In this document: positions 1-64,000 of the stretch, piece after piece
Layout: every line of letters starts with the position of its first letter
Numbering within the stretch: the stretch's first letter is position 1
Source of the DNA: Alkalicaulis satelles
GTDB taxonomy: Bacteria; Pseudomonadota; Alphaproteobacteria; Caulobacterales; Maricaulaceae
Length of the DNA stretch: 64,000 nt
Direction: 5' to 3'
Assembly (NCBI RefSeq): GCF_008630495.1
Contig: NZ_VWOJ01000005.1
Span: 62,001-126,000 of the forward strand
Position numbers and translations under genes: made by a program
Notes under the pieces: generated by a model
The model's input: only the letters and a program-made list of their open reading frames with translations
Database searches by the model: none
What the model was told of the DNA's origin: nothing

Positions 1-2
1 TG

Positions 3-131
3 CGCCTGAAAGCCGGCCCGTTCGACACAAGCCAAGCCGCCGCGCGCGCTTGCGCCGCGCTGCAGGCCGAGGGACTGTGGTGCCAGACGCTTGATTTCAC
101 GGGCGAGCCGGTCGCCCCTGACGGCGCATGA
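3..131 (+). CDS. SPOR-domain protein, C-terminal fragment
   Basis: Only the last 42 codons are in the window; the gene begins before base 1 and stops with TGA at 129-131. The visible residues read RLKAGPF near the start, then an A-rich helix with ACAAL, which is the usual pattern of the second half of a SPOR (peptidoglycan-binding, septum-targeting) repeat. It lies 63 bp upstream of mipZ on the same strand. A SPOR protein beside a division-site ATPase would make sense, but the rest of the protein cannot be seen, so the family call rests on one short stretch. Confidence 0.5.
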   Translation, partial: RLKAGPFDTSQAAARACAALQAEGLWCQTLDFTGEPVAPDGA

Positions 132-194
132 CCCCTTCCCTGTGCGCCGGACTGGTGTATCCATGACGCCAGCCCGCAACAGGGTCGCCGCGCC

Positions 195-1079
195 ATGAGC
201 CATACCGACACCGCTGACCAGATCCGCACCGATGACGCCGCCCGCGCCGCGCCGCAGGGCGCTCATGTCATTGTCGTGGGCAATGAAAAGGGCGGGGCGG
301 GCAAGTCCACCATCGCCATCCATCTGGCTGTGGCGCTGTTGCGCATGGGCAAGCGGGTGGGGGTGATCGATCTTGATCTGCGCCAGGCGACGCTGACGCG
401 CTATCTGGAGAACCGTCGCCGCTGGGCGCACAAGCGCCAGGTCTCCCTGCCCATGCCGGTGGAGCGGCCCGTGCCGGCCTCGGCGTCGCGCAGCCTTGAC
501 GATGTCGAGGCCGAGGAGCGCGAGGCCTGGACGGCGGCGCTGGCCGAACTCTCGGGCGCGTGTGATTTCATCATCGTGGATGCGCCCGGCGGCGACACCC
601 ATTACGCGCGTCTGGCCCACGCCAGCGCAGACACCATTGTCACCCCGGTCAATGACAGTTTTGTCGATTTCGCCCTTCTGGCCGATGTGGACCCGGATAC
701 ATTCGAGGTGGGCCGGCCCAGCGTCTACGCCGCCATGGTCTGGGAAAGCCGCAAGATGAAGGCGAAGGCCACACGGCGCACGATTGACTGGGTGGTGATG
801 CGCAACCGGGTCTCCATGCTGGACGCCCACAACAAGCGCCGGGTGTGGGAGGGGCTCAAGAGCCTGTCCGAACGCATCGGCTTCCGCCTGGCGCCGGGCT
901 TTTCAGAGCGCGTCATCTATCGCGAGCTGTTCCCGGCGGGGCTCACCCTCATTGATCTCACCGAAAGCGGATCGAGCGTGGCCTTCACCATGAGCCATGT
1001 GGCCGCGCGCCAGGAATTGCGCGAGCTGATCATTATCCTCAAACTGCCAGGCCTTGCCGGCGCGCGCATGCCGTTCTGA
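195..1079 (+). CDS. mipZ: MipZ-type ParA/MinD ATPase, division-site positioning
   Basis: A 294-residue P-loop ATPase with the deviant Walker A motif GNEKGGAGKST at about residues 29-39 and a Walker B-like IIVDAPGGD segment near residue 125. The N-terminal extension, the RRRWAHKRQ stretch and overall length match MipZ rather than chromosomal ParA. In Caulobacter crescentus MipZ binds ParB near the origin, forms a bipolar gradient and inhibits FtsZ assembly so that the ring forms at midcell. No parB is adjacent, which is normal for mipZ. A J-domain membrane protein follows 14 bp downstream and is probably co-transcribed. Confidence 0.9.
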   Translation: MSHTDTADQIRTDDAARAAPQGAHVIVVGNEKGGAGKSTIAIHLAVALLRMGKRVGVIDLDLRQATLTRYLENRRRWAHKRQVSLPMPVERPVPASASRSLDDVEAEEREAWTAALAELSGACDFIIVDAPGGDTHYARLAHASADTIVTPVNDSFVDFALLADVDPDTFEVGRPSVYAAMVWESRKMKAKATRRTIDWVVMRNRVSMLDAHNKRRVWEGLKSLSERIGFRLAPGFSERVIYRELFPAGLTLIDLTESGSSVAFTMSHVAARQELRELIIILKLPGLAGARMPF

Positions 1080-1093
1080 GCGGAGGGCTTTGG

Positions 1094-1564
1094 ATGAGCC
1101 TGATCATGCCCCTTCTGGCCGCCGCCCTGGCGGTTGCGTTTCTGGCCTATGCGTTTTCGCGCATGAAAACGGCGCAGGCCGCCATGATGCTGCGCGTCTT
1201 GCTGGGACTGGTGGGCGTGGGCGCCGGGGTGGTGCTGACCGTGCGGGGCCTGGCCGTGGCGGGCATTCCGGTGCTGGCCGCAGGGCTGGGCCTTCTGGGC
1301 GCTTCGCTGCGTCCTGGTCAGGGCAGGGCGCAAGGACAAGGCCAGGACGGCGCGTCCCATGAGCAAACCCGCAGGCCCTCACGGCGCAGCACGATGACCC
1401 GGCGCGAGGCGGCGCAGATTCTCGGCGTCGCCGAAAACGCCTCCGCCGACGAGATCCGCCAGGCCCATCGCGAGCTGATGAAAAAACTCCACCCCGACGC
1501 CGGCGGATCCGGCCCCCTGGCCGCCCAGGTGCAGGAAGCAAGGGATGTGCTGCTGGGGCGGTGA
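1094..1564 (+). CDS. Membrane-anchored DnaJ-domain protein
   Basis: 156 residues. Two hydrophobic segments (about 3-21 and 34-58) are followed by a low-complexity G/Q/R linker and a C-terminal J domain from about residue 100: TRREAAQILGV, an R/K-rich helix II, the signature HPD at about residue 133, and a short C-terminal helix. This membrane plus C-terminal J-domain layout resembles TIM14/DjlA-like co-chaperones that recruit DnaK to the membrane. Start chosen at the ATG 14 bp after mipZ, preceded by GGAGGG. Client unknown; the position suggests expression with mipZ. Confidence 0.8.
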   Translation: MSLIMPLLAAALAVAFLAYAFSRMKTAQAAMMLRVLLGLVGVGAGVVLTVRGLAVAGIPVLAAGLGLLGASLRPGQGRAQGQGQDGASHEQTRRPSRRSTMTRREAAQILGVAENASADEIRQAHRELMKKLHPDAGGSGPLAAQVQEARDVLLGR

Positions 1565-1567
1565 GGG

Positions 1568-2545
1568 CTACTTCAACCGCGGCACCGCGATGCCCAGCGC
1601 CCCCGCTGGCGCGGGGCTTGGTTTGTACCGGTAGAGCTCGGCGGGGCGCCCGCCGGTGCGGCTTTCGAGCTGACCGGTGCCTTCCACGAAGCCGGCCCGG
1701 TCCAGGGCGCGGCGGAAATTCTGCTTGTGCAAGGCGAAGCCGGAGATGGATTCGGCAAGCTTTTGCAGGTGGGAGAGGGTGAACAGGTCCGGCGTCAGCT
1801 CAAACACGATGGGGCGGTATTTCACCTTGCCGCGCAGGCGCGACAGCGCGGTGGCGAGAATCCGCCGATGGTCGGAGGCCATGGCCTGGCCGGCCTGCAC
1901 GCCGCCGGCCGGTTCGCCCCGGTCGCGTGCGGCTTCCGCCACCAGCCCCGCCTCGTAGAGCAGTTCATACCGGTCCAGCGCGCGCTCTTCATTCCAGGGC
2001 GCGCCGTCCAGGCCGAACGTGGCGCGCACGCGCTGCAGGCGCGCGGCGCGCCGCCCGGGTGCGGCGGCCTCGTCGGCCCATGAGCGCAAGGCCGGCTCGA
2101 TCAGATCACTGAGCACGCCGGACCGGCCCTCGCGGTGATCCTCCCAGGGAAAGAAGCGCGTCAGCTCCACCCAGTGCGCTTCGGCGCTCTTGAGCGGGCG
2201 CGCTTCATGGGCAAGGCCCAGATATCCCACCGAAATGACGCGCGCGCCCTGGGCGCCGGCGAGTGCGGCCACCGGCGCCTCGCGGCCCATATCCCCGAAG
2301 GTGTAGAGCTGCTCCACATAGCCCAGTTCAAACCCGGTCTGGCCGCGCACCCATTCGCGCAGGCCGATCTCGAATGTGCGGTGGGCGTCCGGGTCGAACG
2401 GGCCGAAGGGCAGGGCGGCGTATTCGCCTTCCAGGCTCTCGGTGACCAGCACCTGCAGCTCGCCCTCGCCATCCGCGGCGAAGATCACCGCGTTGAGGCC
2501 GACCACCAGCCGGCCCTGTTTTTCGGGATCGATGGCCGGTTTCAT
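1568..2545 (-). CDS. Nudix-type (NrtR-like) transcriptional regulator
   Basis: 325 residues: an N-terminal Nudix-like fold (residues about 10-140), a middle linker, and a C-terminal winged-helix part from about residue 235 with FELTPDLFTLSHLQKL, LHKQNFRRALDRAGFVEGTG and RTGGRPAELYRYK, the hallmark end of NrtR-type NAD-metabolism regulators. A canonical Nudix box (GX5EX7REUXEEXGU) cannot be found; the segment around REWVRGQTGFELG is degenerate, so it probably senses a nucleotide ligand rather than hydrolysing one. Its start overlaps the stop of the HD hydrolase gene upstream by 4 bp, indicating translational coupling. The NAD link is family knowledge; the targets are not visible. Confidence 0.75.
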   Translation of the reverse strand: MKPAIDPEKQGRLVVGLNAVIFAADGEGELQVLVTESLEGEYAALPFGPFDPDAHRTFEIGLREWVRGQTGFELGYVEQLYTFGDMGREAPVAALAGAQGARVISVGYLGLAHEARPLKSAEAHWVELTRFFPWEDHREGRSGVLSDLIEPALRSWADEAAAPGRRAARLQRVRATFGLDGAPWNEERALDRYELLYEAGLVAEAARDRGEPAGGVQAGQAMASDHRRILATALSRLRGKVKYRPIVFELTPDLFTLSHLQKLAESISGFALHKQNFRRALDRAGFVEGTGQLESRTGGRPAELYRYKPSPAPAGALGIAVPRLK

Positions 2546-3165
2546 CGCGCGCGCTCACGCTCGGCGCCGGACAGTAATTGCTCGAACCGGTCGAGGAATT
2601 GCGCCTGGGCCTTTGAGGGCGGCAGGGGGTCGATGGTCAGGCGCACGCCCGCAGGCGGACGCCCGAACAGCTTGCGGGCCTCTTCCGTGGTGAAGCCAGC
2701 GATCTGGGTGGCCTCGAAGAAGGCACAGGCCTTGTCGGCGCGCTTGATGACGGCCTTGACCCCGGCAGGCAGGACGGCGGGCAGTCCGTAGCGCATGTTC
2801 ACCGCTCCCTCCAGCCGGGCCTCGACCACCTTGTAATCATAGCCCAGAGCAGCCTTGAAGGGCGAGATCATGTCGCCGATCACATATTCGGACGCGTCAT
2901 GAAGGAGCGCGCCCAGGCGCCAGGCATAGGGCCAGTCCGGCTTCAGGCGCAGGCAGACGCGCTCCACGATCACCGAATGCTCGGCCACGGAAAAAGCGTG
3001 CTCGCCAAAGGTCTGCCCGTTCCAGCGCGCCACCCGCGCCAGGCCATGGGCGATATCGGTGATCTCGATATCCATGGGCGAGGGGTCCAAAAGGTCCAGC
3101 CTGCGTCCTGACAGCATGCGCTGCCAGGCGCGGGGCGGAGGGGAGGTGGAAGGCGCGCGCGTCAA
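2542..3165 (-). CDS. HD-domain phosphohydrolase (YfbR-like)
   Basis: 207 residues. Metal-binding HD-domain residues are visible: R-W-N-G near residue 47, GEHAFSVAEHS (His) near 55-65, the HD pair in LLHDASEYVIGD near 87, and a later Asp in RADKACAFFEA. The family hydrolyses nucleoside 5'-monophosphates or similar phosphomonoesters (E. coli YfbR acts on dNMPs). Its last codons overlap the start of the Nudix regulator by 4 bp, so both are made from one transcript. Substrate in this organism is inference only. Confidence 0.75.
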   Translation of the reverse strand: MTRAPSTSPPPRAWQRMLSGRRLDLLDPSPMDIEITDIAHGLARVARWNGQTFGEHAFSVAEHSVIVERVCLRLKPDWPYAWRLGALLHDASEYVIGDMISPFKAALGYDYKVVEARLEGAVNMRYGLPAVLPAGVKAVIKRADKACAFFEATQIAGFTTEEARKLFGRPPAGVRLTIDPLPPSKAQAQFLDRFEQLLSGAERERAR

Positions 3166-3280
3166 AGGGTCTCGCTCCGGGTTATCGCTCTATGCGTTCC
3201 GTCCTATCGGGAAACAGCGTAAGTTCAAGAGAGGCTTGGCGCACAGCCGCCAGCACTGCTCCAAACGAAGGAGAGCCGAG

Positions 3281-4117
3281 ATGAAATCCGAACGCCTTCT
3301 GGTCGCCCTTCAGGGTACCGAAGCTGACGCCGCCCCGCTTGACGCCGCCCTCAAGCTCGCCGCGATCTTCGACGCCGATCTGCGCGGGGTGTTCGTGGAG
3401 CCCGATCCGGCCGCCTATATGTTGTGGACCGGTCCGGGCGCTGCGGGCGCCTCGGTGGTCTCCACCGCGCTTGATGCAGTGCGCGAGGAGGCTGACGTCT
3501 ACGCCAAGGCGGCCATGGAGCGGTTCAACACGGCTGTGGCCGCATCGGATCTGGCCGACGCGGCGAGCTTCCGGCGCATCACCGACAGCCCGGCCGAAGC
3601 CGCACAGCAGGCCCGGCTGGTGCGCCTGCTTGTGACCTGCCCCGAGGCGGCGGCGGGCAAGGGGCCGCTGGCTGATTTCACCACTGCCTGCCTGGTGGAA
3701 GAGGGCTGCCCGCTCTTTGTCCCGCGCGGCGGCGCGATCCCGGCGCGCAAGATCGCCGTGGCCTGGGACGGGTCGAAGGAAGCCGCTCGCGCCGCCTTCG
3801 CCGCCGCGCCGTTCTTCACCAAGGGTGTGGAGGTCTCCATCCTGCACAGCCCGAAAAACCTTGATTACAACGACCGCGCCGCGGCTGCGCCTAACCGGCT
3901 CGCCAACTGGCTGCGCCCGCGCGGGATCGAGGCCAAGGCCGTCGAGATCAAGCCTGACGGCTCGCTGGGGACGGCGCTGCTGGAGGCGAGCGAGGGCGCA
4001 GACCTCCTGGTGGCGGGCGCCTACGGCCAGTCGCGCATCGCCCAGTTCATTTTCGGCGGCGTCACACGCACGCTGCTGGGGGCCAAGGACGGCCCGTCGC
4101 TGCTGATTGCTCACTGA
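3281..4117 (+). CDS. Universal stress protein (tandem Usp)
   Basis: 278 residues from the ATG at 3281, which has an AAGGAG Shine-Dalgarno 7-8 bases upstream; a longer in-frame extension from 3059 runs through the neighbouring promoter region and is rejected. The C-terminal half carries a full Usp domain: IAVAWDGSKEA start and the ATP-binding pattern GAYGQSRIAQFIFGG followed by T, close to the G-2X-G-9X-G(S/T) consensus. The N-terminal half looks like a diverged first Usp repeat (ERLLVALQGTEAD). Such tandem proteins are stress-induced nucleotide binders; the exact role is unknown. It is a monocistronic gene between the HD hydrolase and amtB. Confidence 0.8.
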   Translation: MKSERLLVALQGTEADAAPLDAALKLAAIFDADLRGVFVEPDPAAYMLWTGPGAAGASVVSTALDAVREEADVYAKAAMERFNTAVAASDLADAASFRRITDSPAEAAQQARLVRLLVTCPEAAAGKGPLADFTTACLVEEGCPLFVPRGGAIPARKIAVAWDGSKEAARAAFAAAPFFTKGVEVSILHSPKNLDYNDRAAAAPNRLANWLRPRGIEAKAVEIKPDGSLGTALLEASEGADLLVAGAYGQSRIAQFIFGGVTRTLLGAKDGPSLLIAH

Positions 4118-4254
4118 ACGGCGCCCCACAGCCGTGCATGAGCGCTCCATTAGCGGGCGCCAGAGCGCTGCATTGCAACAAAATGTGCGCGGTACGCTGA
4201 CAATTCATTTCTGACACGCTCCGCTTTGCTGCAATCGCGAAGGGGAGAGCAGCG

Positions 4255-5466
4255 ATGGATGCAACAGGGTTTGCCGGCGGCGATGTGGCGTGGATCCTCA
4301 CGGCCTCGGCCCTTGTGCTGATGATGACCGTGCCGGGTCTGGCGCTGTTCTATGGCGGCATGGTGCGGCGCACCAATGTCCTGTCCACCCTGATGCAGTC
4401 TCTGGGCGCTGCGGCGCTGGTCACCCTGACCTGGGTGATTGCCGGCTATTCCTTCGCCTTCGCCGGAGACGGCGCGTTGTTTGGCGGGTTCGACCGGCTG
4501 TTCCTGTCCGGCCTGACGCTGGACAGCGATGCGGACGGGATACCCGAGAGCGCCTTCATCCTGTTCCAGCTGACCTTCGCCATCATCACCGTGGCGATCA
4601 TCGCCGGGGCGGCGGCCGAGCGCCTGCGCTTTTCGGCCTGGATGATCTTCGTGCCGGTCTGGCTGCTGGTGGTGTACGCGCCCATCGCCCACTGGGTCTG
4701 GGGCGGCGGGTTTCTCGATGAAGCCGGTGTGCTCGATTTCGCAGGCGGCGCGGTGGTTCATATCAATTCCGGCGTGGCGGGGCTTGTGCTGGCGCTCAAG
4801 CTCGGCCCCCGGCGCGGCTGGCCGCAGGAGGGAGCGCCGCCGCATAATCTTGTCCTGACCGTTATTGGCGCAGGACTGTTGTGGGTGGGCTGGTTCGGCT
4901 TCAATGGCGGCTCGGCGCTGGAGGCCAATGCCCTTGCGGCCCATGCGGCCCTGGTCACCCAGATCGCGGCGGCGTCTGCGGCGCTGGCCTGGGCGGGTCT
5001 GGAATGGGTGTTCCGGGGCAAGCCCAGCGTGCTGGGCGCGGCTTCGGGCGCGGTGGCGGGCTTGGTCGGCATTACCCCGGCGGCGGGCTATGTGGAGCCC
5101 TATGCCGCCTTCATCATCGGTGTTGCGACGGCGGCGGCAGCCTATTTCGCGGTGACCGGCCTCAAGCGGGCGCTCAAATACGATGACAGCCTGGATGCGT
5201 TCGGCCTGCATGGCGTGGGCGGGTTCGCCGGCGCGGTGCTGACAGGCGTGTTCGCTGCGACAGCCATTGGCGGCGCCTCGGGCGGGGTGGAAGGCAACTG
5301 GCTCGCGGTCTGGACCCAGACCTGGGGCGCGCTGGCGGCAGCCGCCTGGTGCGCCATCGCCACCTTCTCGATCCTGTGGGTACTCGAACGCTTCATGACA
5401 TTGCGTGTGGACGCCGAGGACGAGGTCACCGGCCTCGACATCGCGCTGCATGGGGAGAGCGCCTGA
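4255..5466 (+). CDS. amtB: Ammonium transporter (Amt/MEP/Rh family)
   Basis: 403 residues with about eleven hydrophobic segments. Family landmarks: ALFYGGMVRRTNVLST after the first helix, PIAHWVWGGGFL, the pore-lining His in GGAVVHINSGVAGL, GWFGFNGGSAL, and the second pore His in DAFGLHGVGGFAGA. It transports ammonia/ammonium across the inner membrane. Unlike many amtB genes there is no glnK/glnB PII gene beside it, so its PII partner must lie elsewhere. Start ATG at 4255 has GGGGAGA upstream. A strong terminator follows, so it is a single-gene unit. No convincing sigma-54 promoter was found in 4118-4254. Confidence 0.95.
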   Translation: MDATGFAGGDVAWILTASALVLMMTVPGLALFYGGMVRRTNVLSTLMQSLGAAALVTLTWVIAGYSFAFAGDGALFGGFDRLFLSGLTLDSDADGIPESAFILFQLTFAIITVAIIAGAAAERLRFSAWMIFVPVWLLVVYAPIAHWVWGGGFLDEAGVLDFAGGAVVHINSGVAGLVLALKLGPRRGWPQEGAPPHNLVLTVIGAGLLWVGWFGFNGGSALEANALAAHAALVTQIAAASAALAWAGLEWVFRGKPSVLGAASGAVAGLVGITPAAGYVEPYAAFIIGVATAAAAYFAVTGLKRALKYDDSLDAFGLHGVGGFAGAVLTGVFAATAIGGASGGVEGNWLAVWTQTWGALAAAAWCAIATFSILWVLERFMTLRVDAEDEVTGLDIALHGESA

Positions 5467-5499
5467 GGCGCCCTCCCATACCGGTCCTCCCTGACTGGT

Positions 5500-5532
5500 C
5501 CCCGGCGGTTCGCCCGCCGGGGATTTTTTTTT
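5500..5532 (+). terminator. Intrinsic terminator after amtB
   Basis: A 9-bp GC stem (CCCCGGCGG at 5500-5508 with CCGCCGGGG at 5514-5522), a 5-nt loop TTCGC, then A and nine T. It lies 34 bp after the amtB stop codon. Confidence 0.9.
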
Positions 5533-5611
5533 AGGGGCGAGATCAAGCCCGTGCTTCAAGTCTGCAGCTTGCGGCCCTATTCTGGGGGTCACAAAAGACA
5601 GGCTGGAGGCC

Positions 5612-6481
5612 GTGGGGTTGGATAAGCCGGGCGCATCCCGTATCGCGGAGCCTCATATCCAGCAGGCTCTGGAGGGTATCCGCGAGAGGGCGTCGGGTCC
5701 GGCCCTGCCGGCGGCCATGTCCGTCACCCTCAATTTCCACCCCGACTGGGCCTATGAAGGCGAGAGCGTGCTGGCGCGTATCGCATCCGAGGGCGTTTAC
5801 CGGTCCCAGTTCGAAACCGGGACCAGCAATGGCGGTTTGACCGCCTTTCAGGGCGGTGCGCGCTGGATGTGGGAGAGCCGCATCTTCTCCGGCGCCTACG
5901 ATAGCGCGCCCGCGCCGCTGCGCCCGAAATACGGCGCCTTGAATGATCGCGGCTCGCCTTATGGCGGGTCGCCGCGCTTCGGATCGGCCCATTTCCGTGT
6001 GCGCGCTGAAGTCCTGGAGCGCACCACGTTCTGCTTTCCCGACAGCTATCTGGACCCGGTGGATTTCGGGGTGGCCGAGCGCATGGCTCTCATTGAGCTG
6101 AAGGCTGCGCAATTGGACAATCTCGAACCGCTCGACCGCTATATTGAAGCCCATGTGCACGGGCCGCTGGAGATCGGCGCGTCCATGGACGCCCTGGTCC
6201 TCGATCCCAGCTATCGGGGCACGCAGATTGAGGCCTTCGCCAACGCCCTGGCGTGTCCGGTCGAATGGCATCCGGGCTTCAGGCTGCCGGTTGACCGGTA
6301 TGAGGACTGCGCCGCCTACCGGGGCCGGGAGGTGGCGGACCTGATCCCGGCGGTGGCGGAAAACGGCTGCATCACGCCGCGTCTGATCGGTCAGGCGCAA
6401 AACCGCGGCGTGGGGTCACCGCTTCTGCTCAAACGCCTGTGGCACTGCCTTGCCCATTTCGGCGCGCAAGGCGGGCTGTGA
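5612..6481 (+). CDS. DUF3626-family protein of unknown function
   Basis: 289 residues starting at GTG 5612, with CTGGAGG just upstream. Conserved-looking blocks are TLNFHPDW (about 39-46), YRSQFETGTSNGG (about 68-80), RPKYGALN and PRFGSAHFRV (about 108-135) and a C-terminal HPGFRLP block. These match my memory of DUF3626; the run of polar invariant residues suggests an enzyme, but no reaction is established as far as I know. It is cytoplasmic (no signal or membrane segment) and stands alone between the amtB terminator and the convergent fumC. Family assignment is from recall, not a search. Confidence 0.65.
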   Translation: MGLDKPGASRIAEPHIQQALEGIRERASGPALPAAMSVTLNFHPDWAYEGESVLARIASEGVYRSQFETGTSNGGLTAFQGGARWMWESRIFSGAYDSAPAPLRPKYGALNDRGSPYGGSPRFGSAHFRVRAEVLERTTFCFPDSYLDPVDFGVAERMALIELKAAQLDNLEPLDRYIEAHVHGPLEIGASMDALVLDPSYRGTQIEAFANALACPVEWHPGFRLPVDRYEDCAAYRGREVADLIPAVAENGCITPRLIGQAQNRGVGSPLLLKRLWHCLAHFGAQGGL

Positions 6482-6498
6482 CCGCGCGATAATCAGGC

Positions 6499-7890
6499 CT
6501 ATTTCGGCCCGATCATCTGTTCAGGGCGCACCACCTCGTCAAACTCTTCCGAGGTGACAAAGCCCAGCCGGACCGCTTCCTCGCGCAGGGTGGTGCCGTT
6601 CTTGTGCGCTGTCTTGGCTACTGTCGTGGCGTTGTCATAGCCGATCTTCGGAGCGAGCGCCGTCACCAGCATGAGCGAGCGCTCCATGATGTCGGCGATG
6701 CGCGCCTCATTGGCTTCGATGCCGATCACGCAGTTCTCGGTGAAGCTGATCGCGGAGTCAGCCAGCAGGCGGGTGGAGGTCAGCACGTTGTAGATCATCA
6801 CCGGCTTGAACACGTTGAGCTGGAAATGGCCCTGGCTGCCGGCGAACGTCACGGCGGCGTTATTGCCCATGACCTGCGTGCAGACCATGGTCATCGCCTC
6901 GCACTGGGTGGGGTTCACCTTGCCCGGCATGATGGAGGAGCCCGGCTCGTTCTCGGGCAGGGCCAGCTCGCCAATGCCGCAACGCGGACCCGAACCCAGA
7001 AGCCGGATATCGTTGGCGATCTTGAACAGCGAGACGGCGAGCGAGTTGAGCGCGCCATGGGCTTCCACCAGAGCGTCCTTGGTGGACAGCGCCTCGAACT
7101 TGTTGGGCGCCGTCCTGAAGGGCAGGCCAGTGAGATTGGCGACTTCCTCGGCGAATTTCACATCAAAGCCCGGCTTGGCGTTCAGCCCCGTGCCGACCGC
7201 CGTACCGCCCTGCGCCAGCTCGTACAAGGCGGGCAGGGCCGCTTCCACGCGCCGGATGCCATTATCGACCATGGCCACATAGGCGGAAAATTCCTGACCC
7301 AGCGTGATCGGCGTCGCATCCATCAGATGGGTGCGGCCGATCTTGATGATGTCCTTGAAGGCCCTGGCTTTGTCGTTCAGCGCATTGCGCAGCACCTGCA
7401 GGGCTGGAACCAGGGTCAGGTGCAGCTCGCGCGCAGCGGCGATGTGGGTGGCCGTCGGGAAGACATCATTGGAGGACTGGGAGCGGTTCACATGATCGTT
7501 GGGGTGAACCGGGCTTTTTGACCCCATCTCCCCGCCCAGCATTTCAATCGCGCGGTTGGAGATCACCTCGTTGGCGTTCATGTTCGATTGCGTGCCGGAC
7601 CCGGTCTGCCAGACGACCAGCGGGAAGTGATCATCCAGCTTGCCTTCGGCGACTTCCAGCGCGGCCGCCGCGATGGCTTCGCCCAGCTTCGGGTCGATAT
7701 TGTCCAGCGCCATATTGGCCTTCGCCGCGCAGTGCTTGACCACGCCCAGCGCGCGCACCAGCGGGACCGGCATGGTCTGGCCGCCAATCTTGAAATTGAT
7801 CAGCGAGCGGGCGGTCTGGGCGCCGTAATACCTGTCGGCGGGAACCTGAAGCGGGCCAAAGGAGTCGGTTTCAGTGCGCATCTGGGTCAT
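6499..7890 (-). CDS. fumC: Fumarate hydratase, class II
   Basis: 463 residues, the usual length for the iron-independent tetrameric fumarase. Visible signatures: the [14 protein letters not shown] block, the [14 protein letters not shown] active-site block, GRTHLMDA, and the superfamily signature [13 protein letters not shown] containing the catalytic-loop serine. It interconverts fumarate and malate in the TCA cycle. No class I (Fe-S) fumarase is in the window. Its start is divergent from the RusA-like gene with 81 bp between. Confidence 0.96.
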
Positions 7891-7971
7891 CGGTCAGCTT
7901 CCGGTCTTGTCTGGCGGCGTCCGCAGGCGGACAATGGGATGAGAGGCGAGTCGGACGTGTAGCACCCGGTC

Positions 7972-8394
7972 ATGGCAGATCAAGCCGCACATGAAGGCCG
8001 GGACTGGCGCGTTGAGGACTGGAACGCCCTCGACTGGCAAGGGAGAGGCAAGGTGCAGGCGGCTACGCAGAACGGTTCGCTCCATGTGCGCGTGGACGCT
8101 GTCACCTCCCAGACAAGGCGTTTCAAGAGCCTGATCGGGGAATTCTTCCGCACCGAGTTCCGCCGCGTGCGCCCGCGCTATGGCGCGTTCGAGGTGGTGA
8201 TCGAGATCGAGCGCGGTCCGGACACGCCGGTCCATGACGTGGACAATGTGGCCAAGGCCGTGCTGGACGCGCTGACCGGGGTGGTGTTCCACGACGACAG
8301 CCAGGTCGAGCGCCTGCATGTGGAGAAGGTCACCGGCGAACGCCCGCGGGTGAAAGTGCGCGCCCGCCCGATCCGGGCCGCCGAGCCGGCTTAA
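7972..8394 (+). CDS. RusA-family Holliday-junction endonuclease-like protein
   Basis: 140 residues. The acidic active-site arrangement of RusA is visible: DVDNVAKAVLDAL (Asp, Asp and Lys) at about residues 86-98 followed by VFHDDSQVERL (Asp-Asp) at about 103-113. RusA resolves four-way junctions as a dimer; it is often prophage-borne, yet no phage genes surround this copy, and many Alphaproteobacteria carry it as a chromosomal gene. Its TAA stop and the TAA stop of the convergent lipoprotein share the bases TTAA at 8391-8394. The activity is inferred from the residues. Confidence 0.8.
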   Translation: MADQAAHEGRDWRVEDWNALDWQGRGKVQAATQNGSLHVRVDAVTSQTRRFKSLIGEFFRTEFRRVRPRYGAFEVVIEIERGPDTPVHDVDNVAKAVLDALTGVVFHDDSQVERLHVEKVTGERPRVKVRARPIRAAEPA

Positions 8395-8927
8395 CCTACG
8401 CGCCGGTAAACTCCGTCAATCACCAGCTCGCCTGCGCGCGCGTCCAGATAAGCGCGAATCACGCTTTCGAGATGGTCCAGATCGCGGATGCGGCAAAAGC
8501 CGTCATCATCGGTCTCCACGCCCGCCTCTTCGCGAACGGCTTCTGACATCGCGGTGCAGTCGGGCATGTGATAGCTCACCATGGTTCCGCGCTCATAGAC
8601 GAAGGCCACGCCATAGCCATATCCGGCCTGGCCGGGGAACTGGGCGATATAGATGTCCTCGTGCAGCCGGCGGAAGCGCAATCCCTCATGGGGGAAGTTG
8701 GCGTCGCGCGAGGTTAGGCGGCGGCGCTGGTTGCGGATATCCCCGCGCCAGGCGTATCCCCCCCATTCGCTGCCATCGGGATGGGTGGGGGTGTGGATCC
8801 ATTCGCCTGCGCGGATGGGCGTGTGCGCCGCGCGCCAGCCGATCAGCTCGTCTTGCGAATAGAAACAGCCCGCCAGACACAGCGCGGCGGCCAGCATGAC
8901 CGCCGCGCGCGCCAGAACTGGCCTCAC
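8391..8927 (-). CDS. Hypothetical lipoprotein
   Basis: 178 residues. The N-terminus is a lipoprotein signal: R at position 2, a hydrophobic stretch and the lipobox LAGC with Cys at about residue 21. The mature part has no domain I recognise; it contains W, Y and G rich stretches (GEWIHTP, WGGYAWRG, GYGYGVAFVYERG). The start overlaps the stop of the aminopeptidase gene by 4 bp, so the two are likely translated from one mRNA. Function unknown. Confidence 0.7.
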   Translation of the reverse strand: MRPVLARAAVMLAAALCLAGCFYSQDELIGWRAAHTPIRAGEWIHTPTHPDGSEWGGYAWRGDIRNQRRRLTSRDANFPHEGLRFRRLHEDIYIAQFPGQAGYGYGVAFVYERGTMVSYHMPDCTAMSEAVREEAGVETDDDGFCRIRDLDHLESVIRAYLDARAGELVIDGVYRRVG

Positions 8928-10759
8928 GGCGTCGCCCCGTAAAGCGGCTCGGTGGCCTTGATCAGCCAGGTGGCGGCCTCGCCGTCCAGACGTGGCAGGA
9001 CGCGCTTGCGCACCTCGGCGTGATAGGCGTCGAGCCAGGCGATCTCAGACGGGCTCAGCAGCGTGGTGTCGATCAGCCCGCGATGAATGGGCGCCATGGT
9101 CAGGCTCTCAAAGCCCAGCATGGCCCGGTTCCCGCCCTCCACCGGCGCGGGCGGGGTCACCACCTGCAGGTTCTCGATGCGGATGCCATAAGCGCCGATC
9201 TCGTAATAGCCCGGCTCGTTGGAGACGATCATGCCGGGCCTGAGCGCGACGGCGTTGGGCGCCTTGGCGATGCGCTGCGGGCCTTCATGGACGCCCAGAT
9301 AGCTGCCTACGCCATGACCGGTGCCATGGTCATAATCGAGCCCGGCCATCCATAGCGGCGCGCGCGCCAGCGCATCGAGCGCCGAGCCGGTGGTGCCTTC
9401 AGGAAAGCGGATCACCGACAGGGCGATATGGCCCTTGAGCACCAGGGTGAAATGCCGGCGCATCTCGGCCGTCGGCTCGCCGATGGGCACGGTGCGGGTC
9501 ACATCAGTGGTGCCGTCAGGATACTGGCCGCCGGAATCCACCAGATAGAGCGAGCCCGGCGCCAGTTTCAGCGCCGAGGCGGTGTTGACCCGGTAATGGG
9601 GGAAGGCGCCGTTGGGCCCGGCCGCCGAGATGGTCTCGAAGGACAGATCCTTGAGCTCGGGCAGGGCCTTGCGGAATTCTTCCAGTTTCAGCGCTGCTGT
9701 GATCTCGTCCTCGTGGCCGGACTGGGCTTCGGTGTCGAGCCAGTGCAGGAAGCGCACCAGCGCCTCGCCATCGCGGATATGGGCCTGGCGCGCGCCCTCG
9801 ATCTCTACCGCATTCTTGCACGCGCGCGGCAGGGCTGCCGGGTCGCTCTGGCGCACGACGCTGGCGCCGCCCGCTTCCAATTGCTGGAACACCCAGACCG
9901 AAGCGCTTGCCGGATCGGCCAGCACGCGCTTGCCGGACATGGCCTTGAGCGCATCGCCAAACTCGCTCTCGGGCCGCACGGCGACTTCATTGCCCAGATG
10001 GGCGCGGGCGGCGGCGGTGAGCTTGCTCTCCTCAATGAACAATGTGGCGCGCGCGTCACTGTCGAGCAGGGCGGCGGCGAGCGGCAGCGGCGTACAGGCC
10101 ACGTCCCCGCCACGCAGATTGAAGAGCCATGCGATGGAAGCTGGCGAGGTGATCACGCAGGCGTCCGCGCCCTGGGCTTCCAGCTCGCGGGCGATGCGCC
10201 GGCGCTTGGCGCCATGGTCTTCGCCCGAGAACATCTCCGGGTGGGGGACTACAGCCGCGCGCGGCGCAGGGGGGCGATCGCGCCAGGCGGCGTCAATCGG
10301 GTTGTCGTCAAGCGCGATCAGCTCCGCGCCGGCGGCTTTCGCGCCGTCCTTCAGGCGCGCCAGCGCGTCCGGGGCGTGCAGGCGCGGGTCATAGCCGATG
10401 CGCGCGCCCTTCGGGGCGTGAGCCTTGAGCCAGCCCGCCGGGCCGGGCTCCATCAGGTCGACATACTCGAACAGCTTGGCGTCCACCTGGGCCTTGACCT
10501 GTTCGGTATAGCGCCCGTCCACGAACACCGCGGCCTTGCCGGTGAGGACAATGGCGGCCCCCGCCGAGCCGGTGAACCCGGTGGCCCAGGCGAGCCGTTC
10601 GGCGTTCGCTGGCAGGTACTCGTTATTGTACTCATCCTCATGGGGGATGATGAAACCGTCCAGCCCGGCGGTCTTGAGCGCCGCGCGCAGGAGGGGGAGA
10701 TGGTCGCGGCCCAGATGCGGGCCGCCTTTGACGTCGAAATTCTGGATGGGCTGGGTCAT
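8924..10759 (-). CDS. Aminopeptidase P family (M24B) Xaa-Pro peptidase
   Basis: 611 residues: two creatinase-like N-terminal domains followed by the pita-bread M24 catalytic domain. Metal-ligand blocks are present: DSGGQYPDGTTDVTRT (two Asp), DHGTGHGVGSYLGVHEGP (His), IVSNEPGYY (Glu) and GIRIENLQVV (Glu). The length and the C-terminal tail match the large, cytosolic eukaryote-like aminopeptidase P group rather than 440-residue PepP. It removes N-terminal residues preceding proline. Co-transcribed with the downstream lipoprotein (4-bp overlap). Confidence 0.92.
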   Translation of the reverse strand: MTQPIQNFDVKGGPHLGRDHLPLLRAALKTAGLDGFIIPHEDEYNNEYLPANAERLAWATGFTGSAGAAIVLTGKAAVFVDGRYTEQVKAQVDAKLFEYVDLMEPGPAGWLKAHAPKGARIGYDPRLHAPDALARLKDGAKAAGAELIALDDNPIDAAWRDRPPAPRAAVVPHPEMFSGEDHGAKRRRIARELEAQGADACVITSPASIAWLFNLRGGDVACTPLPLAAALLDSDARATLFIEESKLTAAARAHLGNEVAVRPESEFGDALKAMSGKRVLADPASASVWVFQQLEAGGASVVRQSDPAALPRACKNAVEIEGARQAHIRDGEALVRFLHWLDTEAQSGHEDEITAALKLEEFRKALPELKDLSFETISAAGPNGAFPHYRVNTASALKLAPGSLYLVDSGGQYPDGTTDVTRTVPIGEPTAEMRRHFTLVLKGHIALSVIRFPEGTTGSALDALARAPLWMAGLDYDHGTGHGVGSYLGVHEGPQRIAKAPNAVALRPGMIVSNEPGYYEIGAYGIRIENLQVVTPPAPVEGGNRAMLGFESLTMAPIHRGLIDTTLLSPSEIAWLDAYHAEVRKRVLPRLDGEAATWLIKATEPLYGATP

Positions 10760-10940
10760 GGCGACACGCTACGCCTGCGCGCAGCGCTGATCAATCGCGA
10801 CCTGCGGCGACAGGCTGCTGCGCGCGAAATCGCATGGACGTCTTGCATTTTCGGTGCTGGCGGGCGGGATGGGCGCGGCGCATATCCTGCGCGCAAGCGC
10901 CGCATGTTGCGGTGCATAAAGCCTAACGGGAACCCCGCCC

Positions 10941-11093
10941 ATGTTTCACGCTGACGATTATCTGCGTCTGACGGCCACCATCACCGCCGAACCCCGACGC
11001 ACGCGCATCACCAGCCGCATGGCGGCGCGCAATACCGACGTGAATGCTCTGTTCGAGCGCATGGGCCTGTCGCATCTGGCCCGCCGGGCCTGA
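10941..11093 (+). CDS. Possible 50-residue protein
   Basis: ATG 10941 to TGA 11091-11093 encodes 50 residues (begins MFHADDYLRL, ends HLARRA), basic and without membrane segments. Third codon positions are mostly G/C as in neighbouring genes, and no longer frame competes on this strand. It fills most of the gap between the aminopeptidase promoter side and tRNA-Gly. The Shine-Dalgarno is weak (ACGGG about 12 bases upstream). No family recognised. The remaining bases of the gap 10760-11148 show no other gene. Confidence 0.4.
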   Translation: MFHADDYLRLTATITAEPRRTRITSRMAARNTDVNALFERMGLSHLARRA

Positions 11094-11148
11094 CAGGCGC
11101 CGCTTGTGCTTGCCTGCGCACGCGCCCTTGAGGCATATCAGGCCAGTC

Positions 11149-11222
11149 GCGGGTATGATGTAATGGTAGCCTGTCAGCTTCCCAAGCTGAACGCGCGGGT
11201 TCGATTCCCGCTACCCGCTCCA
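11149..11222 (+). tRNA. tRNA-Gly (anticodon CCC)
   Basis: Cloverleaf read by eye: acceptor GCGGGTA (11149-11155) pairs with TACCCGC (11212-11218), D arm with AATGGTAG, anticodon stem TCAGC/GCTGA around the 7-nt loop TTCCCAA giving anticodon CCC, T arm GCGGG-TTCGATT-CCCGC, discriminator T and an encoded CCA at the end. Reads GGG codons. Confidence 0.95.
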
Positions 11223-11302
11223 GCGCCTCTCTCATAATGGACGAGACCCTGCTCGCGCCCGCATCGCGGCTCTCTTCCGGATGGCTGCAACCCACCAGGG
11301 TG

Positions 11303-11331
11303 TGAATGCCGTTAACGCAACTTATTATAAT
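11303..11331 (+). promoter_or_regulatory. Candidate promoter of the chemoreceptor gene
   Basis: In an AT-rich island there is a perfect TATAAT at 11326-11331, with a poor -35 (TGAATG at 11303-11308) 17 bp upstream. TTAA half-sites, which in Caulobacter relatives are bound by CtrA, occur at 11312, 11331 and 11360 but without the exact TTAA-N7-TTAA spacing. The start point would leave a leader of about 85 nt. Confidence 0.4.
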
Positions 11332-11362
11332 TAATTCAGGCCGTTACCCTAAGACGTCATTA

Positions 11363-11405
11363 ACCAAACCACTTTGGTGTGGCTTAGCGCCGTGTGGCGT
11401 TTTTT
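11363..11405 (+). promoter_or_regulatory. Structured leader with terminator-like hairpin before the chemoreceptor
   Basis: ACCAAA (11363-11368) pairs with TTTGGT (11373-11378) around the loop CCAC, and that same CCAC can instead pair with GTGG directly downstream (11379-11382), giving two exclusive folds. Next comes CGCC-GTGT-GGCG (11388-11399) followed by six T (11400-11405), shaped like a small intrinsic terminator, only 5 nt before the Shine-Dalgarno AAGGA. It may be an attenuating leader; no known riboswitch class is recognised. Confidence 0.35.
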
Positions 11406-11423
11406 GCTCCAAGGAAATCAGTC

Positions 11424-13121
11424 ATGATCAAGCTTTCAGATATCAATGTGCAGGGCAAGCTCGGGGTGATCGTGGCGATCTTCCTGCTGGCGCTCATGGT
11501 TGTCAGTACAATTAGCTATTTCTCGCTGGGGCGGCTGGCGAACCAATCGGAATATATCGCCGTATCCGGCGCCGAGATCCGGCTTGTCGGCGAGATGAGA
11601 GAGCAGGCCATGATCATGAGCCGCTCCGAATACCGTATCGCCCTTGAGCCGGAAGCGATGGGTTATATCCGCGATGTCACATCGCAAGCGCGCGAGACGT
11701 TCCAGGACCGCTATGCGCAGCTGCGCGAGTCGGCCAATCCGCAACAGAGCGCCGCGCTGGACCGGGTCGGTCAGGCGTATCGCGATTACCAGCGCGAACT
11801 GGAGCATACCCTGAACACGGCGGCCGGCCTGAACGGCGCGCGCGCCGCTGATGATCGCACCATCGTGTTTGAGTCAGCGCGCGCCTCGCGCCCCTTTCTT
11901 GACACTCTGGTCACCGAGATTGGCGGTTATGTGCGCCTGACCAACGAGCGGGCCAATGAGGCGGTTGGAGAAGCCCATAGTGTCGCCGCGCAATCGCGCA
12001 CCGGCATGATCATCACGGCGATTGCGGGCGCCTTGATCGGCGCAGGTCTGGCGCTGGCGCTGGCGCAGATGCAGCTGGTGCGTCCGATCCGGCGCGTCAT
12101 CGACAATATCGCTCTGCTCAACAAGGGCGATTTCGAGTTTGAAGTGACGGGCGCCGATCGCGGCGACGAGATCGGCGATCTGAACCGGGCTGTGGTGCAG
12201 TTCCAGCAGGATGGGCGCGAGCGGGTGCGCCTGCTCGAGGAGCAGGAGGCCGAAGCCCGGCGCAAGGCTGAACGCGCGGCGCGGGTGTCCAATCTCACCG
12301 ACGATTTCCAGAAGAATATCGACGAGGCCGTCTCGGCGCTGGCTGCTGCGGCCGAGGAAATGCAGGCGACCGCCACCTCCATGTCCTCCACCGCCGAGGA
12401 GACCAGTGCGGAAACCGCCAGCGTGTCCTCGCTGACCACCCAGACCTCGGCCAATGTGCAGACCGTGGCCTCGGCCACCGAGGAATTGTCCGCCGCGATC
12501 ACCGAGGTCTCCAGCCAGATCGGCCGCGGTGCGGATATCTCTGATTCGGCCAGCGCCCGGGTGCGCAATGCGCTTGAACGCATGGACACGCTTGCGGGTT
12601 CGGCGCGCGCAATTGATGAGGTGACCACCCTGATCGTCACCGTCACCGAACAGACCAAGCTGCTGGCGCTCAACGCCACCATCGAGGCGGCGCGCGCTGG
12701 CGAGGCCGGCAAGGGGTTCGCCGTGGTGGCCAGCGAGGTCAAGCAGCTGGCTGAGCAGACCGAAAAGGCCACCTCTACCGTGGCCGAGCAGATCCAGGCG
12801 ATCCAGACCGCCACCAGCGCGGCTATGGAAGCGGTGCGCGAGATCGAGCAAGTGGTGGGCGAGGTGCGCGAGATCTCCACATCTGTCGCCTCTAACGCCG
12901 AAGAGCAGGTGGGCGCCACCAACGAGATCAGCCGCAATGTGGCTGAAGCCGCCTCGGGCACGGCCCAGGTCGCTTCCTCGCTGGATTCCCTGGAGCGCGC
13001 CGCCCAGACGACAGCATCCGCCTCCACCCAGGTGGCCTCCACGGCCGAGGAGCTGTCGCGGCGCAGCCAGGACCTGAAAGTGCGCATTTCCGACTATCTG
13101 GCCGCAGTCGAAGCCGCGTAA
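11424..13121 (+). CDS. Methyl-accepting chemotaxis protein
   Basis: 565 residues from ATG 11424 (AAGGA at 11411-11415; an upstream in-frame ATG at 11394 lies inside the leader hairpins and is rejected). Layout: short cytoplasmic N-terminus, TM1 about 11-33, periplasmic helical sensor domain, TM2 about 192-214, HAMP domain, then a long cytoplasmic coiled coil. The kinase-control tip is visible as [20 protein letters not shown] followed by [18 protein letters not shown]. It signals to CheA/CheW, which are not in the window, so this is an orphan receptor gene. Ligand unknown. No C-terminal CheR-docking pentapeptide was seen. Confidence 0.93.
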
Positions 13122-13127
13122 GTGCAG

Positions 13128-13158
13128 GGCGGTAACGGGCCTGGCGCCTGTTACCGCC
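13128..13158. terminator. Hairpin between convergent genes (possible terminator)
   Basis: GGCGGTAAC (13128-13136) and GTTACCGCC (13150-13158) form a perfect 9-bp inverted repeat with a 13-nt loop. It starts 7 bp after the chemoreceptor stop and overlaps the stop codon of the convergent small membrane gene. There is no T tract, so termination is uncertain. Confidence 0.4.
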
Positions 13159-13363
13159 GCATCCCCGTTCCGGTTTCAAGCCCGAAATGGCCGAACAGAT
13201 GCGCCAGCAGAAACAGGAAGCCGGCGCCGGCGAGAATGGCTGCGCCGGTCCAAGGGATCAGGCGGGGTTTGAGCGGATTGCTGGGCCGCCCCCCCTGCCA
13301 GGCGCAGAACAGGAACAGGCCGGCGGCTGCGCCCATGGCCAGGATCGTGTGAAGCAGGGACAT
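13151..13363 (-). CDS. Small two-helix membrane protein
   Basis: 70 residues with two hydrophobic segments (about 3-21 and 38-58) separated by a short polar loop NPLKPRLIPW, and a positively charged C-terminus. No family recognised. It overlaps the apparent 3' end of the glycosyltransferase gene by 188 bp in another frame. Because it reads like a genuine membrane protein while the overlapping tail of the glycosyltransferase looks like out-of-frame sequence, this frame is the more credible one in the overlap. Confidence 0.55.
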   Translation of the reverse strand: MSLLHTILAMGAAAGLFLFCAWQGGRPSNPLKPRLIPWTGAAILAGAGFLFLLAHLFGHFGLETGTGMRR

Positions 13364-14786
13364 CAGGATTGTCTCGCCGGGCGGTGGAGACCCCGTGGCG
13401 GGTCTTGACCCACAGATAGGGCCGGGCGGGAAGTTCGCGCAAGGCCCGCATCATGGCCGGCGCCTGCAACAGCCAGTAGGTGGGCATGGATGCCAGATCG
13501 CGCCAGGCCGGGCGGAAACCGGCCCGCCTTGCGCCGCTGCGCGCGCACGCGATGGCCGCAGCCAGCGCCGCCAGACCAGCGAATGCGCCGGGCAGGCCTT
13601 GCGTCCAGCCGGTCCCGGCCAACACCAGCGCGATGATGATGGCGGCCAGCCCCGCCGGGAAAACCAGCGCGCTGATCGCATTGGCCGCCATGGTCAGATG
13701 CAGGCAGGCCAGCGCACCCGGGCCGGCGGCGTCGCAAAGCTGGCGCGCCTGGCGCATTTGCACCAGCCATGTGATGAAATGGCCTTTCAGCCAGCGCGAG
13801 CGCTGGCCGGTCCAGGCCTTGAGGGTGACTGGCGCCTCTTCCAGCGTGCTTGGCCCGATCAGCCCGGCGCGCCAGCCATGCAGCGCCAGACGGAAGCCCA
13901 GATCGGCATCCTCGGTGACGTTGAACGGATCCCATCCTCCGCACTTATCCAGTGCGGCGCGGCGGAAAACATTACTGGTCCCGCCCAGCGGCAAGGGCCA
14001 GCCCAGGCGCGCATAGAGCGGTAAAAGGGCGTGGAACTGGGCGGCGTATTCCAGCGCGAACTGGCGCGTGAGCCAGTTGTCGCGCGCATTATACCACCCC
14101 AGCGGGGCCTGCACGACGCCCAGGCGCGCATCGGCGGCGAAGGCTTCGGCGGCGGCGCGCAGCTGGGCCGGATGGGGTGCATCCTCTGCATCATAGACCG
14201 CAATCAGCGATCCGCGCGCGGCCTGCAGGGCGTAATTGAGGGCGCGCGGTTTGGTGGTCGGCCCGCAGGGCGGGGCGGCCAGCACCCGCCACCGGCCCCG
14301 CCTGCGCGCCGCGCGGGCGGCGGTGCAAGTGGCTGTATCGTGCGCCTCCAGCGCCAGGATGATGTCGAGCTTGCCGCGCGGGTAATCCAGGCGCGAGAGG
14401 GCGGCGGCCAGGCCCGGCACCACTTCAGCTTCGTCATGCAAGGCGATGATGACGCTGATCACCGGCAAGCTGGCGTCGTCCAGGGGATGGCGCGCGCTCC
14501 ATCGCGGAGCCAGGACGCTGGCGCTGGCGCGCAGCGCCGTCACGCCCATCACAAACAGGAGCGCCAGAGTAATCGCCAGGCCCGCCACGATCTCCGGCGC
14601 CTCCAGCGCCAATCCGGCCAGGAACACACCTGGCCCTGCCCAGAGAGCGGCAGGCGGCGCAAGCGGCGCGCCGGCGCTGGCCAGGGGCCGGGCGTCCAGC
14701 AGATCAAAGGCGGCGCAATACGCGCATGGGCGCTGCGCTTGAACATGATATGCGCCGTGAAGGCTGTCGGGAGATGTGCCGTCCAT
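13176..14786 (-). CDS. Membrane glycosyltransferase, family 2
   Basis: 536 residues as an open frame. N-terminal hydrophobic region (about 48-85), then a GT-A domain: ISVIIALHDEAEVV at the start, IAVYDAEDAP (the D-x-D type metal site), TEDADLGFRL (catalytic-base Asp region) and QRSRWLKGHF (Q-x-x-R-W acceptor motif); two or more membrane segments follow. It would add sugars from a nucleotide donor to a lipid or exported polysaccharide, as in XagB/BcsA-like enzymes. The last 60 or so residues are Arg/Pro/Ser rich and coincide with another gene in a different frame, suggesting the native stop was lost. Follows sixA by 58 bp. Confidence 0.8.
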   Translation of the reverse strand: MDGTSPDSLHGAYHVQAQRPCAYCAAFDLLDARPLASAGAPLAPPAALWAGPGVFLAGLALEAPEIVAGLAITLALLFVMGVTALRASASVLAPRWSARHPLDDASLPVISVIIALHDEAEVVPGLAAALSRLDYPRGKLDIILALEAHDTATCTAARAARRRGRWRVLAAPPCGPTTKPRALNYALQAARGSLIAVYDAEDAPHPAQLRAAAEAFAADARLGVVQAPLGWYNARDNWLTRQFALEYAAQFHALLPLYARLGWPLPLGGTSNVFRRAALDKCGGWDPFNVTEDADLGFRLALHGWRAGLIGPSTLEEAPVTLKAWTGQRSRWLKGHFITWLVQMRQARQLCDAAGPGALACLHLTMAANAISALVFPAGLAAIIIALVLAGTGWTQGLPGAFAGLAALAAAIACARSGARRAGFRPAWRDLASMPTYWLLQAPAMMRALRELPARPYLWVKTRHGVSTARRDNPDVPASHDPGHGRSRRPVPVLRLAGGAAQQSAQTPPDPLDRRSHSRRRRLPVSAGASVRPFRA

Positions 14787-14844
14787 GCCGCCGCCCGCCC
14801 CGTGAGAGGCGAGGACATAAGCATAAGTTCACCTGTAAGGCGAA

Positions 14845-15345
14845 TCAGCGCGCCGCCTTGGGGTCGAAGGCGAAGGTGAGCGCAAGGGCGTTGAGGCTTT
14901 TCACGCCTGGGGCGATATCAAAGGCGGCTGCCGCGCTGGTCGGCCAGCCCGCAGGCATGGCGCGCGCGCGTTCGCCGGTTCCCGCCAGATCATGGGCGAG
15001 CCCGCCAAGGCCGGGATTATGGCCAACCACCACAATGCTTTGCGCGCCCGCGTCCAGCGCCTCCATCACGGCGCGCGCCAGCATGGAGGCCGAAGCGTGA
15101 TAGAGCGCCAGCGGATCGCTCACCGGCGGCGCGCCCAGGGTATCGGCCACAATCGCCCAGGTCTCGCGGGTGCGCCGCGCCGGGCTGACCAGCGCCTGAT
15201 CTGCCTTCAGCCCGGCGCTGGCCATGGCCTCCGCCGCGCGGCGCGCATCATCGCGCCCGCGCTGTGTCAGGCCCCGTTCGAAATCATCCTCGGCCTCCAT
15301 CCGGTCGACGGCTTTGGCGTGGCGCATGAGGATAAGCTGGGGCAT
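14845..15345 (-). CDS. SixA-like histidine phosphatase
   Basis: 166 residues. The phosphohistidine motif LMRHAKAV (RHG-type, His near residue 9) and the second active-site His in VVGHNPGL (about residue 113), plus SPARRTRET with the conserved Arg, mark the histidine phosphatase superfamily, SixA branch, which removes phosphate from phosphohistidine proteins. Small size and absence of a cap domain agree. It is first in a minus-strand group with the glycosyltransferase and the small membrane protein. The substrate is unknown. Confidence 0.85.
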   Translation of the reverse strand: MPQLILMRHAKAVDRMEAEDDFERGLTQRGRDDARRAAEAMASAGLKADQALVSPARRTRETWAIVADTLGAPPVSDPLALYHASASMLARAVMEALDAGAQSIVVVGHNPGLGGLAHDLAGTGERARAMPAGWPTSAAAAFDIAPGVKSLNALALTFAFDPKAAR

Positions 15346-15476
15346 GGCGGGGATTCCGGCAGGGAGGGTTGAGCTTTTCTAAATCCGGCCCGGAGGCCTC
15401 TTGTGTGGCGCCGGTCCGCCGCCCACGTTAAGCGGAGTTCGCCCTTGGCGGCAAACATTCGGGATGGAGGATACAC

Positions 15477-16112
15477 ATGGGCCTTTTGCTGGGCGATACC
15501 GCCCCGGACTTCACCGCCGAAACCAATGAAGGACCGATCCGGTTCCATGACTGGATCGGGGATCAGTGGGCGATCTTCTTTTCTCACCCGGCCGATTTCA
15601 CCCCCGTGTGCACCACAGAGCTCGGCTTCACCGCCAAGCTGAAGGACGAGTTCGCCCGCCGCAACGCCAAGGCCATCGCCCTGTCGGTGGACAGCGTGGA
15701 GGATCACAAGGCCTGGATTGGCGATATCGAGGAGACCCAGAGCGTCAAGCTCAACTTCCCGATCATCGCCGACGTGGACCGCAAGGTGTCTGCGCTCTAC
15801 CAGATGATCCACCCCAACGCCGATCCCAAGCTGACCGTGCGCGCGGTCTATGTGATCGATCCGAACAAGAAGATCCGCGCCACCTTCACCTATCCGCCCA
15901 GCGCGGGCCGTAATTTCAACGAGGTGCTGCGCCTTCTGGACTCTCTGCAACTGACCGACGGTCACAAGGTGGCTACGCCGGTCAACTGGGAGGACGGCCA
16001 GGACGTGATCGTGGTCCCGTCCTTGTCAGACGCCGACGCCGACAAGCTTTTCCCCAAGGGCTACAAAAAGATCAAACCCTATCTGCGTGTGACGCCGCAG
16101 CCGAATAAGTAG
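15477..16112 (+). CDS. 1-Cys peroxiredoxin (Prx6 type)
   Basis: 211 residues. The peroxidatic cysteine is in HPADFTPVCTTELG (Cys about residue 46), Arg in the active site is provided further on, and the C-terminal extension with PSLSDADADKLFPKGY typical of Prx6/1-Cys enzymes is present. It reduces hydrogen peroxide and organic hydroperoxides. No second catalytic cysteine is seen, so an external thiol such as glutathione must regenerate it. Start ATG 15477 has GGAGG upstream. Monocistronic with its own terminator; divergent from sixA. Confidence 0.93.
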   Translation: MGLLLGDTAPDFTAETNEGPIRFHDWIGDQWAIFFSHPADFTPVCTTELGFTAKLKDEFARRNAKAIALSVDSVEDHKAWIGDIEETQSVKLNFPIIADVDRKVSALYQMIHPNADPKLTVRAVYVIDPNKKIRATFTYPPSAGRNFNEVLRLLDSLQLTDGHKVATPVNWEDGQDVIVVPSLSDADADKLFPKGYKKIKPYLRVTPQPNK

Positions 16113-16138
16113 ACAGAACAACATGTTGGCGGCACATG

Positions 16139-16171
16139 GCAGCCAGCCCGGCCCGGGCTGGCTGCTTTTTT
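16139..16171 (+). terminator. Intrinsic terminator after the peroxiredoxin gene
   Basis: An 11-bp stem (GCAGCCAGCCC at 16139-16149 with GGGCTGGCTGC at 16155-16165), a 5-nt loop GGCCC, then six T. Confidence 0.93.
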
Positions 16172-16184
16172 AGGTAAAGGGTGC

Positions 16185-16227
16185 TTGACGCAAAGCGTGC
16201 TTTACTTTTAAAGGTAAAGCACGCTTT
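16185..16227 (+). promoter_or_regulatory. Promoter with 14-bp inverted-repeat operator
   Basis: A perfect inverted repeat, AAAGCGTGCTTTAC (16192-16205) and GTAAAGCACGCTTT (16214-16227), with an 8-nt spacer TTTTAAAG. A -35-like TTGACG sits at 16185-16190, so the -10 would fall in the AT-rich spacer, and the repeat covers the core promoter. The gene after the next begins a 3-gene operon ending in an XRE regulator; that regulator binding here and repressing itself is the simplest reading. A GGTAAAG copy at 16173-16179 repeats part of the right arm. Confidence 0.7.
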
Positions 16228-16243
16228 ACAAAGGAGAGCCGTC

Positions 16244-16519
16244 ATGTCCCGCACCAAGAACTTTCGCATCGCATTTGCCGCCATTACCATACTGGCCCTG
16301 ATCGCCGCCTGGGCCGGCGTGGGCGCGGCCTATTTCCTGGACGCGCCGCGCAGCGTATTCGTCCTGGCGGTCGTCGCCGCAGCCTTCGCCACTGAGGGGG
16401 CCTTCTGGATCATCCTCTTCCTTCTTGGCTGGTCGGCGGTGGCCAATCGTCACTGGCTGCTGCGCCTGATAACTCGCCGCAATGCCGGGCGCCCGGCCAC
16501 CCAGCCGCAGGAGCGCTGA
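16244..16519 (+). CDS. Small membrane protein
   Basis: 91 residues from ATG 16244 (AAGGAG 8 bases upstream). Two hydrophobic segments at about 9-30 and 37-64 and a basic C-terminus (RLITRRNAGR). No family recognised. First gene of an apparent operon with the next membrane protein (stop and next start 1 bp apart) and an XRE regulator. In many bacteria such pairs of a small membrane protein and a YozG-like HTH protein travel together; function unknown. Confidence 0.7.
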   Translation: MSRTKNFRIAFAAITILALIAAWAGVGAAYFLDAPRSVFVLAVVAAAFATEGAFWIILFLLGWSAVANRHWLLRLITRRNAGRPATQPQER

Positions 16520-16520
16520 G

Positions 16521-17147
16521 ATGAACGAGACCCCCGACAACCATCCAGCCAGGCCGCTTCATCCCATACGCGCCTCGGGAACGCTGGCCCTGATCTTCCT
16601 GTTCATCTTCATCGGCCTGTTCATCGCCTTCACCTTCGCCATCGCATCTGAAGACAGCTGGAAGGTGATCGCCGGGCTGGGGGCGGGCAGTGTGGTGATG
16701 TTCGCCCTGTGGGCGCGGGAGAACCACATGGCGGTCACGGCGCCCAATACGCCGCGGCCCGCCCGCAGCGAGTTGCGCACGCTGAAAATGATGCCGGTGC
16801 AGGTCGCCCTGGTGATCTTGTATGTGGGCGCGGTTGTGGCGTCCGGGTCTTACGCCCCGCAGCTCTCGGGCTTTCTCAAGGGCATGCTCCAGAGCCTGCC
16901 CATCGGCTTGCTGGCTGGATGGGTGGTGGCGTTCGTCTATATCATCGTGGAAAGCGACGAGATGGTGCGCCGGATGCATGTTCTCGCCGTTGCCATTGGC
17001 GCCGGGGCGACCTTGCTGGCGGCGACGGTCTGGGGCCTTGTGACCATGCATACAGGACAAGCTGATTTCGCCTCCATCTATCTTTTCCCGGCGTTCGCCG
17101 TGTTCCATTCCATCGCTTCCGCTTTGGTGTCGCGGCGCTTCACATGA
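16521..17147 (+). CDS. Polytopic membrane protein of unknown function
   Basis: 208 residues from ATG 16521, directly after the TGA of the preceding gene. About six hydrophobic segments (near 20-43, 47-66, 90-110, 123-145, 150-172 and 180-200). A short cytoplasmic or periplasmic stretch with NTPRPARSELRTLK separates helices 2 and 3. No catalytic motif is seen. Its stop overlaps the XRE gene start by 4 bp, so the three products are made in step. Confidence 0.7.
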   Translation: MNETPDNHPARPLHPIRASGTLALIFLFIFIGLFIAFTFAIASEDSWKVIAGLGAGSVVMFALWARENHMAVTAPNTPRPARSELRTLKMMPVQVALVILYVGAVVASGSYAPQLSGFLKGMLQSLPIGLLAGWVVAFVYIIVESDEMVRRMHVLAVAIGAGATLLAATVWGLVTMHTGQADFASIYLFPAFAVFHSIASALVSRRFT

Positions 17148-17341
17148 ACAACTCGCTCAAGGATTTGCGCGCCGAGCGCGGCTGGAGCCAGGCGCATCTG
17201 GCCGAATTGCTCGACGTGTCGCGCCAGACCGTGATCTCCATCGAGAACGGCAAATATGATCCCTCCCTGCCGCTGGCTTTCCGTATTGCGCGGGTGTTCG
17301 GCCAGCCCATCGAGGCGATCTTCCAGGAGGATGAGGCCTGA
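17144..17341 (+). CDS. XRE-family HTH regulator (YozG-like)
   Basis: 65 residues, essentially one helix-turn-helix domain: LKDLRAERGWSQAHLAELL, then VSRQTVISIENGKYDPSL and a final helix FRIARVFGQPIEAIF. Short XRE proteins of this form usually repress their own operon. ATG overlaps the preceding stop (ATGA). The inverted repeat at 16192-16227 is its likely operator. Confidence 0.9.
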   Translation: MNNSLKDLRAERGWSQAHLAELLDVSRQTVISIENGKYDPSLPLAFRIARVFGQPIEAIFQEDEA

Positions 17342-17349
17342 CCAGGATG

Positions 17350-17376
17350 GCGCGGCCCGGTTGACCCGGGCCGCGC
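17350..17376 (+). other. Stable GC hairpin after the XRE gene
   Basis: GCGCGGCCCGG (17350-17360) pairs perfectly with CCGGGCCGCGC (17366-17376), loop TTGAC. No T run follows, so it may protect the 3' end or terminate weakly before lysK. Confidence 0.45.
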
Positions 17377-17421
17377 TCAGGCCTAACTCGCCCTCGCCTA
17401 TATCCTCCAAAGACAGGACGC

Positions 17422-19029
17422 ATGCGCGCCATGACCGATCTCGCTCCGCTCGCCGCCGACGCCAGGGCCTGGCCCTTTGAACAGGCGCGCGCGGTGCTCA
17501 AACGCATCGAGCGGTCGGGCATGACGGGCGATAGCGTGATTTTCGAGACCGGCTACGGCCCGTCGGGCCTGCCGCATATCGGCACGTTCGGCGAGGTGGC
17601 GCGCACCGCCATGGTGCGCCACGCCTTCCGCGTGCTCACCAACGATGCCTATCCCACCCGCCTGATCGCGTTCTCCGACGATATGGACGGGATGCGCAAA
17701 ATCCCCGGCAATCTGCCCAATGCGCACCTGCTGGAGCCGCATCTGGGCAAGCCGCTGACCGATGTGCCCGACCCGTTCGGAACCCATGAAGGCTTCGCCC
17801 AGCACAATAATGCGCGCCTGCGCGCCTTCCTCGACAGCTTCGGCTTCGAGTACGAATTCTATTCGGCCACCGAGCAATACCGGTCAGGCGCGTTTGACGC
17901 GGTGCTGCTGCGCGCGCTGGAGCGGTTTGACGACATCATGAAGGTGATGCTGCCCACGCTGGGGGCGGAGCGCCAGGCGACCTACTCGCCCTTCCTGCCC
18001 ATATCGCCCACTACCGGCCGGGTGCTCTACGTGCCCATGAAGGCGATCGACGCGCAGGCCGGCACGATCACATTCGAGGACGAGGGCGGGACGGACGTGA
18101 CCCTGCCGGTCACCGGCGGGAACACCAAGCTGCAGTGGAAGCCTGATTTCGGCATGCGCTGGGCCGCGCTGGGCGTGGATTTCGAGATGTTCGGCAAGGA
18201 CCATCAGGCCAATGCGCCGATCTATTCGAAAATTTGCCGGATCCTGGGCGTCGAGCCGCCTGTGCAATATGTCTATGAGCTGTTCCTGGACGAGCACGGC
18301 GAGAAAATCTCAAAGACCAAGGGCAATGGCCTGGCGGTGGAGGAATGGCTCGCCTATGCGCCCCAGGAGAGTCTGGCGCTCTACATGTTCGCCAAACCGC
18401 GCACGGCCAAGCGGCTCTATTTCGATGTGATCCCCAAGGCGGTGGACGAATACCGCCAGCATCTCGAGGCTTATCCCGGCCAGAGTCCTGACCAGCAGAT
18501 CGAGAACCCGGTCTGGCATATCCATGCCGGCCAGCCGCCTGAAGCGGGCGCGTCCATCAGCTATGCGCTGATCCTCAATCTGGTCGCGGCGGCGAACGCC
18601 AGCACGCGCGAGCAGGTCTGGGGCTTCATCACCCGCTACGCGCCTGATGCGGATGCGGCGCGCGAGCCCTTTCTCGACCGGCTGGTGGATTATGCGCTGG
18701 CCTATTACGCGGACCGCGTCAAACCGTTCAAGACGCACCGCGCAGCCAGCGCGGCCGAGCGCTCTGCCATGGAAGGCCTGATCGCCCGCCTCAAGGCCCT
18801 CGACCCGGGCGAGACCGATGCCGAGGTGATCCAGACAGAGGTCTACGCTGCGGGCAAGGACGCCGGGTTTGAGAACCTGCGCGACTGGTTCAAGGTTCTC
18901 TATGAGGTCCTGCTGGGCCAGTCCCAGGGGCCGCGCTTTGGCGGGCTGGCGGCGCTGTACGGCGTGCCCGAAACCATCGCTCTCATTGAGGCGGGCCTGC
19001 GCGGCGAGCTGGTTTCAGACCACGCCTGA
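17422..19029 (+). CDS. lysK: Lysine--tRNA ligase, class I
   Basis: 535 residues of the class I (archaeal-type) lysyl-tRNA synthetase common in Alphaproteobacteria. The Rossmann-fold signatures are [12 protein letters not shown] (HIGH) near residue 50 and [10 protein letters not shown] (KMSKS) near residue 294. The remainder matches the long anticodon-binding region. It charges tRNA-Lys. Start at ATG 17422; a second in-frame ATG at 17431 is equally possible (ACAGGACG lies just upstream of both). No class II lysS is in the window. Appears monocistronic. Confidence 0.93.
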
Positions 19030-19034
19030 GCGCG

Positions 19035-20846
19035 CTATGGACGGGCCGGCTCGCGGCCCAGCGTCTCGGCGTCAGGGGCGGCGAGCTGCACGCCTGCAGG
19101 CTGCTGGCGCGCTTGCAGCGCCGCTTGCACTTCGGGCAGGGACATCAGCGCATTGAGGTGAACCAGCGCCTCCACGCCTTCCGCACTCAGGCCGAACAAC
19201 TGCTGGAAAGCTTCCAGCGCCGTGGGCTGGGCCGGGAAGCGGCGCAGGCGCACCGGCTCGTCAGCATCCAGACCCGCCAGCTCGCGCGCCGCGCTGATGG
19301 CCTCCTGCAGTCCGCCAATGCGGTCCACCAGGCCCAGCTCGGCGGCCTGGGCGCCGGTCCACACGCGCCCGCGGGCGATCTCCTGGACCCGGGTCATGGG
19401 CAGATCGCGGCCATCAGCCACCTTGGTGGTGAAGTCCTCATAGATCTGCTCGGCCAGGCGCTGATAGGCGGCGCGCTGGCTGTCGCTCCAGCCCGTGGCG
19501 CCCGAATAGGCCAGCGCATACTCCCCGCCCACGCTCAAAGGTTCGAGATTGAGGCCGATGCGCTGGAGCGCGCCGTCGATGACGATCTTGCCGCCCAGCA
19601 TGCCGATCGAACCTGTCAGCGTGCCGGCGTTGGCCACGATCATGTCTGCGGGAGCGGCGATATAGTATCCGCCCGACGCCGCGACGCTGCCCATGGAGAC
19701 CACCACCGGCTTGCCGTTCTGGCGCGCGCGCATCACGGCGTCCCAGATCTGGTCGGATGCTGTGGGCGAGCCTCCGGGACTGTCGATGCGCAGCACGATG
19801 GCGCGCACTGATGAATCGCGTCCGGCCGCATCAATGGCCTGGGCCATGCGGTCCGCGCCGATCACTTCATCGCCGCTGAACCCGCTGGCGGGGTCGCCGG
19901 TGACAATGGCGCCCTGACCGGTCACCAGGGCGATCACGGGACGTGAGGCGCTCCCGCCCGAACTCTGGGGCGTGCGGGCATAGGTCTCTATGGGCACGAA
20001 GCGGGCCCGGCCGGAAACCTCCCGGCGGGCGGCCTCGCGGGCGTCAAACACATGCCCCAGCCGGTCCACCAGCCGCGCCTCATAGGCCTGGCTGGCGGTA
20101 TAGGGCCCAGCCTCGATCACGCCGCGCAGCGCATCAGGGGACATGGAGCGGTCGCGCGCGATGCCCTCGATTGCTGTGTCATAGAGATTGGTGAGCAGCG
20201 AGAGGGTCGCTTCGCGGTGGGCGTCGGTGAAGCCGGCCCGGGTATAGATGTCAGCGGCGTTCTTGTACTCGTGTAGCTGGACGAACTCGGCCTCGGCGCC
20301 GAACTGCTCGATCAGCCCGCCCAGGAACAGGGTCTCGGACGCCAGCCCCACGGCTGAGAAGCTGGCGGTGGGCTGCAGCCACAGCTCGCCCGCGCCGGCC
20401 ACGGCGAAATAATTCATCACCCCGGTGCCTTCAAAGCCCTGGGCGTGGACCACGGCGAACTTGCCCGATGAGGTAAACTGGCTGAGCGCGCCGCGAATCT
20501 CCTCGGCCTGGCCAGGGCTCATGGCGAATTCATTGGCGCGCACGAAAACGCCGGCCACCCGGTCATCGGTGCGGGCGCGCTCAAGCGCCTCCACCAGATC
20601 AATCAGAGCCAATGGGCGCGAGAAGGCGAAGGGCGAGCGTGAGGGCTGGTCCAGCCGGGGCAGGCGCAGGTCAAGCTCCAGCACGATGCCGCTGGCGGGC
20701 AGGGCGCGGTCGGCTTCGCTCTCGGCGCTCTGTATGGCGGAGGCGATCAGCCCCCCGATCATCAGAACCAGAAAGACGCCCAGCATGATCGCGCCGATTA
20801 GCACGCCCAGAACAGAGCCGAACAGCGAAAACCAGAACTGTTTCAT
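19035..20846 (-). CDS. sppA: Signal peptide peptidase SppA, 67-kDa type
   Basis: 603 residues with one N-terminal membrane anchor (about 5-37) and two tandem peptidase-S49 domains. The catalytic Lys is in QLHEYKNAADIY in the first domain and the nucleophile Ser in GSVAASGGYYIA in the second, the arrangement of E. coli SppA. It degrades signal peptides left in the inner membrane after secretion. The C-terminal tail is Gln/Ala rich. Convergent with lysK (5 bp between stops). Confidence 0.93.
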   Translation of the reverse strand: MKQFWFSLFGSVLGVLIGAIMLGVFLVLMIGGLIASAIQSAESEADRALPASGIVLELDLRLPRLDQPSRSPFAFSRPLALIDLVEALERARTDDRVAGVFVRANEFAMSPGQAEEIRGALSQFTSSGKFAVVHAQGFEGTGVMNYFAVAGAGELWLQPTASFSAVGLASETLFLGGLIEQFGAEAEFVQLHEYKNAADIYTRAGFTDAHREATLSLLTNLYDTAIEGIARDRSMSPDALRGVIEAGPYTASQAYEARLVDRLGHVFDAREAARREVSGRARFVPIETYARTPQSSGGSASRPVIALVTGQGAIVTGDPASGFSGDEVIGADRMAQAIDAAGRDSSVRAIVLRIDSPGGSPTASDQIWDAVMRARQNGKPVVVSMGSVAASGGYYIAAPADMIVANAGTLTGSIGMLGGKIVIDGALQRIGLNLEPLSVGGEYALAYSGATGWSDSQRAAYQRLAEQIYEDFTTKVADGRDLPMTRVQEIARGRVWTGAQAAELGLVDRIGGLQEAISAARELAGLDADEPVRLRRFPAQPTALEAFQQLFGLSAEGVEALVHLNALMSLPEVQAALQARQQPAGVQLAAPDAETLGREPARP

Positions 20847-21020
20847 GATGATCCCTCAAACACCCTCATCCCGCCTCATGTCCGGGCGGCTGGTGTTGAA
20901 GACTAGAGGGCGAAACCGGCCCGGTCGAGCCGCACGCTCGGCGGCGGCGCCATTTAAGGCTTCAGGCGTTGCACGGGAGAGACTCGTGCAGCCAGGGCGT
21001 TACGGGGCCGGGAGAAGGGC

Positions 21021-21097
21021 TGGTCGGAGCAGCAGGATTTGAACCTGCGACCCCCGCCTCCCGAAGACGGTGCTCTACCAGGCTGAGCTATGCTCCG
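21021..21097 (-). tRNA. tRNA-Pro (anticodon CGG)
   Basis: Read on the minus strand: acceptor CGGAGCA pairs with TGCTCCG, D arm AGCTCAGCCTGGTAGAGC, anticodon stem CCGTC/GGCGG (one mismatch-like G-T position) around loop TTCGGGA giving anticodon CGG, extended variable region, T arm GCAGG-TTCAAAT-CCTGC, discriminator A and encoded CCA. Reads CCG codons. Confidence 0.95.
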
Positions 21098-21263
21098 ATC
21101 AGAGGCGCGGTGTATAGACAAAGGCGCGGTGGGTGGCAATCACCCTGACACAGGGTGATCGCAGGGGGTGCGGCCTTCCGCTCACGTGTTGCAGCACAGG
21201 ACGTTGCATCGCTCCCAAAGCCGGGCTATCTAGCGCGGCCCGTCGCCGGATCGGCAAGGGTAT

Positions 21264-21338
21264 TGGGGCGTGGCCAAGTGGTAAGGCAGCGGTTTTTGGT
21301 ACCGCCATTCCCAGGTTCGAATCCTGGCGCCCCAGCCA
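21264..21338 (+). tRNA. tRNA-Gln (anticodon TTG)
   Basis: Acceptor TGGGGCG (21264-21270) pairs with CGCCCCA (21328-21334); D arm GCCAAGTGGTAAGGC; anticodon stem GCGGT/ACCGC with loop TTTTGGT, anticodon TTG; T arm CCAGG-TTCGAAT-CCTGG; discriminator G and encoded CCA. Reads CAA (and CAG by wobble). Confidence 0.96.
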
Positions 21339-21868
21339 TCCTTTTGATTCTCCATCTTGGACCGGCCTGATCAGGCAAGCCGCGCGCGTTAAGGCCCTGA
21401 CCGGCGCCCTGTGAGCGGCGACTGACAATTATTTTCAGCACTGTGGCCCTGGCGCCGCCCGGCCCGGGCGCGCCGCCGCTTAACGCGCTGACGCGCTTGT
21501 GATAGCGTTCTGGCCAATCTGGTGCAGCGCTGTCGTAATTTGGCAACGCTTGCGCCCTACAACCCCTCTGCATGACTGCTTGATGGCATGCTCATTGCTG
21601 TCAGAGCGGTTGATTGATGCGCGAAGCCGGTGCTAGCGTCGCGTCAAACGACACAAGACAGCGGTCAACGCTGCCGAGCCGAGGGGATAATGTGTGCAAT
21701 TGGTGCATTGTTTCCTCATGTCATTTTGAGCAGCCATAAGGCTGTTTAAGCACGGCGCGCTCCGGTTTTTCCGGGGGAGCTGGATCGGCTGATCGGCCGG
21801 ACCGCGCCGAAGCGAGGGAAACGGAAGCGCGCGGGCAACCGTCCGCGCCGGCTACTGTGAGGCGAGAA
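21339..21868. other. 530-bp gap before the TonB cluster
   Basis: No credible gene. Two small hairpins near its right end may matter for the downstream operon: CAGCC-ATAA-GGCTG plus TTT (21731-21747), a weak terminator shape, and GCTCCGG...GGGAGC around five T (21759-21780). A GATAAT hexamer near 21686 could be a -10 element, but no good -35 is seen. The promoter of the TonB cluster must lie here. Confidence 0.4.
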
Positions 21869-22639
21869 ATGTCCAAGACTTTGAAGGCAATCCGCATGGG
21901 TATGGCCGCGGGCGCAGCAGCGCTCGTCACGGCGGGCGGCGCGTACGCCCAGCTGGACGAGGCGCTGCGGGTCGCACGTCAGTCCACTCAGGATGGGGCT
22001 CAGGCCCAGGAGCAGATCAACCAGCTCGCCGATGCGGCTGATAACGCCGAGCGCCAGTATCTGGCCACGCGCGAAGAGATCGAATCCCAGCGCATCTTCC
22101 TGGAGCAGCAGCGGGTCTTCCTGCTGTCGCAGGAAAACGAGCTGACCGCTCTGCGCTCGCAGCTTGAGCGGGTGGGTTCCATCGAGGTCGATCTCGCCCC
22201 GATGCTTCTGGACATGTATGTCGCCCTCGAAGAGTTCATCGACTCGGACATGCCTTTCCAGCTGGACGTGCGCCGCACGCGGCTGGACCGCATTCAGACC
22301 GCTCTGGGCGACGCCAATATCTCGGCGGCCGAGCGCTACCGTCTGCTGCTGAACGCCTATGAGATCGAGATGGGTTATGGCCGCTCGCTGCGCGCCTACT
22401 CCGAGGAAGTCGAGGTGGATGGCACGCCCCAGGAGGCCAATATCCTCCAGATCGGCCGGGTGGCTCTGGTCCGCGACATTGGCGGGCGCCTTGAGATCAT
22501 GACCCAGGACAATCGCGACTGGCGCCCCGTTTCGGGCAGCATGGCTGTCGACGTGCAGCGCGCCTTCCGCATCGCGCGCGAAGTGACCACGCCGGAGGTG
22601 TTCACCGCGCCTCTGCCGGGTCCGGTCGACGCGCGCTAA
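21869..22639 (+). CDS. DUF3450-family periplasmic protein of the TonB2-like cluster
   Basis: 256 residues from ATG 21869 (TGAGG upstream; an earlier GTG at 21857 is less likely because it lengthens the signal peptide). Signal peptide 1-26 with cleavage after GGAYA. Then a long coiled coil (about 35-100) and a conserved C-terminal part: LDMYVALEEFIDSDMPF, RLDRIQTAL, ERYRLLLNAYEIEMGYGR. This is the DUF3450 pattern found upstream of ttpC-exbB-exbD-tonB operons. It likely works in the periplasm with TtpC; its exact role is not established. Confidence 0.85.
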   Translation: MSKTLKAIRMGMAAGAAALVTAGGAYAQLDEALRVARQSTQDGAQAQEQINQLADAADNAERQYLATREEIESQRIFLEQQRVFLLSQENELTALRSQLERVGSIEVDLAPMLLDMYVALEEFIDSDMPFQLDVRRTRLDRIQTALGDANISAAERYRLLLNAYEIEMGYGRSLRAYSEEVEVDGTPQEANILQIGRVALVRDIGGRLEIMTQDNRDWRPVSGSMAVDVQRAFRIAREVTTPEVFTAPLPGPVDAR

Positions 22640-22665
22640 TCGGATAGAGACGGGAGACTGAACCA

Positions 22666-24066
22666 ATGAAACACCTGATCAGCATGATCGCCGCCGTCTC
22701 GATCGGGGCCGGCGCCCTCGCCGCCCCGGCTCTGGCCGCGCAGCAGGACCGCGAGCCGGTCCGCTCCATCCAGGAACTGCTCGACCGCGTGCGCGCTGAT
22801 TCGCGCGACGCCGCCGCGGAAAATCAGCGCCGCTTGCAGGAATTCCGCCAGCGCCGCGATGAGCAGGCCGCCCTTCTGCGCCAGGCGCAGGGCACGCTGT
22901 CCTCGCTGCGTTCGGAAGCGGAGCGTCTTCGCGAAGAATTTGAAAGCAATCAGCGCGTCATCGCCGAGCTCGACGCCGAACTGCGCGCTGCGCAGGGCGA
23001 GTATGGCGAGCTCTTCGGTGCGGCCCGTCAGGCTGCCGGCGAAGTGGCGGCCCTGATCGAGGGCTCGCTGATTTCCCACCAGTATCCGCGCCGGCACGAG
23101 CCGCTGCGCACGCTGGCGGAGACCCGCACCCTGCCTGACCGCCGCGATCTCGACCAGATCTGGCGCGCCCAGATCACCGAGATGGAGGCTCAGGGCCAGG
23201 TCGTGACCTACAGCGCCCGGATTGTCGGCCAGAATGACGGCGAGCCGTTGGACGTCACCCGTGTGGGTCCGTTCGTGGCGATGGCTGACCGTGGCGGCGC
23301 CAAGTTCGTGCAATGGTCGGTCGACTCGTCCAACCGCGCGGCCGGTTACCGCATGACCGAGCTGAGCCGTCAGCCTCCGGGCCGGCTGGTGAGCGCGGCC
23401 AACACGCTGATCAACGCTGAGGCGGGCCGTATCGTGGCCGGGCCGGTTGACCCGTCCCGCGGCAGCCTCCTGCGCGTCTATCTCGAAGTGCCCAATCTGC
23501 AGGAACGCTTCAACCAGGGCGGCCTGGTGGCCCAGATCATTCTGGCGCTGCTGGTGTTCTCGTCTGCGTTCGGAATCTTCCGCCTGTTTGTCCTGATGGG
23601 CGTGAACTCGGCCATCAACGCCCAGAAGCGCCGCTCGACGGCCTCGTCCTCCAACCCGCTGGGCCGCATCATGCTGGCCTATGAGGAGGTGAAGGATAAG
23701 CCGATCAACACCATCGAGCTGAAGATCGACGAAGCGATCCTGCGCGAGACCCCCAAGCTGGAGTTCGGCCTGAACTTCCTCAAGCTCGCCGCCGCCGTGG
23801 CGCCGCTGCTGGGCCTGCTGGGCACCGTGACGGGCATGATCCGGACCTTCACCCAGATCACCCTGTTCGGCACCGGCGATCCCCAGATCATGGCCGGCGG
23901 TATCTCCGAGGCGCTGGTCACTACGGTGATGGGCCTGATCTCGGCGATCCCGCTGCTGTTCATCCACTCGTTCGCGGCGAGCTTTGCGCGCGGGGCCCAG
24001 AGCACGCTCGAAGAGCAGGCGGCGGGCATCATCGCGCGTCACGCCGAAGAAAAGTCCGCGGGCTAG
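22666..24066 (+). CDS. TtpC-like MotA/TolQ/ExbB proton-channel family protein
   Basis: 466 residues. Signal peptide of about 25 residues (APALAA end), periplasmic coiled coil (about 45-125, many E/R/Q), a globular middle part, then a C-terminal ExbB-like channel domain: one membrane helix near 288-312, LKLAAAVAPLLGLLGTVTGM (the channel signature) and a final helix near 415-440. In Vibrio TonB2 systems TtpC of this layout is required in addition to ExbB2/ExbD2. It follows the DUF3450 gene by 26 bp and precedes ExbB by 13 bp. Confidence 0.88.
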   Translation: MKHLISMIAAVSIGAGALAAPALAAQQDREPVRSIQELLDRVRADSRDAAAENQRRLQEFRQRRDEQAALLRQAQGTLSSLRSEAERLREEFESNQRVIAELDAELRAAQGEYGELFGAARQAAGEVAALIEGSLISHQYPRRHEPLRTLAETRTLPDRRDLDQIWRAQITEMEAQGQVVTYSARIVGQNDGEPLDVTRVGPFVAMADRGGAKFVQWSVDSSNRAAGYRMTELSRQPPGRLVSAANTLINAEAGRIVAGPVDPSRGSLLRVYLEVPNLQERFNQGGLVAQIILALLVFSSAFGIFRLFVLMGVNSAINAQKRRSTASSSNPLGRIMLAYEEVKDKPINTIELKIDEAILRETPKLEFGLNFLKLAAAVAPLLGLLGTVTGMIRTFTQITLFGTGDPQIMAGGISEALVTTVMGLISAIPLLFIHSFAASFARGAQSTLEEQAAGIIARHAEEKSAG

Positions 24067-24079
24067 AGGGGACAGACCC

Positions 24080-24601
24080 ATGGATCCCACAACCGCCTTC
24101 AATAACCTCCAGATGTTTCTGGAACGGGGCGGACCGGTCCTGAACTGGATCATGGCCCTCACCTTCGTGATGTGGGCGTTCATTCTGGAGCGGCTGGCCT
24201 ATTTCAGCTTCGCCCATAAAGGCGTGCGGCAGCGGGCGCTGCGGGAATGGGGGGCGCGCAGCGACCACCATTCCTGGTACGCCATGGCCATCCGCGACCA
24301 GCTGATCAGCGAGGTCAAGCAGAAGGTCGATCAGAATGTGGAGCTCATCAAGACACTGGTCGCGGTGGCTCCCCTGTTCGGCCTGCTTGGCACTGTGACC
24401 GGCATGGTGGCCGTGTTCGACGTAATGGCGATCATGGGGTCCTCGGACGCCCGCGCCATGTCGGCGGGCGTCGCCCGGGCCACAATCCCGACCATGGCCG
24501 GCATGGTCGCCGCGCTGTCGGGCCTGATGTTCTCGAGCCAGATCGAGCGCATGGCCAAACAGCGCGTGCACGAGCTGGCTGACGAGCTTGAAGTGGATTA
24601 A
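24080..24601 (+). CDS. exbB: ExbB2-like biopolymer transport protein
   Basis: 173 residues from ATG 24080, the start that places the first membrane helix (about 21-44, LNWIMALTFVMWAFILERL) at the N-terminus. The channel helices follow with LVAVAPLFGLLGTVTGM and a final helix around TIPTMAGMVAALSGL. It forms the pentameric proton channel with ExbD in the inner membrane and powers TonB. It is the compact ExbB2 form without a periplasmic domain. Five bp separate its stop from the first exbD. Confidence 0.92.
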   Translation: MDPTTAFNNLQMFLERGGPVLNWIMALTFVMWAFILERLAYFSFAHKGVRQRALREWGARSDHHSWYAMAIRDQLISEVKQKVDQNVELIKTLVAVAPLFGLLGTVTGMVAVFDVMAIMGSSDARAMSAGVARATIPTMAGMVAALSGLMFSSQIERMAKQRVHELADELEVD

Positions 24602-24606
24602 AGCCC

Positions 24607-25023
24607 ATGCGCCGTAAAAAACAGCGGGGAAATGATCAGGCCGACGTCAATATGACGCCGATGCTGGACATCGTGTTCATCCTGCTCATTTTCTTCATCG
24701 TCACCGCCACCTTCCTCCAGGAAGAAGGCATCGACATGCGTCCGCCGCCGCCCTCTGACGAGCCGGCCCAGGACAACCCGGTGATCCTGGTTCAGATCGA
24801 TGATCAGAACCGCGTGTTCGTGAACCAGGAATCCACCAGCGAATTCCGTGTTCTGGCCGCCGTGTCGCGCTTGCGCGCCGAGCAGCCCCAGTCTGCGGTT
24901 CTGATCGAGGTGGCCGATGACGCCCGTCATGGCACTACGGTCATGATCTGGGACGAGATGCGGGCCAACAACATCCCTGTGTCCATTTCCCGCCAGGCGG
25001 CGGGTTCGGGCTCGGGCAGCTAG
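24607..25023 (+). CDS. exbD: ExbD biopolymer transport protein (first copy)
   Basis: 138 residues: a short cytoplasmic N-terminus, one membrane helix in VNMTPMLDIVFILLIFFIVT with the essential Asp at about residue 21, and a periplasmic domain. Couples proton flow through ExbB to TonB. A second exbD paralogue follows 18 bp downstream, as in many Proteobacterial TonB2-type operons; the two may form mixed dimers. Confidence 0.92.
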   Translation: MRRKKQRGNDQADVNMTPMLDIVFILLIFFIVTATFLQEEGIDMRPPPPSDEPAQDNPVILVQIDDQNRVFVNQESTSEFRVLAAVSRLRAEQPQSAVLIEVADDARHGTTVMIWDEMRANNIPVSISRQAAGSGSGS

Positions 25024-25041
25024 ACCGGCAGGAGAGATACC

Positions 25042-25452
25042 ATGGCTCGCCGACAAAGCCGCGTCATGAAAGATGACGAAGAGGTGGAACTGAACATGAC
25101 GCCCATGCTGGACGTTGTGTTCATCCTGCTGATCTTCTTCATCGTGACAGCTGTGTTCGTGAAAGAACCCGGCATTGAAGTGGAGCGTCCGGAAACAACG
25201 ACTCAGGAGCGTGAGCGCCCGACCATGTTGTTTGCGGTCAATGAGGCCGGAGAAATTTGGGTCAATCGCCGCGCTTATGATATATCTGAACTGCGCCCGG
25301 TGGTGGAGCAGCTCCAGAGCGAGAATCCGCGCGCCGAAGCCATGATCCAGGGCGATATCGGCGCCCCGATCGGCACGGTTCTGGATATCCAGGAGCTGGT
25401 GTCCTCCATGGGCATTGACGTGACCATATCAACCGAAGAGACGGGGTTCTAA
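25042..25452 (+). CDS. exbD: ExbD biopolymer transport protein (second copy)
   Basis: 136 residues with the same plan as the preceding gene: ELNMTPMLDVVFILLIFFIV with the membrane Asp, then a periplasmic domain. Its periplasmic part differs strongly from the first copy (PETTTQERERPT linker), so the two are not recent duplicates. Ends 4 bp before the tonB gene. Confidence 0.92.
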   Translation: MARRQSRVMKDDEEVELNMTPMLDVVFILLIFFIVTAVFVKEPGIEVERPETTTQERERPTMLFAVNEAGEIWVNRRAYDISELRPVVEQLQSENPRAEAMIQGDIGAPIGTVLDIQELVSSMGIDVTISTEETGF

Positions 25453-25456
25453 GGCC

Positions 25457-26074
25457 ATGGCCAGCATCATCCGGCTTATCATCGGCGTTCCGGTTGCAGC
25501 AGTGATCACCTTCTTGCTGTTCACGCTGATGCAAATCCTGATCTTCGAAGATGAGACCCCGCTTGAGCAGGAGCGCGAAGAGATTCGCATTACCATCTCG
25601 GATGTTGCCGAGGACGTGACCGTGCGTCAGCGTGATCTCACCCTGGATGATGTGCAGGCTGCCGAGCCCCCGCCGCCGCCTCCGACCATCCCGCGTCAGG
25701 CCGCCGATGCGCCGTCCGAGGACATGCGCACCACTATGGGCGCTCTGCCGGACTTCGATGCGCCGTCCCTGACGGGCGACCAGGTCAATTTCGACGTGTC
25801 TGACCGGGACGCCCAGCCGCTGGTGCGCATCGAGCCGCAATACCCGCCGCGCGCCGCCGAACGGGGCGTTGAGGGCCATTGCACTGTGCAGTTTGATGTG
25901 ACGCCGGATGGCCAGCCGACCAATATCAGCATCTTGAATTGCTCGAGCTCGCTGTTCCAGTCCGCCACTATCCGGGCCGTGGAGCGCTGGCGTTACGAGC
26001 CTCGCGTCGAGGGCGGCACCGCCGTCTGGCGCCGTGGCGTGCAGACGCGTCTCGACTACCGTCTGGAAGGTTAA
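25457..26074 (+). CDS. TonB2-like energy transducer
   Basis: 205 residues: N-terminal membrane helix (about 5-28), a short acidic linker, a brief proline stretch (EPPPPPPTIP) and a C-terminal TonB domain: IEPQYPPRAAERGVEG, CTVQFDVTPDGQPTNISIL, and WRYEPRVEGG with final Arg-rich strand. The proline region is far shorter than in E. coli TonB, as in TonB2 proteins. It carries energy to outer-membrane TonB-dependent receptors, none of which is encoded in the window. Confidence 0.9.
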   Translation: MASIIRLIIGVPVAAVITFLLFTLMQILIFEDETPLEQEREEIRITISDVAEDVTVRQRDLTLDDVQAAEPPPPPPTIPRQAADAPSEDMRTTMGALPDFDAPSLTGDQVNFDVSDRDAQPLVRIEPQYPPRAAERGVEGHCTVQFDVTPDGQPTNISILNCSSSLFQSATIRAVERWRYEPRVEGGTAVWRRGVQTRLDYRLEG

Positions 26075-26136
26075 ATCGCGACCAGGGGCGGCGGCGCTGC
26101 TGTCAGCGCGCCCCTGAGTTCGAGGAGAATGAAGAG

Positions 26137-27687
26137 ATGATGGCAATCCGTTCCGCTTCGGCACGCTTCCTGACCGGCTTAGGCGTGGTTGCATCAGCGG
26201 CTATTCTGGCTTTCGCGACCGTGGCGCCGGCTGAAGCCCAGCGGCGCTCGCAGCAAAATTCCAGCGAAGAGCAAGACCCTTCCGAAAACCGCCAGATGAG
26301 TTCAGCCATTGGCGAGCAGGTTCTGCGCGCCAATGAGGCTGTGAGCGAGGAGCGTTACCAGGAAGCGGTGACTATCCTCAACGCCGTCATGAACCGGGAA
26401 ATGACGGCTTATGAGCGCTCGGTCGTGCTGCGTATCCGGGGGGTCTCTCACTATAATCTCGACAATACCTCGCGCGCGATTGATGACTGGCTCGCCGCTT
26501 TGGCGACCAATGCTCTGGTGCGTGATGAAATTGTCGCCCTGCGGACAAATGTCGGGCAGGTGATGCTGATCTCCGACAGGATCGACGAAGGCATCCGGCA
26601 GCTCGAGATGGCGCTGTCGGCCGGTGCCGAGCTGACGGTTTCGCTCGCGCGCATGATGGCCCAGGCCTATGTCCAGGCTGAGCGTTTTCAGGACGGGCTG
26701 CGCTATGCGGAGTTTATGTACAACAATCAGAGCAGCCGCTCCGAGGGCGACTACAATCTGATGCAGTATTACTACAGCCAGCTGGGCCGGACCCAGGACG
26801 AGCTGCGTGTCGTGCGGTCTATGCTCAACTCCTTCCCGGCTTCGCGCCGGTCCTGGCAAAACCTGCGTGCGCTCTACGCCCGCCTGGATCAGGAAGAAAA
26901 TGCTTTTGAGACCGCCAAGCTTATGTATCTCAACGGCCTTCTCCAGGATCAAAGCGAAATTGTGGGGATGGTTGCCTATTACAGCAACTTCAACAATCCC
27001 TATCGCGGGGCGCGTATTCTGGAGCGTGAGATCAATGCCGGGCGCGTTGAGGCATCGGAACGTTTTCTCAATCTTCTGAGCAATATGTGGCGTCAGGCGG
27101 ACGAGTTCGAGCGTTCGATCGCTCCGCTGGAACAGCTCTATCGTTTGCGTCCGACGGGTGAAACGGCGCTGAAGATCGCCGAGGCGCGCTTCCAGATGCG
27201 TCAATGGGCCCAGGCCGAGCAGACCCTGACCCAGGCTTTGGACCGGGGCGGATTGTCTAGCGCGGAAACCGGGCGGGCCTGGGAGCTTCTGGGCAGCGTG
27301 CGTTTTCAGCAGGAGCGGATTCAACCGGCGCTGGCCGCCTATCGCGAAGCAGCCCGTTTCCCCACCAGCCGCTCCAACGCCAATGGCTGGATACGCTTCA
27401 TCAACAGCCAGATCCAGGGTGCCGAAATGCGCGCCGTCCAGCGTGAACAGGTGCTCATCGACGAATGCCGCCTGACGCTGGAATCCGAGCGGCGCTCCAT
27501 CGTGCTGACCGGCGCCGTGGATGATGATGGCCGTGTCCGCTTTTCGGATATCCCGTCACGCTGCGAGCCTTACTTCAACCTGTTTGGCGAGCAGATTCGT
27601 GAAGCGGGCATGTCTGATGAAGAAGCTGCAGAGGCCCAGCGCGAACGCGATGCCCGCCAGGAGGCGGCTGCATCCGGTCAGGGCTGA
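26137..27687 (+). CDS. Periplasmic TPR-repeat protein of the TonB cluster
   Basis: 516 residues from ATG 26137 (GAGGAGA about 9 bases upstream). Signal peptide to about residue 35 (PAEAQ). The body is a series of helical tetratricopeptide-like repeats (for example SERYQEAVTILNAVM, DRIDEGIRQLEMALS, ERFQDGLRYAEFM, QWAQAEQTLTQAL). A TPR protein closes many DUF3450/TtpC TonB operons and is thought to contact other envelope proteins; direct evidence here is only the location and repeats. C-terminus is an Arg/Glu/Ala-rich tail. Confidence 0.82.
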   Translation: MMAIRSASARFLTGLGVVASAAILAFATVAPAEAQRRSQQNSSEEQDPSENRQMSSAIGEQVLRANEAVSEERYQEAVTILNAVMNREMTAYERSVVLRIRGVSHYNLDNTSRAIDDWLAALATNALVRDEIVALRTNVGQVMLISDRIDEGIRQLEMALSAGAELTVSLARMMAQAYVQAERFQDGLRYAEFMYNNQSSRSEGDYNLMQYYYSQLGRTQDELRVVRSMLNSFPASRRSWQNLRALYARLDQEENAFETAKLMYLNGLLQDQSEIVGMVAYYSNFNNPYRGARILEREINAGRVEASERFLNLLSNMWRQADEFERSIAPLEQLYRLRPTGETALKIAEARFQMRQWAQAEQTLTQALDRGGLSSAETGRAWELLGSVRFQQERIQPALAAYREAARFPTSRSNANGWIRFINSQIQGAEMRAVQREQVLIDECRLTLESERRSIVLTGAVDDDGRVRFSDIPSRCEPYFNLFGEQIREAGMSDEEAAEAQRERDARQEAAASGQG

Positions 27688-27723
27688 TCTGCGATCTGAC
27701 AGTTCAAGCCGTCAGGCTGAAAA

Positions 27724-27752
27724 CCCCGCGAGCGCTGCTCGCGGGGTTTTTT
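27724..27752 (+). terminator. Intrinsic terminator after the TonB cluster
   Basis: Ten-bp stem CCCCGCGAGC (27724-27733) with GCTCGCGGGG (27737-27746), 3-nt loop GCT, six T. It separates the main operon from the following TonB paralogue. Confidence 0.95.
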
Positions 27753-27896
27753 CTGTGTAATGGCGGCCCGTTGTGCAAGCGCAGCAATCATGGCGGGTTG
27801 TGTGCCTGATATTCGCCTCAAAGGCGCAACATGCTGATCCGGTCATGGTTACGGGGGGCGGACCACCTGTCCGTCCGAGACAGGGAGGACGCCGTC

Positions 27897-28538
27897 ATGA
27901 CCGCTTTATCCCAGACCACAACGCGCCGCACCGGTTCGCCTGGCGCCGTCATGCGTTTTCTGTTGGCCGGCCTGCTGGCCCTTGGCGTGACGGGAGCACT
28001 ATTTCTGTTCATGCGCGCCCTGATCGAGGTGGCCGCGCCGCCGCCTGAAGACGCGCCGCCAGTTGAGCGGATCGTGATCAATTTCAAGATTGCGGACCGC
28101 GAGCCGGCGCCGGTTGCAGTGATGGACATTCCCGCTGTCGAGCCGCCGCCGCCCTTCGTGCAGATCCGCACGCCAAGTGCTGCGGTTGAAGGCGTCGAGG
28201 GCGTCCATTTGACCCCGCCGATTATGGCGATCCAGCTTGATCCGATCACCACACCGCCGGTCGCGTTCACGATTCCGTCCCTGACGGGCCGGGTGGAGCC
28301 GGTCTATCCCCAGCGCGAACTGGCGCGCGGCATTCAGGGATCGTGCACCGTGCGCTACGACATCCTCGCCTCCGGTGCGACGGCCAATCTGCAGGTGCTT
28401 GATTGCGACAGTCCTGGCTTTGCGCGCGCCTCGTTTTCGGCCGTCCAGCGCTGGACCCACGCCTCCGATCTGGGCCGGCCAGGCCATGAGATCGTGCGCC
28501 GGGGTGTGGAGACCCGCCTCGATTTCCAGCTGGAATAA
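27897..28538 (+). CDS. Second TonB-family protein
   Basis: 213 residues from ATG 27897 (GGGAGGAC upstream). One membrane helix (about 19-42), a short Pro/Val-rich periplasmic linker (EPPPPFVQIR), and a TonB C-terminal domain: RVEPVYPQRELARGIQG, CTVRYDILASGATANLQVLD, HASDLGRPGHEI. It is a diverged relative of the TonB at 25457-26074, expressed separately because a terminator lies between. It may use the same ExbB/ExbD proteins with a different receptor set. Confidence 0.85.
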   Translation: MTALSQTTTRRTGSPGAVMRFLLAGLLALGVTGALFLFMRALIEVAAPPPEDAPPVERIVINFKIADREPAPVAVMDIPAVEPPPPFVQIRTPSAAVEGVEGVHLTPPIMAIQLDPITTPPVAFTIPSLTGRVEPVYPQRELARGIQGSCTVRYDILASGATANLQVLDCDSPGFARASFSAVQRWTHASDLGRPGHEIVRRGVETRLDFQLE

Positions 28539-28544
28539 GGACGC

Positions 28545-28588
28545 AAAAACCCGCCCTGTCAGGCTCAACGGCCAGGCAGGGCGGGTTT
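28545..28588. terminator. Bidirectional terminator between tonB paralogue and oligopeptidase
   Basis: AAACCCGCCCTG (28547-28558) pairs with CAGGGCGGGTTT (28577-28588), enclosing an 18-nt loop. On the minus strand five T follow the stem (bases 28549-28545), so it best serves the oligopeptidase gene, and three T serve the plus strand. Confidence 0.75.
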
Positions 28589-28601
28589 GATGCCTTGAGG
28601 C

Positions 28602-30878
28602 TTATTCGGCGGCGGCCGCCGCTTCAGCGGCTTCAGCGTCCGCCAGACCTGCGCTCATCAGGGCGAAGGCGTATTCCTCGGCGCGTTCACGCAGGGCGTC
28701 GAACCGGCCCGAGGCCCCGCCATGGCCTGCGCCCATATTGGTGCGCATCAGGGTGAGGCCCTCATCGGTGCGCATCTCGCGCAGGCGTGCAATCCACTTG
28801 GCCGGCTCCCAATAGGTGACGCGCGGATCGGTCAGGCCGGCCGTGGCCAGCACGTGGGGATAGGCTTGCGCGCTGACCTGATCATAGGGGCTGTAGGAGA
28901 GGATGTAGTCATAGGCCGCCTCGTCCTCGATCGGGTTGCCCCATTCGGGCCATTCAGGCGGGGTCAGCGGCAGGCTGGGATCGCTCATGGTGTTGAGCAC
29001 GTCCACAAACGGTACCGCCGCAATGGCGCCGGCGAACAGGGACGGGTCCTGATTGATCGCCGCGCCCACCAGCAACCCGCCCGCCGAGCCGCCATGGGCG
29101 ACCAGCCGGCCTTCGCTTGTAAAGCCCTCGGCCACGAGCATCCGGCCAGCATCCACGAAATCGTTGAAGGTGTTGTGCTTGCGGTCCAGCTTGCCGTCCA
29201 GATACCACTGATAGCCCTTGGCCATGCCGCCGCGGATATGGGCGATGGCGTAGATCATGCCGCGGTCCACCAGCGATAAGCGCGAGGTGGAAAAGCCCGC
29301 CGGAATGGTGATCCCATAAGAGCCATACCCGTAGAGCAGCACCGGCGCGGAGCCGTCCAGCGGCGTGCCCTCGCGGTAGAGCAGCGTGACGGGGATCATT
29401 TCACCATCGCGCGCAGGCGCTATCAGGCGGCGCACCACATAATCGCCGGCATCGTGGCCCGACGGGATTTCCTGACGCTTGATCAGGGTGCGCTCGCGGC
29501 TGGCCATGTCGAAATCAAAGATCTCGGTGGGCGTGGACGGGCTCTCATAGGAGAAGCGCAGCCGGTCGACCGCGTACTCATATCCGCCCCAGGCGCCCAG
29601 AGCATAGGCTTCCTCGTCAAACGCGATCTCGTATTCGGTTGCACTGGCGAGCTGGCGCACCACCAGGCGGGGCAGGGCGTTGGCCCGCTCCAGCCGCACC
29701 AGCCAGTTCTCAAAACCGATCAGGCTGGTGACCAGAACACCCGGGCGGTGATCGATGAAGTCACGCCAGTTCTCCCGGCGCGGATCGTCCAGCGGTGCGG
29801 ACATGATCTTGAAGTCCACCGCCCCGTCCTGGTTGGTCAGCACATAGAGGCGCCCGCCCGCCTCGGTCAGCGAATACTCCACCCCGCTCTCGCGCGCAGA
29901 GACAAGCAGCGCTTCGGCGCCCGGGTCATTGGCATCGAACAGGCGCATCTCGGTGGTGGTGTGGTCGCTGGCTTGCAGGACGATCCAGCTATTGCCGTCA
30001 GTCTTGCCCACGCCCAGGAAGAAGCCTGGATCACTTTCTTCATAGACAAGCTCCCGGTCGGTGGACTCGATGGCCTGGCGGTAGACCCGGCGCGGGCGGT
30101 TATTCTCGTCGCGCCACACCCAGTAAAGGGTCTGAGAATCGTTGGCCCATTCCATGGAGCCATAGCTCTCCTCGGTCAGGGTGGCGATATCCTGGCCTGT
30201 CTCCAGATCGCGGATGCGCAGCTGATAGAATTCCGAGCCCGCCGTATCCACCGCATAGGCCAGCCAGCGATGATCCGGCGAATGCTCCACCGCGCCGAGC
30301 TGGTAGTATTCAATGCCTTCGGCTTCCGCGTCGCCGTCCAGCAGGATCTGCTCCTCGCCGGTCATGGCGCCGTCTTCGCCGGCCGCGCGCCGGGCATAGA
30401 CCGGATACTGGCCGCCTTCGCGGTAGCGCGTGTAGTAGAACCAGGGCCCGTCGCGCTCAGGCGGGGAGGAGTCATCCTCCTTGATGCGCCCGCGCATCTC
30501 GGCGTAGAGGCGCTGGTGCAGCGCCTCGGTCGGGGCCATCACCTGGTTGTAATAGGCGTTTTCGGCTTCCAGATGGGTCCGGATATCGGCGCGCAGCACT
30601 GAGGGGTCACGCATCACTTGCTGCCAGTCGTCATCACGCATCCAGGCGTATTCATCCACGCGCGTGCGGCCCAGCTGCTCGATGGTCACCGGGCGCTGTT
30701 CGGCCACGGGCGGGGTGAGGGTCAGGGCGCGGGCCAGAAGGTCCGGCGCCTGGGAGTGCGTTGCGTCCATATCGGTCGGGGTCTCCGGTGTGGCTCCGCC
30801 TGGCGCGTCCTGGCAGGCGGACAGAAGAAACGCCGCGCCAAGGGCGGGCGCGGTCAGGCGGATCAGGCTGTGAAGCAT
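28602..30878 (-). CDS. ptrB: Oligopeptidase B-like S9 peptidase, predicted lipoprotein
   Basis: 758 residues from ATG 30878, chosen because it gives a clean lipoprotein signal (MLHSLIRL, lipobox LLSAC); a longer frame from 31022 overlaps msrB. A beta-propeller N-terminal domain precedes the alpha/beta-hydrolase domain with the nucleophile in AHGGSAGGLLVG and the catalytic His in GAGHGGASGRF. Oligopeptidase B cleaves peptides after Arg/Lys; family members are usually cytoplasmic or periplasmic, so the lipid anchor is notable. The C-terminus ends in an Ala/Glu tail (AEAAEAAAAAE). Confidence 0.88.
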   Translation of the reverse strand: MLHSLIRLTAPALGAAFLLSACQDAPGGATPETPTDMDATHSQAPDLLARALTLTPPVAEQRPVTIEQLGRTRVDEYAWMRDDDWQQVMRDPSVLRADIRTHLEAENAYYNQVMAPTEALHQRLYAEMRGRIKEDDSSPPERDGPWFYYTRYREGGQYPVYARRAAGEDGAMTGEEQILLDGDAEAEGIEYYQLGAVEHSPDHRWLAYAVDTAGSEFYQLRIRDLETGQDIATLTEESYGSMEWANDSQTLYWVWRDENNRPRRVYRQAIESTDRELVYEESDPGFFLGVGKTDGNSWIVLQASDHTTTEMRLFDANDPGAEALLVSARESGVEYSLTEAGGRLYVLTNQDGAVDFKIMSAPLDDPRRENWRDFIDHRPGVLVTSLIGFENWLVRLERANALPRLVVRQLASATEYEIAFDEEAYALGAWGGYEYAVDRLRFSYESPSTPTEIFDFDMASRERTLIKRQEIPSGHDAGDYVVRRLIAPARDGEMIPVTLLYREGTPLDGSAPVLLYGYGSYGITIPAGFSTSRLSLVDRGMIYAIAHIRGGMAKGYQWYLDGKLDRKHNTFNDFVDAGRMLVAEGFTSEGRLVAHGGSAGGLLVGAAINQDPSLFAGAIAAVPFVDVLNTMSDPSLPLTPPEWPEWGNPIEDEAAYDYILSYSPYDQVSAQAYPHVLATAGLTDPRVTYWEPAKWIARLREMRTDEGLTLMRTNMGAGHGGASGRFDALRERAEEYAFALMSAGLADAEAAEAAAAAE

Positions 30879-30924
30879 CTCAATCGTCCGGGCGCGCCCG
30901 GCTCCCTCAAAACATGATGCGGCA

Positions 30925-31329
30925 TTACGCGCCTGCGCCGGGGCGAAAGTCCAGCACCCGGCCATTGACGCACCAGCGCTGTCCAGTCGGGGGCGGACCG
31001 TCGTCAAACACATGCCCGCCATGGGCGCCGCAATTGGCGCAGTGAAACTCGGTGCGCGGCATGATCAGCTTGAAATCGCGCTTGGTGCCCACCGCATCAG
31101 GGGAGACCGGTTCATAGAAGCTCGGCCAGCCCGAGCCGGACTCATACTTGGCCGCGCTGGAGAACAGCGCCTCGCCGCAGACCCGGCAGTGATAGGCGCC
31201 GGCGCGCTTTTCTGCGTTGAGCGGGCTGCAGCCTGGCGGCTCGGTGCCTTCATGGAAGGCGATGGCCTCCACGTCCGCGGGCAGGGCTGCGCGCAGGCGG
31301 GCGATCTCGTCCGGGCTCAGGCGGGGCAT
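30925..31329 (-). CDS. msrB: Peptide-methionine (R)-S-oxide reductase
   Basis: 134 residues. Zinc-binding cysteine pairs CRVC and CANC, the SGSGWPSF block and the catalytic cysteine in QRWCVNGRVL are all present. It repairs oxidised methionine (R epimer) in proteins. The catalytic site reads WCVNG where many MsrB have YCINS; the Cys is kept. Forms a minus-strand redox group with the glutaredoxin (31 bp gap) and the oligopeptidase downstream. Confidence 0.95.
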   Translation of the reverse strand: MPRLSPDEIARLRAALPADVEAIAFHEGTEPPGCSPLNAEKRAGAYHCRVCGEALFSSAAKYESGSGWPSFYEPVSPDAVGTKRDFKLIMPRTEFHCANCGAHGGHVFDDGPPPTGQRWCVNGRVLDFRPGAGA

Positions 31330-31360
31330 GGCGGTGGTCTTTCTGGCGGGGAAGGGAAGG

Positions 31361-31693
31361 TCAGGCCGGGGTCAGGCCCTTGTCCTTGAGCAGGGCCTGC
31401 AGCTCGCCGGCTTCAAACATCTCCTTGACGATGTCGCAGCCGCCGATGAACTCGCCCTTCACATAGAGCTGGGGGATGGTGGGCCAGTCGGAATAGACCT
31501 TGACGCCTTCGCGCACATTCATGTCGTCGAGCACGTTCACTGCGGCGTAGGCGACGCCCAGATGGTCGAGCACGCGCACGACCAGCGAGGAGAACCCGCA
31601 TTGGGGAAACATGGGCTCGCCTTTCATGAACAGGACGATGTCGTTGGCGTTCACGGTGTCGCGGATGGCGTCGAGGGTGGCCTGGTCGGTCAT
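31361..31693 (-). CDS. grxD: Monothiol glutaredoxin (Grx4/GrxD family)
   Basis: 110 residues from ATG 31693; an in-frame upstream extension through the bolA-side spacer is rejected. The monothiol active site is FPQCGFSS, followed by WPTIPQLYVKGEFIGGCD, the glutathione-binding TIPQ and GGCD motifs. Family proteins bind a [2Fe-2S] cluster with glutathione, often together with a BolA partner. The bolA gene lies directly upstream on the same strand, matching that partnership. Confidence 0.95.
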   Translation of the reverse strand: MTDQATLDAIRDTVNANDIVLFMKGEPMFPQCGFSSLVVRVLDHLGVAYAAVNVLDDMNVREGVKVYSDWPTIPQLYVKGEFIGGCDIVKEMFEAGELQALLKDKGLTPA

Positions 31694-31724
31694 GGGAGAA
31701 TGTCCTTGGTTGAGGCGGCGCGGG

Positions 31725-31955
31725 TTACGGCGTGCGGGTTTCCAGGGCGAGGGCGTGCAGCTCTCCGCCCATGCGCCCTTGCAGGGCCTTGTAGACAAGC
31801 TGGTGCTGGCGCACGCGCGGCATGCCGCGGAACGCCTCGGCGGTCACCACCGCCTTGTAGTGATCACCGTCGCCGGCCAGATCGATGATCTCGACCTTGG
31901 CGCCTGGCACGCCCTCGCGGATCAGGCGGGCGATATCTTCGGCGGGCATGGGCAT
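31725..31955 (-). CDS. BolA-family protein
   Basis: 76 residues with the BolA class II fold pattern: VEIIDLAGDGDHYKAVVTAEAF and the C-terminal RVRQHQLVYKALQGRMGGELHALAL. The conserved His in RQHQ is the expected cluster ligand. It pairs with the monothiol glutaredoxin encoded 31 bp downstream for Fe-S cluster trafficking or iron sensing. IbaG/BolA2-like by length. Confidence 0.92.
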   Translation of the reverse strand: MPMPAEDIARLIREGVPGAKVEIIDLAGDGDHYKAVVTAEAFRGMPRVRQHQLVYKALQGRMGGELHALALETRTP

Positions 31956-32030
31956 GGCGTCCGGCTCCGGCTTGGCGTACAGCTAAACTCCAATATAGGT
32001 CCGCGCACGCGCGCGGCGCTACGGGGTGAT

Positions 32031-33035
32031 ATGAAAATGCTGAGACATGGACTGTTCTTCGCCGCCACCAGTGCGGCGCTCCTGCTGGCGGCCTGCGAGC
32101 CGCGCGCAGCCGAGGCGCCGGGTCCGTGCGACGGGCTGACCGCCCAGCCGCTGCGCGATGTGTGCATCCTGGCCGCCGACGATATGGAAGGGCGCATGGT
32201 GGGGTCCGAGGGCGGCGCCCGGGCGCGCGCCTACATCCTCTCGCGGTTTGAAGAGATCGGCCTGTCCCCGGCGCAAGGCGGGTTCGAACAGGCCTTTGAC
32301 GTGACCCGCCCGGTGGACCCCACAGACCGCGACGGTCCGCGCCACAGCCTCACGGGCGTCAATCTCATCGGCGTGATCGAGGGCGAAGACCCCTCTCTCT
32401 CCATGGTGATCACGGCCCATTACGACCATCTGGGCATCATGCCGGACGGCCAGATTATGAACGGCGCCGATGACAACGCTTCGGGCGTGGGCGGGTTGCT
32501 GGCTGCGGCGGAGTATTTTCTGGCCTCACCGCCGCGCCACACCGTGGTGATCGCAGCGCTCGATGCGGAAGAGGGCGGGCTGGACGGCGCGCGCTATTTC
32601 GTGGCGAACCGCCCCGAAGGCATTGGCGAGATCGCCTTCAATCTCAATTTCGACATGCTGGGCCATAACGAGGACGGGCGCCTGATCGCGGCGGGCTCCT
32701 ATCACACGCCCGAGCTTCTGCCCCTGATCGAGGCGGCGGCTGCAGCTTCCTCCATCACGCTTGAGCCCGGTTATGACCGGCCCAGCGACAATCGCGGGGA
32801 TGACTGGACCATGATGTCCGATCATGCCGCCTTCCACTTGGCGGGCATTCCGTTTCTGTATCTGGGCGTGGAGGACCACCCCTATTACCACACGCCCGGC
32901 GACACGTTCGACATCATCATGCCTGGGTTCTATCTGGGCGCGGTGGACACGGCGATCGACGTGGCCCGGCGTGCTGACGCCATGCTGGCCGAGATCAATG
33001 CGGCGCGCCTGGCGCGGGCTGAAGCGGCCGAGTAA
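32031..33035 (+). CDS. M28-family metallopeptidase, predicted lipoprotein
   Basis: 334 residues from ATG 32031. Lipoprotein signal with lipobox LLAAC (Cys about residue 20). Zinc ligands of the M28 fold: AHYDHLG (His), GADDNASGVGG (Asp), DAEEGG (catalytic and ligand Glu), NFDMLG (Asp) and HTPGDTFD (His). It is probably an aminopeptidase held in the periplasm or outer membrane and may act with the oligopeptidase on imported peptides. No further domain is seen. Confidence 0.9.
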   Translation: MKMLRHGLFFAATSAALLLAACEPRAAEAPGPCDGLTAQPLRDVCILAADDMEGRMVGSEGGARARAYILSRFEEIGLSPAQGGFEQAFDVTRPVDPTDRDGPRHSLTGVNLIGVIEGEDPSLSMVITAHYDHLGIMPDGQIMNGADDNASGVGGLLAAAEYFLASPPRHTVVIAALDAEEGGLDGARYFVANRPEGIGEIAFNLNFDMLGHNEDGRLIAAGSYHTPELLPLIEAAAAASSITLEPGYDRPSDNRGDDWTMMSDHAAFHLAGIPFLYLGVEDHPYYHTPGDTFDIIMPGFYLGAVDTAIDVARRADAMLAEINAARLARAEAAE

Positions 33036-33139
33036 GGCGTTTCATCGCGGAGAATGATCCTGGCCGGACGCCATTGCGTCCGGCCAAGTCATTGATGCGC
33101 TGCAAAAATGCGCTGCATTACCGGATTTTCACACAGAAA

Positions 33140-33157
33140 TGAACGCTGTTCACTTTT
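33140..33157 (+). promoter_or_regulatory. Copy 1 of an 18-bp palindromic motif
   Basis: TGAACGCTGTTCACTTTT; the core TGAAC-GCT-GTTCA is a perfect palindrome. It lies 81 bp before the start of the small secreted protein. The identical 18 bases occur at 54796-54813 before the COQ4-like gene. It looks like a dimeric repressor site (TetR-like size), but the regulator is unknown. Confidence 0.6.
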
Positions 33158-33237
33158 CAAGAGGCGGTGAGCGTACTAATTTGACGTCAGAAATACAGGG
33201 GGCCGGGACTGGCCTGGCCGGATTAGGAGATCTCCCC

Positions 33238-33708
33238 ATGACTGCTCTCGTTCGTGTGCTTTTCGCTGGCGCCGCATTGAGCCTCGCCGCCATTCCCGCC
33301 GCTGCGGCGCAGGAATGCCCCGCCGGGCCGTCCTTCGTGAGCGTGTCCACCGCCAACGCCAATGTGCGCGCTTCGGCCAGCCGGATCGAGCGCGGCGACT
33401 GGTCCACCGCCGAGCATTTCGCGAACTCCGCGATCAATTCGGGCACGACCAGCCGCAACAAGGCCGCCGCGGCGGTCAATCTGTGCGCGGCGCTGGCCAA
33501 TCAGGGCAGTGAGTCAGCCGCAGACGCCTGCAATGACGCCGCTGAACGTACGGGCGGCTCGTGGGAAGCTCACACCAATCGTGGCGCGGCCCTGTGGCTG
33601 GCGGGCGATCAGGCGGGTGCGCGCGCCGACTTCACGCGCGCAGGCGAACTGGCCAGTGGAGAAGCTGCGGTCCAGACCAATCTGACCCTGGCGTCCTGCG
33701 CCGGCTAA
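33238..33708 (+). CDS. Small secreted protein with TPR-like helices
   Basis: 156 residues from ATG 33238 (TTAGGAGA upstream). Signal peptide of about 24 residues ending AAAAQ, then a Cys (ECPAG) and repeating Ala-rich helices (WSTAEHFANSAINSG, NKAAAAVNLCAALANQG, AHTNRGAALWLAGDQAGARADF) that resemble two or three TPRs. Four Cys in the mature part (CP, LCAA, ACND, SCAG) suggest disulfides. The 18-bp motif at 33140 lies in its promoter region. Function unknown. Confidence 0.7.
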   Translation: MTALVRVLFAGAALSLAAIPAAAAQECPAGPSFVSVSTANANVRASASRIERGDWSTAEHFANSAINSGTTSRNKAAAAVNLCAALANQGSESAADACNDAAERTGGSWEAHTNRGAALWLAGDQAGARADFTRAGELASGEAAVQTNLTLASCAG

Positions 33709-33732
33709 GCGTCTCATACCGCCTTAAAAGAC

Positions 33733-33764
33733 AAAGGCCGGAGCGGCGCCGCTCCGGCCTTTTT
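33733..33764 (+). terminator. Intrinsic terminator between secreted protein and purL
   Basis: AAAGGCCGGAGC (33733-33744) pairs with GCTCCGGCCTTT (33751-33762) around GGCGCC, with a plus-strand T run to 33764. On the minus strand the tract is CTTTGT, so it may also end purL transcripts. Confidence 0.9.
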
Positions 33765-33786
33765 CGTTTGCAGAACCGCCTGCGGC

Positions 33787-36024
33787 CTATTCGGCGGCGC
33801 GCGCTTCGGGCTCGCCGGCCATCAGGCGCTCCATCCAGGTCTCGTGGGCCTGTTTGAGGCCGATGAGATCTATGGCGTGGGCGCCGTTGACGGAGACATG
33901 GCGCCCGCCCGCCAGGCCGATCACGCTGACCGGCACGTCCGCCTCGCGGGCGTTCGCGCGGATGGTTTCAGCGGTCTGGGCGTCGGCGGCGATCAGATAG
34001 CGCGCCTGATCCTCTCCGAACATCCAGGCGAAATGGGGCAGGGGGCCGCTATAGGCCAGCTTCACCCCGACGCCGGACGCCATGGCCATTTCCGCCGCCG
34101 CGCAGGCCAGGCCCCCGTCAGACACGTCATGAACCACTTTGGCGCGCCCGGCGCGGATCTCGGCCCGAACGAAATCGCCATGGCGCTTTTCCGCGGCCAG
34201 GTCCACGCGCGGCGCGGCGCCGTCCTCGCGTTCCTCGATATGGCGCAGATATAGAGACGCGCCCAGCGCGCCGTGAGTCTCGCCCACCATGAGGAGAACA
34301 TCGCCCTCCTTCATGCCGCCAAAGCCGGCGCGCACGGTGACGTCGGGGATGAGTCCCACCCCGCCCACAGCCGGGGTGGGCGGGATCGCCTTGCCGTCAG
34401 TCTCGTTATAGAGCGAGACATTGCCCGACACGACCGGGAAGGAAAGCACCCGGCAGGCCTCGGCCATGCCCTCCACGCAGCCCACGAACTGACCCATGAT
34501 CTCGGGCCGCTCGGGGTTGCCGAAATTGAGGCAGTCGGTGATGGCGATGGGATCAGCGCCCGCAGCGGTCAGATTACGCCAGACCTCGGCCACGGCCTGC
34601 TTGCCGCCCTCGAACGGATCGGCGGCGCAATAGCGCGGCGTGCAGTCGGTGCTGATGGCCAGCGCCTTGCGTGTGCCGTGCACGCGCACGATGGCGGCGT
34701 CGCACGGGTCTTCGGAGCTCGCCGCCGTTTCAGCCATGACGTGGCGGTCATACTGGCTCCAGATCCAGCGCTTGGAGGCCATGTCCGGCGAGCCCATGAG
34801 CGCGGCGATTGTCTCGCCCAGATGCTCGGGTGTGCGCAGGGTCTTGGGATCGATGCTGGCGCGCGCTTCGGCCGGGAACCAGGGGCGCTCGTATTTGGGC
34901 GCGTTCTCCCCGATCGGGTCGAGGGGCAGATCGCATACCACCTCGCCCTTGTGGCGCAGCACCAGGCGGCCATGTTCGGCGGTCTTGCCGATGGTGGCCA
35001 CGTCCAGATCCCATTTGCGGAAGATCGCCTCGGCCACGTGCTCGCGGCCCGGCTTGACGATCATCAGCATGCGCTCCTGGGATTCCGAGAGCATCATCTC
35101 ATAGGCCGTCATGGCGGTTTCGCGCTGGGGCACATGATCAAGATCCAGCTCGATGCCCAGCCCGCCCTTGGAGGCCATTTCCACGCTGGACGAGGTCAGA
35201 CCCGCCGCACCCATGTCCTGGATGGAGCTGATCGCGTCCTCGGCCATCAGCTCAAGGCACGCCTCGATCAGCTTCTTCTCGGTGAAGGGATCGCCGACCT
35301 GCACGGTGGGGCGCTTCTCTTCCGAGCCTTCGCCGAACTCGGCGCTGGCCATGGTGGCGCCGTGAATGCCGTCACGCCCCGTCTTGGCGCCCACATAAAG
35401 CACCGGGAAGCCGGCCTCGCGCGCGGCGGAGGTGAAGATCTTGTCGGCATCGGCGATCCCCACCGCCATGGCGTTGACCAGGATGTTGTTGTTGTAGCCC
35501 TTGTCGAAATTGGTCTCGCCGCCCACGGTGGGCACGCCCACGCAATTGCCGTAGCCGCCAATGCCCGCCGTCACGCCGGAGACCAGCTGGCGGGTGCGCG
35601 GATGGTCCGGCGCGCCAAAGCGCAGCGCGTTCATCAGCGCCACCGGGCGCGCGCCCATGGTGAACACGTCGCGCAAGATGCCGCCCACGCCCGTGGCCGC
35701 GCCCTGATAGGGCTCGATGAAGCTGGGATGGTTGTGGCTTTCCATCTTGAAGATGGCCGTCTGGCCGTCGCCGATATCGACCACGCCGGCATTCTCGCCG
35801 GGTCCGAAGATCACGCGCTCGCCCTTGGTGGGAAATTTGGCCAGATGCACCCGGCTCGACTTGTACGAGCAGTGCTCCGACCACATCACCGAGAAAATCC
35901 CCAGCTCCACCAGGTTCGGCGCCCGGCCCAGCTCGCGCAGGATGATCTCGTACTCATCCGCCGTCACGTGATCGAGCACGATCTCTTGCGTGATGCCGGG
36001 GGCGTAGCGATTGGGGTCGGTCAT
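33787..36024 (-). CDS. purL: Phosphoribosylformylglycinamidine synthase subunit II
   Basis: 745 residues, the small PurL that works in a complex with PurQ and PurS. Conserved blocks include [14 protein letters not shown] at the N-terminus, ATP-site HNHPSF, and GAFGGSV-like glycine-rich segments further on. It makes FGAM from FGAR, ATP and ammonia in purine synthesis. Start at ATG 36024 ([10 protein letters not shown]); a GTG start 30 bases upstream is less likely. Its partner purQ lies on the same strand but a HicAB module on the other strand sits between them. Confidence 0.95.
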
Positions 36025-36059
36025 GGTTATTGGCCTGCTGAATGGGTGCCGCACAGTTT

Positions 36060-36100
36060 TGTGCGCACACTATTGATGTTTTCGCGTCTGACGCTAGATT
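36060..36100 (+). promoter_or_regulatory. Candidate hicAB promoter and operator
   Basis: TTGATG (36073-36078), 16-bp spacer, TAGATT (36095-36100) make a fair promoter; the start point would be near 36107, giving a leader of about 10 nt before hicA. A perfect 10-bp palindrome TGTGCGCACA (36060-36069) just upstream could be the HicB operator. Confidence 0.4.
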
Positions 36101-36116
36101 GTGGAATGCTGGATGC

Positions 36117-36323
36117 ATGAACGGTAAGGAATTCATCCGGCGCGCCCGCGCCTATGCCTGCGCGCAGGATCTGCCCTTTGAGGTCTCGCCCGAGCGGGGC
36201 AAGGGCGGTCACCAGCTGATCCGGGTCGGCGCCAGGCCGACGACGGTGAAGTCGGGCGAGATCGGGACGGGCCTGTTGCACAAGATGCTGCGCGATCCCG
36301 CCATCCCGAAAGACGCGTTTTAG
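36117..36323 (+). CDS. hicA: HicA-like toxin (mRNA interferase)
   Basis: 68 residues from ATG 36117. Features of HicA: GKEFIRRARAYA at the N-terminus, PFEVSPERGKGGHQLIRVG with the catalytic His in GGH, and GTGLLHKMLRDPAI at the end. HicA cleaves mRNA when HicB is lost. The antitoxin gene follows 9 bp downstream. The pair is inserted on the plus strand between purL and purQ. Confidence 0.85.
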   Translation: MNGKEFIRRARAYACAQDLPFEVSPERGKGGHQLIRVGARPTTVKSGEIGTGLLHKMLRDPAIPKDAF

Positions 36324-36332
36324 GAGCCCCCC

Positions 36333-36818
36333 ATGAGCGAACATCTGGTCTACGCCTACCCGGTAAGCCTTGAACCGGACGAGGACGGGCGCGTCATGGC
36401 GTTCAGCGCGGACTTTCCCGAACTGGCTACTGACGGCGCTGATGAGGCCGAAGCGCTGGCCAATGCGGCGGACGCGCTGGACGTGGTGCTGCGAGAGCGC
36501 CTGCGCCGGGGCGAGGAGATTCCGGATCCGAGGCCGCCGGGCGATGGCGAATGTTCCGTCGCTGTGGTGCATGTCACGGCCTACCGCATCGTGCTGTCGC
36601 AGTGGGCGCACGATCATGGCCGGGGCGCACAGATCGAACTGGCGCGCCGGCTCGGCAAGGGCGAGACCCATGTGCGCCGCCTGCTCTCGCCGGAGGGCGG
36701 GGCGCGGGTGGAAAGCCTGGTCGAAGCGCTGCGCGCGCTGGGCTGGTCGCCTGCGCCGTCCATCGCGCTGACGCCGGAGCGCCGGGCGCCGGCAGGCGAG
36801 ACCCGCCGCGCCAGCTGA
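36333..36818 (+). CDS. hicB: HicB-like antitoxin with C-terminal DNA-binding part
   Basis: 161 residues. HicB core: YAYPVSLEPDEDGRVMAFSADFPELATDG and EALANAADALDVVLRERLRRG, the partial RNase-H fold; the C-terminal half (QIELARRLGKGETHVRRLL and beyond) looks like a helix-turn-helix for autoregulation. It neutralises HicA and probably represses the operon. GC content and codon usage look like those of neighbours, so the insertion is not obviously recent. Confidence 0.85.
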   Translation: MSEHLVYAYPVSLEPDEDGRVMAFSADFPELATDGADEAEALANAADALDVVLRERLRRGEEIPDPRPPGDGECSVAVVHVTAYRIVLSQWAHDHGRGAQIELARRLGKGETHVRRLLSPEGGARVESLVEALRALGWSPAPSIALTPERRAPAGETRRAS

Positions 36819-36841
36819 CCGCCCCGGGCGCGCCATCGCCA

Positions 36842-37504
36842 TCACCCCTTCTCCAAAACGCTTTCGAACACGCCGAGCCCGTCCGTGCCGCCATGCACCG
36901 GGTCCACCGCGCGTTCGGGGTGGGGCATCATGCCCAGCACATTGCCCCTGGCGTTGGTGATCCCGGCGATGTCGCGCGCCGAGCCGTTGGGATTATTGCC
37001 ATAGCGGAAGGCCACCTGCCCCTCGCCCTCGAGCCGGTCGAGGGTATCGGCGTCGGCGAAGAAATTGCCGTCATGGTGGGCGATGGGGATCACCACCTCG
37101 CTGGTACCGGCATAGGCGCGGGTGAAGCGGGTATTGGCGCTCTCCACATAGAGCGGCGTCTTCTCGCACACGAAGCGCAGGCCCGCATTGCGCATCAGCG
37201 CGCCGGGCAGAAGCCCCGCCTCGATCAGGATCTGGAAGCCGTTGCAAACGCCCAGCACCGTCACGCCCGCTTCGGCCCGGCGGACCAGATCGGCCATGAT
37301 GGGCGAGCGCGCCGCGATGGCGCCCGAGCGCAGATAGTCTCCATAGGAGAACCCGCCCGGGATCATGATGAAATCCAGACCGTCGGGCAGGCTGGATTCG
37401 CCATGCCAGACCATGACCGGCGCCGCGCCGGTGACGCGCTCGATGGCCACGGCCGCATCGCGGTCGCAGTTCGAGCCGGGGAAGACAATGACAGCGCTTT
37501 TCAT
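36842..37504 (-). CDS. purQ: Phosphoribosylformylglycinamidine synthase subunit I
   Basis: 220 residues, class I glutamine amidotransferase. Nucleophile Cys in [11 protein letters not shown] (about residue 86) and the catalytic His-Glu pair in [11 protein letters not shown] (about 195) are visible. It hydrolyses glutamine and passes ammonia to PurL. purS, usually just upstream of purQ, is not found; instead ilvD ends 57 bp upstream. Either purQ belongs to the thr-ilvD transcript or has its own promoter in that gap. Confidence 0.95.
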
Positions 37505-37561
37505 GAGCGCAGCGTTTAGCAGGCGAGTCGCGCCTTGGCGAGCGCTTCGCGTGTGCGGAGT

Positions 37562-39250
37562 TCAGCCCTTTGCTGCGAACGGAAACCCGGTCACCGCCCC
37601 GTCCGAGGCCGAGCCCACCAGCGCGGCGTATTTGGCGTAGGCGCCGCTCTCATAGCGCGGCGCCGGGGCGATGAAGCCCCGCGCCATGCGCGCTTCAAGA
37701 TCGGCGTCCACGTCCAGGCGGCGCGCGTCCACATCAATGGTGATCACATCGCCCTCCTGTACGAAGGCGATGGGGCCGCCGCGCGCGGCCTCAGGCGCGA
37801 TATGGCCGACCATGAAGCCGTATGTGGCGCCGGAGAACCGTCCGTCCGTGATCAGCGCCACGTCATCGCCCAGCCCAGCGCCCTGCAGGGCGGCGGTGAC
37901 GGCGAGCATTTCACGCATGCCCGGCCCGCCCGCCGGACCCTCATAGCGGATCACCACCACATCACCCTTCTGGATGCGGCCCTGATTGATGGCCTTGAAA
38001 CAGGCTTCCTCGCTGTCGAAAACCCGCGCCGGGCCCGATGCGACCAGCCGGTCATGACCGGCGAGCTTCACCACGCAGCCTTCGGGGGCGAGATCGCCAT
38101 AGAGCACGCCGAACCCGCCGCGCGCCTTGACCGGCTTGTCCGCCGTGCGGATCACGTCCTGGCCGGCTTTTTCTTCAGCGCTGTCCGCTTCCTCAAACAG
38201 GGTCTGGCCGGTGATGACCGGGGCGTTGTTGAGCAGACCAGACTCCTTCAGGCGTTTGACCAGCAGGCGCGTGCCGCCCGCCGCGCTCATGTCCGGCGCC
38301 ATATAGCGCCCGCCGGGCTTCAGGTCGGCGATCACGGGCGTGGCGCGCGAGATGGCGTCGAAATCATTGATATTGAACGCGTCCTGGGGCACGCCCGCCT
38401 CGCGCGCAATGGCCAGCAGATGCAGCACCGCATTGGTCGATCCCGCCGTGGCGGTGACGGCGGTGGCGGCGTTTTTAAGCGAGGCGGGGGTGATGAGGCT
38501 GCGCGCATTGCGCCCGGCATTGAGCGCCTCCACCACCAGACGCCCCGCAGCTTCGGCCGCTTTCGGCTTGTCCGGATGGATGGCCGGCAGATCATTGAGC
38601 GCCATCGGGCTCAGCCCCATCACGCCCAGCGCCAGAGACATGGTGTTGGCGGTGAACTGGCCGCCGCACGCGCCCGCGCCAGGGCAGGCGGCCTTCTCGA
38701 CCTCGACCAGCTCGGCTTCGGTGATGCGTCCCGCCGCGCAGGCGCCGACGGCTTCAAACACGTCCTGGATGGTGATTTTGCGTTCTCCCAGAACGCCTTG
38801 CATGATCGAGCCGCCATAAAGAATGACGCTGGGCAGGTCGAGGCGGGCCGCCGCAATGGCCGCGCCGGGCAGGGTCTTGTCGCAGCCGACCAGGAACAGG
38901 ACCGCGTCCAGGCAATGGCCGCGCACGGCCAGCTCGGCCGAATCGGCCACGCAATCGCGGCTCATAAGGCTGGCGCGCATGCCATCGGTGCCCATGGCGA
39001 TACCGTCCGTGACCACGATCGTATTGAAATCCACCGCCGTGGCGCCGGCGGCCTCAATGCCCGCACGCGCATGATCGGCGAGACCTGCCAGATGCATGTT
39101 GCAAGGCGTGACGCTGGTCCAGGTGTTGACGATGGCCACCAGAGGGCGGCTCAGACGCTCATCGTCATAACCGGCCGCGCGCAACATGGCGCGGGCCGGG
39201 GCGCGGGCGGGGCCCTGGATCAGGGTGTGGGAGGGGCGCTTGGCGGTCAT
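37562..39250 (-). CDS. ilvD: Dihydroxy-acid dehydratase
   Basis: 562 residues. Fe-S cysteines in GCDKTLPGA and [15 protein letters not shown], and the C-terminal [12 protein letters not shown] block are present. It dehydrates dihydroxyisovalerate/dihydroxymethylvalerate in valine and isoleucine synthesis. It overlaps the stop of thrC by 4 bp and thus closes the thrA-thrB-thrC-ilvD operon, which sits under a leader sensitive to Thr and Ile codons: fitting, since threonine feeds isoleucine. The name follows the family; the ED dehydratase Edd is excluded by motif spacing. Confidence 0.92.
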
Positions 39251-40554
39251 GTCAGGATGGGGTCTTTCAGGCTGTCGAGATGGCGGATGAGAGCGGAGAG
39301 CTCAGCTTTCGCCTGCACGGCGCGGGAGGGCCGCGAGAGCACGGACTTGAGCGCCGGGGGCGGATCGATGGCGCGCCCGATCAGGGGCTCCACGATGTCG
39401 GCGAATTTGAACGGATGGGCGGTGGCCGCCACGATCCAGGGCCGCGCGGTCTGTTCCCTGGCGGGCAGCCGGGCGAAGGCTTCCGCGCCCGTGGCCGAAT
39501 GGGGACACCAGACATATCCCGAGGCGAGGAAGTCGCTGATGATGCGCGCGGCGATGGCGTCATCCTCCACCCGCTCCACGTCCACCCCGCTGAGGGCGGC
39601 GGGCAGGGCGTCCAGGCGTTCAAAATTGCTCGGCGCGCCCACATCCATGGCGTTGGCCATGGTGGGAAGCGAAGCGCGCGGGCGGTATGCGCCCGTGGCC
39701 GCCCACTCGGACAGAGCCGCGTTAGCGTTGGTGGCCAGCACGACCGGCCCGATGGGCGCGCCCATGGCGCGGGCGTATAGCGCGGCGACGCCATGGCCGA
39801 GATTGCCGGTGGGGATGATCAGGCCTGGCGTGATCCCGGTCTTGGCGCGGGCCTGGGCGGCGGCGCGCGCGAGATAGGCGCCCTGGGGCAGGAGCCGGGC
39901 GAGATTGATGGAATTGGCGCTGGTCAGGCGGTGGCGGGCGGACAGGGCTTTGTCAGCAAAGGCCGATTTCACCAGCGCCTGGCAGGCGTCGAAATCGCCC
40001 TCGATCTCCAGCGCGCTCACCGGCGCATCCCAGCAGGTCAGCTGATGGCGCTGGAACTCTGAGACCCGGCCCTTGGGAAACAGGATGACGGCGCGCACGC
40101 CCTTTCGCCCTTCTGCTGCGCACCCCACCGCCCCGCCCGTATCGCCGGACGTGGCCGCGAGCACGGTGAGGGGTTCGTCTGGCGGGGTCAGGCTGGCCAG
40201 GCAGGCCATCAGCACCCGCGCGCCGAAATCCTTGAACGCGCCGGTGGGGCCGTGAAACAGCTCCAGCGCCAGCAGTTCGGGACGGGCCGGATCAGGCGTC
40301 ACCAGCGGCGCTTCGAAACTGAAGGCCTCCGTGCAGATGGCCGCCAACTCAGCCGCCAGAGCGCCGTCGCTTGCGACGGGCGCCAGCAGTTTATGTGCGG
40401 CGCCGGCCAGGCTCTCATCGCCGGTTAGGCTCGCGAGCACGCCTTCGGGCAGGCGTTCAGGCGCATACAGCCCGCCATCGGGTGCAGCGCCTGCGCGCAC
40501 CGCATCCTCGAAGCGGACCGGCGGGCTCTCGCCGCGTGTGGAGACAAATCTCAC
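39247..40554 (-). CDS. thrC: Threonine synthase
   Basis: 435 residues of the PLP-dependent type with N-terminal [22 protein letters not shown] lysine in [14 protein letters not shown], and [11 protein letters not shown] binds the phosphate. It converts O-phosphohomoserine to threonine. Both ends overlap neighbours by 4 bp (thrB upstream, ilvD downstream), so the order thrA-thrB-thrC-ilvD is one coupled operon. Confidence 0.95.
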
Positions 40555-41501
40555 GCCGCCGCCTCCACGGCCTGTTCCACGCGCACGCCCGCGCTGTCGA
40601 GCGGGGCGCGATAGGTGTCGGCCTTGCGGCCCGCGCGCTTGAAGGCGCCGGCCATGGCCGCCTCAACCGCCGCCACATCGCCATCCAGCGCCCAGGCGAA
40701 AACCGATGGGCCGGAGCCGGAGAAGGAGCATCCCAGCGCGCCCGCCTCTATGGCCGCCTTCTTCACATGCGGCAATTCAGGCAGCAGGTAGCGGCGCTGG
40801 GGCTCGATGAGAATGTCTTCAAATCCGGCGCGGATGAGCTCCGGGTCATTGGTCGCGCAGCCCAGCGTGAAGGCGCTGATGCGCCGGGCGTGCTCGACGG
40901 CGGTGTGCAGCGGCACGGAAGGCTTGAGTATGCCGCGCGCGGCGCGGGTTTCGATCCGGGCGTCGGGGTGCAGCAGCACAGCGGTGACCCCCTTGGGCGC
41001 GGGCATGCGCCGCACCAGGGCGGGCTCCAGCCGGGCCGCGATCACCAGCCCGCCATGCAGGCTCGCCATCACATTGTCCCAGGGCGGAGGATCGGCTGAC
41101 ACCGCTTCACCCTTGAGGGCGAAGGCGAGCAGCTGATCGGTCCCGAACGGCGCGTCCAGAAGCGCATTGACCGCAGCGGCGGCGGCGACGGCGGAGGCCG
41201 CCGATCCACCCATGCCGGCGCTGACCGGAACGCCCTTGCGGATCGATATGGTCACGCCAAAAGGCGCGCGCGCGGCTCTCAGCACGGCTTGCGCGGCGGC
41301 GAGCGCGGTATTGGCCTCAGGCTGGTCCGGCAGGGTGTCGACAAGCCCGCTGACAGCGCCTAGCGCGACGCCACGCTTGCCCATGCGCTCGGCGGTGACG
41401 GTATCGCGCACGGCGTCAAAGGCCTGACCCAGGACATCAAACCCGACCGAGACATTGCCGATGCTGGCCGGGGCGCTGGCGGTGGCGGACTGGATCATCA
41501 C
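40551..41501 (-). CDS. thrB: Homoserine kinase (GHMP type)
   Basis: 316 residues with GHMP motifs: ASIGNVSVGFDVLG at the N-terminus, the ATP loop GVPVSAGMGGSAASA (about 91-105) and the C-terminal GCSFSGSGPSVFAW. It phosphorylates homoserine for ThrC. It is the GHMP type of E. coli, not the APH-fold ThrB of many Alphaproteobacteria. Stop overlaps thrC start by 4 bp; thrA ends 12 bp upstream. Confidence 0.95.
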   Translation of the reverse strand: MMIQSATASAPASIGNVSVGFDVLGQAFDAVRDTVTAERMGKRGVALGAVSGLVDTLPDQPEANTALAAAQAVLRAARAPFGVTISIRKGVPVSAGMGGSAASAVAAAAAVNALLDAPFGTDQLLAFALKGEAVSADPPPWDNVMASLHGGLVIAARLEPALVRRMPAPKGVTAVLLHPDARIETRAARGILKPSVPLHTAVEHARRISAFTLGCATNDPELIRAGFEDILIEPQRRYLLPELPHVKKAAIEAGALGCSFSGSGPSVFAWALDGDVAAVEAAMAGAFKRAGRKADTYRAPLDSAGVRVEQAVEAAA

Positions 41502-41513
41502 GCTGGGCTCCTC

Positions 41514-43262
41514 TCAGGCGCTGGCGGCGAGGGCCGCGCGCCCGGACGCATCACACGCGCAAGCGCGCGTAATGTCCATCACATCTGCAAACACCGAGGC
41601 GGCGGTGGGCCAGCGCCCGGCGCCCTTGCCGTAGAGCGCGTGAACCGATCCGTCATTGAGGGTCAGGACGAAGCGGTTTTCCTCATTGACCGCGCCGGCC
41701 AGCGGATGGTCGAGCGGCACGCTCTTGACCTGCACGCTGGCCTCCACACGCCCGTCCGGCAAAAGCGCGCAGCGCCCGATCTGCTTGAACACCTCGCCCT
41801 GGCTGGCTGCGCCGGCGAGCCGCTCAGGCGTAGCTTTGCGCAAGGAGTCCTTGGGGATGGCGGCGGGCGGCACGTCCTGGCCGAACGCTTCGCGGATCAG
41901 CAGGGACAGCTTGTCCGCTGCATCATGGCCATCCACGTCGGCGCTGGGATCGGCTTCGGCGAACCCCAGGGCCTGGGCTTCAGCCACCGCATCGTCAAAC
42001 GCGGCCCCGGCGCGCAGGCGCGACAGGATGAAATTGCCGGTGCCGTTCATCACCCCCTCCACAGCGGCCACGCCGTGCGGTTTGAGGCGTTCAAGGGCTT
42101 CCAGGATCACCACCCCGCCGCCGACGCTGGCGGCATAGCGCAGCTGGCGTCCGGCGCGCCGGGCGGCGTCATGCAGGCCCTCATAGCGCGCGGCCATGGC
42201 CGCCTTGTTGGCGGTGACGACGTGGGCGCCGCCGGCCAGCGCCTCCAGAAGGAGCGAGGCGGGCTGGTCCACCCCGCCCATGGCCTCGATGACGATGTCC
42301 GGCCGCTTCGCCAGCGCCTCGCCCGCCTCCCTGGTGAAGCGCGCGCGGGCGTCGCCGCTGCGCTTTTCGGGATGACGCACCAGCACCGGATTGAGCGCGA
42401 ACAGGTCCGGGCGCGCGGCCAGATGGTCGAGCACGCCCGATCCCACCGCGCCGCAGCCCAGAAGCGCCACCCGCAAGGGCCGGCGGCGCACGTCTGCCCC
42501 GATCACCGCCGGGCCGGGCGCGATGCGCGTGGCGTGACCGGCGCCCATGGCCGCGATCTCGATGACCAGGCCCGCTGCGCGCGCCGCCTCGATGGCCTTG
42601 GGCTGGATCAGCCCGCGGCTGGCTTTCAGCGCGGCGTCATGATCGAGCCGGTCATAGCGCCGGGCCTGGGGATCGCGGGCCGGGTCATCGGTATAGACCC
42701 CGTCCACATCCTTGATCAGGCGCACGCGCCGCGCTCCGGCCTGTGCGGCGAAGAACACGGCGGTCAGATCCGTCCCGCCCCGGCCCAGCGTCACCGCGCC
42801 ATGGGCCTTGTGACCGGCGGTGAAGCCGGGCAGCACCACCGCCTCCACATCCTCGAGCGCCGCATCAAGGCGCTGGCGGTCAAGGCGGACGAGATCCGCG
42901 TCCAGCGGGTCGCCTTCGGCTTCCAGCCCGATCTCATGGGGGTCGAGGACCCGGGCGCGCACGCCCAGCCGGGCGAGCTCCAGACCCATCCGGGCGGCCG
43001 AGCGATATTCACCCAGCCGCACCAGCCTGGCGGTCATGGCTGCGCTTGCGCCCGCGCCTGCGGCTTCGGCCTCGGCGAACAGGGCGTCGGTCTCGCCCTG
43101 GAGGGCGGAGACGATGATGATCACCGTCTCGCCTGCGCGCACATGGCGGTAGGCTTCAGCGCCCGCCGCGGCGTAATCGGCCGGGGCGGTCAGCACCGAG
43201 CCGCCGAATTTCAGCACGCATAGCGGCCGGGCGGCGTCGGGGCGGTCAGGGGCGGCGGTCAT
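41514..43262 (-). CDS. thrA: Bifunctional aspartokinase/homoserine dehydrogenase lacking ACT domains
   Basis: 582 residues. Aspartokinase domain about 1-258: VLKFGGSVLTA (ATP/Lys site), VSALQGETDALF, GFTAGHKAHGAVTLGRGGTD, and KDVDGVYTDDPA. Homoserine dehydrogenase domain from about 265: VALLGCGAVGSGV nucleotide loop at 269-276, TANKAAMAARYE, and VMNGTGNFILSRL. E. coli ThrA has about 820 residues because two ACT (threonine-sensing) domains lie between the halves; here there is no room for them, so allosteric feedback by threonine is unlikely at this enzyme. Control may rest on the attenuator upstream. Confidence 0.9.
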   Translation of the reverse strand: MTAAPDRPDAARPLCVLKFGGSVLTAPADYAAAGAEAYRHVRAGETVIIIVSALQGETDALFAEAEAAGAGASAAMTARLVRLGEYRSAARMGLELARLGVRARVLDPHEIGLEAEGDPLDADLVRLDRQRLDAALEDVEAVVLPGFTAGHKAHGAVTLGRGGTDLTAVFFAAQAGARRVRLIKDVDGVYTDDPARDPQARRYDRLDHDAALKASRGLIQPKAIEAARAAGLVIEIAAMGAGHATRIAPGPAVIGADVRRRPLRVALLGCGAVGSGVLDHLAARPDLFALNPVLVRHPEKRSGDARARFTREAGEALAKRPDIVIEAMGGVDQPASLLLEALAGGAHVVTANKAAMAARYEGLHDAARRAGRQLRYAASVGGGVVILEALERLKPHGVAAVEGVMNGTGNFILSRLRAGAAFDDAVAEAQALGFAEADPSADVDGHDAADKLSLLIREAFGQDVPPAAIPKDSLRKATPERLAGAASQGEVFKQIGRCALLPDGRVEASVQVKSVPLDHPLAGAVNEENRFVLTLNDGSVHALYGKGAGRWPTAASVFADVMDITRACACDASGRAALAASA

Positions 43263-43322
43263 GATCGTCAGTCCTTATTGAAGAGGGTCAGGTCTGGGTT
43301 CAGTCGGCGGCGTGAAAGCAAG

Positions 43323-43353
43323 AAAAAACCCGCTTCCGGGGCCGGGAGCGGGT
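43323..43353 (-). terminator. Attenuator terminator of the thr operon
   Basis: On the minus strand ACCCGCT (43353-43347) pairs with AGCGGGT (43334-43328) with a GC-rich inner part, followed by six T (43328-43323). It lies between the leader peptide gene and thrA, so it would end transcription before the operon unless an antiterminator forms. A GCGGG run near the leader stop is a candidate antiterminator arm, but the pairing found by eye is short. Confidence 0.75.
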
Positions 43354-43382
43354 CGGTTCGGTTCGGATTTGAGAAACTCGCC

Positions 43383-43538
43383 TCAGCCCGCGCCGCACCG
43401 CCCGCCAATAATCGTGGTGGTGGTGGTCACGGTCATGGAGCCGCCAAGCATGACAAGAGCGCCGCCAAACATGGCGAGGCCACCCGCCGCAGAAGCGGCG
43501 GTGACGGTCAGGCCAGAACGGGCGGCGGCGAGCGCCAT
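43383..43538 (-). CDS. thrL: thr operon leader peptide
   Basis: 51 codons from ATG 43538 with GGAG 8 nt upstream, stop TGA at 43385-43383. The C-terminal part reads MTVTTTTTIIGG then RCGAG: six Thr codons and two Ile codons in one block, and the same GAG ending as E. coli ThrL. A 17-codon version from ATG 43436 and a longer one from GTG 43604 are also open. Stalling at Thr or Ile codons would switch the terminator at 43353-43323 off. The rest is Ala/Gly-rich and has no known role. Confidence 0.85.
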   Translation of the reverse strand: MALAAARSGLTVTAASAAGGLAMFGGALVMLGGSMTVTTTTTIIGGRCGAG

Positions 43539-43846
43539 GAGACAGGCTCCGGATGAGGCACGGCGTTTGTGCAGTGCGATGGTGACGATGTCCGGCTTTT
43601 CCACATGGCGTCAACCGCTCACCTGTTGCGAGAAAGCCACAAACTGGCGTCCTGGCGGCCACGTGTGGAGGATAAGTCGTTGCTAAATAAGATCAAAAAT
43701 TTTTTCTCATGGTCCGTACATATTTCCTGTTGCCAAGAGAGCGCACTCCCCCTTAGCTTTTCAACACACAGGCGGGCTCGCAAACGCAGCATCGCCGCAG
43801 CGCCGGGATGTCTCCGCCGCTGCCCATGAATCGAAGACAAGGTCCG
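43539..43846. other. Divergent promoter region of the thr and ilv operons
   Basis: No gene. Contains an AT-rich patch around 43684-43725 in otherwise GC-rich DNA. A candidate -35 (TTGACG) for the thr transcript is on the minus strand at 43614-43609, without a clear -10. The ilv promoter candidate is listed separately. Confidence 0.5.
43730..43758 (+). promoter_or_regulatory. Candidate promoter of the ilv operon
   Basis: TTGCCA (43730-43735), exactly 17 bp spacer, TTAGCT (43753-43758). Transcription would start near 43765 and give an 80-nt leader before the leader peptide start. Confidence 0.45.
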
Positions 43847-43972
43847 ATGCGCAACGCGAAGGCCATTGCGAAGACTGCAGACGCCCGGCTGAACGCCGTG
43901 GCGCTGTCCTCGCTCGTCCTTCTCGTCGTCGTCCTTATTACCTCCCTTGGCGGAGCGGCGGCCCCTGTCTGA
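43847..43972 (+). CDS. ilvL: ilv operon leader peptide
   Basis: 41 codons, ATG 43847 to TGA 43970-43972. After a basic, Ala-rich start the middle reads LSSLVLLVVVLITSLGG: a dense run of Leu, Val and Ile codons, then GGAAAPV. This is the composition of branched-chain attenuator peptides (E. coli ilvL/ivbL). Shine-Dalgarno is weak (AAGG at about -10); an in-frame ATG at 43826 adds seven residues. Stop and following hairpins match a ribosome-mediated attenuator. Confidence 0.88.
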   Translation: MRNAKAIAKTADARLNAVALSSLVLLVVVLITSLGGAAAPV

Positions 43973-44030
43973 CGGAAGTTGACCTTCCAGAGACCCACAG
44001 GACCCCCGCTCTGCCGAGCGGGGGTTTTTT
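43949..44030 (+). terminator. ilv attenuator: antiterminator and terminator
   Basis: Terminator: A plus CCCCCGCTC (44002-44011), loop TGCC, GAGCGGGGG plus T (44016-44025), then T to 44030. Antiterminator: leader bases 43949-43961 (GGCGGAGCGGCGG) pair with 44003-44015 (CCCCCGCTCTGCC) in 12 of 13 positions (one G-U, one mismatch), which would destroy the terminator arm. The segment lies just after the Leu/Val/Ile codons, so a ribosome stalled there leaves it free, while one reaching the stop at 43970 covers it. A small GGAAG/CTTCC hairpin (43974-43988) sits between. Confidence 0.88.
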
Positions 44031-44062
44031 CTTGTTCCGATTTTCACCCTGGAGACTGAAAC

Positions 44063-45079
44063 GTGACCCGCATCCATACCGACGACGACGCCAACGCCGA
44101 AGCGATCAGGCCGGGCCCCATCGCTATTATCGGCTATGGTAGCCAGGGGCGGGCCCATGCCCGGAACCTGCGCGATAGCGGCCATCAGGTGATCGTGGGC
44201 GCACGCCCTGGCGGCAAGGCTGCCCAGCGCGCGGCTGGCGATGGCTTCGAGGTGTTCGCGCCCGGCGAGGCGGCCAAGCGCGCCAGCTTCATCGCCCTTC
44301 TGACCCCGGACATGACCCACCGCGAGGTCTATGAAAACGACATCGCGCCCAATATGGCGCCGGGCGAGACGCTGATGGTCGCCCACGGGTTTTCCATCCA
44401 TTACGGCCAGGTGCGCCCGCGCGGCGATATCGACGTGATCCTGGTGGCCCCCAAGGGCCCGGGCGATCTGGTGCGCCGGGAATTCGAAATCGGGCGCGGC
44501 GTGCCGAGCCTGTTCGCGGTCTGGCAGGACGCCTCGGGAGAGGCGCGTTCGCGTGCGCTGGCCTATTGCAAGGGCAATGGCGGCACTGCAGGCGGCGCCA
44601 TCGAGACCACATTCGCCGAGGAGACCGAGACCGATCTGTTCGGCGAGCAGGCCGTGCTGTGCGGCGGCGCCAGCGAGCTGGTGGCCGCAGGCTACGAGAC
44701 GCTGGTGGAGGCCGGCTATCAGCCCGAAGTGGCTTATTTCGAATGCCTGCACGAGCTCAAGCTGATCGTCGATCTGATGTATGAGGGCGGGCTGGCGCGC
44801 ATGCACGACTTCATCTCGGAGACCGCCAAATACGGCGATCTGGTCTCCGGCCCGCGGGTCATCAATGACGAGACCCGCGCGCGCATGCGCGAAGTGCTGA
44901 CCGACATCCAATCCGGCGCGTTTGCGCGCGACTGGATCCTGGAAAACCAGGCCGGCAAGCCGCGCTATGACGCGCTTCTGCGCCAGGATCTCGAACAGGA
45001 TATCGAAAAGACCGGAGCGCGCCTGCGTGCGCGCATGGCCTGGTTGCAGCCAGGCGCCAACACCAAGGCCGCAGAGTAA
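44063..45079 (+). CDS. ilvC: Ketol-acid reductoisomerase, class I
   Basis: 338 residues, short class I KARI. Starts at GTG 44063 with GGAGA 8-9 nt upstream. The NADPH loop is [15 protein letters not shown]; the knotted C-terminal domain carries the Mg ligands in [14 protein letters not shown] and [19 protein letters not shown]. It converts acetolactate/acetohydroxybutyrate to the dihydroxy acids used by IlvD. First structural gene after the attenuator. Confidence 0.96.
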
Positions 45080-45083
45080 CGCC

Positions 45084-46781
45084 ATGATCCCCGCCGCCGC
45101 CCCCCGCACCGTTCCGCCTCCCACGCCCCGCACCGGCGCCCATCTGGTCGTCGAGGCGCTGGAGCGTGAGGGCGTGGACTATGTGTTCGGCTATCCCGGC
45201 GGGGCGATCATGCCGGTCTATGACGCGCTGCCCGGCTCGCGCCTGAAGCATGTTCTGGTGCGCCATGAACAGGCTGCGGCGCTGGCCGCGGACGCCTATG
45301 GCCGGGTGTCGGGCGAGCCGGGCGTGTGCATGGCCACGTCCGGGCCGGGGGCGACCAATCTGATCACCGGCATCGCCAACGCCTTCATGGACTCTGTGCC
45401 AATGGTGGCGATCACCGGCCAGGTGCCCGCGCCCCTGATGGGCACGGACGCGTTTCAGGAAATCGACGTGTTCGGCGTCACGATGCCGATTGTGAAGCAC
45501 TCCTTCATCGCGCGCAGCGCGTCCGACATTCCTCAGATCTTCGCCGAGGCCTTTGCACTGGCGAAGAGCGGGCGTCCGGGCCCGGTCCTGATTGACCTGC
45601 CCAAGGACGTAACCCAGGCGTCCGGGCCGTTCCCCCCTGCAGGTCCGGTCCCGGCGCCCGCCAGCTTTTCGACGCCTGACCCGGACGCCTTGCGCGCCGC
45701 CGAGGCGCTGATCCGCGATGCCCGCCGGCCGGTTCTCTATTTTGGCGGCGGCATCGCCATCGCCCGGGCGGAAACGGCGCTGCGCGATTTCCACAGCCGT
45801 ACGCGCATCCCGGCGGTGGCGACCCTCAAAGGCCTGGGCGGCCTGCCCACCGACATCCCCGATTTTCTGGGCATGCTGGGCATGCACGGCACGCGCGCGG
45901 CCAATACCGCGGTGATGGAAAGCGATCTTCTGATCTGCGTGGGCGCTCGGTTTGATGACCGGGCCACAGGCAAGCTGGACACATTCGCGCCCGGCGCGCG
46001 CATCATCCATATCGATGGCGACGCGTCTGAAATCTCCAAGCTGCGCCGTGCCGATGTGGCCCTGCCGGGCAATATCTCCGCCATTCTGGCGGCGCTGGAG
46101 CCGGGGCGGCTGGAGATTGACGCCTGGCGCGCGCGCTGCGCCCAGAACGCGGCAGACTGGGCCTTCCGTTATGACGCGCCGGGCTCGGGCGTGTATGCGC
46201 CGGCCCTGCTGAATGAACTGTCGCGCCAGGCCGGCGAGCGCTTCATCGCCACCTGCGATGTGGGCCAGCACCAGATGTGGGTGGCCCAGCATTGCCGCTT
46301 CTCAAGGCCCCAGGCCCATCTGACCAGCGCCGGGCTGGGCGCCATGGGCTATGGCATCCCCGCCGGCATCGGCGCCCTGTTCGCCGAGCCGGACGCCACG
46401 GTGGTGACGGTCACCGGCGACGGCTCGATCATGATGAATATCCAGGAGCTGGCGACCCTGCGGCGCTACCGCCTGCCGCTGAAAATCGTCCTGTTGGACA
46501 ATTCCCAGCTGGGCATGGTGCGCCAGTGGCAGGAGCTGTTCTACGAGGAGAATTTCTCCGAGGTCGATCTCTACGACAATCCCGACTTCGCCGATGTGGC
46601 CCGCTCTTTCGGGATCGAGGCGTTCACCGTGGACCGGCGCGCCGACGTGCCCAGCGCCATCGAGCGCCTGTTGAAGACCCGCGGACCCATCCTCGCCCAT
46701 GTGCGCATCGACCCGGCCGAAAACGTCTGGCCGCTGGTCCCACCGGGCAAATCCAATGCTGACATGATGGAGGCCTCATGA
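45084..46781 (+). CDS. ilvG: Acetolactate synthase, large (catalytic) subunit
   Basis: 565 residues from ATG 45084, four bp after ilvC. Catalytic Glu in VRHEQAAALAADAYGR, SGPGATNLITG, and the ThDP/Mg motif TGDGSIMMN followed by DNSQLGMVRQW. It joins two pyruvates, or pyruvate with 2-oxobutyrate. Symbol ilvG is used because the adjacent small subunit is of the short IlvM kind; ilvB is equally possible. Confidence 0.93.
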   Translation: MIPAAAPRTVPPPTPRTGAHLVVEALEREGVDYVFGYPGGAIMPVYDALPGSRLKHVLVRHEQAAALAADAYGRVSGEPGVCMATSGPGATNLITGIANAFMDSVPMVAITGQVPAPLMGTDAFQEIDVFGVTMPIVKHSFIARSASDIPQIFAEAFALAKSGRPGPVLIDLPKDVTQASGPFPPAGPVPAPASFSTPDPDALRAAEALIRDARRPVLYFGGGIAIARAETALRDFHSRTRIPAVATLKGLGGLPTDIPDFLGMLGMHGTRAANTAVMESDLLICVGARFDDRATGKLDTFAPGARIIHIDGDASEISKLRRADVALPGNISAILAALEPGRLEIDAWRARCAQNAADWAFRYDAPGSGVYAPALLNELSRQAGERFIATCDVGQHQMWVAQHCRFSRPQAHLTSAGLGAMGYGIPAGIGALFAEPDATVVTVTGDGSIMMNIQELATLRRYRLPLKIVLLDNSQLGMVRQWQELFYEENFSEVDLYDNPDFADVARSFGIEAFTVDRRADVPSAIERLLKTRGPILAHVRIDPAENVWPLVPPGKSNADMMEAS

Positions 46782-47044
46782 CCTGCCGCATCGAGATCGA
46801 GTTCCGTCCCGAAGAGGGCGCGGTGCTGCGCCTCCTGGGGCTGGTGGAGCGCCGCGGCTATATGGTGCGCGCCATGACCCTGCCGTCGATCCGCGCCGGA
46901 TCGACGGCCTGGCTCTCCATGGATGTGGCGCCGCGCGATGCGGGCCGCCGGGTGGAGACGGTCTGCGCCCAGCTGGCCAAGATGCATGACGTGGTGTGCG
47001 TGCGCGCCGGTCAGGACGCTCCGGCCCTGGAGGCGGCGTCATGA
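46778..47044 (+). CDS. ilvM: Acetolactate synthase small subunit, IlvM-like
   Basis: 88 residues, a single ACT-type domain (IEIEFRPEEGAVLRLLGLVERRGYMVRAMTL by pattern). Much shorter than IlvN/IlvH (about 95-165 residues). Start overlaps the ilvG stop by 4 bp and its own stop overlaps leuA by 4 bp. It stabilises the catalytic subunit; feedback sensitivity of short forms varies. Confidence 0.88.
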   Translation: MTCRIEIEFRPEEGAVLRLLGLVERRGYMVRAMTLPSIRAGSTAWLSMDVAPRDAGRRVETVCAQLAKMHDVVCVRAGQDAPALEAAS

Positions 47045-48612
47045 GTGACCGGGTCATTATTTTCGACACCACGCTGCGCGACGGCGAACAGGCGCCCGGC
47101 TTCTCCATGAGCGAGGCGGGCAAGCTGAAAATGGCCAAGGCGCTGGCGGCGCTGAAAGTGGACGTGATCGAGGCCGGTTTCGCCATCGCCTCGCCGGGCG
47201 ACTTCCGCGCGGTGGAGCGCATCGCAGGCGAGGTCGAAGGCCCGGTCATCTGCTCGCTGGCGCGTGCGGCCCGGGGCGATATCGAGGCGGCGGGCAAAGC
47301 TCTCAAGGCCGCGCCCAAGAAGCGCATTCATGTGTTTCTGGGCACCAGCCCGCTGCACCGGGAGTTCAAGCTGAAAATGAGCCGGGCGGAGATACTGGCC
47401 CGCATCGCGGAGATGGTCGCCTATGCGCGCGAGTTCACCGATGATGTGGAGTTCTCCGCCGAGGACGCCATCCGCACCGAGCGCGACTTTCTGGTCGAAG
47501 CGCTGTCCACGGCGGCGCAGGCCGGGGCCCGTACGCTGAACGTGCCCGATACGGTCGGTTACGCCACGCCCGAAGAGATGAGCGAACTGTTCGCTTTTCT
47601 GAGTGGTGCGGTGGAAGGCCCGGACGGGGTGATCTTCTCGGCTCATTGCCATGATGATCTGGGCATGGCGGTGGCCAATTCGCTGGCCGCCGTGCGCGGC
47701 GGGGCGCGCCAGATCGAGTGTGCGCTCAACGGCATTGGCGAGCGGGCGGGCAATTGCGCGCTGGAGGATGCGGTGATGGCCCTGCGCACCCGCAAGGACC
47801 AGTTCGGCCTGACCACCGGGATCGACACCCGCCAGATCATGGCCGCCACGCGCACCTTGTCCCAGGTCACCAACACTCATCCCCCGCGCAACAAGGCGAT
47901 CGTGGGGGCCAACGCCTTCGCCCATGAATCGGGCATTCACCAGCACGGCGTGCTGATGAACCGGGAGACCTATGAGATCATGAAGCCGGAAGATGTGGGG
48001 CTGGCGTCCAATGCGCTGGTGCTGGGCAAGCACTCGGGCAAGCACGCCCTGGCCGCGCGCGCCGCAGAACTGGGCTGGACACTGGAGGGCGAGGCCCTGC
48101 AGCGCGCCTTCGAGGCGTTCAAGGCGATGGCTGACGAGGTGGGCACGGTGGATTCAGCCCGGCTGGCCGCGATCCTGGCCCGTCTGGACGGAGAGGAGGG
48201 CGCGGAGATGTGGACCCTGTCCCGGCTGGAGATCCGCGCGCCCATCTCGCGCCAGGATCAGCCTGTGGCGCGCATTGAACTGGAGCACCCCATCCGCGGG
48301 CGGATCAGCGATGTCGCCCGCGCCAGCGGTGCGCTGGACGCGGCCTATCAGGCGGTGAGCCAGATCATGGATATGCCTGCGCGCGTGGCCGGCATCGACA
48401 TGCAATACATCGCCGCCGACCCGTCAGAGACCGGCGCGGACCAGCAGGGCGCGGATGTTCTGGTGGAGCTGGACGCCGAGATTGACGGTGAGCGCTTCCC
48501 CGGCCGCGCCCGCGCCCGCGACATCATTCCCGCCTGCGTCAGCGCCTATATCGACGCGCTCAACAACGCCCTTGCCGTGCGCCGCCGCCGCGACGCCCGC
48601 GCCGCTGCCTGA
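47041..48612 (+). CDS. leuA: 2-isopropylmalate synthase
   Basis: 523 residues from ATG 47041. Catalytic N-terminal TIM barrel with FDTTLRDGEQAPGFSM (Arg and metal Asp) and HCHDDLGMAVANS (metal His residues), GIGERAGN, then a C-terminal LeuA regulatory domain. It condenses acetyl-CoA with 2-oxoisovalerate, the first step to leucine. Co-transcribed with ilvM (4-bp overlap). Confidence 0.94.
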   Translation: MSDRVIIFDTTLRDGEQAPGFSMSEAGKLKMAKALAALKVDVIEAGFAIASPGDFRAVERIAGEVEGPVICSLARAARGDIEAAGKALKAAPKKRIHVFLGTSPLHREFKLKMSRAEILARIAEMVAYAREFTDDVEFSAEDAIRTERDFLVEALSTAAQAGARTLNVPDTVGYATPEEMSELFAFLSGAVEGPDGVIFSAHCHDDLGMAVANSLAAVRGGARQIECALNGIGERAGNCALEDAVMALRTRKDQFGLTTGIDTRQIMAATRTLSQVTNTHPPRNKAIVGANAFAHESGIHQHGVLMNRETYEIMKPEDVGLASNALVLGKHSGKHALAARAAELGWTLEGEALQRAFEAFKAMADEVGTVDSARLAAILARLDGEEGAEMWTLSRLEIRAPISRQDQPVARIELEHPIRGRISDVARASGALDAAYQAVSQIMDMPARVAGIDMQYIAADPSETGADQQGADVLVELDAEIDGERFPGRARARDIIPACVSAYIDALNNALAVRRRRDARAAA

Positions 48613-48627
48613 AGGACCTGAACACAA

Positions 48628-49596
48628 ATGGCCATTACCGAGACCGACTATATCTGGCGCAATGGCGCCTATATCCGCTGGGCCGACGCCCAGGTGCATG
48701 TGCTCAGCCACGCCCTGCACTACGGCACCTCCATGTTTGAAGGCATCCGGGTCTATGACACCCCGTCCGGCCCGGCCGGGTTCCGGGTGCGCGATCATAT
48801 CCGCCGCCTGATCGATTCCGCGCGCATCTATTCGCTGGACCTGCCCTTTCCCGAGGACGAGATCGTCACTGCCTGCAAGGCGCTGGTGGCCAAAAACAAG
48901 CTCAGCTCGGCCTATATCCGGCCCCTGGCCATGATCGGCTATGGCTCTATCGGCGTGGTCCCGGCCAAGGATGCGCCGGTGGATGTCTATATCGCCGCCT
49001 TTCCCTGGGGCGCGTATCTGGGCGAGGAAGCGCGCACGCGCGGTGTGGACGTGATGGTCTCGTCCTGGAACCGGCTGGCGCCCAATACCGCGCCCACCGG
49101 CGCCAAGGCGGGGGGCAATTACCTCTCCAGCTATCTCATTTCCCGCGAGGCCAAGTCGCGCGGCTATGCCGAGGGCATCGGTCTTGATGTGGACGGGCGC
49201 CTGTCGGAAGGGGCGGGGGAGAATTTGTTCCTGGTCCATGGCGGCAAGCTGATGACCCCGCCTGCGGCCAGCTCCATCCTGCAGGGCATCACCCGCGATA
49301 CGGTGATCACCCTGGCCAAGAAGGAAGGGCTCGAAGTGGTCGAGCAGGCCCTGCCGCGCGAGATGCTGTATCTGTGCGACGAGGCCTTCTTCACCGGCAC
49401 CGCCGCTGAAATCACCCCCATCCGTTCGGTTGACGACAAGACCACCCGCGCCGCCGGCGCCGGGCCGGTCACGCGCCTGATCCAGGAGCGTTTCTTCGGC
49501 CTGTTTGATGGAAGCACCAAAGATGAATGGGGCTGGCTGGAGCCGGTCCGGGCCGTCAGCGCCGATGAAGGAGCCAGCCATGCCGTCGCCGTCTAG
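48628..49596 (+). CDS. ilvE: Branched-chain amino acid aminotransferase
   Basis: 322 residues, fold-type IV PLP enzyme. MFEGIRVY near the start, the PLP lysine in [23 protein letters not shown], and [12 protein letters not shown] at the end. It makes valine, leucine and isoleucine from their 2-oxo acids. Its 3' end overlaps leuC by 17 bp. Placed between leuA and leuCDB, consistent with its shared role. Confidence 0.94.
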
Positions 49597-51001
49597 AACC
49601 CTGTTCGAGAAGATCTGGGACGCCCATATCGTCACCCCGGAAACCGGCGACGCGCCCGCGCTCATCTATATCGATCTGCACCTGATCCATGAGGTGACGA
49701 GCCCGCAGGCCTTCACCGAGCTGGACGCGCGGGGCCTGAAGGTGCGCTGCCCTGAACGCACCTTCGCCACCCTCGATCACGCCACCCCCACCACGCCGCG
49801 CGCGCCGGGTGTGCGGCCCGTCTACGCCAGCGCCGCAGCGCGCCAGCAGGTGGAGACGCTGGAGGCCAATTGCCGCCGTCACGCCATCGCGCTGGCCGGC
49901 TGGGACAGCCCCGACCGGGGCATTGTCCATGTGATCGGTCCGGAGCTGGGCCTGACCCAGCCGGGCCAGACCATTGTGTGCGGCGACAGCCACACCTCCA
50001 CCCATGGCGCGTTCGGCGCGCTGGCGTTCGGCATCGGCACCACGGAAGTTGGCCATGTGCTGGCGACCCAGTGCCTGTTGCAGCGCAAGCCCCGCACCAT
50101 GCGCGTACATGTGGATGGCGAGTTGCGCGTGGGCGTGGGGGCGAAAGACCTCATTCTGGCGATCATCGCCGAGCTGGGCGCTGGAGGCGCGGCCGGTCAT
50201 GTCATCGAATATGCCGGGCCGGGCATTGAAGCCCTGTCCATGGAAGAGCGCATGACGGTGTGCAACATGTCCATCGAGGCGGGCGCGCGCGCCGGCCTGA
50301 TCGCGCCGGACGAGACCACCTTCCGCTATCTGCAGGGCCGCGCCCACGCGCCCAAGGGCGCTGCCTTCGAGGCCGCCAAGGCGCGCTGGGCGCAGCTTAA
50401 ATCGGATCCGGACGCCCGCTTCGACGCCGAGGTTCGCATCGACGCCTCGCGCTTGGCGCCCATGGTCACCTGGGGCGACAGCCCGGACATGGCCGCCCCG
50501 GTGGACTCCAGCCCGCCTGCGCCGTCTTCTTCGAAAATGGCCGAGGCGCTGGCCTATATGGGCTTCAAGCCGGGCGAGGCGCTCCTGGGCGAGAAGATCG
50601 ATGCTGTCTTCATCGGCTCGTGCACCAATGCGCGCCTGTCCGACTTGCGCGAGGCGGCTGCCGTGATGGCCGGGCGCTGCGTGAAGCCGGGCGTGCGCAT
50701 GCTGGTGGTGCCGGGCTCCGAAGCGGTCAAGCGCGCGGCGGAAGCCGAAGGGCTGGACGCCATTTTCCGCACCGCCGGGGCCGAATGGCGCGAGCCGGGC
50801 TGTTCCATGTGCATCGCCATGAACGGTGATAGCGGACGCCCGGGCGAGCTGGTGGTGTCCACCTCCAACCGCAATTTCGCCGGCCGCCAGGGCAAGGGCG
50901 TGCGCACCGTGCTGGCGAGCCCCGCCACCGCCGCCGCGTCCGCCGTGGCCGGCGCCATCGCCGATCCGCGCCGCATTCTGGAGGCTTCCCATGCGCAATG
51001 A
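49580..51001 (+). CDS. leuC: 3-isopropylmalate dehydratase large subunit
   Basis: 473 residues from ATG 49580 (GAAGGAG 6-8 nt upstream, inside the ilvE end). The three [4Fe-4S] cysteines are in [15 protein letters not shown] and [13 protein letters not shown]. Aconitase-superfamily enzyme that isomerises isopropylmalate together with LeuD. Overlaps leuD by 11 bp. Confidence 0.96.
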
Positions 51002-51569
51002 GCCCGTCCGCACCCTCACCGCGCCGGTCTTCACCCTGCCCGACGCCAATGTGGACACCGACCAGATCATCCCCGCGCGCTTCCTGACCACCACCGAGCG
51101 CGGCGCGCTGGGCGAGGCGTGCTTTCATGACTGGCGCTTCCATATGGACGGCTCGAAGACAGGCCATCGGCTCAATGCGCTGGCGCCGGGCCAGCCGCAC
51201 ATTCTGGTCGCCGGTCATAATTTCGGCTGCGGCTCCTCGCGCGAGCATGCGCCCTGGGCGCTGAAGGATTTCGGGTTTCAGGCCGTAGTGACCACCCGGG
51301 CCGCCGACATCTTTCGCTCCAATGCGCTCAAGAACGCGCTGGTGGTGTGCGAGATCGACGAAGCCTCCCACGCCGCCCTGATGGACCGGGACGGGCTGGA
51401 GATGACGATTGATGTGGCCGCAGGCGAAATCATCGCAGGTAATATCAAGGCGCGCTTCACGCTGGAGCCCTTTGCGCGCACCTGCCTGATCGAGGGCGTG
51501 GACCCGCTGGGCTATATCCTAGCGCAAGACGAGGCGATCCGCCGCTTCGAGGCTGGCCGCGCGGCATGA
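50991..51569 (+). CDS. leuD: 3-isopropylmalate dehydratase small subunit
   Basis: 192 residues from ATG 50991. The swivel-domain signature [17 protein letters not shown] and [14 protein letters not shown] are present. Works with LeuC. Its stop overlaps the leuB start by 4 bp. Confidence 0.96.
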
Positions 51570-52612
51570 CGGCTCACATCCTGCTTTTGCCGGGCGATGG
51601 CATTGGCCCGGAGGTCACTGCGGCTGCGCGCGTGTGCCTGGAGGCTGCTGCGTCGCGCGCCGGTCTGTCGCTGAGCTTTGATGAGGCGCCGTTTGGCGGC
51701 GCCGGGATTGATGCGTGCGGTTCGCCCTTGCCTGAAGAGACCCTGCAAAAGGCGCGCGCCAGCGATGCGGTGTTCCTGGGCGCGGTGGGCGGACCGGCCT
51801 GGGATAGCGCGCCGCAAAGGCCGGAGGCCGGGCTGCTGGGTTTGCGCAAGGCGCTGGGCCTGTTCGCCAATCTGCGCCCTGTCAAAGTCATGGCGGGGCT
51901 GGAGGATTTTTCCCCGCTGCGCCCGGAGCGCGTGCGCGGCGCGGATTTGCTGATCGTGCGCGAACTCACAGGCGGGCTGTATTTCGGCGCACGCGAGGAG
52001 GGGCGCGAGCGCGCCTCGGATTCCTGCGTCTACACCGCTGAAGAAGTCACCCGCATCGCCCGCGTGGCGTTCGAGGCCGCGCGCGGTCGCTCGGGGCGCG
52101 TGACCAGCGTGGACAAGGCCAATGTGCTGGCCACCTCCCGGCTCTGGCGGGCGGTGGTGGAAGATGTGGCGCGCGACTTCCCGGACGTGGCGCTTGACCA
52201 CCAGCTGGTGGATTCGGCGGCCATGGCGCTGGTGACTAACCCTGCGCGCTTTGACGTCATCCTCACCGAAAACCTGTTCGGCGATATCCTGTCAGACGAA
52301 GCCGCCGTGATTGCGGGCTCCATCGGCCTGCTGGGTTCCGCCAGCCTGGGCGCGGACGGTCCGGGCCTGTTTGAGCCCATCCATGGCAGCGCGCCGGACA
52401 TCGCCGGCCAGGACAAGGCCAATCCCGCCGGCGCTATCGCCAGCGCGGCGCTGCTCCTGCGCCATGGCCTGAAACAGGCTGAGGCGGCGGACCGGCTGGA
52501 GGCTGCGCTGGAGGCGCAATTGCGCGCCGGCCCGCTGACGGCCGATCTGGGCGGAGACAGCGGCTGCGCGGCCTTTGCCGAAAAAGTTGCAGCGCACGCC
52601 GCACAGGCGTGA
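51566..52612 (+). CDS. leuB: 3-isopropylmalate dehydrogenase
   Basis: 348 residues. ILLLPGDGIGPEVTAAAR at the N-terminus, the conserved Tyr in ELTGGLYFG, DKANVL with the Lys, and the metal-binding block TENLFGDILSDEAAVIAGSIG. It oxidises isopropylmalate to 2-oxoisocaproate. Last gene of the operon; no terminator is seen in the 68 bp before gor. Confidence 0.96.
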   Translation: MTAHILLLPGDGIGPEVTAAARVCLEAAASRAGLSLSFDEAPFGGAGIDACGSPLPEETLQKARASDAVFLGAVGGPAWDSAPQRPEAGLLGLRKALGLFANLRPVKVMAGLEDFSPLRPERVRGADLLIVRELTGGLYFGAREEGRERASDSCVYTAEEVTRIARVAFEAARGRSGRVTSVDKANVLATSRLWRAVVEDVARDFPDVALDHQLVDSAAMALVTNPARFDVILTENLFGDILSDEAAVIAGSIGLLGSASLGADGPGLFEPIHGSAPDIAGQDKANPAGAIASAALLLRHGLKQAEAADRLEAALEAQLRAGPLTADLGGDSGCAAFAEKVAAHAAQA

Positions 52613-52680
52613 ATTGACGCAAGCGCCCGGCAAGGCCAGTTAGGGACGGTAATCTTCCCGCCAGAGCGAAAGCGCATCCC

Positions 52681-54072
52681 ATGGCCGATTTTGACTATGA
52701 TCTCTTCACCATCGGCGCCGGGTCGGGGGGCGTGCGCGCCTCGCGCCTGGCCAGCCTGTCGGGCGCCAAGGTGGCGGTGGCCGAGGAATACCGCCCGGGC
52801 GGGACCTGCGTGATCCGCGGCTGCGTGCCCAAGAAATTCATGGTCTACGCCTCCAGCTTCGCCAAGACCTTCCGCCACGCGAAAGGCTATGGCTGGACGC
52901 TGGGCGTGCCGGAGTTCAGCTGGCCCGCCTTCCGCGACGCCATGCTGGGCGAGGTGGACCGGTTGTCGGGCATATACGCCAGCAATCTGGCCAAGGCCGG
53001 GGTGGAGCTGATCGAGGACCGCGCCGAGCTGGCCGGCCCGCACGAGATCCGCCTCATAAAATCGGGACGCACCGTCACCGCACGCCATATCCTGATCGCC
53101 ACGGGCGGGGTTCCCAATGTGCCCGAAGGGCTGGAAGGCGCAGAGCTGGCGCTGAGCTCCAACGATCTGTTCCATCTTGATCACCTGCCCGAAAGCCTGG
53201 TGATCGCGGGCGGCGGCTATATCGCGTGCGAGTTTGCGCAAGTGTTCGCAGGCCTCGGCGTGAAGACCTGCCTGGTCTATCGCGGTGACACGGTGCTGCG
53301 CGGGTTTGACGATGATGTGCGCGCCTTCGTCCATGAACAGCTCAAAGAAAGCGGCGTGCGCGTCATCACCCACGCCGTGATCAAATCCATCAAGCCGTCA
53401 GACCGCGAGGGCTGGCGCGCGGTGACGCTGGATAAGGGCGAGGTGATCGAGGCCGATGCCGTGGTGCTGGCCACCGGGCGCGATCCCTGTACCGCCGGAC
53501 TGGGCCTGGAAAATGCGGGCGTGAAGCTCGATGACCGGGGCGTCATTGCGGTGGACAAGTTTTCACGAACCAGCGTGGATCACATCTACGCCGTGGGCGA
53601 TGTGACCAACCGGGTGAACCTCACCCCCGTGGCGATCCGCGAGGCGATGGCGTTTGTGGAGACGGTGTTTGCGGGCCGCGAGACCGCCTATGACCATAGC
53701 GATATCGCATCGGCGGTGTTTACCCAGCCGCCAGTCGGGGTGGTGGGCCTGACCGAGGCCGAGGCGCGGCGCGCCCATGGCAAGGTCGATATCTACAAAT
53801 CCAAATTCCGGCCCATGAAGGGCATGTTGACCGACAAGCCGGACTGGATGTTCATGAAGCTGGTGGTCCGCGCCGAGGACCAGGTGGTGCTGGGCGTGCA
53901 TATCGTGGGCGATGACGCGCCGGAAATCATCCAGGCTGTGGGCATCGCGGTCAAAGCGAAGCTGACCAAGGCCCAGTTCGACGCCACTTGCGCGGTTCAT
54001 CCCACCGTGGCCGAAGAACTGGTCACCCTGCGCGAGAAATGGGTGGATCCCACGCTGGGCGGGGCGGTCTGA
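52681..54072 (+). CDS. gor: Glutathione-disulfide reductase
   Basis: 463 residues of the flavin disulfide reductase family. FAD loop GAGSGGVRASRLAS, redox-active disulfide GTCVIRGCVPKKFMVYAS, NADP loop VIAGGGYIACEFAQ, ATGRDP, and the C-terminal catalytic HPTVAEELVTLR. The cysteine motif and KKFMVYAS favour glutathione rather than dihydrolipoamide as substrate. It supplies reduced glutathione, useful for the 1-Cys peroxiredoxin and the monothiol glutaredoxin of this window. Confidence 0.93.
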   Translation: MADFDYDLFTIGAGSGGVRASRLASLSGAKVAVAEEYRPGGTCVIRGCVPKKFMVYASSFAKTFRHAKGYGWTLGVPEFSWPAFRDAMLGEVDRLSGIYASNLAKAGVELIEDRAELAGPHEIRLIKSGRTVTARHILIATGGVPNVPEGLEGAELALSSNDLFHLDHLPESLVIAGGGYIACEFAQVFAGLGVKTCLVYRGDTVLRGFDDDVRAFVHEQLKESGVRVITHAVIKSIKPSDREGWRAVTLDKGEVIEADAVVLATGRDPCTAGLGLENAGVKLDDRGVIAVDKFSRTSVDHIYAVGDVTNRVNLTPVAIREAMAFVETVFAGRETAYDHSDIASAVFTQPPVGVVGLTEAEARRAHGKVDIYKSKFRPMKGMLTDKPDWMFMKLVVRAEDQVVLGVHIVGDDAPEIIQAVGIAVKAKLTKAQFDATCAVHPTVAEELVTLREKWVDPTLGGAV

Positions 54073-54115
54073 GGGCCTCTCAAGGCCTCACCCCGCCTCC
54101 GCCCATAAGGCGTCT

Positions 54116-54595
54116 CTAGTCTTCGTGACCGCCCATCTGGGACTGCATGTAACGCTCTTCGCCAACCCGTTCGATCAGGCCCAGCTGGGTTTCGAGGAAG
54201 TCGATATGCTCTTCCTCCGACTTCAGGATCTCGTCGAACAGCTGGCGTGAGACATAGTCGCCCGAGCTCTCACAATAGGCGACGGCCTCTTTGTAGATCG
54301 GATGGGCGCGGCGTTCGGCTTCCAGATCGCATTCGAGGATTTCCTTCACGCTCTCCCCGATCAGCACCTTGCCCAGATCCTGCACATTGGGCAGGCCTTC
54401 CAGGAACAGGATGCGCTCGATCAGCGCGTCGGCGTGCTTCATCTCGTCGATGGATTCCTCGTATTCCTTCTTGGCCAGACGGTGAAAGCCCCAGTCCTTG
54501 AGCATGCGCGCATGCAGGAAATACTGGTTGACCGTGGTCAGCTCCAGCTTGAGCGCCTTGTTGAGATGCTCGATGACTTTGGGATCGCCCTTCAT
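54116..54595 (-). CDS. bfr: Bacterioferritin
   Basis: 159 residues from ATG 54595 ([15 protein letters not shown]). Diiron and haem motifs are visible: [15 protein letters not shown] (Glu18), [13 protein letters not shown] (Glu51, Met52, His54), [12 protein letters not shown], and [15 protein letters not shown] (Glu127/His130). It stores iron as a 24-mer. Stands alone, transcribed divergently from the COQ4-like gene. Confidence 0.96.
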
Positions 54596-54689
54596 GATTC
54601 CGGCTCCGTCTGGGTATGGGGATGTTGGTTGGCAATATATCACCGATTCATAAGCTTCCAAGTCATTGAAAGATAATTATTTAAGTCAC

Positions 54690-54704
54690 TGAGAAGCATT
54701 TGCG
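54690..54704 (-). promoter_or_regulatory. Possible Fur-like site upstream of bfr
   Basis: TGAGAAGCATTTGCG matches the classic Fur-type palindrome TGAGAATCATTCTCA in 11 of 15 positions, inside the AT-rich region upstream of bfr. The match is imperfect and the right half is weak. Confidence 0.25.
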
Positions 54705-54795
54705 CCGCTATATTGAGACGCGTTTGCACAAGTGCGTTGGGAGCGGATTTTGAACCGGCCTGCCGTGGCCGCCGCAGTGATCGCCAAAAAGTATG

Positions 54796-54813
54796 TGAAC
54801 GCTGTTCACTTTT
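54796..54813 (+). promoter_or_regulatory. Copy 2 of an 18-bp palindromic motif
   Basis: TGAACGCTGTTCACTTTT, identical over 18 bases to 33140-33157; here the palindrome is one base longer on each side (GTGAAC-GCT-GTTCAC, 54795-54809). It ends 54 bp before the COQ4-like start codon. Confidence 0.6.
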
Positions 54814-54867
54814 TGCGCGGACCGGGTTAGGCTTCACCAACGATCATCCACCAGCCGGGGCTGCGTC

Positions 54868-55635
54868 ATGTCCGCCGTTATCGATGACATTCCCTTTCCC
54901 AGTCAGCCTGTGCGCCCCCTGGAGGCGCTGGCCGCGTTCGGCGATCTGATCCGCAACAAGGAAGACACGCGCCATGTGTTTCGCTTCTTCGCCGCCACGC
55001 AGGGGCGAACGGGCGAGGCGGGTTTCCGGCGCTTCTGCGCCAGCGAGCTGGGCCAGCGCGTCATCGCCGACCGTCAGTGGCTGGCGGACCAGCTGATGGA
55101 CCGGGCGCGCCTGGAGAGCTACGGGCCGGGCACGTTCGCCTCGGCCTATCTGCATTATCTCGACAGTGAGGGCCTGTTCCCGCTGGGCGTCTATGAGGCG
55201 GCGGTGGCCAACAACCCTGAGCATTACGCGCTGCTTGACCGCGATTTCCCTCAATTCAGCGCCTACACCTGGGCCATGAGCCTGACTCACGATCTCTATC
55301 ACGTGCTCACGGGCTATGGCCGCGACGCGCTGGGCGAGGCTCTGTTGCTGGTATTCACCGGCGTGCAGTCCGGCTCGCGCGGCTCGCGCCTTCTGGGCGC
55401 CATGGGCGGTCTGAAAATCCGCTCGGAAATCCCGCGCTGGCCGGTGGGGCGCATGATGCGTAACGCGGCGTCCATGGCGCGCACCGCCGCGCCCATGCCG
55501 GTCACGGATCTGACGGCCTTGTTCCCGCTCAAACTGGACGAGGCGCGCCAGGCGCTGCGTCTGAGGCCCGACCCGCTCTACCGCAACACGCTCGACACCT
55601 GGCAGGGCCCGGCGCCTCTGACGGTCAAGGCGTAG
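54868..55635 (+). CDS. COQ4-family (ubiquinone biosynthesis-like) protein
   Basis: 255 residues from ATG 54868. The COQ4 signature HDxxH-x11-E is exact: THDLYHVLTGYGRDALGE near residues 142-158. Eukaryotic COQ4 is needed for coenzyme Q synthesis, recently tied to modification of the quinone ring carbon 1; bacterial versions are less known. N-terminal part PFPSQPVRPLEALAAFGDLIRNKEDT resembles the family's substrate-binding helices. No other coq/ubi gene is near. Confidence 0.85.
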   Translation: MSAVIDDIPFPSQPVRPLEALAAFGDLIRNKEDTRHVFRFFAATQGRTGEAGFRRFCASELGQRVIADRQWLADQLMDRARLESYGPGTFASAYLHYLDSEGLFPLGVYEAAVANNPEHYALLDRDFPQFSAYTWAMSLTHDLYHVLTGYGRDALGEALLLVFTGVQSGSRGSRLLGAMGGLKIRSEIPRWPVGRMMRNAASMARTAAPMPVTDLTALFPLKLDEARQALRLRPDPLYRNTLDTWQGPAPLTVKA

Positions 55636-55653
55636 GCAGGCCAGCGCGTTTCC

Positions 55654-57021
55654 TCACTCCATAAACAGCGTCGCCGGGTGCTCCAGATAGCCCTTGACCG
55701 CCTGGATCAGGCGGGCGGCGTCGTAGCCGTCGACGATGCGGTGGTCGAAGCTGGAGGAGAGGTTCATGATCTTGCGCGGGGATACCCGGCCCTCTGCGTC
55801 GTAGCGCGGGAGGGTCTGCAGCTTGTTGACGCCGATGATGGCCGTCTCGGGATGGTTGATCACCGGGGTGGTGACGATGCCGCCCATGGCGCCCAGCGAG
55901 GTGATGGTGATGGTGGAGCCGGTGAGCTCCTCCTTGGTGGCCTTGCCGGTGCGCGCGGCTTCGGCCAGACGTTTGACCTCGGCGGCGATCTGCCAGACGT
56001 CGAGCGCCTCGGCGTGGCGGATCACCGGCACCATCAGGCCCTTGGGCGTGGCCGCCGCAATGCCGCAATGGACGCCCTCATACTGGGTCAGCACCGCGTT
56101 CTCGGTGTCGTAATGGGCGTTGGCCTGGGGCACGCCGGGCAGGGCGCGCACCAGCGCGGCGACCAGGAAGGGAATGAGGGTCAGCTTCTCGCGGCCTTCG
56201 GTGCGGCTGGCGTTGAGATGGGCGCGCAGCTCTTCCAGCGCGGTCAGATCAATCTCCTCCACATAGGCGATGTGGGGGATGGTGCGCTTGGCCAGCGCCA
56301 TGTTCTCGGCGATCTTGCGGCGCAGGCCGATCACCTTGATGGTCTCTAAGCCGGTACGCGGCGCGCGCAGGGTCCCGGACCCGCCCGCCTTCGAGGCCAG
56401 GCGTCCGCCTGAGGCGATGAAGTCATCAAGATCTTCGTGTGTAATGCGCCCGGCCGGCCCCGTGCCCGGCACGGCGGCCAGATCAATATCAGCCTCCAGC
56501 GCGCGCTGACGCACGGCGGGGCTGGCGAGCGGGCGTTCGCCGGAGGGGCGTGACGTCGCGGCGCTCTGTCCTCCCCCGCCTGCGGGGGAGGTGCTGGCGG
56601 AGGCAGCGGAGGGGGCGGGCGTAGAGGGTTTGGGCTCAGCGGGCTTTTCGGCAAGGGCGTTTCCCCCCTCCGTCTGGCGCTTCGCGCCATCCACCTCCCC
56701 CGCAGGCGGGGGAGGAGAAGATTCCGCCTTCGCCCCGTCTTTCGCCGGTTCCGCTTCCGTCTCTTCGGTGGGCGGGGTGCCGTCGATCTCGATCACCAGG
56801 ATCACCGTGCCCACTGCGATAATCTCGCCGGGCTCGCCCACAGTGGTCTTAACCACACCATTGACTGCGCAGGGGATTTCCACCGTCGCCTTGTCGGTCA
56901 TCACATCCAGGATGTGCTGGTCCTCGACCACCTTGTCGCCAGGCTTGACGTGCCACTCTACGATCTCGGCCTCGACCACGCCCTCGCCGACATCGGGCAT
57001 CTTGTATTTGTATTCGGCCAT
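55654..57021 (-). CDS. bkdB: Branched-chain 2-oxoacid dehydrogenase E2 (lipoamide acyltransferase)
   Basis: 455 residues. Lipoyl domain 1-78 with the lipoyl Lys in VMTDKATVEIP; a long Pro/Ala/Glu linker (about 80-165); the E1/E3-binding domain ASPAVRQRALEADIDLAAVPGTGP; a catalytic domain ending SFDHRIVDGYDAAR with the active His and Asp. Two palindromic DNA repeats lie inside the linker and are translated. Partner of E1 encoded immediately upstream. The substrate class is taken from E1 alpha; PDH or OGDH E2 are less likely. Confidence 0.88.
   Translation of the reverse strand: MAEYKYKMPDVGEGVVEAEIVEWHVKPGDKVVEDQHILDVMTDKATVEIPCAVNGVVKTTVGEPGEIIAVGTVILVIEIDGTPPTEETEAEPAKDGAKAESSPPPPAGEVDGAKRQTEGGNALAEKPAEPKPSTPAPSAASASTSPAGGGGQSAATSRPSGERPLASPAVRQRALEADIDLAAVPGTGPAGRITHEDLDDFIASGGRLASKAGGSGTLRAPRTGLETIKVIGLRRKIAENMALAKRTIPHIAYVEEIDLTALEELRAHLNASRTEGREKLTLIPFLVAALVRALPGVPQANAHYDTENAVLTQYEGVHCGIAAATPKGLMVPVIRHAEALDVWQIAAEVKRLAEAARTGKATKEELTGSTITITSLGAMGGIVTTPVINHPETAIIGVNKLQTLPRYDAEGRVSPRKIMNLSSSFDHRIVDGYDAARLIQAVKGYLEHPATLFME
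56569..56615 (+). repeat. Palindromic repeat inside bkdB, copy 1
   Basis: A 47-bp element TCCTCCCCCG-CCTGC-GGGGGAGG-TGCTGGCGGAGGCAGC-GGAGGGGG: an outer arm pair (CCTCCCCC/GGGGGAGG) followed by a second small hairpin and a G-rich end. It is within the linker-coding part of bkdB and keeps the frame open. A related copy in inverse orientation starts 47 bp further on. Confidence 0.6.
56663..56716 (-). repeat. Palindromic repeat inside bkdB, copy 2 (inverted)
   Basis: Read on the minus strand it has the same order of parts as copy 1: CCTCCCCCGCCTGCGGGGGAGG, then TGGATGGCGCGAAGCGCC (a small hairpin GGCGC-GAA-GCGCC), then a GGAGGGGGG end. It encodes the Pro-rich piece SPPPPAGEVDGAKRQTEGG of the linker. 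Confidence 0.6.
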
Positions 57022-57024
57022 GGC

Positions 57025-58047
57025 TCAGGCCTCCGTGACGGTCTTGAGCGCGCGGATGAAGCGGTCGCGGGTGGGGAAATAGGCCCATTCATGGGCGTGG
57101 GGATAGGGCGTATCCCACCCCGTAAGGCGGAAGACCGGCGCCTCGAGCGCGTAGAAGCACTCTTCCTGGATCTGGGCGGCGAGCTCGGCGGCGAAGCCTG
57201 ATGTGCGCGGCGCTTCCTGGGCGACCACCACCCGGCCGGTCTTATTCACCGAGGCGGCGATGGTCTCGATATCGTAAGGGACGAGCGTCTTGAGATCGAT
57301 AATCTCGGCGTCGATGCCGGCATGCTCGGCGGCGGCCTCGGCCACATGCACCAGCGTGCCATAGGCGATCACCGTGCAGGCCTCGCCCGGGCGCACGATC
57401 TCGGCCTTGCCCAGCTCTACGGTGTAGCGCTCCTCGGGTACTTCGCCCTTGGGATGGCGCGCCCAGGAGGACAGCGGCTTGTCGGGCACGCCGTCAAACG
57501 GGCCGTTATAGATGCGCTTGGGCTCAAAAAAGATCACCGGATCGCCCGACTCGATGGACGCGATCAGCAGGCCCTTGGCGTCATACGGGTTGGACGGGAC
57601 CACCACCTGCAGGCCGGGCACATGGGTGAAGAAGGCTTCCGGGCTCATGGAATGGGTCTGGCCGCCCCGGATGCCCCCGCCCCACGGGCTGCGCACCACG
57701 CAGCCGGAGGTGAACTGGCCCGCCGAGCGATAGCGGATGCGGCTCATCTCCGAGACGATCTGGTCAATGGCCGGGAAGATATAGTCGGCGAACTGGATCT
57801 CCGCGATAGGCTTGAGCCCGCGCGCGGCCATGCCCACCGCCATGGCGGCGATGGCGGCGATGGCGGCCTCGTTGATGGGCGCGTCAAACACCCGGTCCAG
57901 GCCGTATTTCGCCTGCAGGCCGTCAGTGGCCTTGAACACGCCGCCGAAATAGCCCGCGTCCTCGCCGAAGATGACCACGTCCGGATCAGCGTCCAGCAGC
58001 ACGTCCATGGCCGAGTTGAGCGCCTGAATGATGTTCATCGCGGGCAT
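57025..58047 (-). CDS. bkdA2: Branched-chain 2-oxoacid dehydrogenase E1 beta subunit
   Basis: 340 residues. Transketolase-like beta subunit with GEDAGYFGGVFKATDGL (ThDP-binding Glu-Asp), ISVAAMAVGMAARGLKP-like helix, SPWGGGIRGGQTHSMSPEAFF, and FEPKRIYNGPF. It forms the heterotetramer with E1 alpha encoded upstream. Three bp between its stop and bkdB start codon, and three bp to E1 alpha. Confidence 0.9.
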   Translation of the reverse strand: MPAMNIIQALNSAMDVLLDADPDVVIFGEDAGYFGGVFKATDGLQAKYGLDRVFDAPINEAAIAAIAAMAVGMAARGLKPIAEIQFADYIFPAIDQIVSEMSRIRYRSAGQFTSGCVVRSPWGGGIRGGQTHSMSPEAFFTHVPGLQVVVPSNPYDAKGLLIASIESGDPVIFFEPKRIYNGPFDGVPDKPLSSWARHPKGEVPEERYTVELGKAEIVRPGEACTVIAYGTLVHVAEAAAEHAGIDAEIIDLKTLVPYDIETIAASVNKTGRVVVAQEAPRTSGFAAELAAQIQEECFYALEAPVFRLTGWDTPYPHAHEWAYFPTRDRFIRALKTVTEA

Positions 58048-58050
58048 GGC

Positions 58051-59280
58051 TCAGATCCCCAGATCCTGGCGCTGGCGGCGCAGCCGCCAGTCGGGACGCG
58101 CATACACGTCCTCGAAAATGCTTTCAGTGGGCGCCAGCGGGCCGTCATGCAGCGTGCCGTGGCTTTCGGCTTCCTTGTAGGATTTGACCACCAGCGCGGT
58201 CATGGTCTCTTCCAGCTTTTCGTGGCGGGCCTCGTCCCACTCGCCCTTGCCGATCAGGTGCTGTTTGAGCCGCTCGATGGGATCGCCCAGCGGCCAGCTG
58301 TCAAACTCGCCCTTTGGCCGGTATTTGGATGGATCGTCCGAGGTGGAGTGGGCGTCGGCGCGATAGGTGAACAGCTCGATCAGCGTCGCCCCGCCGCCCT
58401 TGCGCGCCCGTTCGGCGGCCCACTGGGTCGCGGCGTAGATCGCCAGGAAGTCATTGCCGTCCACGCGCAGCGAAGCGACCCCGTAGCCCAGCCCCTTGGC
58501 GGCGAAGGTCGGCGCATCGCCCAGGGCGATATTCTGGTGGCTGGAAATGGCCCACTGGTTATTGACCACGTTGAGGATCACCGGGGCGCGATAGGTGGAG
58601 GCCAGCGTCAGCGCGCCGTGGAAATCGCCCTCGGCGGTGGTGCCGTCGCCGATCCAGCTGGCCGCGATGCGGTCCTCGCCCTTGTAGGCGCAGGCCATGG
58701 CGTAACCTACCGCTTGCGGGAACTGGGTGCCCAGATTGCCCGAAATGGTGAACACATGGCCCTCTGCCCAGGCGTAGTGCACCGGCAGCTGGCGGCCTTT
58801 GAGATTGTCGCGGCTGTTGGAGATGCAGTGGCACATCATGTCCACGATGTCGCGCCCGCGCGCGAACAACAGCCCCTGCTGGCGGTAGCTGGGAAAGGCC
58901 ATGTCGGTGGGGCGCATGGCCATGGCGCCGGCCACGGAGACGGCCTCCTCGCCAGTGGACTTCATATAGAAGCTCATCTTGCCCTGGCGCTGCAGCTTGA
59001 GCATGCGCTCGTCATAGATGCGCGTCAGCACCATGTGCGAGAGCCCCTCGCGCAGGATTTCAGGGCTGAGCCTGGGGTCCCAGTCGCCCACCGCCTGGTG
59101 GTTATGGTCCAGCACGCCCACCAGGCCCACCGCCAGATCCGATGTCTCGCGCCAGGAGGCCAGCGCGTCGGGGCGCTTGGCCGTACCCGCCTTGGGCAGG
59201 TTGAGATAGCTGAAGTCCGGCGCATCCCCGGGCCGGAAGGGCGGAGTGGGCACGTGAAAGCGAGACTGGGCGTCCGACAT
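58051..59280 (-). CDS. bkdA1: Branched-chain 2-oxoacid dehydrogenase E1 alpha subunit
   Basis: 409 residues from ATG 59280 (MSDAQSRFHVPTPPFRPGD); a longer frame into the repeat-bearing upstream region is rejected. ThDP motif GDGTTAEGDFHGALTLA, SYRQQGLLFARG, and the phosphorylation-loop hallmark of the branched-chain enzyme RADAHSTSDDPSKYRP. It decarboxylates 2-oxoisovalerate and related acids from Val/Leu/Ile breakdown. The E3 gene (lpd) is not here. A valine-leucine biosynthetic operon lies 6 kb away. Confidence 0.9.
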   Translation of the reverse strand: MSDAQSRFHVPTPPFRPGDAPDFSYLNLPKAGTAKRPDALASWRETSDLAVGLVGVLDHNHQAVGDWDPRLSPEILREGLSHMVLTRIYDERMLKLQRQGKMSFYMKSTGEEAVSVAGAMAMRPTDMAFPSYRQQGLLFARGRDIVDMMCHCISNSRDNLKGRQLPVHYAWAEGHVFTISGNLGTQFPQAVGYAMACAYKGEDRIAASWIGDGTTAEGDFHGALTLASTYRAPVILNVVNNQWAISSHQNIALGDAPTFAAKGLGYGVASLRVDGNDFLAIYAATQWAAERARKGGGATLIELFTYRADAHSTSDDPSKYRPKGEFDSWPLGDPIERLKQHLIGKGEWDEARHEKLEETMTALVVKSYKEAESHGTLHDGPLAPTESIFEDVYARPDWRLRRQRQDLGI

Positions 59281-59423
59281 GTTTTGTCCGTACGTTTCTT
59301 CTTGCCCCGCAAGGCGTTTGCGCGGGCGAGGTAGCCGGACGGGGCGCTTTTGGCAACTGCGCGGGCGGGTGCGAACAGCATGCTGCATCTGCGAAGGGGT
59401 GGCTGGGGCAGGCGGCGCCTGTG

Positions 59424-59470
59424 TCCTCTGCCGCCCGCGGGAGAGGTCGTCCGAAGGACCGGAGAGAGGA
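59424..59470 (+). repeat. Third member of the palindromic repeat family, before bkdA1
   Basis: A 47-bp degenerate relative of the element at 56569-56615, same orientation and length: TCCTCTGCCG-CCCGC-GGGAGAGG-TCGTCCGAAGGACC-GGAGAGAGGA. The hairpin positions coincide and the second hairpin has compensatory changes (GTCC-GAA-GGAC). It is intergenic, between pip and bkdA1; the 236-bp gap otherwise holds only the bkd promoter region, with no clear -35/-10. Confidence 0.5.
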
Positions 59471-59516
59471 TTGGCGCATCCGCCGTTCATGTGGACGGGC
59501 GCTGGGCCTCCATCCC

Positions 59517-60488
59517 TTACGCAAAGCGGCGCGCGAAGCCGTCCATGGCGCGCACCAGGGCGTCGACAATGCCCGGTTCGCCTGCGGCGTGGCCGGCGTC
59601 GGGTATGAGGTCGAGGCGGGCGGCGGGCCAGGCTTTAGACAATCGCCAGGCGGTTCGCGCCGGGGTGACCATGTCATAGCGGCCCTGGACGATGACGCCG
59701 GGCAGATCTGCGAGATGGGCGGTGTCTTCCAGCAGCACGCCGTCGCGCTCCAGGAAGCCGCCATTTATGAAGTAGTGGGTCTCCATGCGCGCCAGCGCGT
59801 CGGCCCGGCGCGGTTCAGGGGCGGCCGCCGCGGGGTCGCCCTGCAGGCTGATCAGCGCGCTTTCCCAGCGCGCCCATTCCACAACGTCCGACCGGCGCTC
59901 ATGAACATCCTCCACCATCACCCGGCGGTGATAGGCGCCTAGCACGTCCTCGCATTCGGTCGCCGAGAGCCGACCTGTGAACCGGTCCCAGACATCGGGG
60001 AAGAGGCGGTTGGCGCCATCGCGGTAGAACCAGTCGATCTCCTCGCGGGTGCAGGCGAACACGCCGCGCAGGGCCATGGCGATCACCTGCTCGCGGCAGG
60101 CGCGCGCATAGGCCAGCGCCAGCGTGGCGCCCCAGGAACCGCCGAACACGATCCACTGGTCCACGCCCAGATGGGCGCGCAGGGCCTCGATATCGGCCAC
60201 CAGCCGCGGCGTGTCATTTGCGCGCACCTCGCCATGGGGGGTGGAGCGCCCGCAGCCGCGCTGGTCGAAAATGATGATGCGGTAGATGCGCGGATCAAAG
60301 AAGCGGCGCATGGCCGGCGCCGCGCCGCCGCCCGGGCCGCCATGGAGCGCCACCACCGGCAGACCGTCAGCGCGTCCGCACTCTTCGAAATACAGCCTAT
60401 GGCCCTCGCCCACGTCCAGCATGCCGGTGCGATAGGGGTCCAGGGGCGCATAAAGCCCCAAGCGTCTGGTGTTGCGATGCGTGTCCAT
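59517..60488 (-). CDS. pip: Proline iminopeptidase
   Basis: 323 residues from ATG 60488. Alpha/beta hydrolase with oxyanion motif ALHGGPGGGAAP, DQRGCGRSTPHGEV, nucleophile GGSWGATLALAY, later Asp in QGRYDMVTPA and His in PDAGHAAGEP. It removes N-terminal proline from peptides, complementing aminopeptidase P and oligopeptidase B in this window. Ends 236 bp before the bkd operon. Confidence 0.92.
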   Translation of the reverse strand: MDTHRNTRRLGLYAPLDPYRTGMLDVGEGHRLYFEECGRADGLPVVALHGGPGGGAAPAMRRFFDPRIYRIIIFDQRGCGRSTPHGEVRANDTPRLVADIEALRAHLGVDQWIVFGGSWGATLALAYARACREQVIAMALRGVFACTREEIDWFYRDGANRLFPDVWDRFTGRLSATECEDVLGAYHRRVMVEDVHERRSDVVEWARWESALISLQGDPAAAAPEPRRADALARMETHYFINGGFLERDGVLLEDTAHLADLPGVIVQGRYDMVTPARTAWRLSKAWPAARLDLIPDAGHAAGEPGIVDALVRAMDGFARRFA

Positions 60489-60644
60489 GGCGCCGGCCCG
60501 TCCCCCCACCTGCTTGAGCGCCGTCCCCGGGGGCGCCGTGCGAGGTGTGATTTTTCGTTTTGTTAACCGGGACAGTATGCGTTTTTATAGCGATAAGAAA
60601 GCGGCGTCAGTGGGGGCTGGGCCGCACGGCATGATCGAGGGAAC

Positions 60645-61259
60645 ATGATCCGTCCTGACAGGGCATTGCGCGCCATTGTGAGCGCCTCCGCTATGGCTGG
60701 CGCGCTGATGCTGGCCGCCTGCGCAGGCGCGCCCATGGACATGTCGGCGGGCCTGAACAATGGCGCAAGCGTCACGCGCGCCTCCGAGGTGCGCCATAGT
60801 GCGATCGAATTGCGGACTCTGATCGAGACCGAGGGCTGGGTGCTCAATGGCGGCACGCCGCTCATGGCCCGGCTCATTCGCGGATCGGCTCCCGGTGAGA
60901 CCTCGCTGGCGCGCTATCTGGACGCCGCGCAGGATCCGGTCAGCGAGCAGATGACCGAAGATGCGCGGCGTGTCGCCGACCTGACGCGTCAGACCGTGCG
61001 CCTGGCGCTGGACGCGGCGGGTCAGAGGGGGGCGGGGCCGGACTATCTCGCCGCCGATCTGGCGGCGGTCGAAGGCGCGCTGACGGCCGTGCGCCGGTCC
61101 GGCCGGTTCTTCGCGGCGGCCGCGGGCGAGGCAGGCTCTGACAGCGAAACCCTGATGCGCGCGCTGACCGATCTGGACAAGGCCGAGCATGATCTGGCGT
61201 TGGCCGCCGATGCACTGGCCGAGCGGCGCTGGGCGCTGCGCACCGGCGCGGTCAGCTGA
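60645..61259 (+). CDS. Hypothetical lipoprotein
   Basis: 204 residues. Signal and lipobox MLAAC with Cys near residue 26. The mature protein is mostly helical (SEVRHSAIELRTLIE, EDARRVADLTRQTVRLALDAAG, ADLAAVEGALTAVRRS) without known motifs. It starts divergently from pip and ends 5 bp before the methyltransferase gene. Role unknown. Confidence 0.65.
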   Translation: MIRPDRALRAIVSASAMAGALMLAACAGAPMDMSAGLNNGASVTRASEVRHSAIELRTLIETEGWVLNGGTPLMARLIRGSAPGETSLARYLDAAQDPVSEQMTEDARRVADLTRQTVRLALDAAGQRGAGPDYLAADLAAVEGALTAVRRSGRFFAAAAGEAGSDSETLMRALTDLDKAEHDLALAADALAERRWALRTGAVS

Positions 61260-61264
61260 CCTCC

Positions 61265-61897
61265 ATGCCGCTCTCCATCCCCGGCGACCGCCTTGATCCG
61301 CAAGACGTGAAGGGCTTTCTGGCCCGCGATGAAGGCGAGGCGCTGGCCGCGCGCGCGCTGGAGGCGGCGGCATCTGCGCCGGGCGCGATGGTGGAGATCG
61401 GCTCCTGGTGTGGGCGCTCCAGCGTCTATCTCGGACGCGCGGCGCGTCAGGCGGGGCGGCTTTTATTTGCCGTCGATCACCATCGCGGCTCGGAAGAGCA
61501 CCAGCCCGGCGAGGGCTATCATGACCCGGAGCTTTATGACGCCGAGCTCGGCCGGGTGGAGACGCTGCCGGCCTTGCGGCGCACGCTGGCGCTGGCCGAT
61601 CTGGAGCGCTTTGTGGTTCCGGTGGTGGGGCCGTCAGCGGCGGTGGGCGCAGCCTGGTCCGGACCGCTGGCCTTTGTGTTCATCGATGGCGGCCACGCCA
61701 TGGACACCGCGCTGGCCGACTATCGCGCCTGGGCGGGCCATGTGGCGCGCGGCGGCTTGCTGGCCATTCACGACGTGTTTCCCGACCCCAAGGATGGCGG
61801 GCGCCCGCCCTATGAAATCTGGAAGCTGGCCGCAGCCTCGGGGCTGTTCGAGCCGGCGGGCCGGGTCAATACGCTCGAGTTTCTGCGCCGGGTTTGA
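61265..61897 (+). CDS. SAM-dependent methyltransferase (Methyltransf_24-like)
   Basis: 210 residues. SAM-binding start MVEIGSWCGRSSVYLG (motif I), FAVDHHRGSEEH, and FVFIDGGHAMDTALADYRAW then GGLLAIHDVFPD, the pattern of the CmcI/TylF-like Methyltransf_24 group. Substrate unknown. It converges with the alpha-barrel protein gene on the other strand, overlapping its last 32 bp. Confidence 0.8.
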   Translation: MPLSIPGDRLDPQDVKGFLARDEGEALAARALEAAASAPGAMVEIGSWCGRSSVYLGRAARQAGRLLFAVDHHRGSEEHQPGEGYHDPELYDAELGRVETLPALRRTLALADLERFVVPVVGPSAAVGAAWSGPLAFVFIDGGHAMDTALADYRAWAGHVARGGLLAIHDVFPDPKDGGRPPYEIWKLAAASGLFEPAGRVNTLEFLRRV

Positions 61898-62969
61898 GCC
61901 AGGCGTCGGGCCGGGCGTGACTGACCATCAGTTCATGGCCGGGCGCCAGCGCAAACAGCGCGTCAGCGGCCAGCACCACAGCCGCCGAGGTCCAACCCGG
62001 GCGCTCCTTGGGCCAGATCATCCCCAGATCAAACTGCCAGCCCATCCAGTAGCCGCCTTGCCCGCGCGCCAGCGGGGCGAGATCGCTGATCAGGGCCAGC
62101 GCCCGCTCGCGCCAGCCAACGCCGAGACAGGCCATGGCGAGCTCGGCGGTTTCAGCCGCTGTGATCCAGGGTTCTTCGGCCACGCACCGGCAGCCCAGAT
62201 CGGCGACCACGAAGCGGTTCCATCCCGCCTCCAGGCGCTGGCGCGCCGCCTCGCCGCGGATCGCGCCGGTGAGGACGGGATAGTACCAGTCCATGGCATA
62301 GCGCGTGCGGTCCTCGCCCAGCCGGTCGAAGCGCTCGGGCGCATGGTTGAAGGCGTGGGCTACAGCCTGGCGCGCACGCGCCCAGCCGGCCTTTCGCTGG
62401 CCCAGCGCGTCGGCAATGCGCAGGCCCGCCTCGAAGCTCTTGAACAGCGACGCGTTGCCCGCGCGCAGCGAGTCGATCTCCTCCAGCGGCTGGCCGGGAT
62501 CTGGATCGCGCCAGACGATATCGCCAAATTCGGTCTGGCGCGCCGCGACCCAGTCCAGGGCGCGGGTCACCATGGGCGCGTGGCGCGCGATCAGGCGCGG
62601 CTCGTCCAGCGCCAGCGCGCAGCGCAGCACGGTGACGGCGGCATATCCCGTGAAATTGGTGTCGCGCGCGGTGACGGGAATGGCGGGCGGGGCGATGCGC
62701 TCGCCGCTTTCATCCATGGGCACGCCCGCGCCCAGCTCACCGGTCCAGCCGCCATCAGATTCCTGACGGTCCGCCAGCGCATCCAGCGCCCGAGCTGCAG
62801 CTTCGGCGCGCCCGGCCACCGCCAGCGCCATGGCGCTCTCGCCATGATTCCACGGGTCCCACACCCCGGCCTCGACCCAGGGAATCGTCCCGTCACGGCG
62901 CTGCAGCGCCTCGATCCGGTCGGCGCAGGCGGCGACATCAACGCCCGGATGAAGCGCGCGCGGGCTCAT
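61866..62969 (-). CDS. Alpha/alpha-barrel protein (prenyltransferase/squalene cyclase-like fold)
   Basis: 367 residues from ATG 62969, overlapping the methyltransferase stop by 4 bp. Repeated helical pairs with patterns such as [40 protein letters not shown] and [12 protein letters not shown], the QW/GGW repeats of terpene-cyclase-like barrels. Catalytic DxDD is absent, so cyclase activity is doubtful; it is often annotated prenyltransferase. It belongs with the upstream methyltransferase and glycosyltransferase. Confidence 0.65.
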
Positions 62970-63688
62970 GGGGCGCCTTTCGTGAAATACATGGCCACCG
63001 ATTTGCCCATGAGCGGGTTGAGCGCGGCTTCCAGCCAGCGCGTCAGGCGCGGGCGCTTCATCAGATCCCATTCCAGGAAGCGCTTGTAGAGCGCCACCGT
63101 GCGGCTCTCCTCCTGGCGCGCCCATTTGGCGCAGCGCAGCCACCAATAGGGGCTGTGCAGGGCGTGGGCGTGGTGGGCGGCGAAGCGTGACATGCCGCGC
63201 GCCTCCACCTGACGGCGCAGCGCCCGGGGGCGGAAAATGCGCACATGGCCGCCGGGCGTGTTGCTGTAATCGTCCGAGAGGCGCCAGCAGATCGCCTCGG
63301 GCCAGTAGCGCGGCACCGACAGGGCGAAGCGCCCGCCGGGTTTGAGGATGCGGGTGATTTCAGCCAGCGCTCCGTCCACATCGGGCAGATGCTCAAGCAC
63401 CTCAGAACAGATCACCACGTCAAAGCTGGCGTCCGGCCAGGGCAGGCGCGCCGCATCGCCCACGCACCACACTGCACTGCGCGGCGGATGTTGCGGCGGC
63501 GGGGGCAGTTCGAAGAAGCCGTCGACGGCGCCCTTCAGGTCGTCCAGCGACAAATCCAGCATGACCACGTCCAGCGCCTTGTCATGCCAGTAGAGCGCAT
63601 GGGAATGCCGGCCCCGCCCGCAGCCGAGATCAAGCACGCGCTGACCGTCTTTCAGGTCCAGCGCATCCAGGCGCACGGTCACCATCAT
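62966..63688 (-). CDS. SAM-dependent methyltransferase
   Basis: 240 residues. Class I methyltransferase with [15 protein letters not shown] (motif I), [11 protein letters not shown] (motif II Asp), [16 protein letters not shown] (motif IV) and [18 protein letters not shown]. The C-terminal part with [12 protein letters not shown] is specific. Between the glycosyltransferase (stop and start overlap by 4 bp) and the alpha-barrel gene, so it is co-translated. Confidence 0.88.
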
Positions 63689-64000
63689 GACAGGGGTGCG
63701 CCTTCGCGCGCGGCCAGGATCTCGTCATAAAGCGCGATGGCGGCCCGGGCGTGATCCTCCCAGCGGAAGGCCGTGCGCGCGCGCTGGGCGCAGGCTTTGC
63801 CAACCCGGGCGCGGCGTTCGGGATCGTCCATCAGGCCGGCGATCGCCTCGGCCAGCGCCGCGCTGTCGCCCGCGGGCGTCACGATCCCGGCCTTGCCCGC
63901 CACCTCGGGCAGGGCGCCGCCATCGGACACGATCACCGGCGCGCCGCAGGCCATGGCCTCGGCGGCGGGAAAGCCGAAGCCTTCAAAGCGCGAGGCGGAG
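63685..64000 (-). CDS. Glycosyltransferase family 4, C-terminal fragment
   Basis: The gene continues beyond the right edge. The visible 104 codons begin [19 protein letters not shown] and continue [14 protein letters not shown], the donor-binding E-x7-E motif of GT-B retaining glycosyltransferases. The C-terminal helix [16 protein letters not shown] is usual for the family. It heads the operon GT4-methyltransferase-alpha barrel protein. Confidence 0.88.

Follow-up and report, generated by a model that had tools for sequence, protein, structure and literature searches.

The 18-bp sequence repeated in the 64-kb stretch of Alkalicaulis satelles DNA analysed here (the window) is very probably, on the evidence of the genomes compared, a real control switch that stands before at least eight scattered genes or operons. 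The sites would belong to one regulon with an operator of the type TGAACR-N-YGTTCA, and we hold with good confidence that its regulator is a TetR-family protein encoded outside the window, beside an RND pump. We are less sure of the direction of control, which would be repression, and of the ligand than of this core.

A repeated dyad before two genes of the window

The window corresponds to contig C5:62001-126000 of the A. satelles genome (G000, 2.89 Mb). The 18-mer TGAACGCTGTTCACTTTT is present in it as exact copies at 33140-33157 and 54796-54813, as the preliminary description had reported and as was confirmed letter for letter, and a search allowing up to three mismatches returns just these two matches. 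Two copies were obtained in none of 100 dinucleotide shuffles of the window, which is far above chance and bears out the earlier opinion that a chance repeat is very unlikely. The same description considered the whole 18-mer palindromic; this holds for the strict dyad, TGAAC-N3-GTTCA, of 13 bp, and does not hold for the trailing CTTTT, a one-sided extension outside the dyad. Both sites had also been placed within 100 bp of a start codon, and the measured distance from site centre to ATG agrees: it is 92 bp at the small secreted protein gene and 66 bp at the COQ4-like gene. The features of the window are as follows.

33140..33152, + strand: putative operator copy 1, TGAACGCTGTTCA (18-mer to 33157), 5' of the small secreted protein gene
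33238..33708, + strand: putative target, gene of a 156-aa secreted protein with a signal-peptide-like start, judged by eye
54796..54808, + strand: putative operator copy 2, TGAACGCTGTTCA within GTGAACGCTGTTCAC, 5' of the COQ4-like gene
54868..55635, + strand: putative target, COQ4-like protein gene (PF05019, 39.6 bits, cut-off 22.9)
58025..58037, + strand: one-mismatch match TGAATGATGTTCA within the start of the minus-strand ORF 57025-58047; probably chance, and excluded from the operator count

The small secreted protein matches no family above cut-off, its TPR matches being weak and sub-threshold. An alternative ORF start at 33139 would place the motif inside this gene, and the start at 33238 is preferred because of the signal-peptide-like beginning and the fit to the two orthologues found, which are 88% identical over 154 of 156 residues. 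Among the four same-genus genomes with every site placed, G011 and G012 have a perfect site before the orthologue.

The COQ4-like protein is 84% identical to its single named match, a protein of an Oceanicaulis MAG, and a PDB sequence search gave no match at E 0.001. Within the genus, a site lies upstream of 13 of 14 orthologues, that of A. satelles included (10 perfect, 3 with one mismatch), and the orthologue of one sister genus has an upstream site too (at most one mismatch). The same-genus exception, G004 (1.7 Mb, 91% complete), also gave no match to the TetR protein described below and none to TolC, so that this genome may be incomplete or reduced. For more distant COQ4 homologues, none of the 15 with loci has an upstream site, and two more had no locus.

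Sites across the genome and the predicted regulon

The genome-wide search that had been proposed for TGAAC-N3-GTTCA yields eight perfect sites, against none for the reversed-pattern control. All eight are in promoter position, at 17-110 bp from site centre to the ATG of a start codon (start codons chosen by eye), which goes against a motif scattered through coding DNA without promoter preference. Besides the two sites of the window, these are:

Gene on contig C1, TolC channel (TIGR01844, over cut-off): 80 bp to ATG
155-aa protein without Pfam family, followed by a fatty acid hydroxylase (PF04116): 17 bp to ATG
AurF-like diiron enzyme (PF11583): 110 bp to ATG
FMO-like flavin monooxygenase (PF00743): 40 bp to ATG
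Beta-helix protein TIGR03805: 71 bp to ATG
SDR, short-chain dehydrogenase (PF13561): 74 bp to ATG

The first 220 residues of the FMO-like protein have Baeyer-Villiger monooxygenases as their best PDB relatives, while the AurF-like protein gave no match in a PDB sequence search at E 0.001.

If one mismatch is allowed in TGAACRNYGTTCA, 28 matches are found in the genome and four with the control. The 20 one-mismatch matches comprise one at the TetR-pump locus, four at gene starts, the one inside an ORF of the window (58025) and one at C2:686038; the other 13 were unplaced. The weaker sites at gene starts, including one with two mismatches, are:

C2:435185, one mismatch: gene start of SppA
C4:158055, one mismatch: between an SBF transporter and an M28 peptidase
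C1:440362, one mismatch: gene start of an arylesterase-like protein
C2:459182, one mismatch: gene start of a beta-lactamase-fold protein
C1:882381, two mismatches: 5' of a nitronate-monooxygenase-like gene

The predicted regulon thus extends beyond the two genes of the window, with eight perfect sites, an imperfect tandem site at the pump and five weaker gene-start sites, and the small regulon of a dimeric regulator anticipated in the preliminary description is supported by both the genome scan and the comparison of genomes.

Some local arrangements were also observed. The AurF-like gene (C2:224070-225305; L010:7071-8306), which has its own operator, lies directly behind a fatty acid hydroxylase gene. 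Genes of the beta-lactamase-fold, GMC oxidoreductase, aldehyde dehydrogenase and beta-helix kinds stand in a row at C2:453445-459143 (L012:3446-9144), with a one-mismatch operator in front of the whole row and a perfect operator in front of its last gene. The site of the beta-lactamase-fold gene is perfect in the relative G022 (L137).

A TetR protein beside an RND pump as candidate regulator

The preliminary description suggested looking for a TetR- or LuxR-type regulator, and the evidence points to a TetR gene at C4:161515-162210, outside the window, directly before a pump operon and co-directional with it. Behind this gene follow a membrane-fusion protein (RND_mfp, TIGR01730) and then an RND permease (ACR_tran, PF00873). 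The next gene is CysE-like, and the pump operon is therefore without an outer-membrane channel gene; the TolC gene with the perfect site is encoded elsewhere, on C1. The genome has 13 TetR_N genes, and when a matrix built from the eight perfect sites (own scores 26-32) was run over the 13 loci, the top score, 18.0, corresponded to a site just behind the pump TetR, the next best, 12.5 and 12.1, being more than 1 kb from their TetR domains. The gap between the TetR and fusion-protein genes (C4:162237) contains the imperfect site TTAACGCCGTTCA, a worse second one 18 bp on and, after both operators, a TATA-like sequence.

The pump TetR matches TetR_N (PF00440, 57 bits, cut-off 24) and TetR_C_33 (PF13305, 29.2 bits, cut-off 26.8). 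Its AlphaFold model, for which 21 orthologues were used, shows an ordinary all-helical TetR fold (pLDDT 86.6, pTM 0.82). The four top fold-match chains, FadR and YvdT included, have a Z of 17.1 and rmsd values of 2.9-4.8 over 185-193 aligned residues; FadR, EthR, KstR2, PfmR and many other TetRs tie, so the fold matches do not give the ligand class, and the absence of a family from these lists carries no information. Among the named NCBIfam TetR equivalogs, 14 families matched with at most 36.4 bits, against cut-offs of 118 or more. The helix-turn-helix stretch hardly varies among the 21 aligned orthologues, down to 37% overall identity, as would be expected if the operator is kept.

In the intergenic gap about 240 bp before the likely start of another TetR gene (domain at C2:686338-686475) lies a match with one mismatch, AGAACGGTGTTCA, at C2:686038 (L039:1201); the flanks fit poorly and the matrix score is 3.3. 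With this match, the protein is a possible rival or overlapping regulator. A second palindrome, GTGATC-N3-GATCAC, occurs at C1:347225 (L029:2884) and C1:323070, 24 kb apart, the first copy being about 1.2 kb from another TetR domain, of which it is possibly the operator.

Co-occurrence of the sites with the pump-linked TetR

A comparison of 41 genomes (A. satelles and 40 relatives) found an orthologue of the pump TetR, defined as a match above 130 bits, in 23. A site is present beside the TetR gene in all 23 loci (perfect in 12, with one mismatch in 10 and with two in L062), and a membrane-fusion gene, 40-100% identical to that of A. satelles, follows the TetR gene in each; part of the RND gene is also visible in 22 loci, and the remaining one is cut by its contig end. 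At seven loci of weaker TetR homologues, neither a site with at most one mismatch nor a comparable pump arrangement was found. In the family of A. satelles (19 loci), the site lies between the TetR and fusion-protein genes, whereas in four genomes of another family (G025, G029, G033, G037) a perfect site stands in front of the TetR gene, in its own promoter. The earlier expectation of a regulator gene preceded by the motif thus holds for these four genomes; in the family of A. satelles, the site comes after the TetR gene and before the pump.

The number of perfect sites follows the presence of the TetR, with means of 8.4 (control 0.30) in the 23 TetR-bearing genomes and 2.0 (control 1.72) in the 18 without it (p 2.4e-7 by the Mann-Whitney test, and 3e-4 outside the genus). 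Because the genomes are related, these p values, like the one for TolC that follows, overstate independence. Sites before TolC behave alike: they occur at 16 of 21 loci in TetR-bearing genomes (15 perfect, one with one mismatch), five having none, and at 0 of 9 loci in genomes without the TetR (Fisher p 1.4e-4). TolC was matched in 39 genomes, and the test covered the 30 that had a locus, the nine left out including the TetR-bearing G025 and G029; in a distant genome the best TolC match may be something other than the orthologue. Since G033 and G037, which belong to another family, also have the TetR and TolC sites, pump and channel may have been the first members of the regulon. In a class-wide profile search for the TetR, made with a strict E limit on sampled genomes and with at most 10 candidates scored per genome, 2 of 289 genomes, that of A. 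satelles and one of the same order, gave E 1e-45 or better.

These data bear on a different assignment, in which the regulon operator is real and the scattered sites are bound by another dimeric regulator, for example the TetR at C2:686338 or a member of another family. The genome has 13 TetR_N genes to choose from, the pump site of A. satelles itself is imperfect, and the C2:686338 TetR has its intergenic one-mismatch match. However, the matrix score is highest at the pump TetR (18.0, against 12.5 and 12.1 at more than 1 kb and 3.3 for C2:686338), this protein tracks both the site number in 41 genomes and the TolC sites at 30 loci, in a test that covered the pump TetR alone, and a perfect site lies in its own promoter in the four genomes of another family. 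We regard this reading, in which the pump TetR would simply share a similar operator, as improbable.

Targets in relatives

Four same-genus genomes (G010, G011, G012 and G014) have 39 perfect sites, of which a hand count puts 26 before orthologues of A. satelles targets: 5 of 9, 9 of 10, 8 of 13 and 4 of 7, respectively. Two of the 26 correspond to the SBF/M28 site, which has one mismatch in A. satelles, and one COQ4 site in the 39 was taken from the separate COQ4 comparison. The remaining 13 stand before weaker SDR relatives (two) or before nothing in the target set (11).

For other genera (G016, G019, G020, G022, G023, G025 and G037), 36 of 43 sites were placed; the other seven are three TetR sites seen beside TetR genes and four sites of G019. 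Of those placed, 13 precede TolC, FMO, beta-helix, AurF, the hydroxylase operon, the beta-lactamase-fold gene, TetR or the pump, and 23 fall outside close target orthologues, one before a weak SDR relative and 22 before nothing in the set. The core is clear, but either the regulon varies from genus to genus or some of the perfect matches in these other genera are noise. At L112, L121 and L167, SDR relatives 28-33% identical to the A. satelles SDR have an operator at 46-69 bp; given this similar distance in three weak relatives, SDR paralogues may have joined separately.

Between orthologous sites, the arms of the dyad are 0.93-1.0 identical against about 0.3 in most flanks, although choosing loci with a match favours the arms in this comparison. 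At the pump, the downstream flank is 0.56 identical, and the second operator lies there. If the 18-mer were a functionless chance match or dispersed repeat, this could account for the 13 of 39 same-genus matches away from the target set, but the control gave no match, all eight perfect sites of A. satelles are in promoter position, and orthologous positions are kept while the flanks are about 30% identical. The control counts and the orthologous positions rule this reading out, and its probability is negligible.

Operator sequence and promoter context

The predicted operator consensus is TGAACR-N-YGTTCA (TGAACRNYGTTCA), extended to about AAGTGAACRNYGTTCACTT. The R-N-Y spacer is found in 71 of 90 sites in 12 TetR-bearing genomes, compared with 2 of 15 sites in six genomes without the TetR, the rule being derived from some of the same sites on which it was counted.

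The operator overlaps the best sigma-70-like promoter in 35 of 76 cases, with 36.7 in shuffles, and hence this test carries no signal. Two features picked afterwards are enriched: a TATA-like box 0-30 bp downstream of the operator (38 of 76, against 9.2) and a TTG 10-16 bp upstream of it (21 of 76, against 5.9). The upstream TTG is seen for the hydroxylase operon (5/6), the monooxygenase gene (5/6) and the COQ4 group (6/14), and the TATA-like box just downstream for the pump (15/16) and TolC (13/15).

A TetR dimer on a promoter dyad suggests, from knowledge of the family, repression with release by a ligand. With the promoter-overlap test neutral, repression rests here on this family knowledge and on promoter features picked afterwards. 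Some TetR proteins act as activators or dual regulators, and the present TetR could do so at some targets; the operator-to-start distance, which varies from 17 to 110 bp, and the neutral result of the general promoter-overlap test would agree with this. Nonetheless, the upstream TTG, placed as if the operator filled the promoter spacer, and the TATA-like box just downstream at the pump and TolC both fit blocking, with the reservation that these features were picked afterwards. Activation or dual control is thus rather unlikely, and repression is the preferred reading.

Comparison with known systems

TetR regulons are a known kind, and the present one would be a new example. Caulobacter is a fairly near relative of the organism. 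TipR of Caulobacter crescentus is a TetR repressor of acrAB-nodT with four ChIP-seq sites, divergent from its pump and with the consensus WTGaGWMtGAWC (PMC10754441). It resembles the present TetR in being a local RND pump regulator of the TetR family with extra chromosomal targets elsewhere, but the present TetR is co-directional with its pump, its predicted operator is TGAACR-N-YGTTCA, and its putative targets outnumber those of TipR and mostly concern lipids or the envelope. The difference in operator (TGAACRNYGTTCA against the TipR consensus) and in gene orientation rules out the label TipR.

Two further regulators have related dyads. The predicted operator of the actinobacterial BioQ is the same dyad, TGAAC-N3-GTTCA, and its sites precede biotin genes (PMC3398298); the label BioQ is ruled out, as no biotin gene is among the targets scanned. 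RolR of Corynebacterium glutamicum, of the TetR family, likewise has half-sites TGAAC and GTTCA in its REP1, but with a spacer of 4 and a 29-bp paired operator, unlike the N3 found here (PMC9210681). The structure 3aqt, titled RolR, is among the fold matches of the pump TetR, and its title gives resorcinol as the ligand. For the 13-bp motif SAAGRNMTGAACG of Pseudomonas aeruginosa PA3973, just the TGAAC piece is shared with the present operator, and this candidate was discarded (PMC9736018).

With regard to regulators of the fatty-acid-responsive kind (FadR/PsrA), FadR structures are among the top fold matches, tied with other TetRs. DesT, FabR and PsrA presumably have similar operators, and no operator of this type was found among the matches listed from the open-licence PMC literature. 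As for local RND-pump regulators (AcrR/TtgR/MtrR), adjacency to a pump gene, that of the fusion protein, was found in 23 of 23 loci.

MtrR of Neisseria gonorrhoeae and CmeR of Campylobacter jejuni are not known to share the present target set. Both are TetR repressors of an RND pump, are called global regulators and are released by bile salts or steroids (PMC6755732, PMC11200565, PMC10850145). The likeness to the present protein is that of a TetR tied to an RND pump. Open-licence PMC literature, largely by title and start of abstract, yielded no paper on the present regulon, and none was found there on RND efflux in Oceanicaulis.

Proposed mechanism and biological meaning

Based on these data, a dimer of the TetR would occupy the dyad (about AAGTGAACRNYGTTCACTT) at or close to the target promoters and so block transcription. 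The sites, their placing in promoters, their conservation, their co-occurrence with this TetR and the proximity of TetR and pump genes come directly from the sequences, and TetR binding, repression as opposed to activation, the ligand and the purpose are inferred. Its targets would be the adjacent pump operon (membrane-fusion protein and RND permease) and the TolC channel encoded elsewhere and, further, the hydroxylase operon, the AurF-like enzyme, the flavin monooxygenase, the SDR, the beta-helix protein, the COQ4-like protein and the small secreted protein. The TetR would leave the operator when its C-terminal domain takes up a hydrophobic ligand, which may be a toxic lipophile or a compound derived from a fatty acid; we propose that export and lipid modification would be switched on together by this release. 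The pump and TolC suggest that the ligand is a hydrophobic toxic compound or a lipid, and the oxygenases suggest its modification.

More tentatively, the regulon could serve, as a programme specific to this lineage, to modify and export some hydrophobic compound or signal, and the COQ4-like and small secreted proteins would then act outside ubiquinone synthesis. It would then be an undescribed regulon in which, equally tentatively, a pump-linked TetR unites a channel-less RND pump, TolC and dispersed lipid oxygenases and related enzymes.

An 18-bp repeat has thus led to a predicted regulon that can be tested, with a refined operator, a list of targets and a candidate for the regulator. Moreover, the AurF-like, COQ4-like and TIGR03805 beta-helix proteins and the small secreted protein, all of poorly understood families, would be tied to efflux, which would offer a concrete handle on their function.
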